From the NCBI GenBank assembly GCA_039707465.1, contig CM077644.1:94593375-94657374 (forward strand): 64,000 nt of DNA, in the 5' to 3' direction. The notes beneath the pieces were generated by a model that was given only the letters and a program-made list of their open reading frames with translations, had not been told where the DNA came from and did no database searches. Numbering within the stretch: position 1 is the stretch's first letter; each line of letters starts with the position of its first letter. A program made the translations under genes and the position numbers. This document shows, one piece after another, positions 1 to 64,000 of this stretch. This DNA is from Rhabdophis nuchalis (taxonomy: Eukaryota; Chordata; Lepidosauria; Squamata; Natricidae).

Positions 1-293
1 GGGGTCTGTACTTTTTTGGCAGAGTTGTGCAGACTAGAATCTAATAGCTCCAAATAAAGAAAATTTGATAAGACCTCATTGTGTATTTATTGAGTGAAAC
101 TTGTTTAGAGCACGAACATATCTACTACAATATAAGAAGGTTGGTATAAAAAAAGATAGTATGACCGTATGCAGTTTAAACTTGTTCTAGCAAGTCAATG
201 CAGCTCTGAAACAATTTTGAATTTGCAAATGGGTAGCAATGTCAAGAAGCAGAAGATGTACATAGCTCAGACAGGACTACGCTGAAGACAACT
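1..293. other. Unassigned AT-rich sequence
   Basis: No reading frame of note, no terminal repeats and no recognisable repeat family were seen here. Confidence 0.5.
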
Positions 294-301
294 GTATAGG
301 C

Positions 302-650
302 CAGGGGTCCCCAACCTTTTTGGCACCAGGGACCGGTTTCATGTTAAAAGAATTCCGCGGACCAGTGGCCATGGCTCAGCCAGCGTAGAGGGGGAGCGGG
401 GGGAGGGGGAACAGGTGGCGCATGCGTGCACGGGGTGGTGGTGAGTTGGCTCACTCGCCCCTCTCGGGCCCCCAACAGCATGAGCGCCTGCGTTCTCCCA
501 CCCCCGGTGCACGCTCTGCCCAGGGGGCTGCCCCCTCCTCCCTCCTCCTCCTCTCTGGCACGTTCTAAGAGTTGCGCCGCTCACTGCGGCCCGGTTCCTA
601 TCAAGCCACGGACCGGGACCGGTCCACGGACCGGGGGTTGGGGACCCCTG
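302..650. mobile_element. hAT-type MITE with exact 8-bp TSD
   Basis: A non-autonomous DNA transposon without transposase. It begins CAGGGGTCCCCAACC and ends with the complement GGTTGGGGACCCCTG. The 8-bp target duplication GTATAGGC is exact on both sides (294-301 and 651-658), which fits the hAT superfamily. The interior is GC-rich, with ACCGGTCC-type motifs and purine- and pyrimidine-rich stretches. Short open frames inside it are by-products of base composition. Confidence 0.9.
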
Positions 651-707
651 GTATAGGCTGCATTCCTAACTCCATATAACAGAAATACTTTTACTTTCTT
701 TTATGAA

Positions 708-889
708 GGGTCCTTGGTGCTCTCTGAGCTTGCTGGTTTTCTTGTGCATATTTCATTACCCTAACTAGGTAATATCATCAGTGCTAGTCCTATACAGAGC
801 TAGCACTGATGATGTTACCTAGTCAGGGTAATGAAACGTCTGCAAGAACACAAGCAATCTCAGAGGACACCAAGGACCGCTCGTTTCAA
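708..889. mobile_element. Inverted pair of Penelope-like 3' segments
   Basis: Two copies of a roughly 75-bp unit face each other around a short centre (CTAGTCCTATACAGAGCTAG). The unit carries the recurring text CTCTGAGCTTG, TTTCATTACC, CTAGGTAA and ATCATCAGTGC. The same unit recurs at 38705, 41692, 51672, 55090, 56390 and 63234. Head-to-head partial copies and hammerhead-like cores are known features of Penelope-like retroelements, so that assignment is inferred; there is no coding sequence here to confirm it. Confidence 0.6.
800..846 (+). ncRNA. Hammerhead-like ribozyme motif (PLE type)
   Basis: The core CTGATGA lies at 806-812. A hairpin GTTACC/GGTAAT (814-819 with 827-832) follows, then GAAA at 833-836, a minimal ACGT stem III and a GTC cleavage triplet (838-840). 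Flanks CTAGCA and TGCAAG can form stem I with five of six pairs. One extra base (813) sits between the core and stem II, which departs from the canonical fold. Stem III has no loop, so activity would probably need a dimer, as reported for minimal hammerheads in PLEs. Confidence 0.55.
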
Positions 890-1430
890 CCCTGAGGTTC
901 AAATAGCCTCCTTTTTTTGGTATTTTAAAAAAATGTTACCCGCATCTGAAAATGCAAATGAAACTAAATAACCTTCTAGCTCACTTTTAAATGCTCGTTC
1001 TTAAGGCAAGCTACTATCTTTTGCCAATTTATAGCGGGTTTTTTTTTTTTAACCCAGAAACCCTATTCACACATTTACCATTGGGGACTAAAGGGCCACG
1101 TAAGAAGAAAAGACATTGTAAACTAATTGCTGTTATTTAAAAGTCAGAAAGGAGACCAATGGTAAGCACACAAAACAATAGAAGATATATATATATATAG
1201 AAAGGCAATAACAACGGAAGCATCTCCCATCCAACAATTTTCCATATAAAGGTTTGATTCACTATACAAGTTGAACATCAGTCTGTTTGCATTGCTCTGA
1301 ATAATAGAAACAATAAAGTGCCTGTTTGGTTTGTAGAATATATATAATGCAGCATTTTCCACATTGGGGCCTCCTAAATGGGTTGGGGTAATTCAGAATT
1401 TCCAGCTGCTGTTAGGAGTCTATATGTGTA
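890..1430. other. Unassigned sequence
   Basis: AT-rich, with a short TA run near 1184-1198. No coding or repeat family was recognised. Confidence 0.5.
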
Positions 1431-1911
1431 TGTTAGCAACTCTGGGTTCAGAACCAGTATTAGAACTCTGGTCCCATAACCAATGTTAGCTAATATATGC
1501 AGAATAGTGTAATTCACCGGACAGTAACGAGATACGTTGCTGTAAACCACAAACAAACTCTAAAACAGTGATAGTAAGAAAATAAATAGTCTTTACTTTG
1601 TCACAACTGAAATACTTCTTCCGACTATCTTCTCTAACAATGGTAACAGTCCTACATCAAACAGAGTTTATCTTACAGTGATGTAAACAAAACCTCCTCC
1701 TTCTTCTTCAATGGCAATCAGGAAAAACACAGGATCACAAGGAATCGAACAGGGAATTGACTGTGTTCCTGACTTGCTTATATGGTAATGCTGAGCAGCA
1801 CAGCCAATCAAACACAATCAGAATTTAGTTCAGTTCTTAAAGCTACATAACTTTTTAAGAACATAGGCTCATATATATTGTCAACCCAATATAAGGCTGA
1901 ATATCCTAACA
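1431..1911 (-). mobile_element. Solo LTR, family 1
   Basis: On the minus strand it starts TGTTAGGATATTCAGCC and ends in TAACA. It aligns by eye along its whole length with the LTRs at 46421-46878 and 54384-54853. A TATA-like CATATAAGC (about 1775-1790, minus) precedes an AGTAAAGACTATTT stretch that may serve as a poly(A) region. TGTA flanks both sides. No internal gag/pol sequence follows, so it is probably a product of LTR-LTR recombination. Confidence 0.8.
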
Positions 1912-2816
1912 TGTACATATGTATACAACATGGATGACTCTAGATAGGGAAACACTGATATAATAACTAATCTGTACTTGGTGGGTTGTTTTTTTCCATG
2001 AGCAGATTGAAGGTAGAAAATAGTCAAGTTCAAGGATGCATCTATGCTAGTTTTCAATGGTACTTGATCATCTATTTTAATAACTATTGGTTGTCCTTAA
2101 CCTTGATCATGATTTTGAGTATCTGATAGAAGCAACATAAGTCACAAAGTACATGTTTTCAATCACAAGTGGCTACAATAACAGGGAAACAACATTCTTT
2201 TCAAAAGGATTTGTGTTTCAGGTTATGAGTTAGTCTCAAAAAACAGGTTGTTATTGATTGTGAAAGGAACTGAATACAAGATGACAGGACAAAATGTTTC
2301 CCCAACAAATGTCTTTGAAAAAGGAAAGTGAATTTAAAACAAATAAGGTTTTTTTTCATGTAATTTCCTTTCATTATGGATTATAAAAGAACTCCAATGA
2401 AATAAATGATCCATTTAATGATTTAAAAGAATGGAGTACTAGAAATGTTTCCTTAAGGACTTTTATGGTAACCCTGCCTGCTTGCCTGCCTTCCTTGTAA
2501 CTTGGTTACTTGGTACTTTACATCAAAAAGCCAGTTCTAAATGGAATATTTAAAGGTAGCTAACAAGCAAAACAGAGAATAAAAATATGAATTAACAGTT
2601 AAAGCCAGTTGTTGAAAGCCTGTACTAGACACCCAAAGGTGCTTTTTCAAGAGGCAACTGGACTTTTTTTTCCTGTTTTCTTTTTTTTTAATAATATAAT
2701 TTTATTGTAAATTAGTAACAGAAAAAAGAACATAAATAAGACATTGACAAGACAAAACTACACAGACACAGCTGGGAGTAACCTACCCCCTATATGTACA
2801 CAGTTACCAAGTAACA
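1912..2816. other. Mostly unassigned; short PLE tail near 2632-2680
   Basis: AT-rich. The segment AAAGGTGCTTTTTCAAGAGG (about 2636-2655) matches the PLE 3' sequence seen at 23531-23552. Nothing else was recognised. Confidence 0.45.
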
Positions 2817-2989
2817 TCCTATATCAGTGATGGCTAACCTTTTTTGGCTCGCGTGCCAAAAGCGGGGGGAGCGCAGGGAGGTCGTGCGTGGGCGTGCCAC
2901 ACCCATAATGCTATGTGCGTGACCCCCTGCTTTTGGCGCACTTTTTTCACCCTCCCCAGGCTCCAGAGTCTTTCCAGGAGCCTGGGCAG

Positions 2990-3489
<500 letters not shown>

Positions 3490-3965
3490 CTGGGGAGGGT
3501 GAAAACAGCTTCCCGTCCCCACCTCCAGAGGCTTCAGGAGCTTCCCTGAAACCTCCAAAGGGCAAAAAACAGCCTCAAAGATGGCCTAAATCAGCTGGCC
3601 AGCACACACAAGTGTGCTGGAGCTGACAGGGCAATGCCTCGCGTGCCCTAAGAAATGATTCCGTGTGCCACCTGTGGCACCCGTGCCATAGGTTCGCCAT
3701 CACTGTCCTATATCATCTTACTACATTTCCAGATATTCCAACTATTTCTATTTGTCTATATCTTACATTTATCAATTCCCCATAACTGCCACTGCTCCAT
3801 ACATTCATTTTATTTACTATCTACATATCTACATTGTATATCCTTCCCTATCTCTCATCCCGTAATCTCTTTACCTCCATCCAGTCCTACCATTTTCTCC
3901 AACTTTGATAAAATATTGCTTCCTGTCTGTCTTTAAGAATGTATGTTAGTCTGTCGCATTCAGCA

Positions 3966-4650
3966 CACCATTGTTTTTCTTTGAAGACATTTTGCTTCAC
4001 ATCCAAGAACCTTCTTTAGTTCTCACTGGATGGTGGAAAATGGAAGGATTTATGCTTCTTGCAGACAGCTGGTCATTTGCATTCTTTTAGAGCAGGGGTT
4101 CCCAAACTTGGCAACTTTAAGACTTGTGGACTTCAACTCCCAGAATTCTCCAGCCAGCTATGGCTGGAGAATTCTGGGAGTTGAAGTCCACAAGTCTTAA
4201 AGTTGCCAAGTTTGGGAAACCCTGTTTTAGAGAGTCATTGATGCCACCTGGAGATTTATCTGTGTCACCAAGGTCACCTGAGTCGTACAAATGGGTGTGG
4301 AGCCTTCTTGGAACTGACTGTGTTGTAGACTGGAGATCTATGATGTTGTATCCCTTCCCCTCTGTTGAGGAAGGCTGTTCAATTTTGACATTGATGGCCC
4401 CTTTGACCCCTCTTTCAAAGCAGTGGTCCTCTCTGTCCAAAATGTGGACTTTGCTGTCTTCAAAAGAGTGGCCTTTGTCTTTTAAATGCAGATGGACTGC
4501 TGAATCTTGTCCTGATGGGTTTGTTTTCCTATGTTGTGCCATGCATTTATGAAGTGTTTTGTTTCCCCAATGCACAGATTTACACATGGCTCACTGCGTT
4601 GTATTGCATATACCACGTTGCTCAGTTTGTGATTGAGAATCTCCATAGAC
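3966..4650 (-). pseudogene. Penelope-like element, C-terminal endonuclease remnant
   Basis: The minus-strand frame between about 4620 and 4300 resembles the C-terminal part of the PLE protein, which joins a reverse transcriptase to a GIY-YIG endonuclease. Recognisable pieces are TLHKCMAQHRKTNPSGQDSA, HLKDKGHSFED and HILDREDHCFERGVKGAINV. No reverse transcriptase is present. The 3' part (3975-4025) has a decayed copy of the GAAGACATTTTGCTTC segment found at 23578-23593. A fold-back hAT element (4093-4224) interrupts it. Truncated and inactive. Confidence 0.75.
4093..4224. mobile_element. Fold-back hAT MITE, near-perfect hairpin
   Basis: Two arms of about 65 bp are reverse complements with a single mismatch near the tip. 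The 8-bp duplication TTTTAGAG is exact on both sides. The arm contains GGACTTCAACTCCCAGAATT, shared with the elements at 4920, 55968 and 59042. It inserted into the PLE remnant, so it is the younger of the two. Confidence 0.93.
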
Positions 4651-4919
4651 ATTCTGCCTGTACTAGACTATTTTTATGGCTCAAGATAATGGGGTGAAAA
4701 TGATAATATACTGTATATTAGGGATACAGTGAACTATTGAAAAGAAGGTACTAATTTGCTGGTCCTAATACATTGCATAAAATGGCCTTCATAGCTATCT
4801 CTCTTCAATAAAAAGTGTGAACGCACAGATCTACCCAAAAGTCTCCATATGATATCAAGCTGGGAATAAGGCTTGGAGCTGAGTTCAAACCTTAGTAACT
4901 AAATTTAATCCCTGTAGGG

Positions 4920-5054
4920 CAGAGGTCTGCAAAGTTGGCTCTTTGAAGACCGGTGGACTTCAACTCCCAGAATTCCCCAGCCAGCTATGCTGGCTGGGGA
5001 ATTCTGGGAGTTGAAGTCCACCGGTCTTCAAAGAGCCAACTTTGCAGACCCTTG
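4920..5054. mobile_element. Fold-back hAT MITE, near-perfect hairpin
   Basis: The two arms differ by two bases at the tips and meet around TATGC. The flanking duplication CTGTAGGG is exact (4912-4919 and 5055-5062). Same family as 4093-4224. Confidence 0.93.
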
Positions 5055-5062
5055 CTGTAGGG

Positions 5063-6300
5063 CAATCTCAGCTCTGAGTAAATGTAGGTATGCTTCTGCC
5101 TCTTCTTCCTCCCCCAAGTTACTTCTTTTCCAAAGAGAGAAGAATAACCATTCAAGATCTTTCTTCAGTGGACATCTTTAAAGTCTGCTCCTGAAGAGAT
5201 CCTCTTGAAGAAAATAAAAAGTATTTGTTACCAGAAAGAAAGACGAAATAAATGTTATACTGTAAAACGACTGTATTGCTGAATGTTTATGCTCATGGTG
5301 AATAATATAGAAGAATCATCACATGAGGATCTATGTATCTATCTATCACTTCTTGATTAATTTGAGAGGGATTTTTTTTTGTACTGGAAAGCCTCTCCTG
5401 AGCTGTTACACTGATTGCCACTCACCTAGGATTTTCACGTTTAGCCTCAACAGCACAAAAATCCTTTTGAGAGAGGAAGGTTTGGTTCTTATCTTTATTT
5501 TTTCATGCTTAAAGCATTTATCCCCTTTTGAGGCAGAAAGCTAAAATATCCAAATAAAACAAAGAAGTCATCAATCACCCAGTTTGAAGGCTAAGCAAAA
5601 GTAGGGAAAAAAACATGTTTTAAGACAATTGCTGAAACACAGTTTAGAAGAAACACAGCATGTCTGCAAAAGAAAATTAAACCATCTTAAAATCTGTTTT
5701 TAATTATCGTGATTCCTGATTGAAAAATGTGGTTTATATTATAGCACTGTAAGTTGCTTAGAGTATGATGAGGGAGCAGTGATGGAGTATGCAAAACCTC
5801 CCAGATAGGACTGAAATGTCTTTCTTATGCCTGAAGGCACCATCATTCAATAGACACATTCATACAACATGCCAATTCAGTTTGCTAACTTATGGTTTGT
5901 TAAATAAGCCCAACTGGCTGGGTTTAGACATTCTACACTTTTTAAAAACAAAACAAAACACAATTTATGGATTCCTACTACATATTGTTTTAGTTTAACA
6001 TGACATGTGAATCCAATCATTGTAAACAACACTAACCATGATGAACCAATGGATTAACTTGATAACAAACAAAGAACCCGGGTAGTCTCCTCGAGTAGCC
6101 TCTTTGCAATGTGTCAGTAGGAAAGGAACTGCCATACAAAAAATATGCTGGATAGTAGCCTTGGCTGGGTAGCAAAGAAAGCTTCAAAACAGATACTCAG
6201 ATAATAGGATACTGTCACTAACAACTGACATTGATTTGATGGCAGATAATAAATTAGTGTATTATATTTGGAGTCCATAAGGATCTGGATGAGCCAAAAC
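5063..6300. other. Unassigned sequence
   Basis: AT-rich and without recognised repeats. The open frames (for example 5323-5544 and 5789-5998) are short, with no domain or splice context. Confidence 0.5.
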
Positions 6301-6302
6301 AA

Positions 6303-6495
6303 GTAATAATAATAATAATATAATAATATATTTATTTTATATACCGCGTCCTCTCCCCGAGGGGACTCGGAGCGGTGCACAGGGAAACTAAAACACATAA
6401 CATATATACATGAATAAATACAATACCTAAAAATAAATTAAACCAATCGTCCCTGCACTAAAATCCCCATTAAAACTAGTCGTAAAATTGAAACC
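6303..6495 (-). mobile_element. L2 LINE 3' end
   Basis: On the minus strand it reads into the L2 3' end: GTGCACCGCTCCGAGTCC, a GCGGTATATAAAATAAAT-like segment, then a TTA tail. Only 3' UTR sequence is present. Confidence 0.75.
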
Positions 6496-6599
6496 TACAA
6501 CCTGGCTCTTTGTCCATCCAAAAACTTGTGATCTTGGAGAATGTTTATACTATTTCTGAATGGAGTTACATTCTCCCTGACGGAATAGTTCTGCAACTT

Positions 6600-6846
6600 A
6601 GCAATAGCATTAGCACGTAAACTTATATACCGCTTTACAGTGCTTTATAGACCTCTCTAAGCTGTTTACAAAGTTAGCATATTGCCCCTAATGATCTAGG
6701 TCCTCATTTTACCAACTTTGGGAGGCTGGAAGACTGAGTCAACCTTGAGCCTGATGAGATTTGAACTGCCAAATTGCAGTCAGCTGGCAATCAGCAGAAG
6801 TAGCCTGAAGTACTGCACTCTAACCTCTGTACCACCATGGCTCAAT
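6600..6846 (-). mobile_element. tRNA-derived SINE A (MIR-like tail)
   Basis: The minus strand starts TGAGCCATGGTGGTACAGAG, continues through a tRNA-like head, then TTGACTCAGTCTTCC, and ends GCGGTATATAAGTTTACGTG with a GCTATT tail. Head and tail agree with the copies at 31104, 35208, 39840 and 41806. The tail resembles that of L2-mobilised MIR SINEs, so L2 machinery is the likely mobiliser. Confidence 0.85.
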
Positions 6847-6849
6847 ACT

Positions 6850-7847
6850 TTATCCTGAGTTTACCCTGAGCTCATAACTATTTCTAGAAGAGCAGGTAGA
6901 AACCATGGTCAAATTTGCTTGATTTATATTAGCTACAATCATTCTTAGCAATGACAGTAACTAAGAGACCTTGGCAACACTACCCTGTATTTAAAGGTGA
7001 ATTGTTGTAGTGTGCTTTGAGTTGGGCTGCCACTACAGACGCTGTGAGCTGAGCTTTGTACAATTTATTATCCCAAAGTATAATTAGCTATCTTTGGGGT
7101 TCAACATTTTGTGCAAATCCAGTCTTTAAAATCCTAAATGGTTTCTGACATTGTTATTTTTACTACTTTTCCCCAAATGAACTTGCTCAGTTCTTGCATG
7201 TTGTATAGAGAGATTGCTTGGATGCCTACTGATAATATTTATCAAATTAGTAGACACGAAATGAGATCCTTTCAACTGAAGCTTCTTGCTGTTGAACTTC
7301 ATTGCTCTTGGGATCACTCACTACATGTTTTTAAAACTGTCTTAAAGCCTGATTATGTGAAACTGTTGTTAATTGACTGATACTGGTCTGTATGTTAAAG
7401 AATTAATACATTTGCTTTTTTATTGCTGGTATTGAATGTTTTGCATTCTACTTTACTGGTTGTTTTTGTAATTCTTTATGCTTTTAATTTTGTAAATTGC
7501 CTTAAGGGAGCTATTCGCCCATGCAAGCACGTACATAATTTTAATAATGCAAATTATATTTACAGCAGGCACAATAAATGTGGAAAGTCTATACAAGTGC
7601 ATGACAAACTTTACTTAGCCTACAACAGCTTTCCTTGGTATGATTTTTTTTCCAGATGTTTGAGAGTACAGCTCTAATCATCCCCAGAGCTAAATTGTTT
7701 ATACTGGCATTATTTCTACACATTTTAATTTGAATGTGATAGTTATTGCACAGACATGTGATAATTTTTTAATAATAAGGAATGTCCAATTGGTGCATAA
7801 AAATGCATTGACAAAATCACCGTTGTGTTTCAGTTTTCTCCAGTAGA
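6850..7847. other. Unassigned sequence
   Basis: No coding or repeat assignment. A stretch near 7480-7520 (TGTAAATTGCCTTAAGGGAG) looks like a LINE 3' end but cannot be placed. Confidence 0.45.
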
Positions 7848-7855
7848 CATTAGAG

Positions 7856-7936
7856 CAGGGGTCCCCAACCTTTGCAACTTTAAGTCTGAAGGACTTCAGC
7901 TCCCAGAATTCTCCAGCCAGCTTTTGGGGACCCCTG
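7856..7936. mobile_element. Fold-back hAT MITE with one arm deleted
   Basis: One full arm (CAGGGGTCCCCAACCTTTGC through CCAGAATTCTCCAGCC) is followed by only the last 15 or so bases of the other arm (TGGGGACCCCTG). Flanks CATTAGAG and CGTTAGAG form an 8-bp duplication with one mismatch. Confidence 0.85.
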
Positions 7937-7944
7937 CGTTAGAG

Positions 7945-8600
7945 TACTCCTCAATGCAGCTGTGGAAAGAACAAACAAAACGTTTTCTTGCCTAGCTTTG
8001 TTTAGAATGCTCTTCTTAGACTGAGCGCCATTAATTTTCATGCATGAAACTATAGTTTTCAAATTTCTAAATTGCAAATTATATTGTAAACCAATTGATA
8101 AGTGACCACCTCACTGGCAAATTGTTTTATACTGGGATATGAAAAATCGAACTAATAGGCTGGTAAAAAGACTAAAGGGAATAATAATGGACCTAATCAA
8201 GAAAGACAAATGTAATTCATTAAAATTGGCACTCAGCAGATAATCTTTAGAGACTTTCAGTATAATCTATGTAGCAATTTGAAATAATACAATCCTGATC
8301 CCTCTATAGATATCAAGGAAATATATTAACAATCTGATCAGATAATCCACTGAGCAACTGGTGTTTAAGATTGAGTAGCAAACACTTTGGAACAAGTCAC
8401 TCCTGAGTGGTGAAGGGTGTGTGTGTGTGTGTGTGAAATAGAAGACTCCAGGGTCTGACTGTGATTCTGACTGTGACCAGACCCCACAGCAAAACATAGC
8501 ATGAAATCCCTGCCAAATGACTGTAAAAAAGGACTCTCTACATCAGCTCAAACACGGTTGCTGAAGGGATTCTGGAGTGTCCTCTTTCCCTCTGGCCTGG
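7945..8600. other. Unassigned sequence with short (GT)n
   Basis: A GT run lies at 8417-8435. Nothing else was recognised. Confidence 0.5.
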
Positions 8601-8604
8601 CCCT

Positions 8605-8697
8605 GATGAGTCTCAAACTGGATTCCTTCCTTGGGTAGGGAGTTGGATTGGAAGACTTCCAAGTTCTTGTCCAGCCCTATGGTTTGATGATTCTAAA
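8605..8697 (+). mobile_element. CR1 LINE 3' tail fragment
   Basis: A decayed CR1 end: TTGGATTGGAAGACTTCCAA then TCCAGCCCTATGGTTTGATG, matching the usual CR1 terminal text. No coding part remains. Confidence 0.75.
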
Positions 8698-9735
8698 CAT
8701 GATCTCATATCCTCTGTTACACTAACCTAAACCATACGGATATAGAGCACATATTTGATGATGCATCCACATTAATAATAGCCATCCTTCAGAATAGTTA
8801 ATGCATCTGTTATTTAGCAAATAGAAAAATAGGATTACAATAATAGAGACTTACTAGGACTACCAAATCTATGCTGCAAAAATATGGACAACTGATTGGA
8901 ACGCCCCCCCCCCCAAATACACAGACAAAAAACCCTCCTAAATGTCTGAAGAGTTAGTTTTCTGTATCACTTTGCTTTTACCTGGTGGCCGTATGAGTTT
9001 TTGCTGCCCTAATTTACACAACATCCTAAGGAATACCTATAACATCTACTCAACTGCATTAAAAAAAATAGCCAAAGAAAGCAGAATGCATCCCACAAGA
9101 AAAAGAGTTCCATAAACTCACTGTATTGAGTTATAAACAATATTGAACAAGGCGATAGGCATGTGACTGCTATAGTTTATGCACATTAAAAGAAAAATCA
9201 GGCCAGGCTTCTAAAGCAGTGAGAGAACTGCAACGAAATATGACAGAATCTTTATATCAAGTAGATTGACAAAAACAGTCTTCCTTCTATTGTCAAAACT
9301 AATCTGCTCTGCACTTTGATTGACCTCTGCTGCAACTTCTGTTAAAATGATAGGAATAATTTAACCCTCACGTTGCACTGATTTCATGTAATGCCTTTCA
9401 ACTGTTATTTTAAAAACTATGTGCTACTTGTCACATACATGATGATGTCATAACTATTTCTAGCACAGCTCACAACCAAATAACTCTGTAAATTCATCTC
9501 CTTTGGGACGCAGCTGCTCGGTTTTTTTTTTGGCTGCAAGTAGTTATATACCTTGCTGTCTCTGGCCCCTTCTCAGATCATTTCCTACTCATCATTTCTT
9601 TCATCTGAATGTCCTTATCGAGATTGCTGTAAGGCACAGAGCAGAAACATAAGTTTTTCAGGATTCAGAGGTGAATGTTCGTTCTTATTATTTCTTGAAG
9701 TAGACAGAAAGAATGATCCACATATCAGAGAGACA
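8698..9735. other. Unassigned sequence
   Basis: AT-rich, with a C10 run near 8905-8914. No recognisable repeat or gene. Confidence 0.5.
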
Positions 9736-9737
9736 TT

Positions 9738-9808
9738 GTATTCTGTAAGGACTAGAAGACCTTCAAGGTCCTTTCCAACTTCTGGATTTTGTTATTCTAA
9801 TCTATTAT
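9738..9808 (+). mobile_element. CR1 LINE 3' tail fragment
   Basis: AAGGACTAGAAGACCTTCAA followed by GGTCCTTTCCAACTTCTGG is the CR1 3' end. It is severely 5'-truncated, as is usual for CR1. Confidence 0.8.
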
Positions 9809-9970
9809 TTAATGAACAGATGTGTAACATGCCCTTTGAATTAAACATACACATGCAGGGATATAAGCAATCACCTGTAAAAAGAAAAAGTCACTTAAAA
9901 GACCTATTGACATAATAGGTCTTAAAATTGTGAAAAAGATTGAAAAAGATTGGTAATATAAGGGCATATA

Positions 9971-10897
9971 CCGTATTTTTCAGAGTATAAGACGCACCAG
10001 AATATAAGAGGCACCAAGGTTTTGAAGAGGCAATTTTTTTTAAAAAGTAGGTAGGTAGATAGAGGGAGAGAGAAGGAGAGAGAGACAAATACAGCAGGTA
10101 GGTAGGGAGAGAGAGTAGGTAGGGAGGTAGGGAGGTGGAGGGAGGGAGAGAGAGAGAGAAATACAGTGAGAAGGTAGGGAGAGAGAGTAGGTAGGTATAT
10201 AGAGGGAGAGAGAGAGAGAGAGAGAGAAATACAGTAGGTAGGTAGGTAGGTAGGTAGGTAGGTAGGTAGGTAGGTAGGTAGAGGGAGAGAGAGGGGGGGG
10301 GAGAAATACAGTAGATATTTAGGTAGATGTTTCCAGGTGTACTTATCCATGTGCTGGAGAAAGAAATCGCTGACAACCTGCAGCACCTAACTTTGTTCCT
10401 GCTGGCACAGCATTTGATCCACGTAATTCTCATCAATCAGTTAAAGAGCTTTCCAAAAGGGAAAACACACCCCTTTTTGCACTCTGCAAATCTCCCCCAA
10501 ACCGCCCATTTTTTTTCAAATAAAAGGCATGAATAGCTTGGGGGGGGGGCTTGCAGAGTGCTCCTGGGGGGTGGAAGGGCCAAAAAAGAGCAAACAAACG
10601 GCCTGTTTTTTGCAAAAACGGGCTGTTTTTTTGTAAAAAAAAATGCATGCCTAGCCTTATGGAGGCTTATCGAGTGCTGCTGGGGATGGGGGGGCAAAAA
10701 ATGGCCCATTTTTTTGCTTATTTCTGCCCTCCCCAGCTCCCAGGAGTTCTTTGAAAACCTCCATAAGGGTATGTACGGACATTTTGATGAAGAGGTAGGG
10801 CTTTAGAAGGCAAAAAAATGCTGTATTCGAGATGAACCCAGATTTTCAGCCTCTTTTTAGATGAACAAACGTGCGTCTTATACTCCAAAAAATACAG
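9971..10897. mobile_element. TA-flanked MITE (CCGTATTTTTC ends)
   Basis: The left end CCGTATTTTTCAGAGTATAA and the right end TTATACTCCAAAAAATACAG are inverted repeats, each bordered by TA, which fits a Tc1/mariner-like TSD. The interior holds GTAG/GA-rich microsatellites (about 10047-10309) and a degenerate unit with CTTGCAGAGTGCTC and GCAAAAACGGGC. A second copy is at 37231-37735. No transposase. Confidence 0.8.
10047..10309 (+). repeat. Mixed (GTAG)n/(GA)n microsatellite
   Basis: Alternating GTAG and GAGA blocks, longest as pure GTAG at about 10234-10280. It explains the false leucine/proline/threonine-rich frames on the minus strand. Confidence 0.95.
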
Positions 10898-11367
10898 TAC
10901 CTATTTTTCAGCAGGACATAGTTTTTTTTAAAAAAAAGAATATATATGATTTGGACTTCAAGAGACTTGGCAACTAAAATGTTTCAAATAGGTATTTTAT
11001 CAAATATTTTGTCAAATCATAATCCTGTGAATTTGATTTAGAAAATAAAATCTATTGATTTCAGGTGGATGCTAAAAGGGTTGCTACACAAAAATGTTGA
11101 GGATCATAAAAAGAAATTAAAAGGTTTTTTTTAAATAAAGTACAGATTTGATGGTCACAAATGCAAGTAAACCTTTTATTAGAGGTTACCTGATATAATA
11201 TAATTTTGAAGTTTAGTGGACAAGGCAAGAGAAGATATAAAATATTTTGAATTAAATAAAAAAAAGAGTTAAGGAATGAGGGAGGGGATAAAAGTATCTC
11301 CCATCTAAGATTTTACAGGAACAGTTATCTTATAAGTTAAATGGAAATAAAACTGAGTTATGCAAAA

Positions 11368-12226
11368 CTAAGGTGACCAGATGTCTCGCTTTTGGCGGGA
11401 CAATCACGCTTTTCAAGAATTAGTCCCACGCCCCGGCGCCTCTTAAAAATGTCCCGCTTTATGCCTGGAGAGGCGGCGGGGGGTGGCCAGGCGGTGGCCG
11501 CTCTGCACGTGCTCAGAGGTGGCCTGCGGCCAGGGCAGCAGCGCGGGCAGGAAGCGGCGGCCAGAGCGGGCTGGCAGGCAGGCGAGGGCCGGCAAGGGAG
11601 GAGCGAGTGAGAAGCCAGCAGGCGGAGGAGGAGGAAGCGGATAGCTGTGCACGATGGAGTCGTGGCCCTGAACTTTGCGGAGCAGCTGCAATGCGCTGAC
11701 AGCAGCCAGGCGTGAGCCCCACCGCCGCTGCGTCCCCTCCCTGTCCGGCTCATCCAGGACGAGTGACAAAAAGTTCAGGGCTGCAGCCGGAGCCCACGCA
11801 GCCCTGAAGTTTGCGCTGCTCATCCTGGATGAGCCGGACAGGGAGGGGACTCAGCGGTGGTGGGGCTCACGCCTGGCTGCTGTCAGCGGATTGCAGCTGC
11901 TCCACAAAGTTCAGGGCCACGCCCCCATCATGCACAGCTATCCTCTTCCTCCTCCTCCGCCTGCTGGCTTCTCACTTGCTCCTCCCTCACCGGCCCTCGC
12001 CTGCCTGCCAGCCTGCTCTGGCCGTCGCTTCCTGCACACCGCTGAGCACGTGCAGAGCAGCCACCGGGCGCCCGGCCACGCTCCGCCCCCCCCCCCATGG
12101 CCTCTATGGGAATAGTGCAACCTCAGGTACAGCCAGCGAGGGAAGCGGCGGCTGCAGGGCCAGGAAAGACCGCTCAGCCTCCCTGTCAATGGTGTCCCGC
12201 TTGACAAATTTTGACATCTGGTCACT
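11368..12226. mobile_element. GC-rich fold-back MITE inside L1
   Basis: The ends CTAAGGTGACCAGATGTC and GACATCTGGTCACT are inverted. TTATGCAAAA is repeated on both sides (11358-11367, 12227-12236). The interior is a long imperfect inverted repeat: the segment containing AAGCCAGCAGGCGGAGG (about 11611) reappears as its complement near 11955. The superfamily is unclear; a duplication of 8-10 bp could fit hAT or Mutator-like. The proline/serine/arginine-rich open frames here are not genes. Confidence 0.8.
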
Positions 12227-12236
12227 TTATGCAAAA

Positions 12237-14990
12237 GAGAACAATTTGTGACTAAACTTGGAAAAGGGCTTATTTCTAAATTGTGAACAAAAAGAAAAGA
12301 AAATGATATTGAAATTATAAATCAGGGATATGTCCATACAAAAACATTTTATCAAAATTATTCTAACCTGAATAAAGGATATTTCTTCTCATTGTATAAA
12401 ATAGAGAGCTGTATGCAATGAAATTTCATTTTACTGTATGCCAATTAGTGTACATTCAAAGTGAGAATAAAGTTATTCTAAGTCTGTCATAGATCTTTGA
12501 AAACAAAATCTATTGAGGATTACAGATGAACAAAGATAATTTATGAATGGACCTATATTGGAAGTCCCAGAGACAATTAGAAAAAGCAAACCAGGAAAGA
12601 TGCCTGGACCAGAATAACTAGCAAATCTGTATTATAAGGGTTTGAGAACAAACTTTTACAACCTTTACAACTAGAATTATATTCTATAGGGGAAAGCATA
12701 CCAGAGACTTGGAAAGAGACAAACTTAATGTGGATAGCTAAAGAGAGACTTCAGTAACAGACCAATATTATTGATGACCAATAACTGTTATTGACATCAA
12801 TAATAGACCCATATTAATGAAGCTGTTGTTATAATGATTTTAGCTGAAATGCTGAAAACAATTTTGCAAGAATCTATTCATGAGGATCAATGTGGGGCTT
12901 TATCTGAAAGATAATGTTAGAACTGTGTTGAATATTTTGGAATATTTGGAACAACATAGGGAAAAAAACCATATTGATCTCTTTAGTTGCAGAGAAAGCT
13001 TCTGACAATTTGAACTGGACTTTTTTGTTTAAGGTTTTGGAAGATATACATTTTGGGGGAAATTTTTATAAAATTTATCATTAATAGAAACTTAACTAAG
13101 CCATGTAAGGCACAAAAGGGAACAAAACAAAGTTTTCCACTACTTTTTGTCTTGTTTATTTTAGTTCTTGAAATATTATAAGAGAGGATCAGAGGACTGC
13201 CTGTGTAAATATTAAGAATCAGTCATACAAGTTAAGAGCTTTTGCAGATAATTTGGTTTTAATTTTGGCAGCCCCTTTAAAGGGTATTGCACGTATAATG
13301 AATAAATATTAAAAAATAGGTTATTAGCATGTTTCAAGATTAATAACCAGAAGACAAAAAAAGAAATGTTAATAAAACATATGAAGTTATAAGGCCAAAC
13401 ACACCTAATGAATAAAACAGATTTCAAGATTGAGAAAAAAAGATAAAATAATGGGGCATAACTTAAACAAATATGAATTGCAAATTATTTCAAAACTATT
13501 ATGTCAAGATACAGTATGAAGTTTAAAAAGATATATCAAGATGGCGTAAAGTACAATTGTCATTGTTGGGCATTTCTGTATTGAAGATTAAAGTTGACAA
13601 TAAGTTGTCAAAATTAAAATGTTATGCATCATTTTAAAATGGCCGAAGGATACATCTAAATTTGTGTGGCCAGATAGGAAACCCCCACAAGTTATATATA
13701 ACGCATTAAAATATGCAAAGGAAAGAAGAGCTTTGGGTTTACCAGATTTGAAACTATCTGAAACTATATCTTGCTACTTGTTTAGTTTGGATAGAAGAGT
13801 GGGTGTTATTAAGAAACAAAAGATTACTAGATTTAGAAGATCATGATTTGAGATTTGGGTGACACTGATATCTATAGTATGACAAAGTTAAGGTACATGA
13901 ATACATTAAAACTCAATATGTGACATGGGCTATTCTTAAAATATGGAGTATTTGTCTGAAGACAATGTTTATGCTTTCAGCACAAGAAGCATTTTATAGA
14001 TGACAAATGATAAATAAACATAAATGACTAATCTATCAAGATATATTATAATTTTCTCAGAGATTGTAAAAATGTGTTATTTATTTATATATTAATAAAT
14101 TTATTATAAATTATTATTTATTTATTTATTTAGAGAAAATTGTAATTAACAGAGTTTAAAATAGATAAAAGATTTTACAGTTTTCAGCAAATTTAAAATG
14201 GAATTTGAAATAGAATTATGTATTAATGATTGCTAAAATATATAAACTTTTGCTGTGATGTGAGACAAAGTAAGAGTTAAATAAAGCAATGTATGGCTCA
14301 ACATTTTGGCTATAATATACAAAAAGACCAACAGGAAAATATGTGGTTGAAAGAACTAAATTTTCCTTTATCTTCTAGCCTCAAATAAACTGTTTACAAA
14401 ATGTTGTAATGTATATTTGTCACCAGAGAAAGTGTCTAGAATCTATATAAAGGCATTTCAAATCTTTGCTAGAAATGTGAATAACATGAAGGAACATTTT
14501 ATCATGTTTGGTGTGTATATAAAAAGCCACAACAATTTTGATTCAAATACATGCATAAATTCAGAAGATTTTAAAGGTTAAAAAAGTACAACTGAATCCA
14601 AAAACTTTTCTTTTAGCACTAGTGGACAGGCAACTAGAAAAAAGTAATGGAGCTTGGCTTTTATATTGAATATGACAGTTGCAGGGGGACTGTTGTATGC
14701 TCAAAATTTGAAAGATTTGACAATACTCATGGCGGAGGAATGGTTGGTGAATATGATGGAACTTGCAGAGATGGTTAAACTAACTCTTTGGATTGGATAA
14801 AAAATAGTATCTACATTTATGGTCGATCGAAACCACTTGTACAAGTAGATATTTTGCATAAAACAGAAAAAAGTATGCACTTACAATTTTTGATTTTGAT
14901 TATTAAAAAAATTCCTTCCTTCCTTCCTTCCTTCCCCCTTTCCTCTTTATTCGTTTGTGCTATTTTTTATGTATTTTGTAAAACTTGAAT
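12237..14990 (+). pseudogene. L1 LINE ORF2 remnant, many frameshifts and stops
   Basis: Scattered translation in several frames follows an L1-type reverse transcriptase in order: a RKSKPGKMPGPE block near 12575-12615, a NVRTVLNILEYLEQ-like block near 12905-12955, a FADN in place of FADD near 13240, then KFVWPDRKPPQVIYNALKYA with ALGLPDLKL at 13655-13755. A late block (MEEWL-like, MMELAEM) lies near 14720-14780. The end carries a short TTCC run. The L1 sequence probably begins before the fold-back insertion (about 11100-11367), but that part is only weakly recognisable. Confidence 0.7.
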
Positions 14991-15086
14991 TTAAAAAATC
15001 ACAAAATTGTGAAATAAATTACCAGAACAAGAAGTCATTTCTGGAGTAAAAAGTCCTTCCAAAAGTATGTAAAGTTTGGTCTCCAC

Positions 15087-15308
15087 CAGTGGTGGGATTC
15101 AAACATTTTTACTACCAGTTCTGTGGGTGTGGCTTAGTGGGCATGGCAAGGGAAGGATACTGTAAAATCTACATTCCCTCCCTATCAGCTGGGACTCAGG
15201 AGGCAGAGAATAGATGGGGGCAGGGGCAGTCAGTGGTGGTATTTACCAGTTCTCTGAACTACTCAAAATTTCCGGTACCGGTTCTCCAGAACTGATCACA
15301 ACCTTCTG
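15087..15308. mobile_element. hAT MITE family C
   Basis: It begins CAGTGGTGGGATTC and carries ACTACCAGTTCTGTGGG and GGTACCGGTTCTCC. The 8-bp duplication GTCTCCAC is exact (15079-15086, 15309-15316). The right TIR is shortened by a small deletion compared with 23127-23383. Confidence 0.85.
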
Positions 15309-17512
15309 GTCTCCACCCTGTATCAGGAGATAATTCAAGTGCATCCTGAACTCCACCAAAAATATTGACTCTACTGGACTTTGACAGCTTTTCTGACTTG
15401 CATATTACACAGCCCACCATAAGCATAGACTTCTAATCTCTAATATGTCCCATTTAAAGCCATTTCCATATTGTCACTTTTGCAACAAATATATAGAAAT
15501 ATATATGCACATTCACAAAAATGCTATGAAATTTATAAACAAATCCTTGCCTGTCATAGGAAGGATCCTGACCTCTATTGTTCAAGAGGCCACATATCAT
15601 TCTACTTGCCGTGTTCTATCTTGTCATTAATAGGTCATTTGACAATTAGAGTATTGGACTTTAAGAGAGCTAATTTCAATAAACTCAGAGAAAGCTTGGG
15701 AAGGATTCCATGGATGAGAATTCTCAAAGGGAAAACAATTCAAGAAGTTTGGGAAATTTTGAAAAATGAGTTTATAAAAGACCAGTCTAGCACAATACCA
15801 ATGAAGAAGAAAAATAACAGCTCCCAAAAGAAATCAGCATGGCTGTATAAAGAACTCTCTGACAAATTGAAAGACAAAAAGTATAAATATAAAAAGTGGA
15901 AAGAGGGGGACATAACTAAGGCAGAATATCAGCAAATAGTCTGAACCTATAAAGATGAAGTGAGGAAAGCTAAGGCTCACAATGAAAAAATAACCACAAA
16001 AGTAAAAAATAACAAAAAAAAGCTTCTTCCAACATGTTAAAAACAAGAAAAAATGTTAAAGAAACAATTGGTCCATTGCTGGGAGAAAGTGGCAAGAAGG
16101 TGACAAGCAATAGGGAGAAAGCAGAACTATTTAACTCATATTTTGCATCTGTCTTTACACAAAGGAAAAAAACAGTCCAACCAACCAAAAACAGCACCAC
16201 AAAAATAAGATTAGGAACACAAGATGAAATAGGGAAGTACCCTAGACAAGTTCAAATCATTAGGACCGGATGGATTACAGCCCAGGGTTCTGAAGGAAAT
16301 GGCAGACGAGATCTCAGAACCACTGAACTATATCTTTCAGAGATCCTGAAACACTGGGGAACTACCAGAGGACTGGAAAAGAGCTGATGTGGTTCCCATC
16401 TTCAAAAAAGGAAAAAAATAGATCCAGGAAACTATAGACCCATCAGCCTGACCTCAATACCAGGGAAGATTCTGGAAAAGATAATCAAACAACGTATTAG
16501 TGAACACCTAGAAGTAAACAAAGTAATAGCCAAAAGCCAACATGGGTTTGTCAAAAACAGATCATGCCAGACTAATATTATTGCATTCTTCGACAAAGTG
16601 GCAAAATTAGTGGACCAGAGGAATGCTGTCGATATAGTTTACTTGGACTTCAGCAAGGCATTTGATAAAGTAGACCATAACCTACTACTAGATAAAGTAG
16701 AAAAATGTGGGTAAGACAGCATCACCACCAGCTGGATTCATAACTGGCTGACCAATCACACTCAACATGTAGTCCTCAATGGAATTGCAGCTACATGGAG
16801 GGAAGTATGCAGTGGAGTACCCCAAGGCTCTGTTTTAGGCCCAGTACTCTTCAACATCTTTATCAATGATCTGGATGAGCAGATAAATGGGGAACTCATC
16901 AAATTTGCAGATGACACCAAGCCTGCAGGAATAGCCAACACTCCAGAAGATAGGCTTAAGACACAGAAGGATCTTGACAAACTTGAACATTGGGCACTAT
17001 TTACCAAAATGAAATTCAATGGTGAAAAAAGTAAGGTTCTACATTTAGGCAAGAAAAACAAAATGCACAGGTACAGTATAGGTGGTACCTTGCTCAATAG
17101 TAACAACTGTGAGAGGGATCTTGGAATCCTAGTGGATAACCATTTAAATATGAGCCAGCAGTGTGCAGCAGCTGCCAAAAAAGCCAGTTCTAGGCTACAT
17201 AAACAGAGGGATAGAATCAAGATCACGGGAAGTATTAATACCACTGTATAATGCCTTGTTAAGGCCACACTTAGAATACTGCATTCAGTTTTGGTCACCA
17301 CGGTGTAAAAAAGATGTGAAGACCCTAGAAAGAGTGCAGAGAAGAGCAACAAAGATGATTAGGGGACTGGAGGCTAAAACATATGAGGAACGGTTGCAGG
17401 AACTGGGTATGTCTAGTTTAATGAAAAGAAGGACTAGGGGAGACATGATAGCAGTCTTCCAGTATCTCAGGGGTTGCCACAAAGAAGAGGGAGTCAAACT
17501 ATTTTCTAAAGC

Positions 17513-17716
17513 CTAACCTCCCATGGGGACTTTTAGATAGTTTTAAATTGGGTATTTTATAATTGGGTTTTTAGCATAGGATAAGATGGTTTAATTTATA
17601 TTTTAAATTGTGTATTTATTTTTGTACTCTGTATGTTTTTAAATTTCCTGTGCGCTGCCCTGGGTCCTTTGCGGAGAAGGGCGGGATATAAATGTAAATA
17701 AACTAAACTAAATAAA
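17513..17716 (+). mobile_element. L2-type 3' end inserted into CR1
   Basis: It starts CTAACCTCCCATGGGG and ends with GGGCGGGATATAAATG and an AATAAACTAAA tail. The 7-bp CTAAAGC is duplicated on both sides (17506-17512, 17717-17723). The sequence matches 22844-23027. Confidence 0.85.
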
Positions 17717-17972
17717 CTAAAGCACCTGAGGGCAGAACAAGAAGCAATGGGTGGAAACTAATCAAGGAGAGAAGCAACTTAGAACTGAGGAGAAATTTCC
17801 TGACAGTTAGAACAATTAATCAGTGGAACAGCTTGCCTCCAGAAGTTGTGAATGCCCCAACACTGGAAGTTTTAAGAAGATGTTGGATAGCCATTTGCCT
17901 GAAATGGTATAGGGTTTCCTGCCTAGGCAGGGGGTTGGACTAGAAGACCTCCAAGGTCCCTTCCAACTCTGC

Positions 17973-18062
17973 TATTGTATTGTATTGTATTGTATTGTAT
18001 TGTATTGTATTGTATTGTATTGTATTGTATTGTATTGTATTGTATTGTATTGTATTGTATTG
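17973..18062 (+). repeat. (TATTG)n microsatellite at CR1 3' end
   Basis: About 18 near-perfect TATTG units directly continue the terminal CTATTG of the CR1 element. Confidence 0.97.
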
Positions 18063-19633
18063 ACACCTGGTGAGCATAAAAACTGTCTTTCTCACACTCC
18101 CAGCCTTAGACCATCAGGTCCTCTGTACAACATTTATAGTCATTATACAATACACTTATATATATCCAAGTCATAGATTACTATTCTCAAGGCTAATAGA
18201 ACTTGGGCTGCAAAAATGCTTTTTAGGTGGCAACAATCTTAGCTGTGGAACAGGCTTCTCCCCATAACATCAGCACTTCCCATCTATTCGGGCAGGGAGT
18301 TATGGACCACGTCAGTTAGAAGAATTTTGAATGGTGGTGTCCAGAAAGGGAATCTTCTCTGAGATCACCCTTGCCCTTTGGAATATTCTTTCCCCAACAT
18401 GTGAGTGGGCCTTTCAGAAGTGTTTGAAGACCTGCCTTGCAGAGAAGCACCCCCAACTTTTCAATTTTAATTATTTTATTCCTATTTAATGGCCTTCCAT
18501 TGGAATGCAATATTTATATGACTTTTACGTTTTAATTGTAGATTACTTAGTATCGGTCATCTAGTAGTTTTGCTACAGGAACAATATTACTAGGTGGACA
18601 AGTTTTATTATTAAGGAAAGCACTGTATAATCCAATTCTACACATGTTGCTAAAAGATATATTTGAGAGCCATTGCATCACATATAGACATTGTTAATAT
18701 AAATGAAATAAATTAAAATAAGATTTACCCAAGCTCTGTAAAATATACAATCTAGCACACTGAAAATATTGCAAAAGTGGCTTTTCCCCCTCATGCATAA
18801 GAATGGATATAGTTTTGTTTTAAAAACTGCATGTATACAGATTTTTTTTTCAGTTACAGAGAGATTAAATTATTCTGGGAATGCTGGCACCATCATGAAA
18901 AAATAATATGGAAACTGACTTTTACTCATTGCCATCTGCTGTAAACGGAAGTAACTTTTTCCCCCTGTCAGAAGAATTAACCTATTATAATATTACATGT
19001 GTATTTTGCTCTAGTGTAAAAGAGGAAGAAAATTGCTCTCAGCACATAAGTTAGGAAATACAACATCTCCATAATATAACTAGACATCAAATTCTTGGAT
19101 TATTTCATTAATACAGAACCTCCCAAGATGCCTTCCAGAACTCATCTGGATCCCAAATAGCAGTTTCTTATCATCTGATAGTTACTGATGACCTGCTAAG
19201 TATTCTGTTCAAGCAGGAGAAACTTTAAATTATTTTCCTTGTCATGTCACCAAAGTCAAACATGTCATCTGAACCATATTTTGCAGCTGTCACAAAGCTG
19301 TGCCAGTACAACACAGTGTCAAAGAGAATAAAGCCAGCTGTGAGGAAAAGCCAGCTATAAAAGTACTCACATGAAAACACACAGGGCATATGGATAAAAA
19401 GATAAACATTGCAATATGTGTCTTGGAGAGTGACAGGAGACGTGTACAGTACTGTGACTTTGTGTGCCGTCTCAACAAAGGTTACAGAAGAGTCAAAGCC
19501 TTATGAAAGATTAAAGAATAGATGAGTGTCACATTTCAGTCCCCAAGTCTTTCCACCTTATTTCTTTTTTTCCTCATCGCCATTCAAGGGCCTTGCCTAT
19601 CACACCTTGTATGAGGTGGGAAAATCATTCATG

Positions 19634-19636
<3 letters not shown>
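18063..19636. other. Mostly unassigned; possible LINE 3' piece near 18290-18560
   Basis: The segment with GTGAGTGGGCCTTTCAGAAG and a downstream AATTATTTTATTCC stretch has the feel of a LINE 3' end, but no family could be named. The rest is AT-rich and without recognisable content. Confidence 0.35.
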
Positions 19637-19698
<62 letters not shown>

Positions 19699-19726
19699 AA
19701 ATGTTTTTTTTTTTTTTTTTTTTTTT
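19637..19726 (+). repeat. (TA)n microsatellite followed by T-run
   Basis: About 58 bp of TA repeats, a short spacer, then about 23 T residues. Confidence 0.97.
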
Positions 19727-19740
19727 AAAGGAATGATTAA

Positions 19741-19886
19741 TAATTAATTAAGAGACCAGGATGGATCCATTTCGGACTTCTTAGTCCTCGTCAGCTGGCC
19801 ATACTTTCCTACAGGGATTTGAACTGGTGCTCTCCAGCATTCGAAGCAGGCTTCTCTATGCCTTGAGCTAACCAGCTTCCCTGATT
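19741..19886 (-). mobile_element. tRNA-headed retroelement with hammerhead ribozyme, copy 1
   Basis: On the minus strand a tRNA-like head has a box A-like GGTTAGCTCAAGGC and a box B-like AGTTCAAATCC, which would give an internal RNA polymerase III promoter. Fourteen bases after box B the hammerhead motif begins (19800 down to 19754). A short AT tail (TTAATTAATTATTAATC) follows. Upstream sequence near 19940-19985 (TTAAGGGAGGAGACAA) also resembles that beside copy 2, so the mobile unit may be larger than a simple SINE. Confidence 0.75.
19754..19800 (-). ncRNA. Type I hammerhead ribozyme, copy 1
   Basis: Reading the minus strand: stem I GGCCAG, core CTGACGA, stem II GGAC-TAAGAA-GTCC, core GAAA, short stem III TGGATCCA, cleavage triplet ATC, then stem I partner CTGGTC. 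Stem I forms six pairs (one G-U) and stem II four. All invariant core residues are present; C occupies the variable N7 position. Predicted cleavage is between 19760 and 19759. Compared with 43781-43827, substitutions in all three stems are compensated. Confidence 0.85.
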
Positions 19887-19889
19887 ACA

Positions 19890-21840
19890 TCATCCTTTCC
19901 ACAGGACTTTATAGATGAAGATACTATGTTACAGCTTCCTGCTAGGCCTGTTTAAGGGAGGAGACAAACTTGTCATTAGATTAGATTTTATAGCAGTGAA
20001 TGGACTGGCCTCTTGTTTCAATGTGAGTCACTTCTGAATCAGTTCATTAGCTGAGGTGAGATAAGTAGAAGACTTGTGTCAGAAGAGAATAAATAATTTA
20101 AATTAATTTAATTTTTAATTAAATTAAATACACCAGATGCAAAAAGAAGGCATTTTTATCTCATTCTATATAATATTTCTGTAATCACAGACCAATGGTA
20201 CATCGCTTTATAAAAATTGTCTTTTTAAGTCATATATTTCAGTCTTGTCAGCCAATGTTACCCTACCTTTCAGCAACATTATATCCAAAGTTCTTGGCCC
20301 ATTTTATCATATGCCCCTTTACTTGTTCTTTTTCCTCTTCAAATTTCAGTAAAGGTTTGTATATTTTAGCACTTCCATGTTCATCTTTTGTACATATTCA
20401 ACTCCAAATTCTGTCTTCTGAAGTTCAATTACAAATGTCTTGTTATCTACCTTAACTCTTTTTCTTAACTGTGGATATGAAAACTATTGGAAGCTAAATT
20501 CTTTGTAGTTTTACCACACAGTCTACCTCATATTACATTTATCTCTTTGTTTTTTAAATCCCAGTAATTGTCTTTTCTTTTTGATGTTAAATGATCAACA
20601 TTCATAGAAATGCCTGATCTTTTTATCTAGCTAGTTCTAAATAATATCAAAAGCACTTCTGACAAAAATATTAACCTTTCAAATTTATTCCCTCCCTCCC
20701 ACCCATTTATAACTTTCTTAAGTCAAAATTTTTGTAAGCCTTTTGCTATTAATTTAAGGTCTTTAAATATCATTTTCTTCTTTTCTTTTTGTAATGTGGA
20801 AGAAAGGCTGACTCACTGGGTGGTTGTTTTCTTTCTACTGCTGGTTCGAAGGCCCCTCTGTAACTTGTATATTAGTTACATCTAAAAGTGATTAAGAAAA
20901 TGAGGCTTTGAGCAAAACTAACGTCCTTAAAAAGACTGTGCTGTCATTATGAGCGCTCTATCTCTCCTTCATCACCACTGCTGTACTCACAAGAAGATGT
21001 CAAGATCCTTTGATTGCCACAGTCTTCTCATGGGGAGCAGATATCTGGGGTGAAAGTGGGTGATCTCTTTATCTCTCCTTTATCCAGAAAGACTCAACAA
21101 GCCAGAATTCACTCCTGGCCACTGATAACTCCTGCAATGCCATCTCCACTGCTTTGGATATGACTAGCCTGCCATAGAATCCAGGAGCCAAGAATGTTGT
21201 ACATGATTAAAAATTACAGAATTGTAAAGAGAACATTAGAAAACAGAAAAAGATTTTAAAAAATGTAAGAAAACGTGAGAAACAGTAGAAGTTAAAGAAA
21301 AAAATGTTTTAAAAAGCAACTTCCATTTTTCTCTGCAGCAATTGCAAACATGGTTAATACCATTTCTGTCCTCCCAGATTACATAACATGGTTTCCTTCT
21401 TCTCATAACCACTTTTAATAAATACATGCTGAAATCAGCAATTCATTTTTTCTTGTTTTTTTAAAGTCCATAAAGAGTTACCAGTTTTTTTTTTTTATAA
21501 ACGTAGTAATTGTTCCTTCCCTAATCAAAGAGGTCAATTTTGCCATTTTTTATCATCTTCACAGTTCACTTCTCCATTGTGGGTATTTTTGTATTTTTCC
21601 AAGTTTGTGCCTAGTAATCTCGATAGTATATCATTCTTTCTCATGAGAAGTGCACATATTCCCTCAACGGTTTGAGAAAGAGACATCTAAAACAACGACA
21701 CCTTTCCAAAAGAGCTGTGCAATGCTTTGGATTTGATTTAGAAAAGTTCCTTCAGAATACAGAGGAGCACAAATCTCTCTGTAATTCATGAAAGCAGCTG
21801 CATCATTTCCAAGCTACTACGGCTAGAAGGAAAGCCTCCT
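19890..21840. other. Unassigned sequence
   Basis: AT-rich, including a TTTAATTAAATT-rich stretch near 20095-20130. A partial relative of the 43939-43976 sequence lies near 19945-19985. No gene was recognised; open frames are short and without domains. Confidence 0.45.
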
Positions 21841-22330
21841 CACTGCGCTTCAAGGTGTTAGTTATCATCTTTAAAGCGCTCCATGGCTCGGGACCTAGCT
21901 ATCTGCGGGATCGGATCCTGCCTCACACATCCTCACGGCCTATTCGCTCACACAGAGAGGGACTTCTCCGGGTGCCGTCCACTAGACTTTGTCAGCGGGC
22001 GACGCCCAGGGGAAGGGCTCTCTCTGTGGCGGGCCCGGCCCTCTGGAACGACCTTCCCCCCGATATTAGAACGACCACGGACCTCCGCTCCTTCCGCCTG
22101 AAATTGAAGACTCATCTTTTCCGCCTGGCCGGCCTAGGGTAGTCTCTCTCTCTATGGGTTTTCAAATGTATATTTATATTTAGTGGGGATTTTTAGTTAA
22201 TGGGATTTTAGCACAGGAATTAGTTTAATCTGTTTTAAATTTGTATGTATTTTGTATATTTATTGCTTTTATTCTCCCTGTGCACCGCCCCGAGTCCCTG
22301 TGGGGAGAGGGAGCGGTCAATAAATTCAAC

Positions 22331-22332
<2 letters not shown>
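21841..22332 (+). pseudogene. L2 LINE ORF2 C-terminus and 3' UTR
   Basis: The frame 21855-22142 encodes about 95 residues of the L2 C-terminal domain, with FKALHGSGPSYLRDRI, RATPRGRALSVAGPALW and FRLAGLG before the stop. The 3' UTR follows, with CACCGCCCCGAGTCCC. The reverse transcriptase has been lost by 5' truncation. This domain is typical of L2 elements downstream of the RT. Confidence 0.85.

Positions 22333-22421
<89 letters not shown>
22333..22421 (+). repeat. (TTA)n tail of L2
   Basis: About 30 TTA units directly follow the L2 3' end. It yields false poly-Ile, poly-Leu and poly-Asn frames. Confidence 0.97.
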
Positions 22422-22422
<1 letters not shown>

Positions 22423-22819
22423 AATAGCCCCCGTGCTGCTGGAAAACAATGCATTTTCTTTGATGAGCTGCACACAATCACTATGTTCATGTTCTAAAAC
22501 ACCTCCTCCTAAGTGAATTCTAGGTTATTGCACAGCTGTAGTTTCCAACAGTGAATAATAAAACCAAATTATAAACACAAGTTTATCTCAGTGACATGTA
22601 TCATACCTAAATAATATAAATGTACCTGAAAGGTCTACATCAGGAAAATTTATATAAATATGATGTTTTATGGTATTTATCATAAGTTTGCACAATATGA
22701 GTTCAAAAGCCACATAAATTAGAGAAAATTGCAAGAAAAAGCGAATACAGGGTTTAAAAAAAAATAAAAACCAAGAATATGTTGTATCTATCTCTTCCGC
22801 CAATGTCTTAAGACATATT

Positions 22820-23027
22820 TCTTTCAACAAGCCGGCCTAGCCTAACCTCCCATGGGGGCTTTTAGGTAGTTTTAAATTGGGTCTTTTAAAATTTGGTTTT
22901 AGCGCAGGATAGGTTTATTTAATAGTTTTTAAATTATATTTATTGTATTTTGTATGTTTTTAAATTTCCTGTACGCCACCCTGGGTCCTCTGTGGAGAAG
23001 GGCGGGATATAAATTTAAATAAATAAA
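22820..23027 (+). mobile_element. L2-type 3' end
   Basis: CCTAACCTCCCATGGGGG through CCACCCTGGGTCC and GGGCGGGATATAAATT, ending in an AAATAAATAAAT tail. Parallel to the copy at 17513-17716. Confidence 0.8.
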
Positions 23028-23126
23028 TACAAATGGACTGGAATAATGCTTCAAAAAATATGGGTTAGATTCATAGTGATAATCTACGCATCCTATGGAA
23101 GTATTTCACAGTGATGGGCTCTAACC

Positions 23127-23383
23127 CAGTGGTGAAATTCAATTTTTTTTACTACCGGTTCTGTGGGCATGGCTTGGTGAGCATGGCTTGGTGGGTGTGG
23201 CAGGGGAAGGATACTGCAAAATCTCCATTTCCACCACATTCCAGGGGAAGGATACTGAAAAATCTCCATTCCCACCCCACTCTGGGGCCAGCCAGAGGTG
23301 GTATTTGCCGGTTCTCCGAACTACTCAAAATTTCTGCTACCGGTTCTCCAGAACCTGTCAGAACCTGCTGGATTTCACCTCTG
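23127..23383. mobile_element. hAT MITE family C
   Basis: The ends are CAGTGGTGAAATTC and GGATTTCACCTCTG. Flanks CTCTAACC and TTTAAACC are an 8-bp duplication with two mismatches. An internal 40-bp unit with AAGGATACTG is present twice. Confidence 0.85.
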
Positions 23384-23481
23384 TTTAAACCCTGACTTCT
23401 GCATAATGAATATATCATAAAGATATTGATAACAAGTTCAATATCTGCATACTTCATGTATATATTTGTATATTTGTCTTA

Positions 23482-23620
23482 AAAATTATGTCTATGGAGA
23501 TTCTCAGTTATCCTGGTCATAGTTGTCCCAAAGGTGCTTTTTCAAGAGGCAACTGGACTTTCTGGTTTTTTTCTTTGAAGACATTTTGCTTCTCATCCAA
23601 AAAGCTTCTTCAGCTCAAAA
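23482..23620 (-). mobile_element. Penelope-like element 3' region
   Basis: The minus strand carries CTGAAGAAGCTTTTTGG, GAAGCAAAATGTCTTC, then GTCCAGTTGCCTCTTG and AGAATCTCCATAGACAT. The same text recurs at 3975-4025 and 2636-2660. It is the non-coding 3' part of a PLE, without any protein-coding portion. Confidence 0.7.
23575..23618 (-). ncRNA. Decayed hammerhead-like motif in PLE 3' region
   Basis: Minus strand: stem I TTGAG, core CTGAAGA, hairpin GCTTTT/GAGAAGC, AAAA in place of GAAA, TGTC, then the stem I partner TTCAA. The catalytic G of GAAA is an A, so it should be inactive. Confidence 0.5.
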
Positions 23621-24311
23621 ATCAAAAATTATACTTGCATTTTTTCCATTGGGCACAAAGACCATGCATTCGAGCAATTGTACATATCGAGAGTATCCTT
23701 GGCCATCCTATGAGGAGCATATGATGAGTGGGGGGCACACCCTAAATTATTCGTATTCTATGAGTGTAATACAAGTTTCCAAATAACAGAGGAATATATC
23801 TGAAAAGGAGCTAGGTTTATCCACAAATCTCAGAATAGTAAATGTGCCTGACAATTAAGCCAATTATTCTTTACACAATAGATGAAATCATGCTTCTCGA
23901 GCAGGATACTGAAACTTGGACATTCATACATTCCAGCAGCCATCAAATTAAAAAAACTACTGTACCCTATTTATAAGTCTATCAGATCTCAACCTTCATA
24001 TTTCATACTGCCCAATGCCCTTAAAATGGTAGCACTTCAGGCCATTTTTTTAAAAAAAAATAAAAAATAATAGATACTACCAGAAGATATTATTAAGCAT
24101 TCAGTCCCTTTGTCATTCAGTGTTGTCAAAAAGAGTGACTGGGGATGATAGAGGAATTATGAAGGCAAATAAGAAGCGAGACCATTTCCTCCCCATATTT
24201 TAGACACACACACCCCAAAGTTATTAGGATGTTACAATTTTGTGGGTAATCCTGCCGATTTAATTCAATTTATACAACAGTTTACAAAATATTGCATAAC
24301 AATTAACGTCG
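23621..24311. other. Unassigned sequence
   Basis: AT-rich. No repeat or gene recognised. Confidence 0.5.
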
Positions 24312-24794
24312 AGCTAATAATTTAATAATAATTTATTACATTTATAAACCGCCCCCTCTCCCCGAAGGGACTCGGGGCAGTGTACAGGAGAATTAAAAAA
24401 CCATCTAAAAACATACAATACAAACAAAGTTAAAAGTGAATTAAACTACCCTGTACTAAAATTTAAAAACCTTAAAATTTCTACCCATTAAAACCCAATA
24501 AGTAATTTGAGAAAACAGACTGAGTCGAGAAGCGTAAATTAGGTCAAGCCAGCCTGATGGAACAAATAGGTTTTTACTTTTTGGCAGAAGACACGGAGGT
24601 CCGTGGTCGTTCTAATATCCGGGGGTAGGTCGTTCCAGAGGGTCGGGCCCATCACAGAGAAGGCCCTTCCCCTGGGCATCGCCCGCTGGCATTGCCTGGT
24701 GGACGGCACCCGGAGAAGTCCCTCTCTGTGTGAGCGAATCGGCCGAAGGGATGTATGGGGCAGGATACGATCCCGCAAATAACTAGGTCCTAAA
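24312..24794 (-). pseudogene. L2 LINE ORF2 C-terminus and 3' UTR
   Basis: The minus-strand frame 24539-24778 encodes the L2 C-terminal block (RDRILPHTSLRPIRSHREGL, GPTLWNDLPPDIRTTTDL) and ends at a stop. The 3' UTR runs to an ATTATTAAATTATT tail at about 24312-24335. It closely matches 45284-45712. Confidence 0.85.
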
Positions 24795-24960
24795 TGCTGG
24801 CCTTTACATTTGAGAAGTGTTTTTTTTACTCACTGCAAAAATAAATGTATTTTAATTCCCGCCTTTCCCCCCCCCCCCCCCCCCCAGGCTGACTGCTGTA
24901 ATGATTTCTAGAGAAATTCCAGGTGGTTGCTGAGGGAGGCCTGCAGTTGTCACTTAAACC

Positions 24961-25505
24961 CAGAGGTGATATTCTGCCAGTTCACCCTGGTTCGGGAGCA
25001 GTGGCGTAGCGTGGGTTGTCAGCACCTGGGGCAAGGCAAGTAATTTGCGCCCCCTAACCCGTGGATTTTAGCACTCGGGGGAGGCAGCTCATCTTGTGGT
25101 GTCGAGCGGCGAGCCCACGCACCTCCCGCGAGGATCCGGCGCTGGCCTCAGCCGGGGGATGGCCCGGGAGGGTTTGGCCCCTACTGGCCGCTGTTCGCTC
25201 CCCGACTCTCGCCGGCCCAGGAGCGCCCAGGCGCCGCCGCCGCCAACTCCAGAGACCCGTGGAGGAGAGCTTCCGAGTCGGGTCTCTGGAGCGCGCCCCC
25301 CCAGATGTTGCGCCCGGTGCGGCCGGCACCCCCTGCACCCCCCACGCTACGCCTCTGTTCGGGAGAACCTGTAGCGGTGGTGATGGGAGGCTCTGCCCAT
25401 CCACCCAGACATTAACATGGATGCTCTATGCATGCACAGAAGTGCCGCGAGTGAGTGCGCTCCCGGTTCTGAACCAATAGTGAATATAAGAGGATTTCAT
25501 GCCTG
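24961..25505. mobile_element. hAT MITE, split by another hAT MITE
   Basis: It starts CAGAGGTGATATTCTGCC and ends GGATTTCATGCCTG. The 8-bp duplication CTTAAACC is exact (24953-24960, 25506-25513). Outer sequence is 24961-24998 and 25358-25505, including GCTCTGCCCATCCACCC and CATGCACAGAAGTG. Confidence 0.85.
24999..25357. mobile_element. hAT MITE, GC-rich, nested
   Basis: TIRs are CAGTGGCGTAGCGTGGG and CCCACGCTACGCCTCTG. The exact 8-bp duplication TTCGGGAG is inside the older MITE. The interior is about two-thirds G+C and gives arginine/proline-rich open frames on both strands; none has a domain. Confidence 0.93.
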
Positions 25506-25782
25506 CTTAAACCCCATGCTTTCCCACAATGTGAGAAGGCTCTCCCAGATCCCCTTTCACCAAATGATCATTTGAACAAAACTGCATGATCAGGTGATCA
25601 TTCATCTGAAAAATCTGCCAGACGCAGAAAGATTCTACCTTATTTCAGCAAACTCAGGACCTTTTTAAAAAATGAACACAGGAAAGCAAACCTTCCTTTC
25701 CTATCTGTCCCAAAGGAATTTGTACTCCTGCCTTGGGATCACCTCCTTTCACTTTTCCCTAGTTCATGAATGAAAGGGAGCA

Positions 25783-25955
25783 AACATGAAAGCTAACTGG
25801 GTGATTTTGGTTCAGTCACTGTCTTTTAAGCCAGCTCACCTCACAGGGTTGTTGTGGTTGTGGAGAAAATAGGAGGAAGGAGTATTAGGTATGTCTGATG
25901 CCTTGAGTTACAAAAGTACTAAAGGCAGGATTAGAATAAATAAAATAAATAAACA
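25783..25955 (+). mobile_element. SINE B fragment, 5'-truncated
   Basis: CATGAAAGCTAACTGGGTGA, then CTCACCTCACAGGGTTGTTG, GGAGGAAGGAGTATTAGG and an AATAAATAAA tail, as in the copy at 33254-33462. The tRNA head is missing. Confidence 0.75.
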
Positions 25956-26049
25956 TTAGTAAAATTAAAATTCCAGTTATCATCTGCAATTCAAATCTAT
26001 TCTAATACTGCAGTTCTGTATGTATCAGTTTGAGAGTTAGAACAAGTGA

Positions 26050-26592
26050 AAAAGCAATCTGGTGTATTGGTGAAAGCATCTGGCCAGAAACCAGGGAGGT
26101 TGTGAGTTCTAGTCCTGCCTTAGCAGTGGTGGGTTTCTGCAGGCTCGCATCTACTCGCGAGAGCCGGTTGGTGAAATTTAGAGAACCGGTGAGAGGGGGT
26201 TCCACCGGAAGTAAATCTGGCCCGCCGCTGCCAGTGACCCAACGGGAAGGAAAGGAAAGGAAAGGAAAGGAAAGGAAGGAAGGAAGGAAGGAAGGAAGGA
26301 AGGAAGGAAGGAAGGAAGGAAGGAAAGAAAGAAAGAATTTATCATCACAATTGAGTCCAAAATTTTGGTTGCTAAGCAAGAGCGTTGTTAACTGAGTTTC
26401 ACCACATTTTAAAAAGTGGCCACTCCCACCTTGTCACATGACTGCCAAGCCATGCCCACAAAATAGGCCACACCTACAGAGTAGGTTCTAAAAAATTTGA
26501 AACCCACCACTGTGCCTTAGGCACAAATTCAACTGGGTGACTTTGTAGAAGTCCTTCTCTTTCAACTCAAGGAAGCAAACAAGGGCAAACCA
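26050..26592 (+). mobile_element. SINE B head interrupted by hAT MITE
   Basis: The tRNA-like head (CAATCTGGTGTATTGGTGAA ... GTGAGTTCTAGTCCTGCC) lies at 26050-26123 and continues after the insertion as GGCACAAATTCAACTGGGTG. The box B-like GAGTTCTAGTCC is clear. The 3' part differs from other SINE B copies, containing GGGCAAACCACC. Confidence 0.65.
26124..26512. mobile_element. hAT MITE family A
   Basis: TIRs CAGTGGTGGGTTTC and GAAACCCACCACTG, with the exact 8-bp duplication TGCCTTAG (26116-26123, 26513-26520). It carries a GGAA microsatellite at about 26241-26336 and sits within a SINE, which gives the order of insertion. Confidence 0.95.
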
Positions 26593-27030
26593 CCTTAAAA
26601 AAAAATTTTTTTAACCAATCAGGCAGTCACCTAGAGTCATCAAAGGGAACTCCAATCCACTGTGAGACTAGACTGAAGCTGCCATACCTAAAGATAAAGT
26701 ATGGCACATAAGCAGGGCGGACAAAAAGCCAGGAATCTTGTCTAGAATATTCCTTCAGGAGGTAGATAAGAAGAAACTAAGTCGTTAAGGAAACAAAGGG
26801 GAAAAATTCACCTGAACCAGACAGGAGAAATGGGGTATCTGGGAAACCCCTTCCAAAATCCCCTCAACTTCTACCAGATCAGATGATGAATGTAGAAGAG
26901 TAGAAAGAGGATATGGATATAGATATGGGTGTGTGTGGACAAGAAATTGAGTACACACACAAACACACACACACACATTTCTGTATATATGGGCTTAAGG
27001 AGAATGAATCTATCTCAACTTTCTAGCCAA
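26593..27030. other. Unassigned; short (AC)n near 26952-26978
   Basis: Apart from the AC run and a CCTTAAAAAAAAATTTTTTT stretch at the start, nothing was recognised. Confidence 0.5.
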
Positions 27031-28590
27031 ATTGTCTTCTGTCCATATGACACATCTGCCTTCCACAACGCAACAGACTGTCAAGCCTATAATGAAGCTA
27101 CTCCTTGAGTGGTTCCTCAGCAGCTGCCCTCCGCGTATCACCATCCACCTGCCTTCATTGGCCATAGTTTATCACTTAATGATTTTCACCTGTGCCCTGC
27201 CATCAGGGACAGAGGCATAACAATGATTTAAAATTATATTTTTCTATAGCCCTGCTGAAATATTACCCCCCGATGTGAAGAAGCAATAAATGTTAAATAG
27301 TCGTGCTAGTAGCAGTAATATCAAGCAGCCACTGACCCAATGCGTGAGAGGCCACCTCAGTCCCTGTTATTACATTGCAACGCAGGCAAGCAGATGGGCA
27401 TTCCCATTTTCTTCCTTTTCACTCCTGGCTGCTATCATTGCATCCTCCAGAACGGCAATGACTGACACCAGACCCCAGTGGCAATGCTTAAACCAAGAGC
27501 TAGCATTTCATTAATTCTTGCTGCCCTCTGTTTTTCACCTAGACAATTGTTCATTGATTTAAATTGTCTTGTTGCCTTGAACGGTTCGCGGAGGAAAATT
27601 TGGAAAGGAAAACAGTGCTTCTCCAGGTAAAAGCTTTATCTCCGTAGAGATAAGACATGAGGGGAGCAAAAATCATCCACTCTGCAAAATATGTTTGGGA
27701 GTGTCCCTGGTACTTAAAACTCTGATTACTAGTCTGCAGGTGATTTAAAAAAAAATAAAAAATAAAAGGGAGAAGAGTAAGGGAGAACATGAGCTGTCCA
27801 TTGACATTTTATGTTTAAGCCTTATGTGTTAACCTTTTCAGATAATTTTCTCAGTGGGGGTTCAATATTTCAGAGAGAAATTTTAATGGTGAAGTATGTG
27901 CTCAGATTTCTGGGGAAAAACAATGTGTGGCAAAAGGTAGTTAAACTAAAGCAAATTAGCAGGATAATTTCAGACAAGAAGCAAACATCTTTGAGTCTGT
28001 GAATACAGTGAACTGCATTTTTTTTCCACTGTGTTTTAACTACGCCTATAAAGAATTCAAGCTGCCCTTTTTCAATATTTATAAGAACACATTGCCATTG
28101 TCTGACATTAAAGGATATTTTCTGCTCTGAGACTTGGATGCAATATAGAATAGCAACACAGAGATCTCCCACTGATTTAATGCAGTGAATAAATGGTAAG
28201 TCATATTTAGGACAGAGAACATCAAATGCTTTTTCTTAATAATTTATAGTAGATAAATTATGAAATTGGCTATCAGAATGCACAGACATGGCCACCAATT
28301 AGATTATGTTAAAAGAGACCTAGATAAATTTATGGAGGATGGCCATGATAACTACCCAGAAAATGTGGATCAGGCAAAGTATATTCCTGAATATCAGTTA
28401 CTAGGAAAATGAATGAGATTTGAATGTTGGCATGCTCATATTTTGCTTGAGAGTTTATCAAGTTATAATCCACAGAGCATCTGAGTCAGTGAGGGCAATA
28501 TTGCAAGTGAACCAGGGTTAAAAAACAAAAGGATGATATTGGTAAAGGAAGTATTGACTTACTTACTATTTTTAATTTGGGAATAAGAAT
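27031..28590. other. Repeat-poor interval, possible conserved non-coding DNA
   Basis: No transposon family was seen over about 1.5 kb, unusual in this window. The part at 27490-27570 has several homeodomain-like TAAT and CAATTG words. There is no supported exon: frames are short and splice sites cannot be argued. Confidence 0.35.
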
Positions 28591-28592
28591 GG

Positions 28593-28685
<93 letters not shown>

Positions 28686-28725
28686 TCTGTCTCTCTCTGT
28701 CTCTCTCTGTCTCTCTCTCTCTCTC
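28593..28725 (+). repeat. (CT)n microsatellite
   Basis: About 130 bp of CT repeats, with CTGT variants toward the right. Confidence 0.97.
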
Positions 28726-29384
28726 ATTCACACACATACACACTGTGTGTGTGCACATTCACAGAAAAACTGATAATAAAGATTAGGTTATCTTATCTTG
28801 GTCTTTTCTAAGCAAATTCATCTTGTTCTTTTGGGAATTATTAAATGAATTATCAGGAAGTGGAAGAAGAAGCTGTTTGCACTTTGGATGGATGCACAAA
28901 GCTCAACCTCGAAGTTATAAAAGAAACAGCAGCAGATGCCTTCACTCAGAGGAGGTGGCTGCTGCTGCTGGGATCTTTCTTACAAATGAATCATGAATAT
29001 CCACAAGGAATGGTAACAATGTCAATATGGCATCTATTATGGGGCGATCAGAGTTCCACCGTTGAAGCACAGAAGAACAGGAAATTATAATCATCAAGTC
29101 CCAACAAATTTCTACATCTATCTTATGGAAAATAATTTCAATCATTGTCTAATATTTCAAAATATCACAAAATCTATGCCACAGAAAATATATGTAGTCA
29201 TTTTTGATTACCAGATAAAATTGTCTTTCCAAAAAACAAATGTCACATGTCTCTTGAATCAGTCCTTACTAGCAATAATATAACTACTTTTCCAATTTCT
29301 CAAAATAATTCCTTAGCAATGCTCCAGGTCCAGTACACCTATAATTAGAGAATAGTATCAAGATGAAGCTGGAACATTAGGCAA
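28726..29384. other. Unassigned sequence
   Basis: A short GCTGCTGCTG run near 28961 and a small TGTGTG run near 28744. No gene or repeat family recognised. Confidence 0.5.
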
Positions 29385-29431
29385 GAAGCACATAAAAGGA
29401 AAGTCTTACATTTGGGTAGGAAAAATCAATA

Positions 29432-30234
<803 letters not shown>

Positions 30235-30476
30235 ATGGGAAAAATCACAATAGGCAGCAGTACATGTGAAAAAGATCTATGTTATCAACATGAGCCAACA
30301 GTGTGATGCTACTGCCAAATAATCAAAGACAGTCCCTAATGACATCATAATGTCAAAAAGAAAAGAAGTAATCATTTCTCTCTATCCTTTATGGCTACAC
30401 TGCATATAAAATATTGCATTCTGTTCTGGACAAAGTCAAACATGAGCATCACTGGAGAGAAACAATCAAGATGATA

Positions 30477-30749
30477 CATCTTGATTGCTGGGGTGGGTTC
30501 CAGCAGGCTCTACTGCCAGTTTGCTCATGTGTGCACTGTGCGCTCACACTTGATATGGGCCGCATGCGCATGCTCAGTGCAATTAAAATTGTTCTGTGCA
30601 TGCGCAGAACTGGAAAAAAAAAAGATGACGGTGCCTATGGCATCACCCAGAGAACCAGTTCGGGGGCATGGTAGGCCTGGGTCGCTGCCGGTTCTAGTGA
30701 CCCAGGCCGCCAAACCACAATTGGCCAAACTGGTATGAACCCACCACTG
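30477..30749. mobile_element. hAT MITE with unusual left end
   Basis: The right end GAACCCACCACTG is followed by AGATGATA, matched at 30469-30476. The left TIR (CTGGGGTGGGTTCC at 30488) begins 11 bases after that duplication. The extra CATCTTGATTG is the complement of its neighbour CAAGATG. The interior has CATGCGCAT motifs and ACCAGTTCGGGG. Confidence 0.75.
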
Positions 30750-30759
30750 AGATGATAAC

Positions 30760-31098
30760 TGTTGAGTCCTCGACTTGCGACCGGTCCTCGACATACGACC
30801 GGCCGCAGGTCTTCCACTCTTCCCTGAAGGACCATAGCAACAGACTGTAACAAGTCTGTAACTGCCAGTCGCGTCTGATTGGCTCAGACGCGGCTGGCGA
30901 GAAACTAGGTCCTGGAGCGTCCTGATTGGTTCCCCGTTTGACATCTCGCGTATAAGTAGCTGTCAAATGGGGAAGCCCCTGTCTACCGCAGTTCTTTTAC
31001 TTGTACATAGTTTTTCCGCGTCTTTTGCTTCTTGCCAATAAACGGCTTGTTCTTTCACTAGCCTGCGTCTGGACTCCTTCTGTTCACAGAATCTAACA
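30760..31098 (+). mobile_element. Solo LTR, family 2
   Basis: It starts TGTTGAGTCCTCGACTTG and ends TCTAACA, with the exact 5-bp duplication ATAAC. It has a TATA-like GCGTATAAGTAGC near 30947-30959 and an AATAAA poly(A) signal near 31037-31042. The copy at 58138-58475 is very similar over its first half. No internal region is present. The U3 start has two imperfect tandem units, GTCCTCGACTTGCGACCG and GTCCTCGACATACGACCG. Confidence 0.9.
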
Positions 31099-31103
31099 AT
31101 AAC

Positions 31104-31312
31104 AATAGCACTTAGACTTATATACCACTTCATAGTGCTTAACTGGCCTCTCCAAGCAGTTTACAGAGTCAGCATATGGCCCCCAACAATTTGGGTCCTA
31201 ATTTTACCAACCTCGGAAGACTGGACGGCTGAGTCAACCTTGAGCCGGAGAGAATTGAATTGCTGGTAATTGGCAGCAATACTGCATCCTAACCACTGCG
31301 CCACCATGGGTC
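31104..31312 (-). mobile_element. tRNA-derived SINE A
   Basis: Minus strand: CCATGGTGGCGCAGTGG head, TCAAGGTTGACTCAGCCG, then GGTATATAAGTCTAAGTGCT and a TATTG tail. Directly beside the family 2 LTR. Confidence 0.85.
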
Positions 31313-31344
31313 TGATAAAGAGCTTGAAAAGACAAAAATAAATA

Positions 31345-31422
31345 TGTGTTAAAGATGGGAGTAGAACTCACAGTCTCCTGGTTTCTATCCCAGCACCTTA
31401 AATCGCTACACCAAACTGGCTC
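31345..31422 (-). mobile_element. SINE B head fragment
   Basis: Minus strand GAGCCAGTTTGGTGTAGCG and GTGAGTTCTACTCCC match the tRNA-like head of SINE B (33254). Confidence 0.75.
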
Positions 31423-32491
31423 TTATATTATTTTTAAAATTTTTGAGGAAGGTGCTGCTAAAATGACATATTTTGATAGGAGCTGATACAAATTGTCAGG
31501 GGTCATCTTTGCTTTGGATCTCAAGTAGAATGTTAGGGTTTTTAGAAGAATGTTAAAGCCTGGAAACAAGGCAAAAGCTTTCCATATTCTGATGTTAGTA
31601 CAATAGATTCTGTACCTTTTTATTGCTGATCCATTTCTTACTGAAGCCAAACTAGGCCCACCTTTTGAATATTTTTGAAGAAAAAGTGCAGCCCTAAAAA
31701 TGAAAGGTGCTGTCCTCAAACAGAATTTCCAACAGATGATTTATATAAGGCAAGACTAAAATATTCATATCATCCATTTTGCTGGAAATTGATGGAGAAT
31801 AACAGGCAACCAAATATATAATGAATACTATTTGTAGCAAGGCTTACCAGTGCTGGCATCTGTTTCAAACGTCAAAGCTCAACCCTAGAAGATAAAGTGA
31901 CCTGGGTGTATTTCAAACATCTGCAAAGTGAATTTCCCTGAGCACTAAATAACTACTGAATGTTCCTATCCAGCCTAAGCAGGATATTTTGCTGCCTGAA
32001 GTGAAAGGCAAAAGTTCCCACTTTTCCTGCCTCATTATTCCTGTTATTTCAATTTTTCAATGCATCCTTCCATTTGCATTTTGTTGCAACACCGGCAAAG
32101 TAATAGATCTCTGAATGCCTGATTTATGTAACATTTTCCACTGTTAATTCATAAGCCCACTCCATCTCATCCGCACACTGGTCTAGAATTAGTAGAAATA
32201 AATTAAAAGTTTAAAAAAATGAGCACGCAACTTTTCAGTATTTTGAATTATTTGGTAATTTTTAAAACACATTACTTTAGGTGACTTAATTGATTAGTTT
32301 TTTTGGCAGTATTATAAACCATCGTAATCGTTTGGATTCTGGACAGTACATAAAGAAATAAGAAACATATGAAGTCAAAGCATAAAAGAAAACTGAAGGG
32401 CTGCTTGGAACACTCAGCCCAGGCTAAAGGTCTCTTTTTAGTATCTTCTGTAATGCCAGAAAAGGAGGAACAAGGTCAGCACACTCCACGA
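31423..32491. other. Unassigned sequence
   Basis: AT-rich, no recognisable content. Confidence 0.5.
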
Positions 32492-32493
32492 TA

Positions 32494-32859
32494 CAGGGAA
32501 ATCCTCAACTTATAACCAGAATTGGGAAAATAATTTCCCTTCCTGAGCAAAGCAGTTATTAAGTGAGCCAGCTTGATGGCCTTTTTTGCTACAATTGTTA
32601 AGTGAATTACTGCAGTTGTTAGGGGAATTACATGGTCATTAAGCGAATCTGGCCCCATGGCTTGCCAGAAGCCGTCTGGGAAGGTTGCAAATGGTGATCA
32701 CAAGACTCCAGAATGCTGTAGCTGCTGTAAATACATGTCAATTGTTAAACACCTGAATTGTGATCACATGACTGTGGGGATGTTGAGATGGTCATAAGTG
32801 TGAGGATGATCATAAGTCACTTTTTGCAGTGCAAATAGTTGTAAGTTGAGGACTATTTG
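32494..32859. mobile_element. TA-flanked Tigger-like MITE
   Basis: Left end CAGGGAAATCCTCAACTTAT, right end TAAGTTGAGGACTATTTG, each bordered by TA. The interior has several GTTAAGTGA-type words and TGATCACATGACTGTGGGG. It matches 53467-53994. Assigned to a pogo/Tigger-like MITE by end structure only. Confidence 0.75.
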
Positions 32860-32861
32860 TA

Positions 32862-33252
32862 CAGAAATGCCTCCCTTTTAGTCCAAGCTTTTTAATTTAG
32901 TCACTCCTTCAAGGTCGACCAGACTGGGCCACCAAAGTCCCTGGGGAGAAGGAGGAAGAAGCACGGGCTTGCCTAAAGCATTTTCTCAGATTATAGATAT
33001 GCACCAAACTTCTTTTACCTGATCTTTGTTTTCGTAGCAGGTCTTCCTTCTGTTCCTCAAGGTCATCCCTTCTGCCCATTACAATTTTATGCAAAGGTGG
33101 TATATGAATTATCATTCAGTAAGCAACTTCTCAATGACCAGACCAGATGGCTATATCTAACAAGATGGTCTCCGACCATTTGCCTCCATTCATATCCAAA
33201 TGCTCCTTGAATCACTTCAGCAGCCCCTTCCTCAAAACATTAAAAACAATAA
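32862..33252. other. Unassigned sequence
   Basis: No recognised repeat or exon. Confidence 0.5.
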
Positions 33253-33253
33253 G

Positions 33254-33462
33254 AGAGCCAGTTCAGTCTAGTGATTAAGGTGCTGGCATAGAAACCAGGA
33301 GGCCATGAATTTTACTAGGCATGAAAGCCAATTGGGCAATTTTAGTGCCAGTCAGTCTCTTTCAGCCCACCCCACCCCACAAAGGTCATTGTTGTGAGAA
33401 AAATAGGAAGAGGAAGGAATATAATGTATGTTCACCACCTTGAATAATAAAGGAGATTTAAA
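33254..33462 (+). mobile_element. tRNA-derived SINE B, full length
   Basis: A tRNA-like head GAGCCAGTTCAGTCTAGTGA with GTGCTGGCATAGAAACCAGG, then AAAGCCAATTGGGCAATTTT, GTCAGTCTCTTTCAGCCC, GGAAGAGGAAGGAATATAAT and CACCTTGAATAATAAAGG. Other copies: 25783, 26050, 31345, 48096. Snake genomes are known to hold abundant tRNA-derived SINEs; the exact published family name was not determined. Confidence 0.8.
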
Positions 33463-33477
33463 AAATTAATAATTTGA

Positions 33478-34100
33478 TTTGATTTGATTTTGATTTTATT
33501 GGATTTATATACCGCAGCCTATCTACCCGAAGGGACTCAGGGCGGTGCACAGGAAATTGAAACAATATAAATATATAAAATGTGCAACAATAAAACAGAT
33601 TAAATTTAGTAAGCTCTGTGCTAAAATTAATAAAAAACCCTAATTAAAACCTCACTCAATTTAATTTAACGCAGTCTACATACAATGGGCTCAGGGACTA
33701 GGCCCCGGGACTTCGGGTGCACCTCAAGGGGAGCCCCATGTAGAGAGCATTACAGTAGTCTAGTCGGGACGTCACAAGTGCTTGAGTGACTGTGCGAAGG
33801 GCATCCCGGTCCAGTAAGGGGCGCAACTGGTGGACCAGGCGGACCTGGTAAAAAGCCCCCCTGGCCACGGCTGTCACATGGTCATCCATGGACAGCCGGG
33901 TATCCAGGAGGACACGCAGATTGCGGGCCCTCTCCACCGGGACTAGCAATTCGCCCCCAATGGCCAGTGTTGGTGTAAACTGGCTGAACCGGGACGTCGG
34001 GAACCACAGCCACTCGGTCTTGGACGGGTTGAGTTTGAGTTTGTTTCTCCCCATCCAGACCCGTATGGCCTCCAGACACCGGGACATCATAATAAATAAA
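33478..34100 (-). pseudogene. L2 LINE RT fragment joined to 3' UTR
   Basis: Minus strand, about 34090-33710: CLEAIRVWMGRNKLKLNPSK, LVPVERARNLRVLLDTRLSM and LVTSRLDYCNALYMGLP, which lie just after the catalytic motif in L2. It then jumps directly to 3' UTR sequence (33700 down to 33478), so the C-terminal domain has been deleted. The tail is AAATC-rich. Confidence 0.85.
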
Positions 34101-34106
34101 TAATAA

Positions 34107-34448
34107 ATAAACACCCAGAAGATGTAGCCTGACACACCAAAAATCTGATTCTATGAACAGTCTGCTGCCTGAAGTGACTGCCTATCCTTGCCCAATACTA
34201 GGCCCGAATAGCTTCCACTCATCTTGCTAAGTTTGATTCATAAGGTTCTATTTCATTTTCCTGGACCCTATTCCTTCCCTCATTTTAAGGGCCAAGAAAA
34301 AAGAAAGGGTTTACCTCTGAAATGCAGCATATTAAAATATCTCCAAACATTAAGGGAAAGATTTTGTGGTTCCAGTACAAAAATTAGTGTTTCCAAGCAA
34401 AATTGACATTTTTTCCAAAAGACTGTAATGTTTCTGCAATTCATTTAG
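34107..34448. other. Unassigned sequence
   Basis: No recognised repeat or gene. Confidence 0.5.
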
Positions 34449-34456
34449 CCATGAAT

Positions 34457-34646
34457 CAGTGGTGGGTTTCTGCAGGCTCGCACCTACTCGCGAGAACCGG
34501 TTGGTGAAATTTAGAGAAGCGGTGAGAGGGGGTTCCACCGGCGTACCTGGAAGTAAATCTGGCCTGCCGCTGCCAGTGACCCAACGGGAAGGAAAGGAAA
34601 GGAAGGAAGGAAGGAAGAAAGAAAGAAAGAAAGAAGGAAGGAAGGA

Positions 34647-34722
<76 letters not shown>

Positions 34723-34898
34723 ATTTATCATCACAATTGAGTCCAAAATTTTGGTTGCTAAGCAAGAGCGTTGTTAAATGAGTTTCACCACATTTTAAAA
34801 GGTGGCCACTCCCACCCTGTCACATGACTGCCAAGCCACGCCCACAAAATAGGCCACACCTACAGAGTAGGTTCTAAAAAAAATGAAACCCACCACTG
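34457..34898. mobile_element. hAT MITE family A
   Basis: TIRs CAGTGGTGGGTTTC and GAAACCCACCACTG, exact 8-bp duplication CCATGAAT (34449-34456, 34899-34906). GGAA/GAAA microsatellite at 34590-34722. Confidence 0.95.
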
Positions 34899-35207
34899 CC
34901 ATGAATACTTACTAAGCCTCTGTAATTCAGATTAATAACATAATAAAAACAGAAATGGGAAAAGGTCTGTTTTAACTTATAACAAATATTTTTTTTTAAA
35001 ATTGTGGTTTATTTTTTTCGAGTAAATTTACTTCTAAACATATTTGACTTAAAAAAGAGAACTCAAGTTCTTTTCTTCATGTTTTATTTTACAAAAAATG
35101 GATATTATAAACATTAATGATAAAACACATATCCATGTGTTTAAGTTAAATATTTTGAAGACAGTGCAGACTATTTTGCAACAGATAGGCAGCGGAACAT
35201 ACATACA

Positions 35208-35467
35208 TACATAGTAATAGCAATAGCAATAGCACTTAGACTTATATACCGCTTCATAGAGCTTTTACAACCCTCTCTAAGTGTTTTACAGTGTCAGCCT
35301 ATTGCCCCCAACAATCTGGGTCCTCATTTTACCCACCTCGGAAGGATGGAAGGCTGAGTCAACCTTGAGTCGGTGAGATTTGAACTGCTGAACTGCAGCT
35401 AGCAATCAGCTGAAATAGCCTGCATTACTGCACTCTATCCACTGCGCCACCTTGGCTCATAGTAACC
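35208..35467 (-). mobile_element. tRNA-derived SINE A
   Basis: Minus strand TGAGCCAAGGTGGCGCAGTG head to a GCTATTGCTATTGCTATTAC tail. CATAGTAA is repeated at both ends as target duplication. Confidence 0.9.
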
Positions 35468-36815
35468 CTGAAAAGAGTTCCACAAAGTTTCTGAACATGA
35501 ATTGAGTCAAATCTTGAGTTTTGAAGCTTCCATCTGGATGGGTAAATGCATTTCTTTTGTTTTTTCTCTGCTAAATGTTTTAAAAGTCACCTTCATAAAT
35601 TTATGGGGTGGATGGGGGAGCACAACTTTTTAAATGCTTATAAAGTTGACAGCCATCCTAAATTATGGTTGGACCAAGCCCACCTATAATTGTCCATGAA
35701 AGAAAGAGTAGATGTTTGAACCTACCTAATCTAAGAATGAACAATTATCACGGCATTTAAAGGAAGAGATGGTCAGCGTGTTATATACTATGAAGCCAAA
35801 TCAAAAATGTATTATAGGTTATGTGGGTACAGCTAATTTATATAATTACAATAAATTGCAATTATTATAATACAATTGCATACTTGTTTCATCAAAATGC
35901 CAGTTGTTTTGTGTAATTATCTTGTCATTCTCCCCTTTTCTTAGTTAGAAAAGAGTGCACAAATTCGAACATCAGCAACAATAGGTTAAAGACAGTCCCT
36001 TTAATTGGGCTGAAGATGACTTCACAGGACTATCATTACACTTGCTGGATATGTTCTGTTTTACTCTGTTAAGAGCACATAAAAGAGATATAGTATATTG
36101 AACTTTTCCCAGTTATTATATTTGATGTTTTTTTTTCTTTTTTCTGTTATGTACTTTGGTCTATGACTACAATATTTATGTAGGATAAGTCTGTCCAGGG
36201 CACCACCAGGAATAATGCTTTGATCATTCCATCTTCACTATCTGGGGAAAGGTTGGAAAACAATTATCGACTGTCTCCAACCAAAATATCTTTGAAAATA
36301 GGGAAATTCTGTTTAGAAGATCTGCTTCTTCCATTATGGAGCTGTACAATCGGCCAATCCACATATTAATTTTCATGTGGAATGGTAGTTTTCAACTTCT
36401 TCCACTCTATCCTTGTCCATAGCTTTTGTAATACCTGTGTTTGCAAGCAAGTTAAAACTACCTATCCCTTTTTAGATTTGTCAGGTGGACAAAGAGCAGC
36501 ATTTACTCCCTCACCATGCAAAAACAGCAGTATGTCAATTCAGGGATTGTAATATTATTCAAGAGTATTTTGAAGCAAATTACAGCATGAATAATAACAG
36601 TAATATAACACTGAATATACAACTGCAGAATGTAAAAGTAGCTCCTGGTGAATTATATGGACATATCCAGTTTGTTTTCTTCTCAATAATACAGAAGTGG
36701 TTTGCTCTTGTTTTAGTTTATTTGTTTGTTTACTTCCTCACCTAGTCTAAAGCACTAGTATTTTGCGGTGGTCTTTTATCCAACATTTAGCTTTCCTGAA
36801 GTGCCTAAAATTTTA
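35468..36815. other. Unassigned sequence
   Basis: No recognised repeat. The 86-residue frame at 36485-36745 has no domain and no codon bias suggesting a gene. Confidence 0.5.
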
Positions 36816-36819
36816 CTTT

Positions 36820-37175
36820 GAAGAAGCAGAATACCAAGAACAATGACATTTTTGAACTTTGATCTTGGAAAAGACTCCTGAGAATACCAGGGTAGCCAAG
36901 AAAACAAATATATCATCAATCCAGAACTCTCATTTGAAGTGCAATTGACCAGGTTCAAATCACCCTACGTTGGGCATTTTATATGAAGACCAAGCTCTTT
37001 GATGAAGGCTCTAATACTGGGGAGGTGAAAGGAAAAAAGAGTAGATGTCCAGGAGCAAAGTGAATGGATTAAGCTGTAGAGGCAATGGGTCCAACACTGG
37101 AAGAAGGACCTGGATTTTCCAGAACAGATTGTCCTGGAAAGAATCCATCTATGTGGTCATTAAGAATTTGATGGC
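36820..37175 (+). pseudogene. RTE/BovB LINE 3' coding fragment
   Basis: It contains, in BovB order, TCTTGGAAAAGACTCCTGAG, CCAAGAAAACAAATATATCA, CAATTGACCAGGTTCAAATC, CGTTGGGCATTTTATATGAA, GACCAAGCTCTTTGATGAAG and ATCTATGTGGTCATTAAGAA. This is the last part of the BovB ORF and its 3' end. Stops and indels make it inactive. BovB is a horizontally spread element very common in squamates. Confidence 0.75.
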
Positions 37176-37230
37176 AGATAATTTAAAAAATGGCTGAATG
37201 CTACTGCCTGCTATGGCAACACAAGAAGTA

Positions 37231-37735
37231 TGGTATTTTTCAGAGTATAAGATGCACCAGAGTACAAGATTTTGAAGAGGTAAATTAAAAAAAAAAGTTT
37301 TTGCACTCTGCAAACCTCCCAAAAATGGCCCGTTTTTTGCAAAAACGGGCTTGTTTCTCCCTCCCCCCCAAAAGGCATGAATAGCCTTTAAGGGGCTTGC
37401 AGAGTGCTCAGGGAGGGTTTGGCAAAATGAGCAAAAAATGGCTTGTTTTTTGTCAAACAAATTGCATGCATAGCCTTTAGGAGGCTTATAGAATACTCCT
37501 GGGGGCTGGGAGAGCAAAATTGAGCAAAAAATGGCCCGTTTGTCACTAATTTCTGCCTTTCACAGCCCCCAGGAGCTCTCTGAAAGCCTTCTACAGGCTG
37601 TGCACAGCCATTTTGTTGAAGGGACAAGGTTTCCAGAGGCAAAAAAATGCTGTATTCAGTGTATAAGACACATCCAGATTTTCAGCCTCTTTTCTGAGGG
37701 AAAAAGGTGCATCTTATACCCCGAAAAATACAGGG
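37231..37735. mobile_element. TA-flanked MITE (CCGTATTTTTC family)
   Basis: Left end GGTATTTTTCAGAGTATAAG and right end ATACCCCGAAAAATACAG. The interior repeats GGGGCTTGCAGAGTGCTC and AAAAATGGCCCGTTT, as at 9971-10897, but it lacks the microsatellite block. Confidence 0.8.
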
Positions 37736-37737
37736 TA

Positions 37738-39606
37738 AATGGAATTATGTTATTGTATGATCTTCCCCTCCTCCACTATATTGTCTGCAATATTATTGAC
37801 AAATCACAGATAAAGAAGTATTGATGCCTAACATCATGGTCTTGAGATATTCTCAATCCACAAATCCATATTTAATACAACAATTGTGGGAACTTTTATT
37901 CAATCCTTGCCTAATTTCAGGATGTGCATAGATATCCAACCAATGTTTTATCCTGTTGTGTTATACATCTATTTTTTCTTATCCAGTGGGTCTTATTTAA
38001 TTTACAGTTTAACGTGTAATGGGCAAAGGGCATCAGATTAATGTCAAAGGCTAAATCCTTATTAAAAGCCATAAAACATAGCCTTGAAGTGTTTTAGAAA
38101 AAAACACTTTCTGAAGCATGCTTGTGGGAAGAGGATAAATAGAAAAGGAAGGCCTGTTCACTTATAATGTTTTCCTCCAATAAAAACACTCCTGAGTCTT
38201 TCTAGCTATCTCTCCAAACCACGAAAGCTTTACTCAAGTAGTTATATGCATCTCTGAAGAAGCCGAACATAGGCTGCTCTTGTTCCAGAAGAAAATGCAA
38301 TCTTGAGGACTACACATTAAGACCACGTTATTTCAACTCAGAAGTTTGACTTGAAGGTGATTCAGTCAATTTAATGGGGGGAAAAAACCCATGGTTAAAA
38401 AAAAAGTTAGATACCAACTATGGGTTTTAGAAAGGCCAACATCAATAAACTAAGGGAAATAGTACAGGGGTTCCTTGGGAAGAAAACTTTAAAGACTAAA
38501 GGTATTGTAGCCATTTTGGACTTCTCAAAAAGAAAATAAAGGGTATCTTTATTTACCCTTATTATTTTCTTCCTGTATAAATAAAGGAAGAAAACACCAG
38601 ACAAACAATAAAACAGAGAGCAATGCCTTTTTAAGATATGTCAAAAGACAAAACAACCCCCCCCCCCAACATTGGATATAAACAAGGAGAAAAACCCACA
38701 CTCACTAGCACTGATAATGTCATCTAATTAGGTAATGAAATGTCTACAAACAAACAAACAAACAAACTTGGAGAATAGCAAAGACTCCATAGTTTGATTA
38801 TACTTTCAAAGCAAGGTATTGAAACAATCTGAAATGTTACTTCAGGTGTACCCAACTGAGTACTTCCTAATGAAATTAGAAAGATTAGGAGATTTTAAAG
38901 ACTTTGGCACATGCAAAAGCCCACTCTTTTGAATTACTTTAAAAGTTCAAATCAAATTGTTTCAATTTACTGAATCAATACAAAGTTTACAACCAGACTG
39001 GATTGATTTCCTGAACTGACTCAAAGGTCTGCCTCAAATAAATTCAATTTTTCAAATCAATTTGGAAATTCAAATACTGCAGTTGGATTCACGCATGCCT
39101 ACCATATATAAAATACCTTGAATTTTAGCAACACAACCTTATAATATACAAGTTTGGACCAATTCAGAAAGCTAAAGAAACAATTGATGGGCAGTGGTGC
39201 TGCATAGTTATTAAAAATCAGAGTCAAATCAACAAGTCAAGATTAAAATTTCTACTCAACCAAACTCTTTGGTGATTTTTGGTCATCCCCCCCCCCCTCT
39301 TAATTCAATACACATTGTGAACATTTTTATTCTATGCAAATAATTCCTATAATGAATAGCTAAATATTCATCTTACAAATCTCCCTCTAATAATAGCAGT
39401 AGCCCTATTGTCTACACATATGATCCAGGCCAGGAAATTTCAAGTAACTTTTATATGAGATTTCTTTTGATTAAATGTTTTGTATTTATTTTACAATTTT
39501 CTAACTATGACTTTCTGAAACTCTTCATTAAATCCCATTGCTGCAAGCCTTAGAGCATTTTTGAAAAGGAACATAGGTAACAGAGCCCCATTGTTCTGTC
39601 CTGTCT
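37738..39606. other. Mostly unassigned; PLE-like fragment at 38705-38755
   Basis: At 38705, CACTAGCACTGATAATGTCA with AATGAAATGTCTAC is a decayed copy of the unit at 800-846 (CTGATAA instead of CTGATGA). A CAAA run follows. C-runs lie near 38657 and 39290. Nothing else recognised. Confidence 0.45.
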
Positions 39607-39715
39607 TAGAAGCCGTGGTGGCACAATGGTTAGAGTCAGTACTGCAGGCTAAATCACTGTTCCCTGTCAGGAATTCCATTCTGACTAGCTCAAGGTTGAC
39701 TCAGCCTTCTATAGC
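39607..39715 (+). mobile_element. SINE A fragment
   Basis: GAAGCCGTGGTGGCACAATG, CAGTACTGCAGGCTAAAT and AGCTCAAGGTTGACTCAGCC. The 3' half is missing. Confidence 0.75.
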
Positions 39716-39839
39716 ATAGTATTTGTTTTCCTTCGTAACATTGGTGTCTAATGGCAAACAACTCAGAGCGTAGATTGCCAGATATTATCTGCCAACAGTT
39801 CTGTTGATCACTAGATGGCAGCAAAGAGACAACTCTAAC

Positions 39840-40080
39840 ATGGTACAGTGGTTAGAATGCAGTACTGCAGGCTACTCCTGCTGACTGCTGGCTATCAGCA
39901 GTTCAGCAGTACGAATCTCACCAGCTCAAGGTTGACTCAGCCTTCCATCCTTCCGAAGTGGGTAATATGAGGACCCAGATTGTTGGGGGCAATATGCTGA
40001 CTCTGTAAACTGCAAATTGCTTCAAGAGGGTTGTAATGTATTATGAAGTGGTATATAATTCTAAGTGCTATTGCTATCAT
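39840..40080 (+). mobile_element. tRNA-derived SINE A
   Basis: GTACAGTGGTTAGAATGCAG head, AAGGTTGACTCAGCCTTCC, GACCCAGATTGTTGGGGGCA, GTGGTATATAATTCTAAGTG and GCTATTGCTATC tail. Confidence 0.85.
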
Positions 40081-40089
40081 GTTGCTAAC

Positions 40090-40412
40090 CAGTGGTGGGT
40101 TCTGGATCCCATTCCAACCGGTACAGTTGGAACGGGCCCAGTGGTGTCTACATGGATGCGCGCAGCATGCAGTGCACAGTGCGCACATGCATCTTACCAT
40201 CCAGCGACACCTCCGCTAGCGTCCATGACGCTCCAGCTGCTTGGCGGAGCATCACGCAGTGCATCCACAGAAACGCCATAGACTTTAAAGACCGGTAAGG
40301 AGCACGGGTGGGTGGGTGGGCCCTCCGTAGCACCATACCAGAATGGTAGCCAGTGCTCCGGGCAGGCTCTGGTACGCCTGTACTGGGGTGTACCGCCTGC
40401 AACCCAACACTG
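40090..40412. mobile_element. hAT MITE family B
   Basis: Ends CAGTGGTGGGTTCTGGATCC and TGCAACCCAACACTG. 8-bp duplication TTGCTAAC/TTGCTGGC with two mismatches. The same sequence in inverted orientation is the inner element at 46034-46350. Confidence 0.85.
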
Positions 40413-40420
40413 TTGCTGGC

Positions 40421-41688
40421 CCTTCTTTAATTGTTCAGTAAGCCTAGCTAAATGGTTGTACTCTTAGATCAAATATTGATTTACCTGTGGGTCAGCCAAC
40501 TAAAACCCTAAAGTAGCATTCTTTAATCAGCTGTTTAGCAGAAATCTGTGGCCAATGCCATGCTGCCTAGAAAATCTTTGAATCTATCCACAGCATGCTG
40601 AATCCATGAGGATTCCTACAGTGAGACTAAATATTAAAGCAAGTAGTGCTTGTATTCTTAGACAAATAATAATTAGCAGAAATGTTTTGGAGTTCCCTAA
40701 TCAATAGATTTAAACACAATTAACTGTAAGCTGGTTTGCTGCTTTGGTGTTTAGAACTGACAAAGTAAACACTAAGGAGCATATGTGGTCTGCTATTAAA
40801 TAAAACATCCAGACTGCAATTGCTATGTTTACACAACTCATTAAACCATAAACCACACTTTAAAAACCATAATGGCCAAAGCCCAGCATTTTAACATGCA
40901 GTGAACACCAGGCTATCATGATAAGTTATAATATGATCGCTCTGTTTGATTTAGGGTGTTAGATAAACCTCTGCTTCCCTAACCATGGTTTATGATTCAC
41001 CATGCTTAGCCCAAAAAACAGTAAGAAAAAATATATCCTGAGGCCTTTTGGAGTGCAAATCTATATATTGCAAGAAACCAGAAAATATTGGTGAGATTAC
41101 TGCCTCCGTGTAAAATTCAAACAGAAAACAGAGATTTGGAAAATCTTTCCTAGGCTTTTATAGGGGCCCTTTTGAACCAGGGACTAGCAAGTTAAGAATT
41201 CAAACTGTTTCACAGAAGCAAAAACTAAAAGCCTAAACCCAGACAGGAAAACATCAGGAAAAGGAGAAAGGGGAGGACTCTCTGATTCAACATATTTAGA
41301 GACAGGAAAGCTACATTCTGTAGCCACAGAAACAGGATTTAAGGACAGTTACAATACCAGCAGGTTACTAGCTCATGCAGCACATTGATTTAAGTGCTAA
41401 CGGAGTAGAAGTGTAAAACAGAAGATTGGTTGTGTTAGTTATTTCTACTTGAAGCTGGAATCCCTATGGGAAAAGTTAGAAAATCCTTACAGAATGATTG
41501 GAGTTTTCTTTAACTGTCAACCAGTGACTCCAACTGCATTCCTAACTGGGGTATCAGCATTCTTAGAATGGCAACTCTCTTATTTGCCTTCAGCTGGTGA
41601 AGAATTACTTTAGCTGGACACCCACTAAAATAAACATAGATCAAAGAAACCCCAATGAACCCATTATAAAGAAAATAACATGCAATAT
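40421..41688. other. Unassigned sequence
   Basis: No recognised repeat or gene. Confidence 0.5.
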
Positions 41689-41691
41689 CCT

Positions 41692-41800
41692 TGGTGCTCC
41701 CTGAGCTTAGTTATTCTCTTGCAGATGTTTGATTACACAACTAGGATGACATGGCATGGCCATTCTGGAATAGGATGTGCTCTGTAGTCTTCTCCCATAC
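41692..41800 (-). mobile_element. Decayed PLE-like unit
   Basis: CCTTGGTGCTCCCTGAGCTT and CTTGCAGATGTTTGATTAC match the unit at 708-780. The hammerhead-like core is lost. Confidence 0.6.
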
Positions 41801-41805
41801 ATTAA

Positions 41806-42335
41806 GAGCCGTGGTGGCTCAGTGGTTGGAATGCAGTATTACAGACTAACTCTGCTGACATTGCCAAGAATTTGATTCCTTTGATCCTGACCAGATCAAG
41901 GTTGACTCAGCCTTCCATTGGTGAAATGAGGACTCAGATTGTTGGCGGCAATGTGCCGACTCTGTAAACTGCTTAGAGAGTGCTGTAAAACACTGTGAAG
42001 CCAGTGGTGGGATCCTCCCGGTTTAACAAACCAGTTCGGTGATCGTGCAATTTGAATCACGTGTGCGTAGTTTGAAGAAATCTTCACTTCTGGGTTTCTT
42101 CGGAGGTGTAACACAGCTGATTCACACAGCAATCTGCTCGGCTGAGCACATCTGCTGAAAAGATAAAGGCAGGAAAATAGCACGGGTGGGTGGGCTGATT
42201 GTTGGGGCGAACCGGTTCACTCCCAGCTGATCGTCAGAGCTACTGGTTTGCCCATACAAGTCTGAACTGGTCCGAACTGGTAGAATTCCACCCTTGGGTG
42301 AAGTGCTATATAAGTCGAAGTGCTATTGCTATTGA
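41806..42335 (+). mobile_element. SINE A interrupted by hAT MITE
   Basis: Head and body at 41806-42001, ending AAAACACTGTGAAG; the tail GAAGTGCTATATAAGTCGAA with GCTATTGCTATTG resumes after 42295. The interruption falls in the SINE 3' end. Confidence 0.9.
42002..42295. mobile_element. hAT MITE (CAGTGGTGGGATCC type)
   Basis: Starts CAGTGGTGGGATCCTCCCGG and ends TAGAATTCCACCCTTG. Flanks TGTGAAGC and GGTGAAGT fit an 8-bp duplication with two mismatches. Confidence 0.8.
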
Positions 42336-42385
42336 CAACATGATGTTTTTTTTTTTCAGAATGAGAAATCCTGAATGATATAAAT

Positions 42386-42530
42386 CAGGGGTCCCCAACC
42401 TTTGCAACTTTAAGTCTGAAGGACTTCAGCTCCCAGACTTCTCCAGCTAGCAAAGCTCAGCAAAGCTGGCTGGAGAATTCTGGGAGCTAAAGTCCTTCAG
42501 ACTTAAAGTTGCAAAGGTTGGGGACACCTG
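42386..42530. mobile_element. Fold-back hAT MITE
   Basis: Arms CAGGGGTCCCCAACCTTTGC and GCAAAGGTTGGGGACACCTG with the exact 8-bp duplication ATATAAAT. A small duplication (AGCAAAGCTCAGCAAAGCT) lies at the centre. Confidence 0.93.
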
Positions 42531-42538
42531 ATATAAAT

Positions 42539-43628
42539 AATGTATCCACATAAACCCATCTTTCAAACTATGAGGTAGATGAGGAAACAACCTGCCATGT
42601 GTATACATCAATGAAGGGTCATCTTCATTGTTTTACAAGGGGAGACTCACTCATAACCCCCCCCCCCCCAAATAAAGTATTCCTTGGAAGATTTCCAAAT
42701 ATTGTTCATGAATAATGAAATCAAATGGGGTTTTCTTTCATATTGCTGAAAGTGCCTTTACTGGTTAGTCCAATATCTGCTATTTTAGAAGAGAGGCGTC
42801 TTTCCCCCAGTAAATACAAATTTAATCTAGGCTTCTAAACACTAAGGGCGGAATACATGCTCACCAGATTGCAAAGACTAGATTTTAAAAAACAACAACT
42901 TCAAATCTGATTTTGGTAATTTTGTGTGCCTAGAAACTGAGGCAGGAGCGATACTAACATGGAAGTAAAATGAATTGAAATTGCTACTGACAGTAAAATG
43001 GGAAGCAACATTAGATCGTAAATGCTGTTCCCGAAAAATGATACAGCTTCTCCAGTGCTGCAGGGAGCAATGATTTTAAAAACAGCTATGAATCTGGGGG
43101 AGAGAGGAAAAAATAATGCCGTAGATATTGGTTGAATGGAAGGGTTGTTATTTTGACTATTATGGTTGGTGACACAGTCAGCCAGATGTTTAGACTGGAT
43201 ATGGCATTTTTGTCCACTGATCAAGTGTTTCCCAAAGACTTGGGATAGGCAGATATTATTACTGTATTATAACAGCATAAAATCACACCTGCCAGTTCTT
43301 AAAGTGCTGCTGGCCTACATTCACATCACATTCTTCTCAAGAACCTAGGACGTTGTAAGGTATCAACATAATATATGTCTGAATCCACTCTTATGATTGG
43401 CATACAGTTTGTTATTATTTGTAAATCAATAAAAGCATTTTTTCTGCTGTGGTGAAACTTGAAAATATAACCAAGGGTTACTCCATTGGCTTTAGGCAAG
43501 GAAGGTTTGGTAGATGGGCTCTGTAACTGGTAAATACTGTATGTTGTAGCAATGGGTAAGACTCAGCCAAGATTAACAAACCCTTGAGGAATCAACTTAG
43601 CAGACACTACTCCGAGATTAAAACAAGC

Positions 43629-43632
<4 letters not shown>
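42539..43632. other. Unassigned sequence
   Basis: A C-run lies near 42658-42669. No recognised repeat or gene. Confidence 0.5.
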
Positions 43633-43666
<34 letters not shown>

Positions 43667-43762
43667 TTGACGTGACACAAGCATATATATATATTGATCG
43701 ATCAGCTCAAAAAACCTAACAAACATGTGTGTGTGTGTGTGTGTGTTAGGTTTTTGAGCTGA
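43633..43762. repeat. (AC)n and (GT)n tracts with inverted flanks
   Basis: AC repeats at 43633-43661 and GT repeats at about 43726-43745. Around the GT tract CAGCTCAAAAAACCTAAC (43704-43721) is matched by GTTAGGTTTTTGAGCTG (43745-43761), an inverted repeat that abuts the ribozyme element. Confidence 0.85.
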
Positions 43763-43905
43763 TAAATAAAAAATAAGGGAGACTAGGATAGATCTATTTC
43801 GAGTTTTTTAGCTCTCATCAGCTAGCCATACCCTTGGATTTGAACTGGAGCTGTATTACATATTAGGCAGATGTTTTAGCCACTAAGCCATCAGGTTCTC
43901 CTCCT
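43763..43905 (-). mobile_element. tRNA-headed retroelement with hammerhead ribozyme, copy 2
   Basis: Minus strand: a tRNA-like head with box A-like GATGGCTTAGTGGC and box B-like CAGTTCAAATCC, then AAGGGTAT, then the hammerhead (43827 down to 43781), then TCCCTTATTTTTTATTTATC. The order and spacing match copy 1 at 19741-19886. On its 5' side it is followed by sequence related to the 38-bp inverted repeat at 43939. Confidence 0.75.
43781..43827 (-). ncRNA. Type I hammerhead ribozyme, copy 2
   Basis: Minus strand: stem I GGCTAG, core CTGATGA, stem II GAGC-TAAAAA-ACTC (three pairs plus a C-A mismatch), core GAAA, stem III TAGATCTA, triplet ATC, stem I partner CTAGTC. All invariant core bases are present. 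Predicted cleavage is between 43787 and 43786. Relative to copy 1, one pair in stem I, two in stem II and one in stem III changed on both sides. Confidence 0.85.
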
Positions 43906-43938
43906 GATCAGCTGAGACAGGGGAAATAAGTATATGCT

Positions 43939-44093
43939 TGTGTCACAACACCCTGGTAAGCCCCAATTAAGGGAGGACACAACGAAACTAATAGCTTTCT
44001 GTCTAGATGGTCTCTGGTGATGAGCCGAAAGGCAGAAAAGAAAAGCAGTATGCTTCCTCCCTTAATTGGGGCTTACCAGGGTGTTGTGACACA
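43939..44093. repeat. 38-bp perfect inverted repeat with 79-bp loop
   Basis: Arms at 43939-43976 and 44056-44093 are exact reverse complements (left arm starts TGTGTCACAACACCCTGG). The loop includes GTGATGAGCCGAAAGGCAG followed by AAA, which resembles a hammerhead core with stem II and a GAAA tetraloop but has G in place of the invariant C. TATAT sequences border both arms. Possibly the terminal part of the same larger element as the ribozyme copy beside it. Confidence 0.85.
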
Positions 44094-44109
44094 ATCATAT
44101 ATATATGAT

Positions 44110-45013
44110 TGCTCATTTGCCTAGCTAGTATTTATCCTGAAACCATGAAGGCCACAGGTAGTACTCATCATCTGCAATCATTAAAGGTAAGCAAACGAGA
44201 TGTTTTTCCAAAATACTGCTTTCAGCGCCATACTGTGTTTCGACAAAGGCATTTGGCTTTGACTTAACTCTACAAATAATGAGCTGGGTCAAAGAATTGA
44301 GACAAAACAATTGAGAGGTAGGGAGGTAGGTAGGTAGGTATAAATAATTGTATTAATAATTTTAATTATAATAGTAAAGCTAATATAAACTAAGCTTAGA
44401 AGGAGAAAAAAGAAAAAGTGCAGGGAGAAAGATAAAGAAATTAAAGAATAATATACACACACACGTATACATACATGTATATACATACATATACACACAT
44501 ATATATGTATGTATGACTTCCAACCTTCAACACAAATACAAGTTTAAACAAATGTAATAACTCCTATAAGGTTAAACAGATTTTTTTTCATCCATATCCC
44601 ATCCCTTTTCTATAAGTGAATTCATAAAACGTCAATTTTTCAATCCTGTTGCCAGCAAAAAAATCCATGAAGGCTTGCCAATACATTTAACAGTAGCTTA
44701 TTTTAATCTCATGCCAAACTAATTTCTGTTATTAAATACAGGTGTGAAAACAGTCCCTAGCCATCTTTTTGACTTGTGTTTGAAATGAGAGGGAAGGGGC
44801 TGTCTCTTTCCACAATATTGTCCATCTTGCACAAAAATTGTGAGTTGCTGAGGAGAGAAAAGTGAACTTTGCCATTTGCTCGCTATGTTTGCACAAGATA
44901 CTTGCCCAGGGTTAACATGGAATAAATCAAAAAAGTTCAGGGTGACAACCATGCCTGCACAATTGAAGCCTTTCCCCCCTTTTAATGCTCATATCACATG
45001 CTAAAAACATGAC
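44110..45013. other. Unassigned, with small GGTA and CA/TA runs
   Basis: GGTA units near 44318-44340 and a CA/TA-rich stretch at 44450-44515. No gene recognised. Confidence 0.5.
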
Positions 45014-45015
45014 TA

Positions 45016-45140
45016 CCATGTTTCCCTGAAAATAAGAAGGGGAGGGCTTATTTTTGGGGGGACGGCTTATTTTAGCACATGCACTCAAAAGCCGGATTGG
45101 GCTTATTATCTGGGGAGGTCTTATTTTCAGGGAAACAGGG
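45016..45140. mobile_element. TA-flanked MITE (CCATGTTTCCC ends)
   Basis: CCATGTTTCCCTGAAAATAA and TTATTTTCAGGGAAACAGGG are inverted and bordered by TA. The interior has GGCTTATTTTTGGGGGG. Confidence 0.8.
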
Positions 45141-45283
45141 TAGCTAATGACATTGTGCTTCCATATGTTATGTGAACTTTGGTTACAATTCAGAAATTAA
45201 ACATAGATCACTGACTAAGTCATAATTGCTTGAGTTCAGTCATTATACAAAGTCATCATGGTCAACTAATCACATTTAATTAA

Positions 45284-45712
45284 TTTAATTTATTACATTT
45301 AAAAACCGCCCCCTCTCCCCGAAGGGACTCAGGGCGGTGTACAGGAAAATTAAAAAACTATCTAAAAACATACAAGACATACAAAGTTAAAAACGAATTA
45401 AATTACCCTGTACAAAAATTTAAAACATTAAAATTATAACCCATTAAAACCAAATAGATTATTTGCAAAAAACAGACTGGGGCAAGAAGCGTCGATTAGG
45501 CCAAACCGGCCTGATGGAATAAATAAGTTTTTACTTTTTGGCGGAAGGTGCGGAGGTCCATGGTCGTTCTAATATCCGGGGGTAGGTTGTTCCAGAGGGT
45601 CGGGCCCATCACAGAGAAGGCCCTTCCCCTGGGCGTCGCCCGCTGGCATTGCCTAGTGGACAGCACCCGGAGAAGTCCCTCTCTGTGTGAGCGAATCGGC
45701 CGAAGGGATTTA
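45284..45712 (-). pseudogene. L2 LINE ORF2 C-terminus and 3' UTR
   Basis: Minus strand: RPIRSHREGLLRVLSTRQCQ, GPTLWNNLPPDIRTTMDL and LFHQAGLA to a stop at about 45496, then a 3' UTR very close to that at 24312-24538. The apparent longer frame into 45969 is chance read-through of unrelated upstream sequence. Confidence 0.85.
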
Positions 45713-45823
45713 CCTAGCCTAAAACAAACTATGTTATGCCACATGCACACGGATATGCAAACACACATGTATGTATTCTCTCTCACTCCTTTCTGATGTA
45801 GATTTCCCTGTGAAGTACTAGGA

Positions 45824-46387
45824 CAGTAATGGCGAACCTTTTCAGCACTGAGTGCCCAAACTGGATTATGTGTGCATGTATGTGCGCCAGAGCTCCAGAA
45901 ACCCAAAGACCAGCTGGCCAGTGCACACATGCCTGTTTTGGGGGCATTTCCAGGCTGTTTTTTGGGCAATATTCAGGCAGTTTTCTGGTGCTCCAGCATC
46001 TGCGAAGACCAGAAACTTGGTATGCCAACTCTGCAGTGATGGGTTGCAGGCAGTACGCCCTGGTACGGGCATACCGGATCCTGTCTGGAGCACTGGATAC
46101 CATTCTGGTATGGTGCTCCAGAGGGCCCACCTGCCCACCCTCGCTACTTACCTGTCCTTTATGCTTTCAGTGCTTCTGCGCACGCGCATGGCACATACAG
46201 CGCCTGCGCAATGCTCCGTCAAGCAGCTGGAGCATCACAGAGGTTAGTGGAAGCATCACAGGTAAGTACAGCGCATGCGCGTGCCGCTCATGCCCATGAG
46301 GGTGGCGTTGGGATCTGGCCGGTTGGAATGGGATCTGGAACCCACCACTGCATCTTTGCCACATGTGCCATAGGTTCGCCATCACGG
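45824..46387. mobile_element. hAT MITE, split by family B hAT MITE
   Basis: Ends CAGTAATGGCGAACC and GGTTCGCCATCACGG, exact 8-bp duplication TACTAGGA (45816-45823, 46388-46395). Outer sequence is 45824-46033 and 46351-46387. Confidence 0.9.
46034..46350. mobile_element. hAT MITE family B, nested
   Basis: CAGTGATGGGTTGCAGGCAG at the left, GATCTGGAACCCACCACTG at the right. Flanks CAACTCTG and CATCTTTG agree at six of eight bases. Inverted relative to 40090-40412. Confidence 0.85.
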
Positions 46388-46420
46388 TACTAGGAGATTT
46401 GATTTTCTCAAATAACAAGG

Positions 46421-46878
46421 TGTTAGGGGTAAAAAACACTCCCGTTGGAAAATAAACAGGTGGAATAGTGCAATACACTGGACAGCAAGAGATACATTGC
46501 TTAAACCACATAAAAACTCTAAAACACTGATGGTAGAAAAAATAAATAGTCTTTACTCTTGATGTAACTAAAATACTTCTTCCAAACAGTGATACTAACT
46601 CCTCTAACAATAAACAGTCCTTCACCAAAAACACAGTTATCTTACAGTCAGTCAAAACAATGATTCATCTTCCGTCTTCAGGTTCAGCTCCTTCCTCAGT
46701 GGCAATCAAGAAGCAAGGGAAAAGCAAAAGGGATGAACTGTGTTTCCAGCTGCCTTTTATGATTGAGCTGGGAAGCACAGCCAATCAGATTCCACATAGT
46801 CTTTAAAATTACATATACCTTTTATTAATCCTGGCTTATATATATTGTCAACCCAACATCAGGATAATTATCCTAACA
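46421..46878 (-). mobile_element. Solo LTR, family 1
   Basis: TGTTAGG at the minus-strand start and TAACA at the end, with the exact 5-bp duplication CAAGG (46416-46420, 46879-46883). Long blocks match the LTRs at 1431 and 54384 (for example AAATAGTCTTTACT). The TATA-like box is CATAAAAGG here. Confidence 0.88.
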
Positions 46879-46883
46879 CAAGG

Positions 46884-48095
46884 AATTGACAGGACTGGTC
46901 TCCCCTTACAGAGAGTCACTTAGCTGCAGTAAATAGACAGTTTTGAATGTCATTAATTTTTTTTTCTGTATTATTTACTCTCCAAGAGAAATGCTTATAG
47001 AAATTCCTGCCAGAGAACATTACTATATGCAGTATAGTTTATGTACATAGTGTGGGGCACTTAGATTTTCAACCAAAGGCCAGGTCTTTATTATCTTACG
47101 AGAAGAACATCCCACAATAACTTTCTTGGAACTTAATTGATGTATAAGAAGCCAGGGAAGCTGCAGATGATGGGCAAAATCGTACAATGAAAGAAAGAAC
47201 ACCCAATGCAGAAGCTGGCTTCCTTGCAGCTAAACAAATTCAAAACAAATGCATCTCACCAACATCCTTCTCCTCCTGCGTTCAAGAAAATTTGAAAGCA
47301 AATTTTCTTTCATATCCTTGAATGGGAAATGATCATGGGGAAAAAATGCAAGAGGATTTTTATGCACAGCATTATAGTATTTAAAGTGTTTATTTATGCT
47401 GGCAATCATTGCTGTAAAACTGTACAGAAAGCAGGTGCCCTGTCTGCCAAGCAGCAAGGGGGGGGGGGGAATGAATGTTATTCATGACAGCCAGAGTAGA
47501 TTCCCAAAAAGGAAACAGAAAAGGATAAATAAATTAGATAGGTAAGGGAGTGAGGGGAAGCCAACTGGATTGATTGAAGAGACCATGATGCAAAGCAGAT
47601 GGCAAATTTCTTCAGAAAGAATTGTCAGCTACATTCAAATACAGTTAAATGCTGTATATATACCTGTAATTCAGTGTTTCAGTACCTGAGTATTTTGTAA
47701 CGATCTAAATTAGGCTCTTAATTATAAAAATGAAACAAAGTTTATTTTTTAAAATCTCAAAACACTTTCAAAATGGAAAACAGAACTCATCCATTCTTAC
47801 AATGTTGTGAAAGACAGTGCCCCATCAGGGCAATGGAGAATGTGTATTTCTTTAACAGCATAATTACATTTTTTTTTTAAAAAAATTATCCTGAGATCAG
47901 CTTCCAGTGAAAAATTGAAATGTTTGGGTATGATTCAGTTTGAAACTAAGGCTCAGGTTAGGCTTAAAGAAAATAAACTATGATGGAGCTCATCACATCA
48001 TCCATGAGTCATTCCAATCCTAATCCTTAATAAAGATTTGTAATTGTTTTAAACATAACAAAAATATAAAACTTTATAAAAGTATATTCTTTGAG
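46884..48095. other. Unassigned sequence
   Basis: A G11 run near 47459. No recognised repeat or gene. Confidence 0.5.
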
Positions 48096-48200
48096 AGCCA
48101 GTAATGGTTATAGTACTGGACTGGCACTGCAGGATTGTTGTTGTGGAAAAACTGGGAAGAAGACGAGGGACTAGGAATACCATCTTGAGCTCTGGAAGAA
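48096..48200 (+). mobile_element. SINE B fragment with internal deletion
   Basis: GAGAGCCAGTAATGGTTATA head joined directly to AGGATTGTTGTTGTGGAAAA and CCATCTTGAGCTCTGG. Confidence 0.6.
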
Positions 48201-48224
48201 AAGGAGGGAGGGAGGGAGGGGGGG

Positions 48225-48360
48225 AGTAGTTGTAGTCTTCAACTTATGATTTGCTACCATAAATATCATGATCACTTAATGACCACTATAAAAAAGGTTG
48301 TAAAATAAAGCACATTGTGACCTTCCTAATGACTGACATGACTAGCAACTGTAATTCGGG
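48225..48360. mobile_element. Fragment of TA-flanked Tigger-like MITE
   Basis: TAGTCTTCAACTTATGATT and TCACTTAATGACCACTAT follow the family at 32494 and 53467; the right end is missing. Confidence 0.55.
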
Positions 48361-48394
48361 GCTCAGTTATGGGCATCAATAAAGTCAATCAGAT

Positions 48395-48608
<214 letters not shown>

Positions 48609-48609
48609 A

Positions 48610-49431
48610 TGATGGATAGAAGAGAGAGTAAGAGAGAGAAAGATTAAAGATAAATTTAACAAATATCTTATATCTGCCATTCAGTCAGGAAAATAAGGAA
48701 AGTTAGGTTCAGAGTGCAGGGATTGGCGGGATTAAACATGTCTGCTTGCTTGTTAAAAGAACTTCAATGTTGGCTTTTCTCCAGCCACATATGATTTCTA
48801 AACAAATTAAGGAGGTGGGGAGAATCACTGGGCATTTTTGTAATAAGACTAGCCATCGAATAGCTATTATTCTAACCTTGACAAAACATTTTTACATCAG
48901 AGATAATGGATATTCTTGCATAAATGGACTGTGACTGCTTCTTAAATTTATTCCAAAAATACTTAATTAGGCTCTTCAGAGGTTGAAATAATGAAGCTGT
49001 GTGATACAGAGTTCACTGTAACCTAACTGGACAGCTCTTTGGGATTTTTTCTTTTCTTGTAAGAGTTTTTTTTTTTTTTTAATGTTAAGCCAGAAAACTC
49101 ACATTTCTATGGAGATGACTTTTGCAAGCTGGGTGAAAATGATACCTCAGTATGTAGAAAGAATAGAACGAGCCGTTAGCCTTTCATCTTTCTATTGTTG
49201 CACACCCTGTTTGTCAATTTCAAAATGATGAAGGGATTACATTTTTAAAAGATCAGAAACGCAGAATGAAATTTGAAAGGTTTCTTGTTATTACACTCCA
49301 ATGGCAGGATGACTGAGTGAAATACCCCGACTATGACCAGGGTGGATGTAATTGAGACCAGTGGTTGATTTACAAGACATCTAGGATCACATTGGAATAA
49401 TGACTGAATGTAGTTTTGGTTCTGTAGAGCA
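48610..49431. other. Unassigned sequence
   Basis: A T-run near 49065-49080. No recognised content. Confidence 0.5.
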
Positions 49432-49439
49432 AGGGTCTC

Positions 49440-49514
49440 CAACCTTTGCAACTTTAAGTCTGAAGGACTTCAGCTCTCAGCCAGACTTAAAGTTGCAAAG
49501 GTTGGAGACCCCTG
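49440..49514. mobile_element. Short fold-back hAT MITE
   Basis: CAAGGGTCTCCAACCTTTGC and GCAAAGGTTGGAGACCCCTG with exact 8-bp duplication CTGTAGAG. The centre of the hairpin is deleted. Confidence 0.92.
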
Positions 49515-49792
49515 CTGTAGAGGTTTATCTGGTGAGCATAATTATTAACATAACCACTTGTTTTGTTAAGAAAATGGCTTTCATTGTAGCCTGTTTCTCT
49601 GTGCTCTATTCCAAAGACTGTGGTCTTGGTTTAGTATTTACATTTATTAAATATTACATTTGCTCACATAGTCAGCCAGATGGTTAAGTCTGGATTTGGC
49701 ATTAGTATTCACCTATCCAGTCCTTCCCAAGGACCTGGAGTAGACAGATTGTTAATGTTTGATGATATTAAGGGTAATGCAAACTGCCTTTT

Positions 49793-50106
49793 AGGGACAT
49801 GGTGTCTCAGTGGCTAAGATGCTGAGCTTGTCAATCAGAAAGGTTGGCAGTTTGGCGATTTGAATCCGTAGTGCCACATAACGGAGTGAGCTCACGTTAC
49901 TTGTCCCAGCTTCTACTCACCTAGCAGTTTGAAAGCACATAAAATGCAAGTAGAAAAATAGAGACCACTTTGGTGGGAAGGTAACAGTGTTCTGCGCACC
50001 TTTGGCATTTAGTCATGCTGGCCACATGACCCTCTTCAGACAGCACTGGCTCTTCTGCTTTGAAACAATGAGCACCACCCACTATAATCGAGAACGATTA
50101 GCCACT
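49793..50106 (+). mobile_element. tRNA-derived SINE C
   Basis: Head GTGTCTCAGTGGCTAAGATG with box B-like CGATTTGAATCC, body GAGTGAGCTCACGTTACTTG, TTTAGTCATGCTGGCCACAT, AGCACTGGCTCTTC, end CGAGAACGATTAGC. A different family from SINE A and SINE B. Internal Pol III promoter inferred from the tRNA-like head. Confidence 0.85.
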
Positions 50107-50117
50107 ACGCTATAAAA

Positions 50118-51153
50118 AAAGTTGTTGAAACTCTAGAAAGAGTGCAGAGAAGAGCAACCAAGATGATTATGGGACTGGAGGCTAAAACATATAATGAATG
50201 GTTGCAGGAATTGGGTATGGCTAGTCTAGTGAAGACAAGGAGGGGGCAACCAGAATGATTAGGAGACTGGAACACCTTCCTTACCATCTGAGGCTGCAAT
50301 GGCTGGGCCTCTTCACTCTAGAATGACGGTGCCTGAGAGGTGACCTGATTGAAGTCTATAAAATCATGCATGGTGTGGACAAAGTAGAAAAGAAAAAACT
50401 GTTTTCCCTATCACACAACACTAGAACTAGGGGGCACACCATGAAACTTTTGGAAGCTAGACCTCAAACAAATAAGAGGAAGTACTTTTTCAGCCAGAGG
50501 ATCACTGGTCTATGGAACTCCCTGCCAGAAGAAGTGGTGACAGCTGTCAGCCTCGACACCTTTAAGAAAGGATTAGACGAGTTCATGGAGAACAAGGGTA
50601 TCCATGGCTATCATTATGGATCCCTAAGCACACCCTCTGAGTTGGAGAGATAGGCAGGATATCTCTCAATGCCATTTGCAGGGAATCATAAGCAGGTAAA
50701 GACATCTGCTTGGGAAGACCCTGAAGCACTGTGTGAGACAGAATGCTGGACTGGATGGGCTGTGGCCTGTTCCAGCAAGGCTATTCTTCTGTTCTTATGT
50801 ATGTTCTTAAGGATCAAGGGGGACATGATAGCAGTGTTCCACTATTTGAGGGGGTTGCCACAAAGAGGAAGGGATCAAGCTATTTTCCAAAGCACTTGAA
50901 GACCACACAAGGAATAATGGATGAAAACTGAGCAAGGAGAGATTCAACCTGGAAATAAGGAGGAACTTTCTGACAGTGAGAACAATCAACCAATGGAACA
51001 GCTTGCCTTCAGAAGTTGCGGGAGCTTCATCACTTGAGCCTTTCAAGAAGAGATTGGACTATCATCTGTCAAAAATGGTGTAGGGTCTGCTTGGACAGGG
51101 GGTTGGACTAGATGACCTATGAGGTCCTTTCCAACTCTGTTAATTTGTAATCT
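50118..51153 (+). pseudogene. CR1 3' region interrupted by another CR1
   Basis: 50118-50236 and 50812-51153 belong to the same CR1 type as 61560: [16 protein letters not shown] coding, then GGGGACATGATAGCAGTG, RRNFLTVRTI-like coding and the 3' end GGGTTGGACTAGATGACC. Stops and indels are present. Confidence 0.85.
50237..50811 (+). pseudogene. Second CR1 subfamily 3' end, inserted
   Basis: The frame 50366-50653 encodes KKKLFSLSHNTRTRGHTMKL, RKYFFSQRITGLWNSLPEEV and SLDTFKKGLDEFM. It ends in CTGGACTGGATGGGCTGTGG and TTCTTCTGTTCTTATG. It differs clearly from the host CR1. The host sequence resumes directly after it. Confidence 0.8.
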
Positions 51154-51671
51154 TTAGCTTTCTTGCAGAGGCTGCATTTGCTGTCTGTTGCTGTTTACTT
51201 GATTCTGGCTTAATATGCATTTGTTTTTAAGGTTGGACCTTGTGCAGCCAAAATTAGCCCCTTTGTTTCTTCTTTCAACTTTCCTACTCCCAGCCATCAC
51301 CAGGCCTTGTTATCTGTTTTTTGTGGTGAACATGCATTATTTTCTCTTGCCATGTCTCTTTTCTATTCTTTATTTGGTGTGTTTTTTTTGTAGGCCAGTT
51401 TGGTCTCTCTGGTACTCAGTAAACTTTCATGTTAGATTCTGTTAAACGAAAGTTTGTTTAACTATAGCTCATTATATAAGCCACAATGGTTGAGTACAGA
51501 GCATCACAAAACACACTAAACCTAACAAACATACCACTTTGTGGTTTATTAGTCTAGATTTTCCATAATCAAATCAAGAAGCTAAGATAAGAAGCAAGAT
51601 AAGAAGCAGTAAAAGGAAGCAGGATAAAAATGCACTGCAAATCTAACTAAAAACAGAGCATCTCTTGTGGT
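51154..51671. other. Unassigned sequence
   Basis: T-rich part at 51240-51420 without known family. Confidence 0.5.
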
Positions 51672-51780
51672 GTCGTTGATACTCTCTGAGTTTGATTGTT
51701 TTCTTGCAAACGTTTCATTACCTAACAAGGTAATATCATCAGTGCCAGAATAGGATGACAATGGGATTGGCCATCAGTAT
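51672..51780 (-). mobile_element. PLE-like unit
   Basis: ATACTCTCTGAGTTTGATTG, TTCTTGCAAACGTTTCATTA and ATATCATCAGTGCC match the unit at 708-780. Confidence 0.65.
51703..51748 (-). ncRNA. Hammerhead-like motif (PLE type)
   Basis: Minus strand: stem I CTGGCA, core CTGATGA, hairpin ATTACC/GGTAAT, GAAA, then CGTT where the active form has CGTC, and TTGCAAG. The cleavage triplet is therefore weaker (GUU). The same extra base before stem II as at 800-846. Confidence 0.5.
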
Positions 51781-51788
51781 GTCCTGAT

Positions 51789-51946
51789 CAGTGGTGGATT
51801 TCTAATTGTTTTCATACTGGTTCGCTTGTGTGCATGCGCTCACTTGCACGCACGACACTTCTGTGCATGCGCTGAAGCGTCCGGGTGGGTGAGCAGAGCC
51901 TACCGGTTCACCCAATCTGGGCCGAACTAGCAGCAACATACCTCCG
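51789..51946. mobile_element. hAT MITE (CAGTGGTGGATTTC start)
   Basis: Left end CAGTGGTGGATTTC; interior GTGTGCATGCGCTC and CTACCGGTTCACCC. Flanks GTCCTGAT and GTGCTGAT agree at seven of eight. The right TIR is short. Confidence 0.7.
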
Positions 51947-51954
51947 GTGCTGAT

Positions 51955-53463
51955 CCCAAATTGCACCAGGAGATAATGGTGTAATCTAAGGATTGGTAGA
52001 GATGCTTTTGAAATCATGAACATTAAATGGTTCATTACTTTAATCTGGAGCAGGATTAGTGTCAGACTGGGAATCAGTTCCACAGAAAAACTAAAATTGC
52101 TTTTATAATAATAGAATTTTGCAAGACCTTTTCCTTCTTATATGAATTAAAGAAGTGTCTGCCTGTGCCTTTTTTGTGACCTTCTGCTTGTGAATTTATG
52201 TTCCCCCCCCCTTCATTATTTAATAATGGAGTTTATATATTTACATCAAGTTCCTCAGTCTCTACAATAAGTGAGTTTTAAAAACTTATTTGCGGTTAAA
52301 ATGTGGTTTATTATTATAATAGCCCAGTGTTTTTCTGGTTTAGAAGAAAGGATTTATAATATTGTTAACTTCTTCAATCTATGCAGAACCTTCTTTAGAA
52401 AGTTAAGATTTGGTAACCCTACATTAACGGCACCACTGTTGTCCTCCAAGAAAACAACCAAGCTCAGAGAACCTCAAGAACTCCACTGTTCAACCCTGAG
52501 CTGCAAATACTTTGCTCTTCTACGACAGAGCATTTCTTCCCAACCAACTTAAAAAAGGAATATCTTTTAAAGAAAGGCAGAGAAAAAGTGGAAGAGAGAT
52601 ACCACCTGATACCTATCAACTGAACAGGAACTTCAATACTATGGTTATTGAATACTCTTTTAATTGTCTGATTGCAGTGGTCACAATATAAGGCCCTACA
52701 ACGATTGCCAGTTCCAATAATCCAAACTTGGACTATTCCCTGGAGCAGATTGTGGGATTTATAGCAGCTTTGCACAGAAAGACATGAGATTCATGGCTCT
52801 ATCAGTTAGTGACTCCAGTCATAATAACCTTTCCTTTTTGGCAAAAAAATAAAATAAAATAACAATTTAGTTCATTATTAGAATCTAGCTCATTGGAACA
52901 TTTAAAAGAGCATGCATGCAGATTCCTGCAGACTGAAGAACAAATGGAAAAGGACGTCACCTTTATAAGGTCAAAGAAGAAGGAGGGGGGTTTAGAATCC
53001 AGCTCAACTATGCCTTAGCTCTGCTGTCCACACATAACCTTTTAAAGCAACCATCTATTCATCAAAAGCTATTCATAAAAGCAACATTCAAAAATGTCAT
53101 TTTGAATTGATGTTTTGAAAAACACAGATTATGATCAGAAGTGCAAAAGGGCAGTAGGGGCTTAAACAAATAATAATGCAAAGATCTCCCATTGTGTTCT
53201 CCCAGCTTATGATAAGTCATGTCATGTCACCCATGTGATATTCAATTCTGCTTGGCCAAACAATATCAATGCATTTTGTCCTCTCTCTCTCTCTCTCTCT
53301 CTCTCTTTTTGGCTACTTGTGTGATTTTAATTTTATAGTGTAATAAAAATTAAACGGGGGAAAGGACAAACTAAAAGAAGATTCTGATTTTGTTTGCTGG
53401 TTTAAATCTCCTTCCGGGGCCTTAGAAATGAAGTGTACCTCTTCTTGACTTTTACCAAACATA
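51955..53463. other. Mostly unassigned; PLE scrap near 52440
   Basis: AAGAAAACAACCAAGCTCAG at 52448-52467 matches the PLE-like unit. A (CT)n run lies at 53280-53306. No exon recognised. Confidence 0.45.
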
Positions 53464-53466
53464 ATA

Positions 53467-53994
53467 CAGGCAGTCCTTGACTTACCACCATAATTGAGAT
53501 GAGAATTTCCATTGGTGGTTGTTAAGTAAGCCATGCCTGATCTTATGACTCTTTTTGCCATGATAGTTAAGTATTCTTAAGTAAATCATACAGTTGTTAA
53601 ACAAATCTAGCTTCCCCCACTGAGTTTGCTTGTTGGAAGCTGGCTGGGAAGATTACAAAGAGCAACCACAAAACCTTGGGATATTGCAACCGTCGTAAAC
53701 ACTTCAGTGGCTGAATTTTGATCACATGATTGTGGGGGTGCTGTGACAGTTGTAAGTGTGAGGACCAGAGGTGGGTTACTGCCGGTTCAGCCCGGTTCAG
53801 CCGAACTGGTAGTGGCGGTGGCAGGAGGCTCCGCCCACCTGCCCAGATGCTTCTGCGCATGTACGTGCGAGCAAATCAGTAGTAAAGCAGTTAGCAAACC
53901 ATCACTATTGAGGACTGATTGTAATCACTTTTTTCAGGGTCACTGTAACTTCAAACAATTGCTAAATGAATGGTTGTAGGTCAAGAACTGTCCG
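53467..53994. mobile_element. TA-flanked Tigger-like MITE, interrupted
   Basis: CAGGCAGTCCTTGACTTACC at the left and GTAGGTCAAGAACTGTCCG at the right, each bordered by TA. The interior matches 32494-32859. A small hAT MITE sits at 53766-53907. Confidence 0.8.
53766..53907. mobile_element. Small hAT MITE, nested
   Basis: CAGAGGTGGGTTACTGCC at the left, AAACCATCACTAT at the right. Flanks GTGAGGAC and TTGAGGAC agree at seven of eight. Includes CAGGAGGCTCCGCCCACC. Confidence 0.75.
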
Positions 53995-54047
53995 TAATGC
54001 AATCCTATATTTGTATAGAATTGGCTTGTACGTAAAGTAAAGTAAAG

Positions 54048-55023
54048 CAGGGCTGTCAAAATCGATTTCATTGAGGGCCAGATCAGCATTGTCCACAGGG
54101 GGCCGGAATGTTTGTGGTCAGGGTGACTGGGCATGACCTGGGGACCAAGGCCAGCTCAACATTGCTTGCATGGAGGGGGGGGCGGTGCCTGTGGGGGCTG
54201 TGGGGGGTAGGGGAGGGAATCCATGGGTTTCCTGTGAGTGGGGTGGGCAGTGGAAGGCTCATCCTGTGGAATGAGGTGAAGTGAGGCAGGTAAGGGTGGC
54301 TGCAACGGGAAACTGTCAAATCCCCCCCATGCTTGCTGCCTCCTGTGCCCACGCCCAAGAGGTAGGGCTGAGGCGGTGCAGTATGTCAGAAACTCTGGGT
54401 TCAGAACCAGTGTTACAACTCTGGTCCCTTAACCAGTGTTAGCAAATAAATGCGGAATAGTGTAATTCACCGGACAGTAAAGAGATACGTTGCTGTAATC
54501 ACAAACAAACTCTAAAACAGTGATAGTAAGAAAATAAATAGTCTTTACTTTTTAGCAACTAAAATACTTATTCCGACTAACTTCTCAAACAAATAACAGT
54601 CCAACACCAAACACAGAGTTATCTCCCAGTGATGCAAAACAATACTCCTTCTTCTTCTTCAACGGCAATCAGGAAACACAGGATCACAAGGAATCGAACA
54701 GGAAATGAGCTGTGTTCCTGAGCTTGCTTATATGGTAGAGCTGATAATTTACAGCCAATCAGCTTATACTTAGTTCTTAAAGCTACATAACTCCTTAAGA
54801 ACAAAGGCTCATATGCATATTGCCAATCCAATATAAGGCTGAATATCCTAACACAGTGAATCTAAGGCGGGCTGCAGTCTGGCCCAGATGGATGCCACCA
54901 GGTTGTAGATCAGCTGAGGCCTTACGGGCCAGTCCTTCACTGTTTCACAGGCAGCCTGACAGGCCAGATCGAACCATCTTGCAGGCCAGATCTGGCCCAC
55001 AAGCCTTGAGTTTGACACCCATG
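54048..55023. mobile_element. hAT MITE interrupted by solo LTR
   Basis: CAGGGCTGTCAAAATCGATT and GAGTTTGACACCCATG are inverted ends; GGGCCAGATC lies near both. The flanks are only partly alike (AAGTAAAG, TGCTAAAG). Element sequence is 54048-54383 and 54854-55023. Confidence 0.75.
54384..54853 (-). mobile_element. Solo LTR, family 1
   Basis: Minus strand TGTTAGGATATTCAGCC to TGACA. Flanks CAGTA and CAGTG agree at four of five. Close by eye to 1431-1911 along its length, including TCACAAGGAATCGAACAGG. It inserted into a hAT MITE, so it is younger than that element. Confidence 0.9.
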
Positions 55024-55089
55024 TGCTAAAGTATTAAGTGGTTATGAAACAACCTTGTTTAAATATGGTAAAATATAAAGTTATAAACA

Positions 55090-55175
55090 GTAGAATCCTT
55101 GATGCTCTTGGAGCTTGGTCATTTTCCTGCAGATGTTTCATTACCAAACTAGGTAACATCATCAGTGCAGAAGAT
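55090..55175 (-). mobile_element. PLE-like unit
   Basis: CCTTGATGCTCTTGGAGCTT, TTTCATTACC and CATCATCAGTGCAG match the unit at 708-780. Confidence 0.65.
55126..55171 (-). ncRNA. Hammerhead-like motif (PLE type), core intact
   Basis: Minus strand: stem I TCTGCA, core CTGATGA, one extra T, hairpin GTTACC/GGTAAT, GAAA, CATC with triplet ATC, and stem I partner TGCAGG. Stem I can form six pairs. Stem III is again only two bases deep. Confidence 0.55.
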
Positions 55176-55959
55176 ATACACATTTAAGAATCTTACAGAG
55201 TATCTCAAATGAGGGAATTGTGCTCTACGGTGATTAGAGTACTAAAACATTACACCGAGAAGTTGCTATGTATTTGCTCAAACACCGAACGTGAAAAGAA
55301 GGAAATATATTTAACTTGTTTCATGAAATATTCACCTCTACACTTCTCTAATTACTGTAACAATTAAATAGTAAGACTCATAGTCCCTGGAGTTGATGGT
55401 CTTCCGTGCTGGTTGTCAGTGGCAGCTTTCCTTTCCTTGTAAATTATGGAATTCCTCCTTCCTGTGTATCTATTAATTCACTCTCGTTCTCTGCCATGTT
55501 TCATTTGCAAAGATGCTTACGAAAACACCATTTCCTAGAACTGGGGGGAAAAAATCTACTGCTTTGATTGTACTATTTAAGTTAGCATGTATGCGTTTCT
55601 AAAGAACCAAGGAAAGTCTATGATGTATCTCTGGTGCTTTTCCCCCATTCTCTCTGAAGAATAAAACAAGGAGACAGAAAGGGAGATGAAAGGATCTGGT
55701 CCAACAAACAGCCTATATCTGATTAAACTTTAGCTTAAAGCATACTGTACATCTTAGGAGACCCTCTGGTACATCTTATTGGAAAATATAGTTCTTACAT
55801 TTTAACCATGAAATCAAGGCTTTTCCTGGCTCTGAAAGGGAAGAAAATACTCAAGGTTTAAACATGTGTAATTTGAAGTGAATGTACTGGTTGCCATTTA
55901 AACATCTGGTCTGAATGGATCAAATTTCAGGATCGGTAAACATTCTTGATGATTCTATG
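55176..55959. other. Unassigned sequence
   Basis: No recognised repeat or gene. Confidence 0.5.
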
Positions 55960-55967
55960 GTTTACAG

Positions 55968-56097
55968 CAAGGGTGGGGAACCATGGCTCTTTTATGACTT
56001 GTGGACTTCAACTCCCAGAATTCCTAAGCCAGTATGCTCAGGAATTCTGGGAGTTGAAGTCCACAAGTCATAAAGGGGTCATCATTCCCCACCCCTG
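55968..56097. mobile_element. Fold-back hAT MITE
   Basis: CAAGGGTGGGGAACCATGGC and ATTCCCCACCCCTG, exact 8-bp duplication GTTTACAG. The arms share GACTTGTGGACTTCAACTCC with 4093-4224, but the tips differ. Confidence 0.92.
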
Positions 56098-56179
56098 GTT
56101 TACAGCAACTTTCGTATCCTTTCGTAGCCTTTCAGATACATTGGACTAGGACTTCTATCAACCCAGTTAGCATGACTTA

Positions 56180-56245
56180 GCATGCCCTTGGGAAGGGATG
56201 GACTAGAAGACCTCCCAGGTCCCTTTCAGCCTCATGATACTATGT
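56180..56245 (+). mobile_element. CR1 LINE 3' tail fragment
   Basis: GGATGGACTAGAAGACCTCC, then CAGGTCCCTTTCAGCC. Confidence 0.75.
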
Positions 56246-56389
56246 TATTTGGGGAGGACAGAAGTTGTAGTCTAGTCTGTCAGGAAGACCTGGATTAAGA
56301 AGAATATCTCTCACATACCATTCTATAGAGTACTAATGCAATCATATTTTGGAATCAACCAAAGAGTATATCCATAGCTCAGGGATGAA

Positions 56390-56512
56390 CTGCAGCTTAA
56401 TTTGTGTTCTTTGCTTGCAGATGATTCATTATTCAACTGGGTAAAATCATGATGATGTTATTTAATTGTGCAATGAAACCTCAGCAAGCAAACAATGAAG
56501 CTCAGAGATCAC
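56390..56512. mobile_element. Decayed inverted pair of PLE-like units
   Basis: TTTGCTTGCAGATGATTCAT on one side and GCAATGAAACCTCAGCAAGC on the other, around AAAATCATGATGATG. A worn version of 708-889. Confidence 0.5.
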
Positions 56513-57181
56513 ACAAACCACCACAGATCCAGGAATCCCAGTTTTATGGCTGGAATAAGTACCATTGGACAGAATACTAGAGATTTCTTTGAGATATTCT
56601 GCAGGGAGTCAAACCACATTAAGCAAATGAAATTCTCATTATAGTCCCATTTAATTGATTTTGTTCAGGTGTTATTTCTCAGTTTCAACTAAGGATGCTT
56701 TGTTCTAGATGCTTAGACTATCAATCAAATGCATTCCATCCTAATTTTATCTGCAAGTAGAAAAGAAAGGTATCAGTTAGTTATATCTTCAATAAATGAG
56801 AATAGCTTAAAGTTCATATAGATAGACAACCCTACACTAGATCATTATTTCATAATACTGTGCAGTTGACAGGCCAGCCTTCTTGAAATGGTGCCCTTCA
56901 AGTATATTAAATTTTAACTTCCATAATCTTTAACCAGGATGCCCAGTGGTTTTGAAGTTCAATGCATCTAAAGGCACCAGTTTGGAAAATCTTTTCCCAG
57001 TCATTCTACTTTCCGCACATTTATTTTCTTGCAATCATAATGCTTGCCCTTAAGCTGTCAAATCCAATACTCTTAAGAGTCCTTTTTAAAGCACAGGGTT
57101 TCATTTTGTTCTGTATTTTTTCATTTTGCATCTTAGTTCTGTCTCTATTTCTGATTACTCCTGCAAGTTAGATGTTGGAGG
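56513..57181. other. Unassigned sequence
   Basis: No recognised repeat or gene. Confidence 0.5.
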
Positions 57182-57182
57182 A

Positions 57183-57375
57183 AGTGAACCATGTTAGTCT
57201 GTAGCAGCAAAAAATTCACAAGGACTCTCGTAGCATATTTTCCATCTAATACATTTTATTAAAAGGCATACGTTTTTTTATGAGCTGCAGCTCAATCTAT
57301 AGATGCAGCTGTCTGATGAAGTGAGCCGCAGCTCGCAAGGCCTTACGACTTTTAATACATTTTGTTAGTTTATAT
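57183..57375. mobile_element. Inverted retroelement ends with hammerhead-like core
   Basis: The right part reads TCTGATGAAGTGAGCCGCAG, CTCGCAAGGCCTTACG, TTTTAATACATTTTGTTAG; the left part holds the complement (AATACATTTTATTAAAAGGC, GAGCTGCAGCTCA). Start text GTGAACCATGTTAGTCTGTA is part of the same family. CTGATGA plus a hairpin remain, but GAAA is replaced by CAAGG. This is a third hammerhead-like family, distinct from 800 and 23575. Confidence 0.55.
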
Positions 57376-58044
57376 TATTTATTGGTTCAATTTACGTCGC
57401 CGCCCATCTCAGATTGGAGATTTAGCTGGAAAAGCTGCTATCACACTTGCTGTGATTTTTGTCCTTGTAACTGATTAGTCAGTGGACTGATTGCTTGAAG
57501 CTTCTAAGAGTCAGCTAATTACTTAATGCACGCTGCTCAGTAATCTGAGGGACCCTACCCTACATGACTATATCCTAGTCTTAGAGCTCCTCAGAACATC
57601 TGGGGACTTTGCAGCTGGTTTTCACCAGCACCATAAAGGCACCTCAGGTCACTTTCAGAATTAAAAGTTTTGTTTTCACTACATCTACAGCGTTCAATTT
57701 GCAATTAGCCCCCCAATAATTGCTGATTTTGTAATCCACGTCAAGCAGAATAGACGTAATTGCTAGCATAATTCAAAGCAGAATCTTGGTTTCTACCAGG
57801 CAGTTTTGCTCTCCTCCTCCTCCTCTGTACGCAATATGCATCTTCTGGTTTCTCCTTCGTTGCCCCTACTTGATATCACTTCTGAACTCTATGTCTCCAT
57901 TACTCTTAATGCCATATTGAGATTCATAGCTATTTCCCCCACTGTGTGATACATAGCAATCATTTTAAAGTGTTATTTGGGGAGATTGCTGTTCATGTCT
58001 CCTCTTCATGGAAAAAGGAAGCATAAAACTCTCGTCTATGCCCC

Positions 58045-58047
<3 letters not shown>
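57376..58047. other. Repeat-poor, possible conserved non-coding DNA
   Basis: No transposon recognised. TAATTA-type words and near-palindromes cluster at 57480-57540 and 57690-57780 (for example CAATTTGCAATTAG and GACGTAATTGCTAGC). No exon supported. Confidence 0.35.

Positions 58048-58089
<42 letters not shown>
58048..58089 (+). repeat. (AC)n microsatellite
   Basis: A pure AC run of about 41 bp. Confidence 0.97.
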
Positions 58090-58090
<1 letters not shown>

Positions 58091-58137
58091 TGTGGGCAGC
58101 ATTCAACAAAAATATGTGGGGCAGATGGTGGCGAGCC

Positions 58138-58475
58138 TGTTGAGTCCTCGACTTGCGACCGGTCCTCGACATACGACCGGCCGCAGGTCTTCCACTCTTC
58201 CCTGAAGGACCATAGCAACAGACTGTAACAAGTCTGTAACTGCCAGTCGCGTCTGATTGGCTCAGATGCGGCTGGCGGGAAACTAGGTCCTGGAGCATCC
58301 TGATTGGTTCCCCGTTTGACAGCTCGCATATAAGTAGCTGTCAAACGGGGAAGCCCCTGTCTACCGCAGTTCTTCTCTTGTAAATAGTTTCCGCGTCTTT
58401 TTGCCTGTTGCCAATAAACAGCTTGTACTTTATCTAGCCTGTGTCCGGACTCCCTCTCTTCCTCAGAACATAACA
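58138..58475 (+). mobile_element. Solo LTR, family 2
   Basis: TGTTGAGTCCTCGACTTG to CATAACA, 338 bp. Flanks GAGCC and GAGCT agree at four of five. TATA-like GCATATAAGTAGC and poly(A) signal AATAAA are in the expected order. Nearly identical over the first half to 30760-31098. Confidence 0.88.
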
Positions 58476-58480
58476 GAGCT

Positions 58481-60742
58481 CACCTCTGCTGCTAGCCTTA
58501 GAAACAAACTCTAGCCAAGGATTATGACTACTGATGGTCCAAACTTGAAATATCTATCTCCCATGGTGGGTTTTCGCTGCTACTCTTAATCTGCCAAGAA
58601 TGTTTGTCAACTCCTGAGTCCATTCTCTCTCTACGGTCTCATGAATAGATCTACAGCTGATGGGCATAAAAAAACCATTTCCTTTGATTTGCTCTAACTG
58701 TGGGAGATGCCATTTTACCTACTCCCTCCTTTAGGCAGATAATTGAAACTGATTTATTCTTTTTTGACTCCAGGGACTGACTTAATGAGTATTTAACCAT
58801 ATTTTCTGCTTCGCATTGTGTTGTTTAAAATGATATGCGCTATGCTTTATTACCGACTGTGATTCTGAGTAGTCTCGTTGGAGGGATATGTCATATACAA
58901 AATGGCAGATTTGGAAGATGAACATGACCACACCAGTGGGCAATGATCTGGTGCACACCTCTTAAATTTTGGTTTGGCTTGTGCTAATGAACTTCACACA
59001 CACGGGGAGCATTAATTCACTGGGAGCCTTTTAATTTCCTACACCAGTGTTTCTCAGCCATGGCGACTTGAAGAAATGTGGACTTCAACTCGCAGAATTC
59101 CCCAGCCAGCATGCCACCTTAGCTCCCACGTATGGCTTTCATAATAGACCTGCAGCTGCAAATGCATCATAAATTTAAAAAAATTGAAGAGCTGCCTTAC
59201 AGAGTTTATTTTCAATTAGTATTCATAACAGAGGAAGAGAATAAGGTGGGTAGATGCGGTGTGGGGAAGAACTGGAGTCTCTCCATTTTTAAGAATTGTG
59301 CAGCAATGTGGAGGCTAAGGAGAAGATGCTAATATAATATATCTCTGGAATTATCTTTCTATAAAAGTATTAAGAGTTCAGGAGACCTACATTATTCTCT
59401 TTTAAACTGGACATCTTATAACTAAATGGGTCTGTTTTTTCCATTTGTTCTCTGTTGTTCCATTGGTTCTTCTAAGCAGAAGCAAGGAAGGGATTGATTC
59501 AATGGCTAGTATTTTATCAAGAAACTGGTGTATTTAAAGCAGACTTACCTATGCATAATATGAATATTTGCTACAGGAAAAGAAATAAAAACGGTTGTTT
59601 GGAAGACTGGGCCCAAGACTGCCACCTAGTGCTTTCTCTCATAATTATTCAGTTTATGAAAGAAGCCTTGTAAAATAATATCTAATTGTCATTCTACAGT
59701 GTTTTGTCTGGGAGAGAAATCTCCTTTTATCAAAATTCTTCCATCTAATATTTACTGCTTTCAGTATGTGTAAATGTGTGAAAGTCATGAGCTAAGATAC
59801 CTATGTGGAATTTCCTAAATATTTTAAATTCAACTATAAAGTTATCCAGCATCTTAAACATCCAAAACCAGTATTCACATTCCTATCCAGCTAAATAATT
59901 TCACTCAGTTTAAAAAAAATCTTCACTTTCTCTTCATTTATATAAAAAAGATGTTATCCTTTATTTTCTAAACCCGTTCATGAATCATTCATAATTTAAT
60001 GTACCTTTATCTTTAAAAACTGTGATCATTCTTGGCTGAGAGCAGTGAACCAGTAGCTAAAGCATTTAAAGAGAACTTAATGGAAAATTTAAAAATATTT
60101 CAAAATATGAATAGTGTTAGTAAGTGAATTTGGCAGACCAGAAATCTTATCACTTACTTCAATTCCATTTAGGTTATCAGGAGAACTACCCAAAATATGA
60201 ATATTGTATGATTTTGCAGCGTGTTTCAATAACTTGAGTTCCTTCTGTTAAGTAGCCCTATGATACCAGAGAAACCATAACTACATGTTTCCCCAATGTT
60301 GTGAGTCGGTGTGGCAGCAACTATAAACATGCAGGACTTTGCTTAAGAACCATGATATCAATGTGCAGATCAAGGCATCGCTGATTAAAGTAGGATTAGT
60401 AGCAGTAGGAAGGTTGGGTTAGTGTAGATTTTGACTTGACACACCTACATGGTTTTTAGCTGTGTGATTTGAATCATGGGAAACTGCATTAATATTTTTG
60501 ACCTTTTGAGCTAAAAAGGACTGTGACTTTGTGAATAGATACGGTATGAAGTAAGAAGGAAGCAGAATCTCATCATAATCTTTCTGTAAATGAGTGGGAA
60601 TAATTTGCTCCTGGAGGATTCAGGGTAGAATAACACTAACAGAAGTGAAGTCTGTCTGAGCATGCCAGAAATTCAGATTTTATTCCATATGGGTTTTCCT
60701 GATATGTGGGTGGATAGTGTAGTAAATAAGAAGACATTAAGT
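58481..60742. other. Mostly unassigned; half fold-back element at 59046-59120
   Basis: CAGTGTTTCTCAGCCATGGC with GTGGACTTCAACTCGCAG (59046-59095) is one arm of a fold-back hAT MITE. The rest has no recognised repeat or exon. The segment 58700-59040 is rich in TAAT-type words. Confidence 0.4.
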
Positions 60743-60750
60743 AAACTATC

Positions 60751-61440
60751 CAGTGGTGGGTTTCAAAAGTTTTTGCTACCGGTTTGGTGGGTGTGGCTAA
60801 GTGGGGGAGGCTATGTGACTGAGTGGATGTGGCCAACTTGATGACACTCACACCCATGCCCAGGCTCACTCAGTCACATAACCCCCCCCCCCCAAGCCAT
60901 GCCCACAGGAAAAGGTAGGAAAATTTTTAGGATTTCTCCCTATCTACCCACACCCTCCTTTCGCCAGACACCCCCATTTCCCCTCATGTAGTGGCCCCGA
61001 CCCTAGCCCTGCTTCCTTTCCACCAACATCTCTTTGGTTGCTTACCTTCCATTGCAGCTGGAAGGTCCGGAAGGCAAGCCGACCGGAGTTTTCAGGGGGT
61101 CCCAGCCAGCCACTGCTGCTTGGAAGCAGCTAGCTGGCAAAGAAGCCTCCCAGCCACCATCTCTTTGAGAGCCACTTTGCCGCTGAAAATCTTCCAGTCA
61201 GAGAAAAAGCTGCTGTCATCGCTGCCATGTTCTTCATGCATGCGCATACCATTGCCTTGCAAGTCCAAGCGGATGCAAAGCATTGGGGTGAGCGAGCGGC
61301 AACTAGGTAGGCAGGATGAGCAACCAATGACCAGCATGGCCAGCCAGCCAGCCAGTCATCGGTACCGGTTCGCTGAAGTGGGCAAAATTTCCACCACCGG
61401 TTTGGGCGAACCGGTGCAAACCGGCTGAATGCCACCTCTG
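60751..61440. mobile_element. Large hAT MITE (690 bp)
   Basis: CAGTGGTGGGTTTCAAAAG at the left and GAATGCCACCTCTG at the right, exact 8-bp duplication AAACTATC (60743-60750, 61441-61448). Several ACCGG motifs near the right end link it to family C. The longest frame inside (60991-61428) shows no transposase. Confidence 0.93.
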
Positions 61441-61559
61441 AAACTATCTCATAAAGCAAACGTGATGGCAAAATAAAGAAAATATGCTCAATGTGTCAAA
61501 ACCAAATGGTTTCCAGAGCCCAGTTTTGCATGCAAACATTTCTGCTACCAATAAAGGAG

Positions 61560-63233
61560 AATATAATACATATATAATACAATAGCAGAGTTGGAAGGGA
61601 CCTTGTAGGTCTTCTAGTCCAACCCCCTGCATGGGCAGGAACCTTATACCATTTCAGACAAATGGCTGTCTAACATCTTTTTAAAGACTTCCAGGGTTGG
61701 GGCATTCACAACTGCTGGAGGCAAGCTGTTCCAGAGGTTAATTGTTCTTACTGTTAGGAAATTTCTCCTTAGTTCTAAGTTGCTTCTCTCCTTGGTTAGT
61801 TTCCACCCATTGCTCCTTGTCCTGCCCCCAGGTGCCTTGGAGAAAAGTTTGACTCCCTCTTCTTTGTGGCACCCTCTGAGATATCGGAACACTGCTATCA
61901 TGTCTCCCCTGGTCCTTCTCTTCATCAAACTAGACATACCCAGCTCCTGCAGCCGTTCTTCATATGTCTTAGTCTCCAGTCCTCTAATCATCTTGGTTGC
62001 TCTTCTCTGCACTCTTTCCAGAGTCTCCACGTCTTTTCTACATCGTGGCGACCAAAACTGTATGCAGTATTCCAAGTGTGGCCTTACCAAGGCACTATAC
62101 AGTGGCATTAACACTTCACGCGATCTAGATTCTATCCCTCTGTTTATGCAGCCTAGAACTGTGTTGGCTTTTTTGGCAGCTGCTGCACACTGCTGGCTCA
62201 TATTTAGATAGTTGTCCACTAGGATTCCGAGATCCCTCTCACAGTTGCTACTATCGAGCAAGGTACCACCTATACTGTACTTGTGCATTTGGTTTTTCTT
62301 GCCTATATGTAGGACCTTACTTTTTTCACAATTGAATTTCATTTTATTAGACAGTGCCCAATGTTCAAGTTTGTCTAGATCCTTCTGTATCTTAAGCCTA
62401 TCTTCTGGAGTGTTGGCTATTCCTGCCAGCTTGGTGTCGTCTGCGAATTTGATGAGTTCCCCATTTATCCCCTCATCCAAATCGTTGATGAAGATGTTAA
62501 AGAGTACTGGGCCTAAAACAGAGCCTTGGGGGACTCCACTGCATACTTCCTTCCATGTAGATGCAGTTCCATTGAGGACTACACGTTGAGTGCGGTTGGT
62601 CAGCCAGTTGCGAATCCATTTGGTGGTGCTGCTGTCTAACCCACAATTTTCTACTTTATCTAATAGTAGGTTATGGTCTACTTTATCAAATGCCTTACTG
62701 AAGTCCAGGTAAATTATATCAACAGCATTCCTCTGGTCCACTGATTTTGTTACTTTGTCAACGAATGCAATTAGATTCGTCTGGCATGATCTGTTTTTGA
62801 CAAACCCATGTTGGCTTTTGGCTATTACTTTGTTTGCTTCTAGGTGTTCACTTATTTGTTGTTTAATTATCTTTTCCAGAATCTTTCCTGGTATTGAGGT
62901 CAGGCTGATGGGTCTATAGTTTCCTGGATCTGTTTTTTTTCCTTTTTTGAAGATGGGAACCACATCTGCTCTTTTCCAGTCTTCTGGCAGTTCCCCGGTG
63001 CTCCAGGATCTCTGAAAGATATAGTTCAGTGGTTCTGAGATCTCGTCTGCCAGTTCCTTCAGAACCCTGGGGTGTAATCCATCCGGTCCTGGTGATTTGA
63101 ACTCGTCCAGGGCAGACAGGTGCTCACTTACCATTTTCTTCCCTATTTCAACTTGTGTTCCTAATCTGATATTTGTGGTGCTGTTTTTGATTGATTGGAC
63201 TGTTTTATCCCTTTGTGTAAAGACAGATATGAG
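61560..63233 (-). mobile_element. CR1 LINE, 5'-truncated, intact 3' half
   Basis: The minus strand runs from the truncation point through the RT frame to the CR1 3' end (GGGTTGGACTAGAAGACCTA, about 61613-61632). It ends with a short TATTGTATTATA tail. The 5' boundary is the PLE-like fold-back at 63234-63325. It is much less decayed than the CR1 copies at 15640 and 50118. Confidence 0.92.
61644..63233 (-). CDS. CR1 ORF2 reverse transcriptase, partial
   Basis: One uninterrupted frame of about 529 codons, the C-terminal part of the CR1 polyprotein, whose reverse transcriptase copies the element RNA at a nicked target. Counting from the methionine at 63134, the RT fold spans about residues 50-290: GNYRPISLTS (71-80), YLDFSKAFDKVDH (142-154), GVPQGSVLGP (200-209) and the catalytic FADD (230-233). 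A CR1-type C-terminal region follows to the stop at 61644. The frame is open upstream of that methionine to 63233 (SVFTQRDKTVQ), so that ATG is not the true start. The N-terminal endonuclease is missing, so it cannot move on its own. Intactness implies a fairly recent insertion. Confidence 0.93.
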   Translation of the reverse strand, partial: LISVFTQRDKTVQSIKNSTTNIRLGTQVEIGKKMVSEHLSALDEFKSPGPDGLHPRVLKELADEISEPLNYIFQRSWSTGELPEDWKRADVVPIFKKGKKTDPGNYRPISLTSIPGKILEKIIKQQISEHLEANKVIAKSQHGFVKNRSCQTNLIAFVDKVTKSVDQRNAVDIIYLDFSKAFDKVDHNLLLDKVENCGLDSSTTKWIRNWLTNRTQRVVLNGTASTWKEVCSGVPQGSVLGPVLFNIFINDLDEGINGELIKFADDTKLAGIANTPEDRLKIQKDLDKLEHWALSNKMKFNCEKSKVLHIGKKNQMHKYSIGGTLLDSSNCERDLGILVDNYLNMSQQCAAAAKKANTVLGCINRGIESRSREVLMPLYSALVRPHLEYCIQFWSPRCRKDVETLERVQRRATKMIRGLETKTYEERLQELGMSSLMKRRTRGDMIAVFRYLRGCHKEEGVKLFSKAPGGRTRSNGWKLTKERSNLELRRNFLTVRTINLWNSLPPAVVNAPTLEVFKKMLDSHLSEMV

Positions 63234-63325
63234 GGAGTCCTTGGTGCTCTCTGATAGATGTTACCTAGTTTGGGTAATGAAATATCTGCAAGAAAACAAC
63301 CAAGCTCAGAGAGCACCAAGGACCC
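63234..63325. mobile_element. PLE-like fold-back with shortened centre
   Basis: GTCCTTGGTGCTCTCTGA and CTCAGAGAGCACCAAGGACC are inverted. The right unit keeps GTTACCTAGTTTGGGTAATG and AAATATCTGCAAG; the left unit is almost all deleted, so the core CTGATGA is broken to CTGATAGA. Confidence 0.7.
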
Positions 63326-63834
63326 CTCAAACATTTATTTCGAAAGTGTTGTCTCAAGCACTGACCTTCCTTCCCCCTCACCCTTTTTAATTCAAAGTTT
63401 GGTTTTTGTTTTAGTGCCATTTGATGGGGGAGAAGTAGCGGGACCTTAATGGTTTGGCTGGAGGCAATTCAAAAAGCCAAACCTCTGTTTAAAAGGGAAT
63501 TTATGAACAAGGTGTAACACAGGGAACAAGGCAAGAGAACAAAAAGAGATTTGAAAAGGCACGATGAAACCCTCAAGATGATTACCATTAAAATATAGCT
63601 GCCTCCAGTTGGTGTTTCTTCACAATAGGTCAGTTGGAAACCTAATGGTGGCATTAGCACTACAGGCTGACCTAGGCTATTTTTAACTCCAGTTAGTTTT
63701 GTTTTTTTACATAGTATGCTGTGTAAGTATAGATAAGTTTGTTTGCTTAGAGTTCAGTATATTGCATCAACTCATAAAATGGATTAGTTTAGTAATCTGG
63801 ATCTTCTGTTGAGGGTTAATTCATGTGTTATGAC
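63326..63834. other. Unassigned sequence
   Basis: No recognised repeat or gene. Confidence 0.5.
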
Positions 63835-64000
63835 TGTTAGATTCTCGGCAGCGAAAAGAGAGTCCAGACCGGTATGACTTAGCAGCTCTTTATTGCAAGG
63901 AGAAAGACATAGCAAGTGACCAATTTTCAAAGGTGGCGCCTTCTGCCTTGCAGCTCCTTTTATGGAGCTGCTGGAGGGCAGCCGGCCAATCAGTGCGACC
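63835..64000 (-). mobile_element. LTR, family 3, cut by window edge
   Basis: On the minus strand it reads toward a TAACA terminus, with a TATA-like CATAAAAGG (63957-63965), AATAAA (63891-63896) and GTCTGGACTCTC before the end. It resembles family 2 only in its last bases. The beginning of the LTR lies outside the window, so solo or full-length status is unknown. Confidence 0.75.

Follow-up and report, generated by a model that had tools for sequence, protein, structure and literature searches.

A candidate retrozyme family in the snake Rhabdophis nuchalis, with two preferred 3′ end sites and head-to-head arms in its young copies

Introduction

The closest described systems are the metazoan non-LTR retrozymes, which share with the element reported here a hammerhead of type I, a tandem arrangement with units of a few hundred base pairs and a low GC content, and whose amphibian members also share a short helix III with a palindromic loop, according to the available excerpts of PMC7229834. 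The axolotl repeats treated there measure 330 and 350 bp, and the vertebrate cases named in those excerpts are amphibian. For the route by which retrozymes return to DNA, the same excerpts propose priming on retrozyme circles with a Penelope-like helper, without insertion footprints, and describe no fixed start sites, AT-repeat targets, head-to-head arms or A/B boxes. Closest in enzymology to the cycle proposed below is PAc, a Penelope-like element of Anolis that encodes its own protein and carries a hammerhead (PMC11167929). Like that cycle, PAc involves cutting and extension of both DNA strands, reverse transcription that starts inside the RNA, and a preference for AT-rich DNA; it differs in that its two start sites lie side by side within an AC-rich stem-loop and show no difference between strands (PMC11167929), whereas the present element has two sites ~139 nt apart, one on each side in young insertions with two arms (hereafter twins). 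Hammerheads are also known from repeats of Xenopus and, as HH9 and RECK, from amniotes, the latter being described in the excerpts of PMC3088659 and PMC6155905 as single conserved intronic copies rather than tandem mobile units. The present family would be a living relative of the kind of element that, in the excerpts of PMC3088659, is proposed as the source of these domesticated ribozymes.

Retrozymes as a class, this type of hammerhead and the concept of a circular template are already known. Within the open-licence literature searched, part of it available as excerpts, no retrozyme arrays are described in a reptile; new to that literature are the family itself, a pair of fixed start sites of which each side of a young twin uses one, the association with (TA)n and the amniote host, as would be a recently active retrozyme in an amniote. 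In addition, the many young, near-identical insertions allow start sites, targets and template form to be read directly.

Results

Two hammerhead motifs in the window

The window, by which we mean the whole stretch of 64,000 nucleotides analysed, contains two candidate ribozymes:

19754..19800, minus strand: hammerhead ribozyme, copy A (young subfamily), read 19800→19754; predicted cut at 19760/19759, 3′ of the AUC triplet
43781..43827, minus strand: hammerhead ribozyme, copy B (older subfamily), read 43827→43781; predicted cut at 43787/43786

Both motifs lie where the original prediction had placed them and possess the invariant hammerhead core (CUGANGA, GAAA and the AUC triplet); the strand, which it had left unstated, is minus for both. 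Cut positions are those predicted from the known hammerhead mechanism. Each copy has the layout of a type I hammerhead: stem I spans 6 bp, stem II has 5 pairs, of which one is broken in copy B, and the arms of the short stem III make up, together with their loop, a palindrome of 10 nt in either copy. As had been claimed, the copies differ at 11 of 47 positions, such that four pairs have changed on both sides and still pair, and one pair is broken; the same 11 substitutions placed randomly on copy A gave at least four compensated pairs in 386 of 200,000 trials. A strict hammerhead pattern with the spacing of the two copies matched the window twice, at A and at B, and gave no match in 200 Markov-shuffled windows. 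A home-made covariance model, built from 20 distinct copies of the same genome with both window copies included, scored copy A at 74.5 bits, copy B at 71.9 bits and the next window match at 8.1 bits.

The check that had been proposed alongside the prediction, a search with the Rfam hammerhead models, came out, taken literally, against it. Specifically, no family reached its gathering score in the window, and HH9 (RF02275) stayed below its cut-off of 52, although a likeness in sequence to HH9 is evident from scans of short stretches (28.3 bits, E 3.8e-5, for copy A; 26.2 bits, E 1.8e-4, for copy B). HH9 was the sole Rfam family printed over the motifs, in an output that omits overlapping clan members of lower score. 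Single-sequence folding of the two motifs was no better than that of shuffles (z –0.15 and –0.71). The hammerhead pattern had no matches in viral and prokaryote contigs, and a phage comparison also gave no match. An alignment of the two window loci over their whole stretch, made with loose gap costs, was set aside as untrustworthy. By their core bases and pairing, both motifs are type I hammerheads, predicted to be self-cleaving.

Covariation across genomic copies

An nhmmer profile run over the first 14 loci and the window returned 86 matches, from 81 of which the 47-nt ribozyme stretch could be extracted. These comprise 21 distinct ribozymes; the sequence of copy A accounts for 47 of the 81, itself included. 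The covariation that had been read from two copies holds in the larger alignment (A3) of 20 distinct copies, for which a further distinct ribozyme, carrying a deletion, and five partial matches had been set aside: 98.2% of 280 cells are paired, and the broken pair of copy B is private to it, being kept in the other 19. Cells changed on both sides number 30, compared to 10.3 in shuffles, and none of 500 shuffles reaches 30; two-sided change occurs at six of 14 pairs, a count reached by 23 of 500 shuffles, and at no more than one pair when the structure is slid by 1–3 columns. The number of further pair types in the 20-copy alignment was not above that of shuffles. The conserved core or the cleavable NUH triplet is missing in three of the 20 distinct copies, with a triplet ending in G at L019:2366-2412 and core changes at L019:1058-1104 and L011:970-1016; both window copies have both. 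A second set from 20 old loci gave 42 matches, 37 of them distinct, with 96.1% of cells paired and four pairs with two-sided change (1 of 500 shuffles), in an alignment that was fitted to the model and is biased towards it.

The original prediction had traced such a pattern either to selection that acts on the RNA structure or to an active ancestral family. Descent from such a family is well supported by the matches to copy A and by the compensated changes through which groups of the 20 distinct hammerheads are related. In the genome search with copy A, for which the best 40 of 990 first-look candidates were scored and 43 matches listed, copy A is identical over 159 bp to all 40 full-length matches among the matches listed.

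A 344-bp tandem carrier unit

Copy A reproduces exactly part of a non-coding unit of 344 bp (blastn 100%, unit 269-344 and 1-181). Throughout the genome searched (1.918 Gb, 348 contigs), units of 343–349 bp with one type I hammerhead each occur head to tail and near-identical; in locus L009, nine of nine full units are identical. A 343-bp query gave at least 327 matches on many contigs, with the best 40 of 651 candidates scored. The L009 array contains no ATG frame of at least 40 aa, hence no reverse transcriptase or GIY-YIG protein in the element. As in a metazoan non-LTR retrozyme, the units are tandem, of a length between ~150 and 450 bp, non-coding and below 45% in GC (41%). It has no TTTT, an absence expected in ~54% of Markov shuffles. 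In the circular minimum-energy fold of the unit the hammerhead is not formed.

Two stretches of the unit stand apart. The A tract at unit 172-203 differs in length even among the units of a single array (L012, L015), as slippage of the copying enzyme would produce. At unit 222-268 (e.g. L009:1902-1948, plus strand) there is a very stable hairpin (z –3.37), whose GAUGA and GAAA stretches bear a slight likeness to another hammerhead core that has been broken; the majority sequence of old copies is GUGAUGAG..GAAA.

Sequences resembling the internal promoter of RNA polymerase III (Pol III) lie upstream of the ribozyme:

19859..19870, minus strand: A-box-like sequence of copy A (relaxed match only)
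19816..19824, minus strand: B-box-like sequence of copy A
43880..43890, minus strand: A box of copy B (strict match)
43837..43845, minus strand: B box of copy B (strict match)

These labels follow the Pol III box consensus. With both window strands scanned, a strict A and B pair occurs at copy B only, and in the young unit the A box is just a relaxed match; no tRNA family or gene was found with ARAGORN or Rfam. The boxes suggest that the arrays may be transcribed by Pol III. A comparable combination exists in the schistosome Sm-alpha elements, which are small repeats with hammerheads and Pol III-like boxes. Sm-alpha repeats, which are named in the excerpts of PMC6155905, come from a different animal and have a different sequence.

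Two 3′ end sites and head-to-head arms

Young loci, with matches of at least 95% identity, number 35 and comprise the first 14 loci, 20 later ones and copy A of the window (25 young places were picked from the genome search, and 21 fetched). In these loci, 52 of 56 3′ ends lie at site 1 (~unit 190) or site 2 (~unit 329), and two of the four non-canonical ends are breaks in a tandem chain (L069, L079). A minus and a plus array are joined at their 5′ ends, head to head, in 17 of the 35. Young twins with both ends canonical always combine one site 1 with one site 2 (15/15), which holds for eight of eight in the first 14 loci and seven of seven in the 20 later ones; L019, scored as single under the 95% rule, was included by hand after its two arms were read separately. 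The twins L067 and L068 have one non-canonical 3′ end each. If arms chose their sites freely, at most 50% of twins would be mixed, and 15 mixed twins of 15 would have a probability of 3 in 100,000. A possible exception is L014:943-1162, where the plus arm that faces a young site-1 arm has its own end at site 1 as well; this plus arm is 85% identical, falls outside the 95% rule, and may be an older neighbour. Counting this pair, 15 of 16 twins are mixed and the probability becomes 2.6 in 10,000.

Old copies give a less clear picture. Mixed pairs prevailed in a first automatic batch, in which 24 of 38 pairs could be classed: 21 were mixed (seven of them young), two were site 1/site 1 (one being the L014 pair) and one was site 2/site 2. 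A second batch, of old copies, gave four mixed, four site 2/site 2 and two site 1/site 1 pairs, with 10 of 15 classed. Two of its six non-mixed pairs appear to be misread, since L052 is cut by the locus end and L060 continues as a second piece. A two-site rule for the whole family was dropped after this second batch, with six of ten pairs not mixed; we maintain the rule for young copies only. The arrangement recalls twin priming of L1, in which two cDNAs of one RNA are joined head to head and the insertion has a poly(A) tail end and a variable end. In the present element, in contrast, both start sites are fixed and the arms are longer than the unit.

The two insertions of the window read as follows:

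19695..19976, minus strand: insertion A, a single-armed, 5′-truncated copy (unit 269→344→1→~190) with its 3′ end at site 1
19635..19694, no strand: (TA)n microsatellite adjoining insertion A at its 3′ end
19704..19726, minus strand: lengthened, copy-variable A tract of the unit, a T run on the plus strand
43712..44004, minus strand: insertion B, minus arm (profile match), with site 1 as its 3′ end, within an AC-rich repeat
43974..44095, plus strand: insertion B, plus arm, with its 3′ end at site 2 leading into an AT repeat; head to head with the minus arm

The end of insertion A was read by eye against the 3′ ends listed for other loci, and its 5′ side lacks an AT repeat. Insertion B is a mixed twin (site 1 and site 2), and an inverted repeat (43926-43977 / 44055-44106) agrees with the stretch common to its two arms.

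Several copies, young and old or old only, lie within a few kb of each other at L012, L013, L014, L016, L019 and L040, as if older insertions and their repeats attracted new ones.

AT repeats at the insertions

(TA)n adjoins most 3′ ends: all 23 listed from the first 14 loci run into it (it is short at L017), and most of those in the later loci continue into it, L078 being the weakest case. Many old copies, though not all, adjoin repeats of the AC, ACAT or AT type. In young copies with one arm, the 5′ flanks were read by eye; where the flank is readable, a clear AT repeat is present in seven of 14 (L010, L011, L015, L017, L021, L064, L071) and lacking in the other seven (L068, L070, L073, L077, L078, L080 and insertion A). 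We consider it likely that (TA)n was present before insertion, as the target, although the seven copies without a clear 5′ repeat mean that part of the (TA)n could have been made by the enzyme.

Variants and template form

Units of the same locus differ at a mean of 0.40 positions (602 pairs), compared to 1.57 for units of different loci (8,851 pairs, 3,336 of them identical). Variants are also shared between the arms of one insertion: in 18 twins, 3,428 compared sites yielded six shared variants and one difference (in L068), whereas mismatched arms gave 213 differences in 58,330, and three of 20,000 permutations do as well as the true arms. This sharing rests on a few loci, namely L014, L018, L019 and L082, and many young loci have no private variant; in L082 an extra A is present in all 19 full units of both arms. 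In loci with at least three full units, non-majority variants outside the A tract were found in all units at four columns, in one unit at 17 and in some units at two; eight of the 17 single-unit columns are one deletion, leaving ~10 events. Insofar as such small counts allow, this distribution fits a one-unit, and hence circular, template better than a multimer.

The 5′ ends were counted in 45 arms, leaving out arms without a canonical 3′ end, those with N on the 5′ side (three loci), two broken-chain loci, one arm cut by an edge and one short L014 arm. Arms extend to as many as 17.93 turns of the unit, and 35 of the 45 exceed one turn. No arm among the 45 begins within unit 142-149, immediately beyond the predicted cut, which argues that a cut linear monomer is not the usual template; among uncounted arms, one starts at unit 143 (L068, with another 3′ end) and one at 141 (L063, at N). 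Clusters occur at 150-163, just 3′ of the ribozyme (8/45), and at 261-279, just 3′ of the stable hairpin (12/45), in windows picked after the data had been seen, such that their P values are descriptive only. Both clusters fit stalling at RNA structures, and for the first an origin in ends at 142 that were trimmed during joining is a conceivable alternative.

One of the 17 full units of L077, a C3 array, is without positions 140-147, an 8-nt deletion that spans the predicted cut (141/142) and may be a scar from copying over a cleaved junction.

Discussion

Proposed cycle and alternatives

We consider it probable that the family is a retrozyme copied by two-ended target-primed reverse transcription from a circular template. 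Transcription of the arrays would follow the minus-strand sense, with RNA polymerase III probably using the internal A/B-box-like sequences; the hammerhead would cleave the multimer once per unit, and ligation of the monomers would give circles. The reverse transcriptase would come from a different element, most likely a Penelope-like one. It would open AT-repeat DNA, and cDNA would begin from two DNA ends at two fixed places on the RNA, site 1 (~190) and site 2 (~329). By circling the template for up to many turns, the enzyme would produce identical tandem units. Joining of the two cDNAs would leave the arms head to head, and use of one end would leave a single array. A Penelope-like helper is proposed because the Anolis protein cuts and extends both strands, starts internally at an AC-rich place and prefers AT-rich DNA. 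A search of the genome for such a helper by its GIY-YIG domain (150 of 1,267 candidates scored) gave one match, in an SLX1-like frame (L083:159-431, minus strand) that we take to be an exon of SLX1, a structure-specific nuclease subunit, and not part of a Penelope-like element.

A narrower version holds that one RNA circle serves both ends of a broken (AT)n, with each start site used once and two enzymes circling together for up to many turns before the head-to-head joining of their cDNAs. This is a reading we offer tentatively, as somewhat less probable than its negation; if true, the genome would retain a record of two-ended rolling-circle reverse transcription in a living amniote. The L014:943-1162 pair and the seven 5′ flanks that lack a clear AT repeat lower our confidence both in this version and in the broader explanation.

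The alternative closest to the proposed cycle keeps the same element and the two-ended priming, and replaces the circle by a linear, multimeric RNA copied from an array already in the genome. Multimers could be transcribed from the arrays observed, and unprocessed RNA was the dominant substrate of the Penelope-like protein in vitro, where ribozyme mutants left insertion unchanged (PMC11167929). If a source array with mutations were copied as a multimer, however, more variants would be expected in some units of a locus than the two columns seen, and although the counts are small, we regard a linear template as unlikely. Far less probable is a SINE of tRNA origin that is mobilised by a LINE and in which the hammerhead is only carried along. 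The A/B-box-like sequences just 5′ of the ribozyme and the reverse transcriptase frame in the window (see below) would suit such an element, but near-identical tandem arrays, two internal 3′ ends in place of one tail, head-to-head arms and the lack of a tRNA match would not.

Conventional satellite DNA, which spreads through unequal crossing-over or through circles of DNA, would account for 344-bp head-to-tail arrays. Yet the arrays are short and dispersed, number in the dozens, and have preferred 3′ ends, variable 5′ ends and inverted partners, all of which points to reverse transcription and leaves this origin very improbable. Least credible of all are host ribozymes that stand alone, as the intronic HH9 does in amniotes: HH9 is the sole Rfam family reported over the motifs, but its score is far under the cut-off and the unit has at least 327 matches in repeats. 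Satellite DNA, a plain SINE and an isolated host ribozyme were accordingly rejected.

Other elements in the window

Pfam searches of 10 of the 40 window frames (ATG, GTG or TTG start, at least 100 aa) gave one reverse transcriptase match and nothing tied to the element. The match is a 496-aa frame at 61644-63134 on the minus strand, with a reverse transcriptase domain (RVT_1, E 3.3e-38), and is probably a LINE remnant. At 781 (minus strand), 806 (plus), 51742 (minus) and 55165 (minus), the sequences CTGATGATRTTACC...GGTAATGAAA mimic half of a hammerhead core; these are not hammerheads, and we take them to be the 3′ end of CR1-type LINEs of sauropsids.
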